From a virus, in IMG/VR virus record IMGVR_UViG_3300007276_000394, positions 1 to 20,776 of that record: a stretch of DNA of 20,776 nt, one strand, 5' to 3'. Below, piece by piece: positions 1-20,776 of the stretch. The number at the start of each line of letters is the position of its first letter. Within the stretch, counting starts at the first letter, position 1. A program made the position numbers and the translations under genes. The notes beneath the pieces were generated by a model, which worked only from the letters and a program-made list of their open reading frames with translations, did no database searches and was not told where the DNA came from.

Positions 1-2768
1 ATTTCGTGCATTCTATCTGTGGCATTCCAATTGTAAGAAGGTGTAGGCATTGATTTGATAACGTTTTTCATATCTCTAATTTCAGAAATTAACCTATCAT
101 CATTTGCTTTGTTGATTGTAACACCTCCATCATTTAAACCTTTTCCATGCATAGCTCCTAAGTCGGCTAAATCATCATTTGAAATACCTCCTAGTTTCTT
201 GTTTTGTTCCGCTGTCATTACACGCTCGTTATCGTGTAACATAGTCAAACGTCCACCATTAGAGTCTAAAGGTGATGAAGCCCCTCCTGTGTCCTCTGTA
301 CCGTCAAAGAAAGAAGGTAGTGAATTAATAAACGCTATCAGTGCCGTAGTGTCTCCAATAGTTTTACCTAAATCACCATCATTTTCTCCAAATGCTTTTA
401 AGATTGCTATACCAGCTTCTAATTTTAAGGCTTTTTTACGTTCCTTTTCTTTCTTAGCTTCTAATTCTACGGCTCTTTTTTCTTCTATTGCTAATGATTC
501 TTTAGCTTCATCGTTACCATCTTGAATAGCTTGGTTAATTTGCTCTATTCTTTTTTGATTTTGTTCTAATTCTCCATCAATAGCTGCTATTCTTTTTTCT
601 GATTGTTTACGTATTTGGTTTTCTAATACCTCTTCTGCTTTTTCTATTAACTCTTTTTTTGCTTCTTGTTGAGCTTCTATTAGTTCTTCATCTTTTTCTG
701 ATGCTTCTTTATTCTCATCTAATAGTAAGTCATTTAATTCTTTTTCAAGTTCCAAACGTGCTACAGAATCTTCTTTTAACAATTCTATTCTTTCTTCTAA
801 ACGCTTCTTTTCAGCTTGTTTTTGTTCGTCCTCTAAATCAACAGTTTCATCAGCTAACGCTTTTTCTTGTAATAAAATATCATCTTGTAGTTGCTTTGTT
901 TTTATTAAAGCTTCTTCTTCTACTTTAGCTGACTCTTCATTTACTTTTTTTAAATCCTTTTTTATTTTAATAGAGTCTTTTGTTCTTTTTTCTTCTATCT
1001 CTCCTAAATCTAATTTTCTAAGTAAAGTAAACAACTCACCAGCATCTTGTGTATTTATTATTTTTTGTAAATCAATACCGTCTAATAAAGCTTTTTGTTT
1101 TTCTTTTTCAGAAGCGTTTAAATCTTTTCTTAAATCAATAGACGCTTTACCTTGTTTTACTATTAAATCAATACTATTTTCAAACAGTTCTTTTTCTAAT
1201 TTTTCATTTTCAGATTGTGCAAATACCCTTTCTTCCTGTGTAGCTTTATCATCTGCAATAATTAAAGCATTAGACACTATCTTTTTTTCTGTAAACTCTT
1301 CTAAAATATCTAATTCTTGTTCAAAAGCATCACGTGCTGTTTTTCTAAATTTTTCTTCTTGGTCACGTTTAAAACTCTGACTTTCTACTTGTGCGTTTAT
1401 TCGTTCAGTGTATGCAGTAGAAAAAGCTTCATCATTAGCATCAGATACTTTTTTTGCATTATCACTTAGTTTTAAAAAGTCTATTAGTTGTTGTGATGTT
1501 TCTATATTATCAACGTTAATATCTTTTCTTATAAAGTCCTGTTTTATAGCTTGAAACGCTAACTTTTCTTTTGTTAAAGCTAATTTAACTTCTTGTTTGC
1601 CAAACTCAATAGCTTTTTCAGATGCATCTTTTACCGCTTTTGCTCTTGATATAAACCCAATAGTATCATCATCTGAAATATCTTGTAGTATTTGCCGTTG
1701 TTCAGCTAAACCAGCTAATTCTTTTTCTTGTTCAGATATTGAAATAGTTGTAGCTAATTGCAACTTTAAAAATTCTTTTTGTGTAGCCACAGCTTTTTTA
1801 GATTGAGTTTCCACCCCTTCAAAAGCTCCAAATAACAAAGAAACAGACTTACCAAAAGCATTAGCTGTTGCTATCAATCCTCCTTCTGCTGCATCAAATA
1901 AATTCTTAATCTGTATAGCTGCACTACCTAATCTTAAACCAATTATTTTAATACGTTCAGAAAACTCGGTAAATACTAATTGAGATTCTAAAGCTCCTTC
2001 TCTACTACTTGTAAAAGCAGAACCTAAAACCTCTATACCTTTAGCAATTACAGCAGCAATACCAAGCTTACCAATAGTAGAATTCAACCCTTTTACAGCG
2101 TCTTTATACTTACCTACGCTTCTTTGGTTTTGCCCTACACTTTCATCTAATGTTTTTAGGTCTTTATCTAAAGATTTTATTTCTTTTCCTTGTTGCCTTA
2201 ATGCTTTCCCAGCTTTAGTAAAACCAAAAACATACTTTTTTAACCCTTTACGGTTTTTTTCAGTACGTACAAAATTAGCTTTATAATCTTTTCTAAGTTC
2301 GTTTAACCTTTTAGATTTTAATTGATATTCATCAAGCTCTTTTTTGTTGGCTGCTGACTGTTTTTTAAACAGTGCTAATTGACGCTCTTGTTCTTTTTTT
2401 ACAAGAATACGTGTTTTTGTTTCTTGTGCGTATAGCTTGTTTAATTGGTCTTTTTCCTTTATCTCTAATAACCTTTGTTTTGAAAGGTCTTGTTCTTTCT
2501 TGATTAATAGAGCTTCTGTTTTAATCTTTTTCTGTTGTAATTCCTCACTCTCATCAGTTAAATCATTAGTTTCTTTTAAGAGTTTATTAAACAAGGCTAT
2601 CCCCTTAGATGTTTTACTATCAATACCTTTAAAAGCCTTTTCTAACTCTTTAGCAATATCAGTAGTAACTTCTTCTGTTTTCTTGAATACTTTTAATAAT
2701 TCTTTTGACTCCTCAACAGCCTTTTCAAGCTCATTAACGAGTGCTTTGGTTGATATTTCTTTAGCCAT
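1..2768 (-). CDS. Tail tape measure protein (C-terminal end beyond window)
   Basis: Reading from the ATG at 2768 the frame stays open to the window edge (about 922 codons seen, no stop), so the gene is partial at its 3' end. The protein is rich in Glu, Lys, Gln and Leu with long predicted coiled coils, as expected for the ruler that sets siphophage tail length. A hydrophobic, glycine-containing stretch lies near residues 225-245 (IAAVIAKGIEVLGSAF). Near residues 840-890 there is a C-terminal block with LHDNERVMTAEQN followed by glycine-rich GKGLNDGG. From memory this resembles the conserved tail end of Bacteroidota phage tape measure proteins, so the true stop is probably not far outside the window. 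The start overlaps the upstream gene by 8 bases. Identity is based on length, composition, the C-terminal motif and position after tail genes. Confidence 0.88.
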   Translation of the reverse strand, partial: MAKEISTKALVNELEKAVEESKELLKVFKKTEEVTTDIAKELEKAFKGIDSKTSKGIALFNKLLKETNDLTDESEELQQKKIKTEALLIKKEQDLSKQRLLEIKEKDQLNKLYAQETKTRILVKKEQERQLALFKKQSAANKKELDEYQLKSKRLNELRKDYKANFVRTEKNRKGLKKYVFGFTKAGKALRQQGKEIKSLDKDLKTLDESVGQNQRSVGKYKDAVKGLNSTIGKLGIAAVIAKGIEVLGSAFTSSREGALESQLVFTEFSERIKIIGLRLGSAAIQIKNLFDAAEGGLIATANAFGKSVSLLFGAFEGVETQSKKAVATQKEFLKLQLATTISISEQEKELAGLAEQRQILQDISDDDTIGFISRAKAVKDASEKAIEFGKQEVKLALTKEKLAFQAIKQDFIRKDINVDNIETSQQLIDFLKLSDNAKKVSDANDEAFSTAYTERINAQVESQSFKRDQEEKFRKTARDAFEQELDILEEFTEKKIVSNALIIADDKATQEERVFAQSENEKLEKELFENSIDLIVKQGKASIDLRKDLNASEKEKQKALLDGIDLQKIINTQDAGELFTLLRKLDLGEIEEKRTKDSIKIKKDLKKVNEESAKVEEEALIKTKQLQDDILLQEKALADETVDLEDEQKQAEKKRLEERIELLKEDSVARLELEKELNDLLLDENKEASEKDEELIEAQQEAKKELIEKAEEVLENQIRKQSEKRIAAIDGELEQNQKRIEQINQAIQDGNDEAKESLAIEEKRAVELEAKKEKERKKALKLEAGIAILKAFGENDGDLGKTIGDTTALIAFINSLPSFFDGTEDTGGASSPLDSNGGRLTMLHDNERVMTAEQNKKLGGISNDDLADLGAMHGKGLNDGGVTINKANDDRLISEIRDMKNVIKSMPTPSYNWNATDRMHE

Positions 2769-3207
2769 TTTTAGCGGTTAGATATTGGTGAATAGTAAAT
2801 TTTTTTATATCAATCATACCTAAATTTATATTTTTAGATACGGCTAATATTTCTTTGTTAAAATCGTTTATTTCTTGGTTGTCAGGTTTTCTTATACCCT
2901 CTTCTTTTAGCCTCCATAAAGTACGGTTTAATTTATTTCCGTTAATTATGTAATCTAATTTCAACAAAGCTATTTCTTTTTCAGTTTCTTTATGAGCTAA
3001 AAAAGACTCATTAAAACCAAATTCTGAAATAATCTGATCATTGATATTATGATAAGCTGTAACAGATTTAGGGGAAAATGTAGGCTCTAATTTAGATGGT
3101 ATTTTATTAATAGAATCCTTTAACATAAAAGAAAGATTATTATACCTCAAAAACATTAACCAGTGATAAATTGGTGCTGTGTAAATATCATCTATAAATA
3201 ATTGCAT
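2761..3207 (-). CDS. Pre-tape-measure tail assembly protein (chaperone position)
   Basis: A 148-aa soluble, alpha-helical, charged protein encoded directly before the tape measure gene, overlapping it by 8 bases. In siphophages this slot holds the tail assembly chaperones (the lambda G/GT position). The N-terminal pattern (short acidic strand, then APIYHWLMFLRYN) loosely recalls the roughly 150-aa proteins that precede tape measure genes in Bacteroidota phages. That comparison is from memory and weak. The ATG at 3207 lies inside the preceding gene, giving a 20-base overlap that is longer than other junctions here. No classic slippery heptamer was seen in it. Role is inferred mainly from position. 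Confidence 0.5.
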   Translation of the reverse strand: MQLFIDDIYTAPIYHWLMFLRYNNLSFMLKDSINKIPSKLEPTFSPKSVTAYHNINDQIISEFGFNESFLAHKETEKEIALLKLDYIINGNKLNRTLWRLKEEGIRKPDNQEINDFNKEILAVSKNINLGMIDIKKFTIHQYLTAKNG

Positions 3208-3631
3208 AGAATTTAGTTCTTAAATAGTCCATTACTTTTACAATGTTTTCTGGTTGTAGTCCTTCTATATTATCACCATATCTATCTTCTAGGTTTTGCC
3301 CTTCTTTCATAGGGTCTGAATCAATTAAAAAACTAGCATTAGGTTTTACAACCACTTCAAAAGATTTATAAAAATCACCTGTGTCTTTTAGTGTTACCCT
3401 GTTTGATGGTTGTCCTTTCCTTCTTTTTATCGCTATTGTAGATGGTGCATAAGAACCACCAATAGAAGCGAGTTGAACACCTCTTGAATCTTCACCGTAA
3501 TCAAATAACTGTACTTTTGTATTTAGATCAGTAATGAATTTCTGAGTACTTTTTTGATTTAGTATTTTTACAAGTGTAGCTGTTACATTTGTTTTAGATA
3601 ATTTTAACGCTATTTCAAGAATATCAGCCAT
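3188..3631 (-). CDS. Tail-completion-like (HK97 gp10-type) protein
   Basis: A 147-aa basic protein. Its central segment, with basic KRRKGQPSNR followed by LKDTGDFYKSF, resembles the 'tLr dTG.l..S' pattern of head-tail joining and tail-completion proteins of the HK97 gp10 type. It is the first gene after the terminator at 3646-3680 and starts only five bases below a TATCTTTG box, so its message could be leaderless. It ends 20 bases inside the next gene. It could equally be another neck or tail assembly factor. Function is inferred from the motif and the tail-gene neighbourhood. Confidence 0.45.
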   Translation of the reverse strand: MADILEIALKLSKTNVTATLVKILNQKSTQKFITDLNTKVQLFDYGEDSRGVQLASIGGSYAPSTIAIKRRKGQPSNRVTLKDTGDFYKSFEVVVKPNASFLIDSDPMKEGQNLEDRYGDNIEGLQPENIVKVMDYLRTKFYAIIYR

Positions 3632-3636
3632 TAAAA

Positions 3637-3644
3637 CAAAGATA
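3637..3644 (-). promoter_or_regulatory. Candidate -7 box TATCTTTG for the tail genes
   Basis: On the minus strand TATCTTTG matches the Bacteroidota -7 consensus TAnnTTTG exactly. It sits between the T-run of the preceding terminator and the ATG at 3631. No TTG lies 19-20 bases upstream, so the -33 half is missing. If used, transcription would start close to the ATG. Confidence 0.4.
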
Positions 3645-3645
3645 C

Positions 3646-3680
3646 AAAAAAAACACCACCGAATTTAATCAGTGGTGTTT
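3646..3680 (-). terminator. Rho-independent terminator closing the accessory cassette
   Basis: A perfect 9-bp stem (3651-3659 pairing with 3672-3680) with a 12-base loop is followed on the minus strand by a run of eight T. It lies just below the stop of the HrgC-like gene and separates the cassette from the tail genes. Confidence 0.85.
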
Positions 3681-3704
3681 ACCTTTAGCTGTGTTGAAAA
3701 TACT

Positions 3705-3983
3705 CTAACTAACGTAATCAAATCTTTTAATAAGGTATTGAGTTGATTTATCATCAAAAGGCTCATAACCGTCCTCTATTAGTGTTACAATCTTCTTTCT
3801 GTTGTAAAAGAAAGGAACAAAAAACCAAGATACCCCAAATGTAATAGAAGCGTAACAAAAATGTCTAAAAGCCCCTTTAAAATCTCCTATACAAACAGGG
3901 TACAAACACCCAAATAACAAGGCTTTCCAACTATACCCAGTAACAACTTTTTTCTTTAATCCGTTTTTTATTAATGTTATCAT
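3705..3983 (-). CDS. HrgC-like small membrane protein
   Basis: A 92-aa protein with the pattern of the HrgC / DUF2628-like family as I recall it: a short basic N-terminus, a GYSWKALLFG motif, a GDFKGAFRHF segment between two hydrophobic stretches (about residues 18-33 and 43-60), then YNRKKIVTLIEDGYEP. The family is widespread in bacterial genomes and mobile elements and has no settled biochemical role. The protein should sit in the inner membrane with its C-terminal tail in the cytoplasm. The start follows the lipoprotein gene by four bases, in the context TAG-AATT-ATG. It is the last gene of the accessory cassette and is followed by a strong terminator. Confidence 0.6.
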   Translation of the reverse strand: MITLIKNGLKKKVVTGYSWKALLFGCLYPVCIGDFKGAFRHFCYASITFGVSWFFVPFFYNRKKIVTLIEDGYEPFDDKSTQYLIKRFDYVS

Positions 3984-3987
3984 AATT

Positions 3988-4290
3988 CTATTTTAATCTG
4001 TTTTTGATAATTACCATTTGTTCATTTGTCAGAGTATCATTTGCTACCCTCCACCCTGTAGAATTAGTGATACAGTAATCACTACCTACGTAAGCATTCA
4101 TCCAATCACCTCTAGATAAAATCCATCTTTTCTCATTCCCTGAGCAATCACTTCTAATTACTACAGAATAATCACTAACCCTATCACTAACTACTAAACC
4201 ACAATTACAATCTGGTATTAATATGTTATCTTCTTTTTGACAGCTCAACATTCCAAGAGCTAACAACGATATTAATAATACTTTTTTCAT
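3988..4290 (-). CDS. Predicted surface-exposed lipoprotein (possible superinfection exclusion)
   Basis: A 100-aa protein with a type II signal peptide: Lys-Lys at residues 2-3, a hydrophobic core LLISLLALGML, then Ser-Cys with the lipidated cysteine at residue 17. The residues after it, QKEDN, fit the X-K-(D/E)2-X lipoprotein export signal described for Bacteroidota, which directs lipoproteins to the outer face of the outer membrane. The mature part has four cysteines (28, 30, 49, 73) that could form two disulfides, and a small beta-rich body. It carries no tail or capsid hallmark. In phages such as T5 a small lipoprotein blocks the receptor after infection, so superinfection exclusion is a reasonable guess but unproven. 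It lies between two other small genes with four-base gaps. Confidence 0.7.
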   Translation of the reverse strand: MKKVLLISLLALGMLSCQKEDNILIPDCNCGLVVSDRVSDYSVVIRSDCSGNEKRWILSRGDWMNAYVGSDYCITNSTGWRVANDTLTNEQMVIIKNRLK

Positions 4291-4294
4291 AATT

Positions 4295-4504
4295 CTATTT
4301 GTTTAAATATTTAGATACTTGTTTTTCTGTGAATACTCTAAAGTAACCACCAGCATACATTGACATATTTGTACTTCTTAATTCACACGTAATATCATCA
4401 CCATTAATATCTGATATTTTCCACGACTCAACCCCTTCTGCATTGCCACTTGTGATCGTTCTTGTGTTCTGTGTTCTAATTGAAAAACCTTGTCCTACTT
4501 CCAT
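4295..4504 (-). CDS. Unknown 69-aa small beta-rich protein
   Basis: A 69-aa protein I do not recognise. Alternating hydrophobic and polar residues with glycine turns (GFSIRTQ, WKISDINGDDITCEL, GGYFRVF) suggest a compact beta-barrel or SH3-like fold, ending in a short helix (TEKQVSKYLNK). There is one cysteine and no signal peptide or membrane segment. The ATG at 4504 follows the ribbon-helix-helix stop by four bases and shares the leader AACATTATGGAA with the first gene of the cassette. The gene is four bases from the lipoprotein gene, so it should be co-transcribed. Confidence 0.6.
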   Translation of the reverse strand: MEVGQGFSIRTQNTRTITSGNAEGVESWKISDINGDDITCELRSTNMSMYAGGYFRVFTEKQVSKYLNK

Positions 4505-4508
4505 AATG

Positions 4509-4646
4509 TTAAATTGTTTTTGGTTTGTTAAAATACACCCTTAGAGCGTCTTGAATTAATTTGTTAATACTTTTGTTGTTTCTTAGTGCTTCTATCCTTA
4601 GAAACTCTTTAAACTGCTTAGAATCTAAATATCTTATCTGTTCCAT
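4509..4646 (-). CDS. Small ribbon-helix-helix (Arc/CopG-like) DNA-binding protein
   Basis: A 45-aa ORF from the ATG at 4646 to the TAA at 4509. The sequence fits a ribbon-helix-helix monomer: an N-terminal strand (EQIRYLD), a first amphipathic helix (residues about 9-23, KQFKEFLRIEALRNN), a short turn at KS, then a second helix (INKLIQDALRVYF). Such proteins dimerise through the strand, which contacts DNA bases, and usually repress their own promoters. It lies nine bases after the 129-aa gene and four before the next start, inside the cassette whose promoter region holds paired TGTACA palindromes. Autoregulation is therefore a reasonable hypothesis. The reading frame is seen directly; the fold is judged by eye. 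Confidence 0.7.
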   Translation of the reverse strand: MEQIRYLDSKQFKEFLRIEALRNNKSINKLIQDALRVYFNKPKTI

Positions 4647-4654
4647 AGTTAATA

Positions 4655-5044
4655 TTAAAATTTATAACCTGAGTTTATCAAGTCGTTAGTGTATAATTTA
4701 ATATCTGCTTCTGCCCCTCTCATACCGTTCATTTTTCTTTTCATGTTTATTTTACCAACGTTGTGAAAAGAACCTCCGATCTCGTCACCTACAAATACTT
4801 TTTTAGAAGAACCTTTGTAGCTTTTTGCATCCCAATCAGCAAACTCTGTTTTAGCAGTTTCTAAAAGTGATAAAGTTAAGATTTGAAAAGGAGTCAATTC
4901 TTTAACCTCTACTACTTCAACAATCTCTTCATCAGAAAACAAAACATTCATATCAAAACCTCCGTTAGCCTCATTCATTTTAGCTTCAAACTCTGCATCT
5001 GTGTACTCTTTGCAGTTGTCGTTGTTTAAGATGATAGTTTCCAT
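4655..5044 (-). CDS. Unknown 129-aa protein, first gene of accessory cassette
   Basis: A 129-aa cytoplasmic-looking protein that I do not recognise. The first 50 residues are acidic (DAEFEAKMNEANGG, SDEEIVEVVEVKE) and the C-terminal half is basic and glycine-containing (KVFVGDEIGGSFHN, KINMKRKMNGMRG). There is no signal peptide, membrane segment or cysteine motif of note. It is the promoter-proximal gene of the cassette, preceded by a candidate promoter with operator-like repeats and a leader of roughly 30 bases. Its start context AACATTATGGAA is also found at the 69-aa gene. It does not look like a virion protein. A regulatory or host-takeover role is possible but unsupported. Confidence 0.6.
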   Translation of the reverse strand: METIILNNDNCKEYTDAEFEAKMNEANGGFDMNVLFSDEEIVEVVEVKELTPFQILTLSLLETAKTEFADWDAKSYKGSSKKVFVGDEIGGSFHNVGKINMKRKMNGMRGAEADIKLYTNDLINSGYKF

Positions 5045-5080
5045 AATGTTTTTGTTTTAGTTTCGTTCGTTTCTCTGATG

Positions 5081-5110
5081 TAAATATACAAACCTTTTTT
5101 GATTGTACAA
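5081..5110 (-). promoter_or_regulatory. Promoter of the accessory cassette (TTG-N19-TATATTTA)
   Basis: Minus-strand TATATTTA (5081-5088) is one base off the Bacteroidota -7 consensus TAnnTTTG, and a TTG at 5110-5108 lies exactly 19 bases upstream. The predicted transcript starts near 5074, about 30 bases before the ATG at 5044. The region follows a terminator, so the cassette needs its own promoter. Confidence 0.6.
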
Positions 5111-5123
5111 CTATTGTACACAA
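5103..5123. promoter_or_regulatory. Operator-like tandem TGTACA palindromes
   Basis: A perfect 8-bp palindrome TTGTACAA (5103-5110) is followed by a near copy TTGTACACAA (5114-5123). The TGTACA cores are 11 bp apart centre to centre, so they face the same side of the helix. The first overlaps the -33 TTG of the cassette promoter. This is the layout expected for cooperative binding of a small dimeric repressor such as the ribbon-helix-helix protein encoded at 4509-4646. Confidence 0.5.
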
Positions 5124-5131
5124 ATAAACAT

Positions 5132-5162
5132 AAAAAAGAGGTGAACTTTTAAGAACACCCCC
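5132..5162 (-). terminator. Terminator-like hairpin after the beta-helix gene
   Basis: On the minus strand GGGGGTG (5156-5162) pairs with CACCTCT (5137-5143) with two G-T wobbles, and an inner CT/AG pairing extends it. A run of six T follows (5132-5137). It ends the upstream structural unit just before the cassette promoter. Confidence 0.55.
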
Positions 5163-5173
5163 TTTAAACTTGG

Positions 5174-6529
5174 TTAACTAGCTCCCGAACTTGTGCGTGA
5201 TAAGAAAATACTTCTACCTCCTATTGTTATTGTTCCTGTGTCAGACTTTAAAAAGATTTGCCCTCCATTAGCTATAAATGTTCCTAGTGTGAAAATAGGG
5301 AAAGAAAATATAACAGGTTCTGTTAAACCCCTCACAGGTTTTGTGTCTTGTGCTACAATAATTGAAGGTGTTGCACCCCCACCAATATCTAAAATAATTG
5401 TTAACTCTGTAGGGTTACCAGCTAAATTATCAATAATTAACTGAATCCTCATATCAAAAGAATCACCCTCTACAATTCCAACTATACAGCTATTTGTACT
5501 ATCCCATAAATTACTAACACCTCTTATAGCTATAGGTAAGTATGAATCACTAGATGTTCCTCCTACACTATCAATAAGTAATTTTGTTTCTGTAGTTGTT
5601 ACTGATATTGTTGGTATAGCTATAAGACCATCCACCGCAAACTCCCAACCAGCAAATAAAACTCTATCAGATGTTAAAATATTTCTATTAGCTGATGAAT
5701 ACCAAAGTAAATCCAAAGGACTATAACCACTAGAACCGAAACCACCTAAAGTAGTATCTATTTTACAGTTTGTTATAGTCCCCTCACCAGCTGGTATAAG
5801 GTTTCCACTATTAACTAACATTGAAATAAACGTAGTAGTAGCGGTATTTACACACGTACACAAGTTTATACCTGCTGCTGCTAAAATCGCTGTACCAAAA
5901 TCTATACCTGTAGTTGAAACATCACGAAATAAACAGTGAGTATGGATATAACTCAGAAAAGTACCATTCAATTTTACAGCAGTTCCACATAATTGATGTA
6001 AACCAAAATTAACCGCTACAGTATCAAAATCAGTAATTTCTATTTGAGTTGTACCACCTAAATAAGTCATTCTCTCAGATGAATAAAATTCAACACCTGT
6101 ACCAATACCTTTAACCAAATGAGAAGCACTAAACCCTATTATCTGTAAATCTTGAGTATTAAACCCATTATTAACGGTTATTAATACACCTGTAGTAGTA
6201 GAAGATAAACCGTCTGTAGCTGGGTTTAAACCTAAGAATTTAATATTAGAAGCCGTTACACTTATTTCATTAGCTCCTAAATCAACTATACCAGAAAACA
6301 CATAATTAGTATTATCTACATCTAGTGTAATTACACCACCAACAGAAGTAGGTAAATCACTCAATGTTTTAATTAACGTGTAAGGTAAAACAGTTTGTGC
6401 TATCCAATTAACTCCATTGTTACCATCAGGTGATAATACTAAAGCTGGGTTTGTTTGTTCCGTTGTAAAGGTTTCTATTAACCCATACCTAGCCCTGTTT
6501 GGGTCGTTTACGTTTATTAATAAACTCAT
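5174..6529 (-). CDS. Beta-helix-like virion surface protein (spike/fibre candidate)
   Basis: A 451-aa protein rich in Thr, Ser, Ile, Val, Gly and Asn with few charged residues. From about residue 70 onward it shows repeated short beta strands separated by Asn/Gly turns (ITVNNGFNTQDLQIIGF, IEITDFDTVAVNFG, GTAVKLNG), the look of a right-handed parallel beta-helix as found in pectate-lyase-like phage spikes. The N-terminal 60 residues (NDPNRARYGLIETF onward) may be a virion anchor. The last 120 residues look like a separate beta domain. No enzymatic catalytic triad could be identified. The start overlaps the stop of the 109-aa gene by four bases (ATGA). The gene sits between the tail tube and tail assembly genes and is closed by a terminator, so a host-recognition or decoration role is likely. 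Confidence 0.55.
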   Translation of the reverse strand: MSLLINVNDPNRARYGLIETFTTEQTNPALVLSPDGNNGVNWIAQTVLPYTLIKTLSDLPTSVGGVITLDVDNTNYVFSGIVDLGANEISVTASNIKFLGLNPATDGLSSTTTGVLITVNNGFNTQDLQIIGFSASHLVKGIGTGVEFYSSERMTYLGGTTQIEITDFDTVAVNFGLHQLCGTAVKLNGTFLSYIHTHCLFRDVSTTGIDFGTAILAAAGINLCTCVNTATTTFISMLVNSGNLIPAGEGTITNCKIDTTLGGFGSSGYSPLDLLWYSSANRNILTSDRVLFAGWEFAVDGLIAIPTISVTTTETKLLIDSVGGTSSDSYLPIAIRGVSNLWDSTNSCIVGIVEGDSFDMRIQLIIDNLAGNPTELTIILDIGGGATPSIIVAQDTKPVRGLTEPVIFSFPIFTLGTFIANGGQIFLKSDTGTITIGGRSIFLSRTSSGAS

Positions 6530-6855
6530 AATGTATTGAAATATGCTTTAAATGTTCCTGTACTTGTATTTGATAACCAAGATATTCTAAAGAAAGTGGT
6601 TTTTGTGAATGAATCAAATTGAAAGAATTGGCTTAAATCTTTAAATATAAACCCTTCAACCTCCCAACTAACCCAGTTAATACCATCATTAGATAATTCA
6701 AAAGTTAGTAGTGGTTGTCCTGTTCCTGATACCCTTAATATTTGTAAATCCTTTGGTATTCCACTAAAGAAAGAGTTAACAAAAGTATCTGTAAAACCAT
6801 CAGAGGTTAAATCCAAATCATCTAAACCCCCTTGTTTTAAATATAATAAAGCCAT
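6526..6855 (-). CDS. Small beta-sandwich-like virion protein
   Basis: A 109-aa protein with alternating hydrophobic residues and aromatic-rich strands (LLTFELSNDGINWVSWEV, TFFRISWLSN, GTFKAYFN). It resembles a compact beta sandwich such as small tail, baseplate or decoration domains. There is no signal peptide or membrane segment. It is coupled by a four-base ATGA overlap to the 451-aa beta-helix-like gene, so the two products probably work together, perhaps as adaptor and spike. The gene starts 12 bases below a terminator hairpin and no clear promoter lies between, so its expression may depend on read-through. The exact role is unknown. Confidence 0.5.
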   Translation of the reverse strand: MALLYLKQGGLDDLDLTSDGFTDTFVNSFFSGIPKDLQILRVSGTGQPLLTFELSNDGINWVSWEVEGFIFKDLSQFFQFDSFTKTTFFRISWLSNTSTGTFKAYFNTL

Positions 6856-6866
6856 AGTTTTTAGTT

Positions 6867-6893
6867 AAAAAAAAGCCCCGAATTAACGAGGCT
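6867..6893 (-). terminator. Terminator/attenuator hairpin inside the structural gene run
   Basis: On the minus strand AGCCTCG (6887-6893) pairs with CGGGGCT (6874-6880), with one T-G wobble and a six-base loop, followed by eight T (6867-6874). It lies between the 59-aa gene and the 109-aa gene. Confidence 0.75.
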
Positions 6894-6900
6894 CTAAAAT

Positions 6901-7080
6901 TTATTTATCTTTTACTTCTTTTACTTTCTTTGGTTTTTTAACCGCAAAAGAATCATAGATTTTTTTAATGTTTGAACTTAGAATTTTACCTTTAAAGGCT
7001 TTTTCAAATTCTTCAAACGTTTTGGATTTCCAATACTCTACTGAAACACCAACATTTTTACCATTGTTTTTAACTATCAT
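6901..7080 (-). CDS. Small 59-aa basic protein following the tail tube gene
   Basis: An ORF from the ATG at 7080 to the TAA at 6901 encodes a 59-aa basic protein. It begins MIVKNNGKNVGVSVEYW, has a helical middle (KTFEEFEKAFKGK, KKIYDSFAV) and a lysine-rich tail (KKPKKVKEVKDK). The start is two bases after the stop of the tail tube gene, in the context TTTAATTATG, so it is in the same transcript. The terminator hairpin begins eight bases beyond its stop. I do not recognise a family. The position suggests a small structural or assembly factor. The uninterrupted frame, tight spacing and terminator after it support a real gene. Confidence 0.65.
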   Translation of the reverse strand: MIVKNNGKNVGVSVEYWKSKTFEEFEKAFKGKILSSNIKKIYDSFAVKKPKKVKEVKDK

Positions 7081-7082
7081 AA

Positions 7083-8039
7083 TTAAACAGGTGTTACAAT
7101 TTCAATTGTATTACTCTCAAATTGTTGATCAACAGCAGACAAAGGAACACCAGCAAATACTACGCTCAATGTTTCAGAAGGTGTTGATGGAATAGTTAAG
7201 GTATAAATGCCATCAGCTTCTACAATTGTAGTAGGAACGATATTATTTAACCCTGTATCTGTTACCGTCCAATCTTCTGGTGATGTGCTTACTTTACCTT
7301 CAATTGGAATGATTTCACCAAAGTAACCAAAGTCTTTAATAAGGAAAGAAAAAGAGATCTCTGTAGCTGTTGCTACTCCTGTTTCAGTTAATACTCCGTC
7401 AATAATACCGTTAATCTGTAATAAATTAACTTCAATAGAATCAGATGGAATAATTCTTAAATTACCCTCTTTTACTGATTTATCATATTGGAAAGATACC
7501 TCTATTCTTTGAGTTGCTGAACCTTCTACAGGGTCAATTTCAATAGCTTCAAAAGAACCTTTAGCAATTAAGATAGGAAACAATTCTAAACCATCTAAAG
7601 ACATTTCGCCTTTAAGAGAACCGTTTACATCAATCTCAAATTTACCCTCAAGAGAACAAGCCCCAGCATTCATTTTGTCAGCTATTACACCATCAACTTG
7701 TGGTAAAATACCTTTAAATTCTTTTACCCCTGTATCAACTTTAACTCTAGCACCACTAGAAAAATCTTCAAAAGTTGAATCAGTTCTACTTGGTTCTACA
7801 TTCTCGTATTTAGTCGGTGTAATGTACCAACGTTTTGAAGGGTCAGCTTCGTTTAATTTACCGTTAATGTAAGCATCAGTTAATTTACCGTCTGATAATT
7901 CAGAATATAAAATAGAGTTTCTATTTCCTTCTGAATCAAAAGCATTAACTGTGATATGCTTCTTTACTGTACCTAATAATCTAGGGCATGATAATACTCC
8001 TAAATTTTGTTGACCATCACCACATTTACAAAAGCTCAT
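7083..8039 (-). CDS. Probable major tail tube protein with C-terminal Ig-like domain
   Basis: A 318-aa beta-rich protein two genes below the major capsid gene region and after a tail-terminator-like gene, the usual place for the tail tube subunit. Residues about 20-235 look like a tube-type beta fold (strands such as GKFEIDVNG, EVSFQYDKS, ISFSFLIKDFGYFG). Residues about 240-318 look like an appended Ig-like or Big-type domain (WTVTDTGLNNI, GIYTLTIP, LSVVFAGVPLS), a common addition to tail tube proteins. An unusual feature is the N-terminus, MSFCKCGDGQQNLG then a further Cys, with cysteines at residues 4, 6 and 18. Alternative: another major tail or baseplate protein. Confidence 0.6.
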   Translation of the reverse strand: MSFCKCGDGQQNLGVLSCPRLLGTVKKHITVNAFDSEGNRNSILYSELSDGKLTDAYINGKLNEADPSKRWYITPTKYENVEPSRTDSTFEDFSSGARVKVDTGVKEFKGILPQVDGVIADKMNAGACSLEGKFEIDVNGSLKGEMSLDGLELFPILIAKGSFEAIEIDPVEGSATQRIEVSFQYDKSVKEGNLRIIPSDSIEVNLLQINGIIDGVLTETGVATATEISFSFLIKDFGYFGEIIPIEGKVSTSPEDWTVTDTGLNNIVPTTIVEADGIYTLTIPSTPSETLSVVFAGVPLSAVDQQFESNTIEIVTPV

Positions 8040-8050
8040 TTCTTTTTTAT

Positions 8051-8674
8051 TTAATTATTTATTATTATTCTATAACCATTAGCTAACAAAATGTTTCCAC
8101 CGTCAACTGTTTGTAAAAACCCTGTTTCGTCTATCACTAAACCACAACCATCAGCACAGCACCCATAAGCATAACTAACATCTATATCAACCCTAAAACA
8201 GTGAAAAGGCTGCATATCAGTATAAGTAATCTGTGATGTGTCAAACTCATTGTAAACATTATCAATACCTACCACTAAACTTGACACCGTACCATAAACA
8301 GATTTGTTAATAGCGTTTACTACTACCCTGTGAATTTCCTCGTCTCCTCTATGTTTTATAGCTGGTGCTACTTCATCAAGATTAACTTGAAAAACCATTG
8401 AAACAGTGGTATTAACTAAACGCCCATTATCAACAAAATCAGTAGAATCAGAGGTATAAAAGAAAGAACTATTAACCCTATCATCGTAAAAACATTCTTT
8501 ATAATCTCTAGTATCATAAATAAACGCTTCTGGGATAACTCCTCTTTCACTTTGTTGTTTAAACGCTCTGTGATAAGCCTCGTAATTTTCAAAGTTAAGC
8601 TCATTATAAACTAAATTGTTTATCTCGTTAATAACTAAATCAACACCTACAGGATTCTCTTTTAATGTTAACAT
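8051..8674 (-). CDS. Tail-terminator/neck-like virion protein
   Basis: A 207-aa protein between the post-capsid structural gene and the tail tube gene, where siphophages encode head-tail joining and tail terminator proteins. The middle (VNTTVSMVFQVNLDEV) and the segment MQPFHCFRVDIDVSYAY resemble the strand pattern of tail terminator folds, in which a late strand reads roughly 'rvdl.v.y'. A cysteine cluster GCCADGCG follows at about residues 170-177 and is unusual for this class. A 62-aa hydrophobic ORF in another frame at 8416-8604 is a shadow. No enzymatic motif is visible. Assignment is mostly positional. Confidence 0.45.
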   Translation of the reverse strand: MLTLKENPVGVDLVINEINNLVYNELNFENYEAYHRAFKQQSERGVIPEAFIYDTRDYKECFYDDRVNSSFFYTSDSTDFVDNGRLVNTTVSMVFQVNLDEVAPAIKHRGDEEIHRVVVNAINKSVYGTVSSLVVGIDNVYNEFDTSQITYTDMQPFHCFRVDIDVSYAYGCCADGCGLVIDETGFLQTVDGGNILLANGYRIIINN

Positions 8675-8676
8675 AA

Positions 8677-9744
8677 TTACATATCTGTGTAAACACTTAT
8701 TGAGCCTTGAAAATAACCATCTCTAAGACTTTCGATTTCCTTAGTAAGTCTTTTTACCTCACCTAACAACATAGGACGTAACCCAGCAATTTTAACAACA
8801 CCCTCACCTGTTTGACCGTCTATCTCTTGAAGCATTCTAACAACCATAGCCTCACCTAATCTTTGGTTTTTATTACTTCTGACAGATGCTAAATTGAAAC
8901 CAATCATTTTAATTTGCATATCTAATAAGATAGCTCTTGAAAATAATCGTTTATTATTTAGTATTAAATCAGTGTAATCTTCATAGACTGTAATATCAGG
9001 GTTTAAACCTGTAGCTAAACTGTTACCCTCTGTAGTGGTCAAATCAAATAAAGTATTAGTATTGTGGTCTTTTACAAAGATGTTTTCTATGTATAAATCA
9101 CAAATAATACTTTCAATATTTGAGTTATTATAATCTCTTTTAAAAGGTTGAACGGTTAAACCGTCTGTATTATATCCGTAGTAATATTCCCCTTTGTAAA
9201 GTCCATCTGTATCATCTAAAGTCCAATCTAATTCGATTACTTGATGATCAGAGACAATTGATACTACTTGACTAAATACAACCTCTTTTTTTTGAGAGTT
9301 AAATATCATTAATTCAATATCACCTGTACCATCAAAACTTAGAATATCTCTAGTAATAGAGAATGCTAAACTTTTAGTATCGTTAGGTGTTATTTTATAA
9401 CCAATGAATCCACTAGGTAAAGTTTCTGTATTTGTTTTGTTCTGAGCATAACGGTATAAAACTTGTCTATCAATATAGTCTGAATCACTAAACACAGCAC
9501 CACAAACACTAGATATAGAGCTTTCTTGTAACTCTTTTAAGTTAGCATTGAAATCTACGTCTGATATTTCTACATAGTCTTGATTATCCTTGTAAAGTTC
9601 TATTTTACAGTAAGGGTTGTCATCCACAAAATAGCCTGATGTACTGGCTAAATTAGCAGCATCCAAAATCTGATATAAAGGATTGTCAGAACCTCTCAGC
9701 CCGACAATCCCATATAAAGAATCTATTTTGTTTTTGTTAAACAT
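8677..9744 (-). CDS. Virion structural protein following the major capsid gene
   Basis: A 355-aa protein encoded one base after the major capsid stop, so it is translated from the same message. It begins with an N-terminal alpha/beta region, has a long beta-rich middle (GFIGYKITPNDTKSLAFSI, GDIELMIFNS, VIELDWTLDDTDGLY) and ends with a helical segment about residues 290-345 (MLLGEVKRLTKEIESLRDGYF) followed by a short strand. There is no signal peptide or enzyme motif. Position and composition suggest a head completion, connector or decoration protein. I do not recognise a named family. Confidence 0.5.
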   Translation of the reverse strand: MFNKNKIDSLYGIVGLRGSDNPLYQILDAANLASTSGYFVDDNPYCKIELYKDNQDYVEISDVDFNANLKELQESSISSVCGAVFSDSDYIDRQVLYRYAQNKTNTETLPSGFIGYKITPNDTKSLAFSITRDILSFDGTGDIELMIFNSQKKEVVFSQVVSIVSDHQVIELDWTLDDTDGLYKGEYYYGYNTDGLTVQPFKRDYNNSNIESIICDLYIENIFVKDHNTNTLFDLTTTEGNSLATGLNPDITVYEDYTDLILNNKRLFSRAILLDMQIKMIGFNLASVRSNKNQRLGEAMVVRMLQEIDGQTGEGVVKIAGLRPMLLGEVKRLTKEIESLRDGYFQGSISVYTDM

Positions 9745-9745
9745 C

Positions 9746-10774
9746 TTAAACTAAACCAAATGCTAATAAAGGTGTTTCAGTAGCGACACTCAATGGGGTA
9801 TGTGCTAATGCCTGATATAAGAACAATTCAGTCTCAATCTTAACATCTTGCAATTGACCACCAACACCAGTACCATCAACTCTCTCTTCGTAAGAATGTA
9901 GAGCTAAAGTAGTTCCATCAATCGGGTTAATCATGTTAGAATAAGTAGCTTCTTTAGTGTCTAATCCTTGTCTGTTTTGAACAGGTATCCAAGGCAAAGC
10001 ACCAACAGAACCTTGAGGTACTACAATCCAAAAACCTAAAGTAATAGGAGCAACTAACCCAGCAGCAGCAACATCCAATTTAGGGTCTAAAATAAAGTTA
10101 ACACCTCCAAATTGAAAAGAAGTATTAGTATTATTTGCAGCACCTTGAGCAGCTTGAAACAAAAATAGAGTCCAAGAAACAGAATCACAAACCACATCGT
10201 ACGGAGTACCTTGATAAGCGTTTGCGTCCATTGCTACCTTAGTGATTGAGATAGCTTGGTCACCGTTAGTGGATTTAACAATTTTAAATACATCATCAGT
10301 ACCATCAAAAGTACCATTAGCTACTGCAACATTAACACCAGAACGGTTAGCAAAAGTGTAAGCTGATGCTACTGTCTCCATACCTTCTGCAAAGTTGGCG
10401 ATAGTGTTCATCATTTTTGTTTGGTGCATTTCCTCCAATGTATAGATACTATTGTTAGCCTCTTTTACAGTAGATACAAATTTATCAGTATGAGCAGCCC
10501 AAGTAGGAACTAATACCGCTGAATCTCCTTGTGCGCCTGTGTGATCGTGTGAAATTGCAGAACCTAAAGCACGTTGTGTACGTGTTGCGTAGTTCATTTC
10601 TATTACTCTAGCAGGGTCTGTTTTTGCTGATTGATAATCAGGGAACATAAAAGAAGTATTTTTTAGATACAACTTGTAAACCTCTGGTGAACGAAATCTA
10701 AGCTCATTTCCTTGGAAAGAACCGTCTAGCTTTAATTGAGCCTTTGCCCAATCAGCCGTAGTAAAATTAGCCAT
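9746..10774 (-). CDS. Major capsid protein (HK97-fold type)
   Basis: A 342-aa protein of typical major capsid length following the scaffold-like gene. Features fitting an HK97 fold are: an N-terminal arm (TTADWAKAQLKLDGSFQGNE), a basic stretch with RTQRALG, a long spine-like helix around residues 110-145 (YTLEEMHQTKMMNTIANFAEGM), and later beta strands with a PYDVVCDSVSWTLF segment typical of the A-domain region. The C-terminal part (KIETELFLYQALAHTPLS) resembles the closing segment of such capsids. It is the first gene behind its own promoter and has a leader of roughly 75 bases, which fits the high expression a capsid subunit requires. Family placement is by eye from order and pattern. Confidence 0.82.
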   Translation of the reverse strand: MANFTTADWAKAQLKLDGSFQGNELRFRSPEVYKLYLKNTSFMFPDYQSAKTDPARVIEMNYATRTQRALGSAISHDHTGAQGDSAVLVPTWAAHTDKFVSTVKEANNSIYTLEEMHQTKMMNTIANFAEGMETVASAYTFANRSGVNVAVANGTFDGTDDVFKIVKSTNGDQAISITKVAMDANAYQGTPYDVVCDSVSWTLFLFQAAQGAANNTNTSFQFGGVNFILDPKLDVAAAGLVAPITLGFWIVVPQGSVGALPWIPVQNRQGLDTKEATYSNMINPIDGTTLALHSYEERVDGTGVGGQLQDVKIETELFLYQALAHTPLSVATETPLLAFGLV

Positions 10775-10857
10775 TATATTATATTTAGTTATTATTTATT
10801 AAGATAACATAAATACAATTTATGCTTATTAGATATGAGAGCCACAGACTCTATACA
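10775..10857 (-). promoter_or_regulatory. Structured 5' leader of the major capsid message
   Basis: The predicted leader starts near 10850. At its 5' end AGAG (10849-10852 on the minus strand) can pair with CTCT (10838-10841) around a seven-base loop. A second small hairpin, CATAAA/TTTATG (10808-10824), follows, and then an AT-rich unstructured run to the ATG. These stems are short. They could stabilise the message or be incidental. Confidence 0.35.
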
Positions 10858-10888
10858 CAAAAATACTAAAAAAACTATAAAATACCAA
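10858..10888 (-). promoter_or_regulatory. Promoter of the major capsid gene (TTG-N20-TATTTTTG)
   Basis: Minus-strand TATTTTTG (10858-10865) is an exact match to the Bacteroidota -7 consensus TAnnTTTG, and TTG at 10888-10886 lies 20 bases upstream. It sits just after the terminator at 10905-10939, so the capsid gene and those behind it form a separate transcription unit. Confidence 0.72.
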
Positions 10889-10904
10889 TTTAATTATTAG
10901 GCAT

Positions 10905-10939
10905 AAAAAAAGGGCTTACCAAATTAATGATAAACCCTT
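10905..10939 (-). terminator. Rho-independent terminator after the scaffold-like gene
   Basis: On the minus strand AAGGGTTTA (10931-10939) pairs with TAAGCCCTT (10910-10918), nine pairs with one T-G wobble, followed by seven T (10905-10911). It begins 17 bases beyond the scaffold-like stop codon and insulates the capsid promoter. Confidence 0.82.
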
Positions 10940-10956
10940 ACACTAAACAAACATCT

Positions 10957-11793
10957 TTAAGATAAGTCTAGTATACCTGTGCTTTGTAACCTTTGAGCTT
11001 CTGCTTTAAATTCAGCGGATGAAGGTGAATTACCTATACTAGATTGTTGTTTAACAAAATCATCAAACTTTATTTTCCCTCCTTCTCCGTTAGAGTCTCC
11101 ACCACCAGCACCACCGCTGACAGGTTTTAAGTATTGAGGGTTATTTTCAAAGAATGATTTAACAATATTATCACCACTTATAACACTTCTGTCACCGTCT
11201 TTAATTGGTTGACCGTCCTTACCATATCCAAATGAATTACCGTTATCATCAATATCTAAGCTAATCTGACTAGATACAATTGTAAGAATATCAGATTTTG
11301 GTAATATTGTGTTTTCTGGTATGTTATTCATCAACACACTAGATAGGGTTTGATTCTTTTTGTAAGTGTTAAATTCACCTTTAGCCGCTTCTATCTCTGA
11401 ATCTTTAGCTAATAAATTACCTCTAAGAGTTTCTAAATCTGTTGTAAGTTCTTTTATCTTACCATCAGGAGCTTTTCCAGCTTCTTCTAATGCTGTTTTA
11501 GTGGATAAACCAATAAACTCATTAATAGCACTTACAGACTTATCTAGGTTTTTGTGTAGTCCTTTACCTTCTGTTTCTAACCCTAAAGCATTTAAGACTT
11601 CTTTACGTCCTATTTCAACTTTATAATCACCTACCTCTTTTTTTAGATTGTCCTCATAAAGCGTTTGGTTTTCTGTTGATCTTATAACTAAATCATCTGA
11701 CTTAATATCAAATGACTCCTGTTTATCTTCAATAGCTTTGTTAAACGCTTCTAAGTCTAAATCTACTGTATTACCGTTAATATTTAATTGCAT
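10957..11793 (-). CDS. Capsid scaffold-like protein
   Basis: A 278-aa protein with the arrangement of phage scaffold proteins: an N-terminal part that may contact the portal or capsid, a charged coiled coil in the middle (about residues 105-150, KELTTDLETLRGNLLAKDSE), then NIPENTILPKSD, FFENNPQYLK, a glycine-rich linker around residues 225-238 (SGGAGGGDSNGEGG) and a short helical C-terminus. It lies directly upstream of the major capsid gene but is separated from it by a terminator and a new promoter, consistent with the two being made in different amounts. No maturation protease was seen in the window, so scaffold removal may not need a dedicated enzyme encoded here. Confidence 0.68.
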   Translation of the reverse strand: MQLNINGNTVDLDLEAFNKAIEDKQESFDIKSDDLVIRSTENQTLYEDNLKKEVGDYKVEIGRKEVLNALGLETEGKGLHKNLDKSVSAINEFIGLSTKTALEEAGKAPDGKIKELTTDLETLRGNLLAKDSEIEAAKGEFNTYKKNQTLSSVLMNNIPENTILPKSDILTIVSSQISLDIDDNGNSFGYGKDGQPIKDGDRSVISGDNIVKSFFENNPQYLKPVSGGAGGGDSNGEGGKIKFDDFVKQQSSIGNSPSSAEFKAEAQRLQSTGILDLS

Positions 11794-11818
11794 AAGTTTG
11801 TTTGTTTAGTGTTTGTTC

Positions 11819-12274
11819 TTATTTCTTTTGAGCTTCTTTAATCTTTGCTTCTATCTTTTTTCTATCATCACCTTTTCCAACACGAATACCTAAATCATTT
11901 TCTTTAATGATAGTTTTTAAATCCTCTAAAGTATCAATTTCTTTTTCCTCAACCTTTGCTGGTGCATTAATATTACCCAATGCTTTTACCATTGCAGCGG
12001 CTAATTTATCTTCTGATGTTTCTGTTTTTATTTGTGACTGTTCCAATTTATAAGCCTGTCTTTTTTCGTCTAATCTATCTGTTTCCTCTTCATCAAAAAC
12101 ATAAATTTCATTATTATCATTGATGTTTCTACCCTCAGCCCACGACCTAACAACTAGTTTAGAACCTGTAGACTCTTTTCTTCCTTCTTTGTTGTATGTA
12201 CCATTTGCAGCAGATGTTAATTCTTTTAGCTCAAATCTCTCAGCCCATACTAAATAACTTGTTCCTGTACTCAT
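11819..12274 (-). CDS. 151-aa protein with C-terminal SAP/HeH-like helices, between portal and scaffold
   Basis: A 151-aa protein. The N-terminal half is short strands with basic and polar residues (TSYLVWAERFEL, GSKLVVRSWAEG). Residues about 70-110 form a charged helix. The last 38 residues (DTLEDLKTIIKENDLGIRVGKGD, then a KKIEAKIKEA helix) have the helix-extension-helix look of SAP, HeH or Rho-N-like modules, small nucleic-acid-binding or structural units often found at the ends of phage head proteins. It lies in the packaging/head module with short gaps on both sides. A minor capsid or DNA-contacting role is possible. No family is claimed. Confidence 0.5.
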   Translation of the reverse strand: MSTGTSYLVWAERFELKELTSAANGTYNKEGRKESTGSKLVVRSWAEGRNINDNNEIYVFDEEETDRLDEKRQAYKLEQSQIKTETSEDKLAAAMVKALGNINAPAKVEEKEIDTLEDLKTIIKENDLGIRVGKGDDRKKIEAKIKEAQKK

Positions 12275-12284
12275 AATCTTTTAT

Positions 12285-13895
12285 TTAATTGTTTGTTTGT
12301 GTTTCTGTTTCTTTTGGTATTCCTAAATTAGACGCTTCAAAGAAAGTATTAAACTCTTTTATCAATACATCTACTTCTTTATCTGTGTCGGCTTGTTCCC
12401 AAAACGTTACAAAGATAACCTTTTTAGCTGCTTCACGACTACCAAATATTTCATTAACTTGATTTATATCTTGGTGAACGTACGGCTCTACAACCCTTTT
12501 CTTTTGTGCTACCTTTAACGCTTGTGGGTTGTTCTGATTCTTTACTAGAATAACCTCATCTAAAGCCTTATCTAAAATAGTTACGTTATCACCTTCTTGT
12601 CTTGATTTAGAATAACGCTCAATTATAGCGTCTTGACTTTCAATAATAAACCTATAACCATAAGCAAAGTAAAACTGATTATCTAATACTTCACCGTTAT
12701 TTATCCAAGATTGAACATAAATACTTAATTGATTATGCACCCATTCAACCAATTTAGAGTAGGTGTTTAATCTGTTTTCTACTGGTTGAATATCAATAAA
12801 TCTACCTGTAGCCGTCTCATTTCCACCGTCTGAAATTCTTTTAGTACCCCAAACAGTAGCATCAATTTTATCCTCTTGTTTCTCTAAAGTATTCTCTGAA
12901 ATAGTTATATATTCAAAGTCAGGTGAAACGTGTCCAGACATAGCTGGTAATATTGGGTCGTCCTCTCTTGGTGTTTCTAATACATTTACATCTGTAACGT
13001 CTCTAGTTTTACCACCACATGAACCACAATCACCATCACCTACTTTACCTGTACCGTGACAAGTTCTACAAGTCTTTTCGTATCTCCATCTATCAGGGAA
13101 CCCACATTGTACATCGTAGATAGTATAAACAGATTTCTTTTGAGCGTATGTTTCAGCTAGTGCAACAACAGGGAAAAGATTTGAAATTCTTATTTCACTA
13201 CCTGTTTTTTGATTACTAGATAAAATAACAGAAGGAACTACACCAAATGGATGATCAAAAGTACCCTCTTCATTAGGGTAAAAAGTGTCACCGTCTTGAA
13301 TTAAAGAATACTCTTTTTTATCATCAACAACCCTCCATTTTTTTAATGGTCTGTTATTTACTGTAATATCAGTAGGCTCAAAGATAATGTATTCACATAA
13401 TTGACCGTCTGACTTATAAACTCTAATATCATTAATAGATTTATAAGTAGGGTAAATATCTTTATCCTCTACATATTCAGTAAATATTAACCCATTAGGG
13501 TCAACATCAGCTAAGATAAAAAAGTAGTCCTGTAAGTATTGATTTAAACTTTTTTGTCCTTTGTAGTTTTTAATAGCCTTAAGATATTTATCTTTTACTA
13601 CATCAGATGTAAAATCATCACTTACACTACCTCCACTAGCTCTAAAAACATTATCTCTAGGAGCGTAAACACGGCTAAATAAATCCCTAACATCTTTAGA
13701 GTATTTCTTTCGTGCTACCTCTCTATCTGCTGACTCAATCTTTTCAAATTTCTTAATAAGAAGCTCTGTAAAGTTTTCACCTGTTACTAATGCTTTTAGT
13801 TCTTTATGTTCTTTCCTAGCGTCCATCACCCACTGAGGGGCTTTTGGATAGCTTTTTATTTTCTCTATTACACTCTGTTCGTCTTGAAAAACCAT
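12285..13895 (-). CDS. Portal protein with embedded DnaJ-like cysteine module
   Basis: A 536-aa protein encoded between the large terminase and the scaffold-like gene, the standard portal position and a typical portal length. The sequence has alpha-helical wing-like parts and the recurring features of phage portals (GFPDRW, VWGTKRISDGGNETATGRFID then a long helix about residues 372-400, EWVHNQLSIYVQSWI). A striking insertion at residues 276-296 carries C-x2-C-HGTG, ten residues, C-x2-C-GG, resembling one half of the DnaJ zinc finger. It likely binds one zinc ion and may form a clip or wing decoration. A TATATTTG box lies just upstream, overlapping the terminase end, but without a -33 element. 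The start is chosen at the first ATG after the terminase stop. Confidence 0.82.
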   Translation of the reverse strand: MVFQDEQSVIEKIKSYPKAPQWVMDARKEHKELKALVTGENFTELLIKKFEKIESADREVARKKYSKDVRDLFSRVYAPRDNVFRASGGSVSDDFTSDVVKDKYLKAIKNYKGQKSLNQYLQDYFFILADVDPNGLIFTEYVEDKDIYPTYKSINDIRVYKSDGQLCEYIIFEPTDITVNNRPLKKWRVVDDKKEYSLIQDGDTFYPNEEGTFDHPFGVVPSVILSSNQKTGSEIRISNLFPVVALAETYAQKKSVYTIYDVQCGFPDRWRYEKTCRTCHGTGKVGDGDCGSCGGKTRDVTDVNVLETPREDDPILPAMSGHVSPDFEYITISENTLEKQEDKIDATVWGTKRISDGGNETATGRFIDIQPVENRLNTYSKLVEWVHNQLSIYVQSWINNGEVLDNQFYFAYGYRFIIESQDAIIERYSKSRQEGDNVTILDKALDEVILVKNQNNPQALKVAQKKRVVEPYVHQDINQVNEIFGSREAAKKVIFVTFWEQADTDKEVDVLIKEFNTFFEASNLGIPKETETQTNN

Positions 13896-13916
13896 ATTTT
13901 ACAAATATAACTATTT

Positions 13917-15254
13917 TTAACCTCTTAATAACTCACTAACTGCATATCTCATACTATCCATTAAATCAGACCAATTATGATTAGGTGAACCGCTTTTTTT
14001 ATCGTGCCACGAATAATTGTTTAATGCTTTTTTTACGTTTGGTGAATTAGGTGCTACTATGATAGTGTAACCCTGTATTTTTTTAATGTCTCTTAGTGGT
14101 TTTTTATCTAGTGAACGCCTAATATTTAACCCACCTTCCCATAAATCGCTGATCAATCTTTTTTCGGCACAATCACCAATAATTAAATCAGACCTACCAA
14201 CTCTATCAAGTAAGATATTTGTTAATGCTCCTGTTCCTGTATTACCTTTAAAATAACCTTCTTTAATATAAATTAGTTTTTTATTTCTGTCTACTGCTAC
14301 TTTAGTAAGTGCATCAGGGTCATCAAAACCAAAATCTAAACCCCAACAAAAAGGAATACGCTCGTCAAACTCACCCTCAATCCAATCATCATATATTACA
14401 CCGTCAGCGGTATTTTTAAACCCTCCTAAGATGTCAAATTTGTATTCTTTATGTTGCTTTATTAATTTCTTTGGGAGGTGTTCACGGTCTTGTTTTGGTG
14501 TTGCTAAATACTTTTCATTTGCTAAACGTAGTTCTTCATATTCTAACCAGTTATGTTCAGCCATATTTTCCTTACCATTATCTTTATAATTGGTATGAAT
14601 GTACATTATACTATCAACTATACCATTAAAACCATCTGGTACATCTTCATAAAACTCACCGTATAACCAATGTTCTCTAGTAGGTGGATTGAATGAGATT
14701 ATACTAAGACATTGAACGTCTTTAGCCCTCATTGATCGTTTGGTTTTTTTCCAACTATCAAAAGATTCTAATTCCTCACCCTCGTCTGTTTCAAATATGC
14801 TAAAGTCCTCTAAAGATTTGAGTTTAGCTGTTTGAGTTCCTACACTTGTTTTTTGTCCTGTGATTGAAATCTTACCAGCTCTTGGATTACCTTGAGCATC
14901 ATCTTTTAGTGAATAGAGCTTGTTAGCTACATCGAATTCGTGTGCTATACCTAATTCAAGTAAACGACCTTCTAAAGCCTCTGTGATTGAATTATCAGTA
15001 GAGGACATTGTTTGACGTGTATAAAGTATTCTGTGATTATAATCCTTTGCCGCTATACCATTAAATGTAGATAGAGCGAATGATTTACCAGAATCTCTAC
15101 CTCCTGATATTAAAACAGTATCAACTTTATGTAGATCTAACCAATGTTTTTTTACATCATCTTCATAGGTATCAAACTCTTTAGAATTTATTACGCTTCT
15201 AGCCTCTAATAATTCAAACAGTGGCTCATACTTATCTGAAAAGTTGAAATCCAT
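13917..15254 (-). CDS. terL: Terminase large subunit (packaging ATPase-nuclease)
   Basis: A 445-aa motor that drives DNA into the procapsid and cuts the concatemer. The ATPase half shows a Walker A motif GGRDSGKS (residues 51-58), a Walker B region IFETDEGE (153-160) and a coupling segment SFNPPTREHW (187-196). The nuclease half has the three acidic positions of the RNase H-like fold: GLDFGFDDP (Asp307), GDCAEKRLI (Asp361) and SDLMDSMRYA (Asp430/Asp433). The family is Terminase_3-like. It starts immediately after the small-subunit stop (TAAATG) and ends 21 bases before the portal start. All key motifs are intact. Confidence 0.96.
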   Translation of the reverse strand: MDFNFSDKYEPLFELLEARSVINSKEFDTYEDDVKKHWLDLHKVDTVLISGGRDSGKSFALSTFNGIAAKDYNHRILYTRQTMSSTDNSITEALEGRLLELGIAHEFDVANKLYSLKDDAQGNPRAGKISITGQKTSVGTQTAKLKSLEDFSIFETDEGEELESFDSWKKTKRSMRAKDVQCLSIISFNPPTREHWLYGEFYEDVPDGFNGIVDSIMYIHTNYKDNGKENMAEHNWLEYEELRLANEKYLATPKQDREHLPKKLIKQHKEYKFDILGGFKNTADGVIYDDWIEGEFDERIPFCWGLDFGFDDPDALTKVAVDRNKKLIYIKEGYFKGNTGTGALTNILLDRVGRSDLIIGDCAEKRLISDLWEGGLNIRRSLDKKPLRDIKKIQGYTIIVAPNSPNVKKALNNYSWHDKKSGSPNHNWSDLMDSMRYAVSELLRG

Positions 15255-15650
15255 TTAGCCCTTTTTAGAGAAGGTTATCTTACTAGGTTCGTTTGATATG
15301 TTACCCTCGTGTTTTAATTCTTGTTTATCAGGAGCATTTAAACCTAACATTTTATTGATAACTTCTAAAGCTTTTATTTTATCAGACTGCTTATCTGTTA
15401 AATCACTTTCAATAATCTCTTTTAGCTTAGTAACATTCCCTAATACAGAAACACCACATAGTTTTAGTAAATCTTTTTGGATGTGTTCTATGTAAGCTTG
15501 TATGTTGGGTTTTGCTAAGTTTTCACAACCAATGTCTTTAGCTGTCTTTTCGCTATACCCAGCAGCTTTAGCCGCTCTTGTAGCGTTCCAATCTGTTACA
15601 TACTCTTTACAGAATTGTTTTTGTTTATCTGTTAAATCTTTAAAATTCAT
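15255..15650 (-). CDS. terS: Terminase small subunit
   Basis: A 131-aa DNA-recognition subunit of the packaging enzyme. It begins LTDKQKQFCKEYV and continues with a helix-turn-helix (NATRAAKAAGYSEKTAKDIG, residues about 23-42) and ANLxKPxIQ-like text (LAKPNIQAYI), the classic Terminase_2 pattern. The C-terminal part is helical and charged and probably drives oligomerisation. It directly abuts the large subunit. The gene lies behind a strong terminator, so it heads a new transcription unit. A near match to a -7 box (TATCTTG) lies about 30 bases above the ATG. A pac or cos site could lie in or near this gene but cannot be recognised by eye. Confidence 0.9.
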   Translation of the reverse strand: MNFKDLTDKQKQFCKEYVTDWNATRAAKAAGYSEKTAKDIGCENLAKPNIQAYIEHIQKDLLKLCGVSVLGNVTKLKEIIESDLTDKQSDKIKALEVINKMLGLNAPDKQELKHEGNISNEPSKITFSKKG

Positions 15651-15685
15651 ACGATGAATAGTTTGTTTAATTACTTACAAGATAC

Positions 15686-15718
15686 AAAAAAACCGTTACC
15701 TAATAAAGATAACGGTTT
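15686..15718 (-). terminator. Rho-independent terminator closing the early module
   Basis: A perfect 9-bp stem (15690-15698 with 15710-15718, AAACCGTTA/TAACGGTTT) and an 11-base loop are followed on the minus strand by a short T-run. It separates the replication genes from the packaging genes. The 15719-15787 stretch upstream holds no recognised gene. Confidence 0.8.
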
Positions 15719-15787
15719 CCAAATAAACCAATCATGAAAAAACAACAATATAACCCACAACAGTCAAGTGATATAAAGATAGTTAAA

Positions 15788-15889
15788 TTATTTTGTTATC
15801 TCTTGTTCTTTAGGTTTTTCTTTAACCCCTTGAAAAAGGAAAGCAATTAAATTCATTCTAGCCTGTTGGTTAAGTTCGTAATCGCTCAT
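15788..15889 (-). CDS. 33-aa small protein translationally coupled to the membrane protein
   Basis: A short ORF from the ATG at 15889 to the TAA at 15788, encoding MSDYELNQQARMNLIAFLFQ then GVKEKPKEQEITK. Its ATG overlaps the TGA of the preceding gene by four bases (ATGA), the signature of translational coupling. It ends shortly before the early-module terminator. The N-terminal 20 residues could form an amphipathic helix and the tail is charged. No family is recognised. The ATGA junction and placement make it more likely real than chance, but its short length keeps this uncertain. Confidence 0.5.
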   Translation of the reverse strand: MSDYELNQQARMNLIAFLFQGVKEKPKEQEITK

Positions 15890-16197
15890 TTTTCTATGTG
15901 TCTAATGATGTGATCTATTTTAACATTTGTTTCATCATGCTTTTTATTAGATTCATCGTGCTTTTTATTTGAGGCTTCTAAATTGTTGTTAAGTCCAATA
16001 AGTATCTGCGTGTCTTGTTTGGTTTTTTCAAATTCTCTTTCATCACGCTCTTTATTTATTCTACGTTCTTCCTTGCTTATTTTACGTTCTTCTTTATTCT
16101 CATTCATAAAGAATTTTAGAAAGTATAATAATACGCCTATTACAGGAGTAGCTAAAATAAGGTTTTTAATATCTTCGTCCACATGACAAAAATACAA
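15886..16197 (-). CDS. Membrane-anchored coiled-coil protein (holin/spanin-like candidate)
   Basis: A 103-aa protein with an N-terminal transmembrane helix (about residues 11-30, LILATPVIGVLLYFLKFFM) followed by a long, highly charged coiled coil (KEERKISKEERRINKERDER) and an imperfect heptad repeat NKKHDES/NKKHDET. The layout recalls BhlA/UviB-type holin-like proteins or an inner-membrane spanin, but no endolysin or outer spanin gene lies nearby, so a lysis role is only a possibility. The start is uncertain: a TTG at 16197 lies three bases after the upstream stop, and a GTG at 16182 would remove five residues. Both are non-ATG starts, unlike every other gene here. Confidence 0.55.
   Translation of the reverse strand: MYFCHVDEDIKNLILATPVIGVLLYFLKFFMNENKEERKISKEERRINKERDEREFEKTKQDTQILIGLNNNLEASNKKHDESNKKHDETNVKIDHIIRHIEK
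15931..15972 (-). repeat. 21-bp tandem duplication in the coiled coil
   Basis: Two adjacent 21-bp units (15931-15951 and 15952-15972) differ at two positions and encode consecutive NKKHDES/T heptads. The unit length equals one coiled-coil heptad, so copy-number change would keep both frame and register. Confidence 0.75.
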
Positions 16198-16200
16198 ATA

Positions 16201-16497
16201 TTATTTACATTTTATGCAGTCATCTGAACACTCGAACCAAAGTTTACTACCCCCAGTGCATATACCTATTTTGTTGTGTCCGTTTATTTTGTAGTTCGTT
16301 CTAACAAATATAGGGTTACTATTTTTATAATAACCTATTATAGTGTCTATTATAGGGTGCTTTTCGTTATACGCTTTATTATATTCGATAGAATCTACTT
16401 TTTTATAATTGTATGTTTTTACTTTTGTGAGCATACAAAATACAGTAAGTGATAATAATGCTATTGTTAGGGCTTTTTCTAGGTTTGTTAGTTTCAT
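16201..16497 (-). CDS. Small signal-anchored cysteine-containing protein
   Basis: A 98-aa protein with an N-terminal hydrophobic helix (residues about 8-24, KALTIALLSLTVFCML) that should act as a signal anchor or uncleaved signal. It is followed by a soluble domain of mixed strands (IIDTIIGYYKNSNPIFVRTNYK) and a cysteine-rich end (ICTGGSKLWFECSDDCIKCK), suggesting disulfides outside the cytoplasm. It starts four bases inside the nuclease gene and ends three bases before the next start. No family is recognised. It is grouped with the next membrane protein, perhaps as an early envelope-acting pair. Confidence 0.55.
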   Translation of the reverse strand: MKLTNLEKALTIALLSLTVFCMLTKVKTYNYKKVDSIEYNKAYNEKHPIIDTIIGYYKNSNPIFVRTNYKINGHNKIGICTGGSKLWFECSDDCIKCK

Positions 16498-16835
16498 AAT
16501 AAATAGTTTTTGATTATAGTTTTAAATTGTTCTAGTGATCTTACTAAATAGTACTCTTGATTTAGGTTTTTTATTGTTTCTTCAAACTCAATTTGCTTAG
16601 GACTTTGTTTTCCTTTTTCTGTCTTTAGCTCAAAATATATTGTTTTATTATCAATTACAACTATTAAATCAGATACCCCTTGCATTAAACCCGTGAGTAT
16701 AAACTTTTTATTCTTATACGCTGCTTCATTAGGAACTGAAAATATAGCGTATCTAGGTGTATGATGTTTTAAACAGTATTTGTTTCTAAACCACATCACT
16801 ATCTGTTGTTGTATATTCTCTTCTGGTCTATTCAT
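16494..16835 (-). CDS. VRR-NUC domain nuclease
   Basis: A 113-aa single-domain nuclease of the VRR-NUC group within the PD-(D/E)XK superfamily. Visible active-site elements are: an N-terminal acidic helix (PEENIQQQIVMWF), GVSDLIV with Asp56, FELKTEKGK with Glu69 and Lys71, and a following QSPKQIEFEE helix in which the glutamines are typical of the family. Stand-alone phage versions are thought to cut branched DNA such as Holliday junctions and so clear replication or recombination intermediates before packaging. Its start lies eight bases inside the helicase gene, and helicase plus VRR-NUC pairs are common in phage replication modules. All expected catalytic residues are present. Confidence 0.85.
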   Translation of the reverse strand: MNRPEENIQQQIVMWFRNKYCLKHHTPRYAIFSVPNEAAYKNKKFILTGLMQGVSDLIVVIDNKTIYFELKTEKGKQSPKQIEFEETIKNLNQEYYLVRSLEQFKTIIKNYLL

Positions 16836-18435
16836 AATGTTTATTTAGTCTTTTTATAACTTTGTTTTTAAAGTCGCTAAGTGTTCTTTTTTTGTTTCCT
16901 TTTATTTTAGAATCTTCATCATGCAAAGCAAAATATATTGGTGATAGTATTTTTTTAAGTTTACTGTGTAGTTCAACTTGTTTACTCATAACCGTTTCTT
17001 TTTTTGTTTTACTCCTTATAAACATTCTAAGAATTAAATCTGCGGTAATATTTTTAGCTTGGTTAATATCTAAATCATTGTTTTTTGCATACCTTAAAAT
17101 CTTTATAGCTGTTGGTGGTTTTAGTATTTTAGTTACCTCTTCTGCTATTGATTTTTTTATACCGTCTTTTCTGTTTTCAGATTCAAAAACATTATTTATG
17201 TGTCCACACTCTGGGCAAGGTTCTTTCTGTGTTTGTGCTTCCCAAATAAAACCACATTCATCACACGAAACAGTTTCTTTTAGATATGTTTTTACTGTTT
17301 CATCGTTATAAATTTTATCCCAATTTACATCTTCTGACCAACTTCCAAAACGTTTCTTATTACCTCCTAAATCAATAAATTTAAAATCTATTTTACCAGT
17401 TTCTATTGACTTACGACCTCCACGACCTACAATTTGATGGTATAAACTAAGGCTTTTTGTTGCTCTATTCATTATAATAGCTTCAACATCTTTAACATCA
17501 AAACCAGTAGTAAAAACACCTACTGACATAAGAACAGCATCTTTAGTATTCCTAAACCAATCTACTAAATCAGCTCTTTTTTCTTTACTTTTAGAATCAA
17601 AAGAACGTACATTATAACCTAATCTTAAAAACTCATCATAGGCTATTCTGTTACCAACTATTGAAGTATTAAAAACCATAGTTTTTAACCCTATACAGTG
17701 TTCTTGATAGTTTAGTATTAGGTTTTCTAAAGAAGCAAAATTCTCAAAAACCTCTGATTCTGATTTAGTGGTAAACTGCCCACTTGAGTCTGTTTTTAAC
17801 TTATCTAAGTTAGGTGTATCACATACAAAATCCCTAACATCTACAAGTTCACCTATTTCTATTAAGTCGTCAATAGTTGTACCTGTTATCAGTTCTCCGT
17901 ACCACCTTTTTAGTGATATTTTTTTAGTTGTTTTTAGTGTTTCTTCATCACAACACATTATTTGGTTGTCGTGTTTTTTTTCACAAGTCGGACAACTAAA
18001 CCATTTATCTTTTTTATCTATTACAGGAGTAGCTGTAAAACCTAACAGCCTATTTTTATAATTATCAAAAACCTTAACAAATTGTAAGTTTTGTATTTCG
18101 TCAACTATAATTAAATCAAAATCATTAATATCTATTAATCCTTTTTTTTGTCTGTTATAGACACTTTCCACCATACCAATAGTAACAGGTGTTTTTTCTA
18201 TTATCTTGCTGTTAGCGGTAATTAAACCACACTGACGCTCAATATTTTCTTTTGTCTGTTCTAATAGTTCTGTACGGTTTACTAAAATCAACACCCTACC
18301 AATAAAATTATTGGCGAGGTGTGAGAAAATGATAGTCTTACCGATTCCTGTTGGTGATTGTATGCAGTTTCTAAGTGTTTTAGAGTTATCAATCTTATCT
18401 GATAAGATTTGTTGATGTTTATATAATTTAATCAT
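16828..18435 (-). CDS. SF2 DNA helicase with two cysteine clusters
   Basis: A 535-aa superfamily 2 helicase of the SSL2/DEAD-DEAH-like type, probably used for fork or recombination-intermediate remodelling. Motifs in order: an upstream KHQQ, Walker A SPTGIGKT (27-34), motif II DEIQN (112-116), motif III GFTATP (132-137), motif V around SVGVFTTGFDV (304-314) and motif VI QIVGRGGRK (334-342). Two candidate zinc sites are inserted: C148-x2-C151 with C161-C162 just after motif III, and C391-x2-C394 with C407-x2-C410 after domain 2. The C-terminal 100 residues are helical and basic. The gene sits three bases after the primase-helicase and overlaps the nuclease by eight bases. Confidence 0.92.
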   Translation of the reverse strand: MIKLYKHQQILSDKIDNSKTLRNCIQSPTGIGKTIIFSHLANNFIGRVLILVNRTELLEQTKENIERQCGLITANSKIIEKTPVTIGMVESVYNRQKKGLIDINDFDLIIVDEIQNLQFVKVFDNYKNRLLGFTATPVIDKKDKWFSCPTCEKKHDNQIMCCDEETLKTTKKISLKRWYGELITGTTIDDLIEIGELVDVRDFVCDTPNLDKLKTDSSGQFTTKSESEVFENFASLENLILNYQEHCIGLKTMVFNTSIVGNRIAYDEFLRLGYNVRSFDSKSKEKRADLVDWFRNTKDAVLMSVGVFTTGFDVKDVEAIIMNRATKSLSLYHQIVGRGGRKSIETGKIDFKFIDLGGNKKRFGSWSEDVNWDKIYNDETVKTYLKETVSCDECGFIWEAQTQKEPCPECGHINNVFESENRKDGIKKSIAEEVTKILKPPTAIKILRYAKNNDLDINQAKNITADLILRMFIRSKTKKETVMSKQVELHSKLKKILSPIYFALHDEDSKIKGNKKRTLSDFKNKVIKRLNKHYE

Positions 18436-18438
18436 AAA

Positions 18439-20769
18439 CTAAAAACCTATTTTCTCTATGCACTTCCACGAAACACCATTTGACTTACCTTCTGTCATTC
18501 CTATTTCATCACGTGTATCTGTGTATAATTTAACCCATTTATTAAAACGAGAAGTAGTAAACCATTTCTGATATTTCAATTCTTGATTATCTTCTAAATA
18601 CAAATCTTTTAACTCTGTTTTAACCCAACGTTTTGAACCATCCCACTCGTAAGAGTCCATAAACTCAAGAAACTCTAAACTTGTATCATTTCTTAATTTT
18701 CTTTCTAATAGGTTAATAGTTTTAGATTCTACTAAACCATTATTAAGATAGTATTGAACACAGCGTAACATATAATTATCAAATTTAGCCCACTCATTAC
18801 TATTCCAATCAGAAAAAAGTAAATGACCAAATTCATCTTCTGGTGTGTTTTGATCGTTAAAGTAACCAGCCATTTCAACTTCAAAAACCCTTCTAAGATG
18901 TGAGCTACCTTCACCCTTAACTGTGTAGTTCGTTGTAATTGATATTTTAGGGCTTTCATTAAATGGTATTTTTATAGCGTCTTTTCCTTTTTTCTCTATT
19001 GTTAGCCCCTCAGTAATTAAACTAAAAAGGTTCTCAAACTTAAAATTCCTATCAATATCATCAAATAGTAAAACCTGTGTATCTGTATTTACTGTTTGGT
19101 AGGCAAATTGTGTTGTAGGGTCAAAACCTTTTCCATTAATAGTAGATAGTTTTTTGATGTGGCTTAATGCTTTATGAATTAAACCCTTACCAGAACCACC
19201 GTTAGGAACGTCTGAAATCATTTCATCATTAAAGATAATTACTTTTGGTTTTCCTTCATTTTGGTATGAGTGTAGGAGATAACCAATAACAGATTTAAAG
19301 GTATAGTAACGCTCTTTATTTTCACCGCTTATTTTCCAAATGAAAGTTTTAAATTCACCTTCACTTTCTTCTGCTGGTGTGAAATCTCTATCTATTACTT
19401 GATCTTCCCACACTAACCCCTTTAAACTTGAATAAGGTATTAATTCAGCACCTTCTTTAGTGGTTTTTACTGCTGTATTATTGTAGTAAATAAAACTTTC
19501 TTCTTTTGTATCTCTCTGTATGTCTATTTGAGAAGTAGAAAGCATTGATAAAAACTTAGGATTAAATGTCATTAGTGAACCTGCACATAACTCAAAAGCA
19601 TCTATTTCCCCCCTTTTTCTAAGGTCTGTTAAAGTAAAATCTTTTATTCTGTTTTCGTTAAACTCTTTTATGAAGTTGTTATCCTTTTTGATATACAGAT
19701 AACCACTATCAGCAGATGGATAGTATTTAGTAATATTATTATTTTCTAGGTAGTTAAGAAATCGAAAAGTAGCCATTTTTATTACTTCTTTTTCTGTGTA
19801 ATACCAAAATTCATCAGTAACTAAATCAGCTTTATGCTTTTCTATTTCCAACTCTAATGCCTCACTACTAACCCCCTCTACTTTGGAAATAGTACCCCCA
19901 GAAACAACTTTATTTTTAATGAAATTAACCTTTTTGTTATCCTCAAAAGCCTGTGTGTTAAATTCCGCTGTGTATCTATAAGCTGAATTAATAAGTCCTT
20001 TTATTTCACTTTGTTTAAAGTCACTTTGTTCGTATCTAAAAAGATAGTTTTCAGCTATCATTTGGTCAACACCAAAACAGTTTAATTGACGAGCAAAAGC
20101 GTGTAAATTAGTGTTCCTGTTATCTGCTGTTGAATAGTTTTTTTTAAACCACTTTTCAAGTCGTTCTGCTATCTCGTTTTGATCTGTTAAAGGAACATTA
20201 GTAAATGGTTTAATTTCCCTTAATGGTGGGTTATATTTTTCTGTAAAGGTTTTACTATCTGAATTAATAAAAATATCTTTATCAATAGACAAATAACAAG
20301 CTCTTGAAATATCTTTAGTTCCTAAATCTGTTTCAAAATATTTATTATAGTGTTTTTGAAGTTCTAAATAATATTCTTTATAAACTTCATCATTAGGTAC
20401 AGGTGGTATTTTTACCAATACTTTTAAGCCATCACCAGAGGGAGAAATAAAAGAAGAGAAAGTAAACTCATCATTATTGATTTCTTCTATTAATTTTTTT
20501 AAATCTGGTACGTGATCGAAATCTAAAATAGCTAGACCACTTGATTTTTTTAATGCTGAATTAGCTCTAGTTGTAAATGTACCAGCGAAAGTTACGAGTG
20601 GTAAAATATTTCTTTTAACCTCGTTTCTCTCTGTTTGGTCTGTTATTAATCTAACCTTTGCTATGAGGTGTTTTATCTTTTCCTGTTCAATATCCTTTAA
20701 TACTGAATAAACATCAACAGCTTTTAATTCGGTAGTATCGAATGTTCCTTTAAATAGTGATACTCTCAT
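18439..20769 (-). CDS. Primase-helicase (BT4734/VirE-N-type primase plus SF3-like helicase)
   Basis: A 776-aa replication initiator-like protein. The N-terminal primase-like domain has LDFDH (residues 82-86), SPSGDGLKV (109-117) and DISRACYLS (153-161), the signature blocks of the BT4734/VirE-N family common in Bacteroidota mobile elements. A helical linker follows (about 200-275, possible primase C-terminal domain). The C-terminal helicase has a Walker A-like NGGSGKG (523-529), Walker B VLLFDDIDR (566-574), a sensor ITTNY (611-615) and a HLRRVFEV arginine patch (624-631), as in SF3-type phage helicases. The Walker A glycine spacing is compact but usable. The ATG at 20769 is seven bases from the window edge and fits the family's usual start. 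A few extra upstream residues cannot be excluded. Confidence 0.88.
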   Translation of the reverse strand: MRVSLFKGTFDTTELKAVDVYSVLKDIEQEKIKHLIAKVRLITDQTERNEVKRNILPLVTFAGTFTTRANSALKKSSGLAILDFDHVPDLKKLIEEINNDEFTFSSFISPSGDGLKVLVKIPPVPNDEVYKEYYLELQKHYNKYFETDLGTKDISRACYLSIDKDIFINSDSKTFTEKYNPPLREIKPFTNVPLTDQNEIAERLEKWFKKNYSTADNRNTNLHAFARQLNCFGVDQMIAENYLFRYEQSDFKQSEIKGLINSAYRYTAEFNTQAFEDNKKVNFIKNKVVSGGTISKVEGVSSEALELEIEKHKADLVTDEFWYYTEKEVIKMATFRFLNYLENNNITKYYPSADSGYLYIKKDNNFIKEFNENRIKDFTLTDLRKRGEIDAFELCAGSLMTFNPKFLSMLSTSQIDIQRDTKEESFIYYNNTAVKTTKEGAELIPYSSLKGLVWEDQVIDRDFTPAEESEGEFKTFIWKISGENKERYYTFKSVIGYLLHSYQNEGKPKVIIFNDEMISDVPNGGSGKGLIHKALSHIKKLSTINGKGFDPTTQFAYQTVNTDTQVLLFDDIDRNFKFENLFSLITEGLTIEKKGKDAIKIPFNESPKISITTNYTVKGEGSSHLRRVFEVEMAGYFNDQNTPEDEFGHLLFSDWNSNEWAKFDNYMLRCVQYYLNNGLVESKTINLLERKLRNDTSLEFLEFMDSYEWDGSKRWVKTELKDLYLEDNQELKYQKWFTTSRFNKWVKLYTDTRDEIGMTEGKSNGVSWKCIEKIGF

Positions 20770-20776
20770 GACAAAG

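Follow-up and report, generated by a model that had tools for sequence, protein, structure and literature searches.

The window analysed here, an entire IMG/VR virus record of 20,776 bases, carries a self-contained accessory cassette of five small genes between conserved tail genes. One of its products is a 100-aa lipoprotein for which we propose, with roughly even confidence, a role in superinfection exclusion by receptor blocking, probably exerted from outside the cell. The first-pass annotation had identified the cassette as a moron. This identification is partly supported, as the insertion-like, moron-like architecture stands while the half of the definition that concerns lysogeny is unsupported, no sign of lysogeny having been found.

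The window appears to be part of the genome of a tailed phage, which is a virus of aquatic Bacteroidota bacteria. The named genes are all encoded by the minus strand and run from primase/helicase through terminases, portal, and major capsid to tail, with the primase/helicase (PHROG 28855) at 18439-20769. A megablast search of the window against phages gave no matches. The cassette lies in a slot flanked on one side by a conserved 147-aa tail protein (3188-3631, minus strand; PHROG 6195, E 9.8e-26) and on the other by a 318-aa probable major tail protein together with a small 59-aa gene (6901-8039, minus strand). In relatives, the homologues of this second flank adjoin the 147-aa tail gene. The slot also contains a 451-aa probable tail fibre or spike-like protein (5174-6529, minus strand; PHROG 8270, E 1.5e-16), with the profile match confined to its C-terminal third. 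Olleya phage Harreka_1 encodes a partial relative of this protein, and no relative was found in the viral contigs searched.

To survey the insertion site we used the 147-aa tail protein as an anchor, which has relatives in 18 viral loci and in 47 isolated phages. The hosts of these phages are mainly Bacteroides, Parabacteroides, Croceibacter, and further Bacteroidota. In 19 of the 21 loci examined the probable major tail gene leads to the 147-aa tail gene either directly or through a single gene of 53-91 aa, although the effective number of loci is smaller than 21 because several are near-copies of one another. The two remaining loci hold different cargo. In L003 the slot (3940-7480) contains five genes encoding 288, 373, 125, 223, and 164 aa, one product being probably fibre-like, while in L006 it contains small genes and a 354-aa protein (6772-7836) that looks like a cytosine DNA methyltransferase. 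In the window, the slot is occupied by two units bounded by terminators, of which one is the 109/451-aa pair and the other the cassette. The empty slot in most relatives and the other cargo in two of them indicate that the slot is variable and that the cassette is accessory. The presence/absence comparison between conserved tail genes thus supports the claim of a self-contained accessory insertion.

The cassette is composed of five ORFs encoding proteins of 129, 45, 69, 100, and 92 aa (5044-3705, minus strand), all of which start with ATG and are separated by gaps of 4-8 bp. These lengths, and the position between tail genes, are exactly as first described. A terminator had also been claimed on each side, and two were found, both of which fold well. 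The terminator that ends the cassette (3680-3651, minus strand) has a 12-bp stem and a U run, with a folding energy of -19.3 kcal/mol with context (z -5.9), and no shuffled sequence folds as well. The second (about 5162-5126, minus strand) is that of the upstream tail unit with the 109-aa and 451-aa genes and is read from the tail-gene side. It gives -12.5 kcal/mol (z -4.0; 0 of 200 shuffles as good) and is followed by UUUUUU. A strict pattern scan overlooked this terminator, and folding recovered it. Three further terminators lie in other gaps of the phage (6895-6872, 10939-10910, and 15720-15688), and the 109/451-aa unit is likewise bracketed. Bracketing therefore seems to be a habit of this phage that is not diagnostic of a moron, and we rejected the terminator bracket as a moron hallmark.

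A promoter and operator-like repeats belonging to the cassette had been proposed as well, and here a candidate promoter and one repeat pair were found, both at the level of consensus matches. A sigma-70 promoter scan gave matches that were not in excess of shuffles. A candidate Bacteroidota promoter, TTG-N19-TATATTTA (5110-5081, minus strand), has one mismatch to TTG-N19-TAnnTTTG and would place the mRNA start ~30 nt ahead of the first ATG, a suitable distance, although taken alone it is weak because 24 such sites occur on the minus strand. Over its -33 element lies an operator-like pair of 8-bp ATTGTACA repeats spaced 11 bp apart (about 5102-5121). A comparable 19-mer arises in 10 of 100 shuffles, making the pair moderate evidence. 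In total GC the cassette is not distinct (0.314 versus 0.315). Amino-acid-matched synonymous GC3 is modestly raised relative to the late genes (0.23 versus 0.17, z 3.0), owing mostly to the 129-aa and 92-aa genes.

The same-strand position among tail genes, together with the terminators in other late intergenic gaps, would also fit five small virion or tail-assembly genes that are expressed late with their neighbours, the terminators being read through or serving for fine-tuning. We regard this as improbable, as relatives make tails without the cassette, the codon usage of the cassette is slightly different, and the relatives of the lipoprotein, with their signal peptide and export motif, are encoded near non-structural genes.

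Two of the cassette proteins, of 129 aa (4655-5044, minus strand) and 69 aa (4295-4504, minus strand), have no relatives in viral contigs, phage genomes, Pfam, PHROGs, NCBIfam, or PADLOC. The 45-aa protein (4509-4646, minus strand) is a candidate ribbon-helix-helix (Arc-like) regulator. The regulator that had been read into the cassette is plausible in this form, with profile matches that are both below significance (a PHROG Arc-like repressor at E 0.03 and Pfam PF20605 at E 0.16). The 92-aa protein (3705-3983, minus strand) is hydrophobic and probably membrane-associated. It matches PHROG 4915 (E 3e-10, residues 6-82), a family that we take to be HrgC-like, and so shares the profile over most of its length. 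Its closest relative, at 53% identity, is encoded by virus L095, in which the 147-aa tail protein has a homologue as well; the 92-aa protein and this relative form a branch well apart from the Lactobacillus phage members of the family (34-37%). As read from translations, the neighbours of the L095 gene are early genes, which encode a probable single-strand annealing protein and an SSB. In other viruses, the lipoprotein gene was not found near any of the remaining four cassette genes, and the five genes are thus not a conserved set.

The 100-aa lipoprotein (3988-4290, minus strand) has a signal peptide, a lipid cysteine within the signal CQKED, and a conserved core of 53 residues (28-80) with four conserved cysteines; lipidation is predicted from the sequence, and the cysteines could form disulphides. 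The lipid signal and export motif, together with the hydrophobic 92-aa product, support the earlier assignment of a surface lipoprotein and a membrane protein to this cassette. A profile scan placed the lipoprotein family in 33 other viral loci. Among GTDB species contigs there is one confirmed copy, and deeper profile searches of ~1,000 Bacteroidota genomes gave ~8 further credible copies, or ~9 genomic copies overall. The family is thus mostly viral, being nearly confined to viruses. Weak genome matches to the profile (E about 1e-6 to 1e-3) covered the N-terminal part only and were discounted as signal-peptide matches. With the window copy as query, the family was absent from Pfam, PHROGs, NCBIfam, and PADLOC, and it was also absent from the isolated-phage genomes of the INPHARED set. 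Among predicted viral structures, an unnamed phage protein, A0A6J5N4R3, is an evident member with 49% identity. The family appears to be undescribed in the databases and literature that we searched.

Members share the signal peptide, the lipid cysteine, and a K-(D/E) motif just behind it, followed by a strongly conserved core that reads roughly CNCG..SD..DYSVVIRN.CSGN.K.F.L..GDWMNAYVGSDYCITN..W, in which four cysteines are invariant. Nearly all members end at the conserved Trp. The window protein is peculiar in having 20 residues beyond it (3991-4050), and the proteins of L043 and L044 have a 6-residue extension. In the structure model, pLDDT is 84-90 across residues 31-70. Matches of this model to OB and small-barrel structures (best Z 6.8) are too common and were given no weight as evidence.

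The motif C-X-K-(D/E)2-X sends lipoproteins to the cell surface, as demonstrated in Capnocytophaga (PMC5080379), and the window sequence C-Q-K-E-D-N fits it. C-X-K-(D/E) was detected by script in 27 of 32 members, or in 29 when the lipid cysteine of L082 and L083 was placed by hand, and 14 members have the full K-(D/E)2. For F. johnsoniae the same study derived SDDFE as the consensus (PMC5080379), and the match is therefore host-dependent. Because the motif fits a Bacteroidota surface export signal, location of the lipoprotein on the outer face of the outer membrane is a fair prediction.

The viral copies of the lipoprotein gene lie mostly near replication, recombination, and other non-structural genes. 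Their neighbours include primase/helicase (L038 and L029), DnaB (L055), helicase (L037), HNH endonuclease (L042), and methyltransferase (L046) genes, and in L054 the lipoprotein gene is next to a terminase gene. The primase/helicase of L038, located shortly downstream of the lipoprotein gene, belongs to the same PHROG 28855 as that of the window. In L031 a GroEL-type chaperonin (3067-4689) is encoded three genes upstream of the lipoprotein. We infer that at least some genes of the cassette are envelope genes of an early type and that the cassette would be expressed early. Both genes that could be classified have their nearest relatives in early regions of other phages, and such genes are no less consistent with takeover of the host in the lytic cycle and with superinfection exclusion than with conversion of a lysogen.

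The genomic copies differ in their surroundings. Three of the nine (L059, L083, and L084) have a WYL regulator within ~2 kb, once per genome, with the lipoprotein gene on the strand opposite to the adjacent regulator gene. The neighbours in these three are, in turn, SIR2 and a type I RM system; PDC-S04; and AbiD, PDC-S11, and a type I RM system. The two type I RM systems have different best profiles and are apparently just distantly similar. The arrangement in the three genomes may have been inherited from one ancestor. Four further copies are located amid ordinary genes (L085, L086, L090, and L091) and two at contig ends (L082 and L087). As read from translations, the same WYL gene is also found in defence-like surroundings where the lipoprotein is missing (L092-L094), so that the lipoprotein could be a passenger. 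In L093 and L094 another secreted protein occupies the divergent place beside the WYL gene. WYL regulators of the BrxR family mark defence islands (PMC9122601). Similar to these islands, the chromosomal relatives of the lipoprotein adjoin WYL together with RM, SIR2, and AbiD genes, whereas the phage cassette has no WYL gene and its candidate regulator is of the ribbon-helix-helix type.

These neighbourhoods also bear on a lytic-cycle module for host takeover or the envelope that is not aimed at superinfection but serves, for example, transport, anchoring, or lysis timing. Such a module is consistent with the early-type genes that surround the lipoprotein gene and the closest 92-aa relative, and with the presence of two envelope-directed products in one operon. 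However, it leaves the chromosomal copies beside restriction, SIR2, and AbiD genes unexplained, and we consider it possible at a clearly lower probability than superinfection exclusion.

The cassette had further been thought to change the host during lysogeny, and this claim is not supported. An integrase was sought and not found in the window, which is an incomplete record, and the searches of the gene products revealed no recognisable repressor. A tyrosine integrase is present in 1 of the 27 viral records (844 kb) that encode a member of the lipoprotein family and in 0 of the 10 records with the shared tail gene. Most phages carrying the lipoprotein are thus probably not temperate, with the reservation that the records are fragments. 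A classical moron, expressed from the prophage of a temperate phage and changing the envelope of the lysogen in immunity, adhesion, or fitness, would account for the layout of terminator, promoter, genes, and terminator, for the absence from relatives, and for the lipoprotein relatives in bacterial chromosomes; a Terrisporobacter phage also encodes a relative of the 92-aa protein close to an integrase. Because the record is incomplete, the window could lack lysogeny genes that the phage has. In addition to the integrase counts, however, the examined chromosomal copies adjoin defence or housekeeping genes and not prophage structural genes, and we judge a classical moron to be rather unlikely. 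What the cassette shares with morons is its putatively independent transcription signals, including the candidate promoter, its absence from relatives, and the placement of non-virion genes amid virion genes; in contrast to morons, it shows no sign of lysogeny or of prophage expression.

We therefore return to superinfection exclusion, which we propose from the size class of the lipoprotein, its disulphide-capable cysteines, its mostly non-structural neighbours, and its association with anti-phage genes. The site that is empty in 19 of 21 relatives, the terminators of the cassette, and the candidate promoter and operator also count in favour. The cassette would be an accessory unit between conserved tail genes, with a regulated promoter of its own that transcribes it separately from the late genes and that the 45-aa protein would probably repress through the repeat over the promoter. 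The lipoprotein would be exported to the outer face of the outer membrane, where it would block or remodel a surface receptor and thereby keep the same phage and related ones from being taken up by the infected cell or by cell debris, and the 92-aa protein may serve as a membrane auxiliary. Surface location, receptor blocking, the repressor role, and early expression are what we infer in this proposal. The other three genes of the cassette have no tie to superinfection exclusion, which argues against it, as do the four genomic copies amid ordinary genes and the defence-like WYL loci that lack the lipoprotein. The lack of a match to known exclusion lipoproteins and the periplasmic action of Llp and Rtp45, both described below, likewise count against it.

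Small phage lipoproteins with a disulphide are known to act in this way. T5 Llp blocks FhuA (PMC9586334) and Rtp45 blocks LptD (PMC12685063); both bind the outer-membrane receptor and keep receptor-binding proteins off, which protects the cell and the progeny (PMC9586334, PMC12685063). Such proteins are typically early, and candidate genes in coliphages are found near receptor-binding genes (PMC9586334, PMC12685063). Similar to T5 Llp, Cor of T1/phi80, and Rtp45, the lipoprotein of the window is very small and phage-encoded and has cysteines besides the lipid anchor. Contrary to Llp and Rtp45, which work from the periplasm, it carries a motif predicting the outer face. It also has two possible cysteine pairs versus one, ends its core with a C-terminal Trp, and has relatives in bacterial defence neighbourhoods. 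A profile search of the PDB with the lipoprotein gave no relative and no homology to Llp, Cor, or Rtp45, and these three were not among the structure-search matches listed for its model.

Lipoproteins of Bacteroidota can be flipped to the cell surface, yet our literature search found no superinfection-exclusion lipoprotein of Bacteroidota phages. The family described here is represented in many environmental phages, is conserved highly enough for direct testing, and provides a concrete candidate that phages share with defence neighbourhoods of bacteria. More generally, finding a moron-like arrangement amid tail genes does not have to imply lysogenic conversion. As a tentative extension, the lipoprotein may found a widespread family of outward-facing receptor-blocking proteins with which Bacteroidota phages keep out rivals, and which some bacteria may have recruited, as an initial line of immunity that blocks adsorption, into WYL-regulated defence islands.
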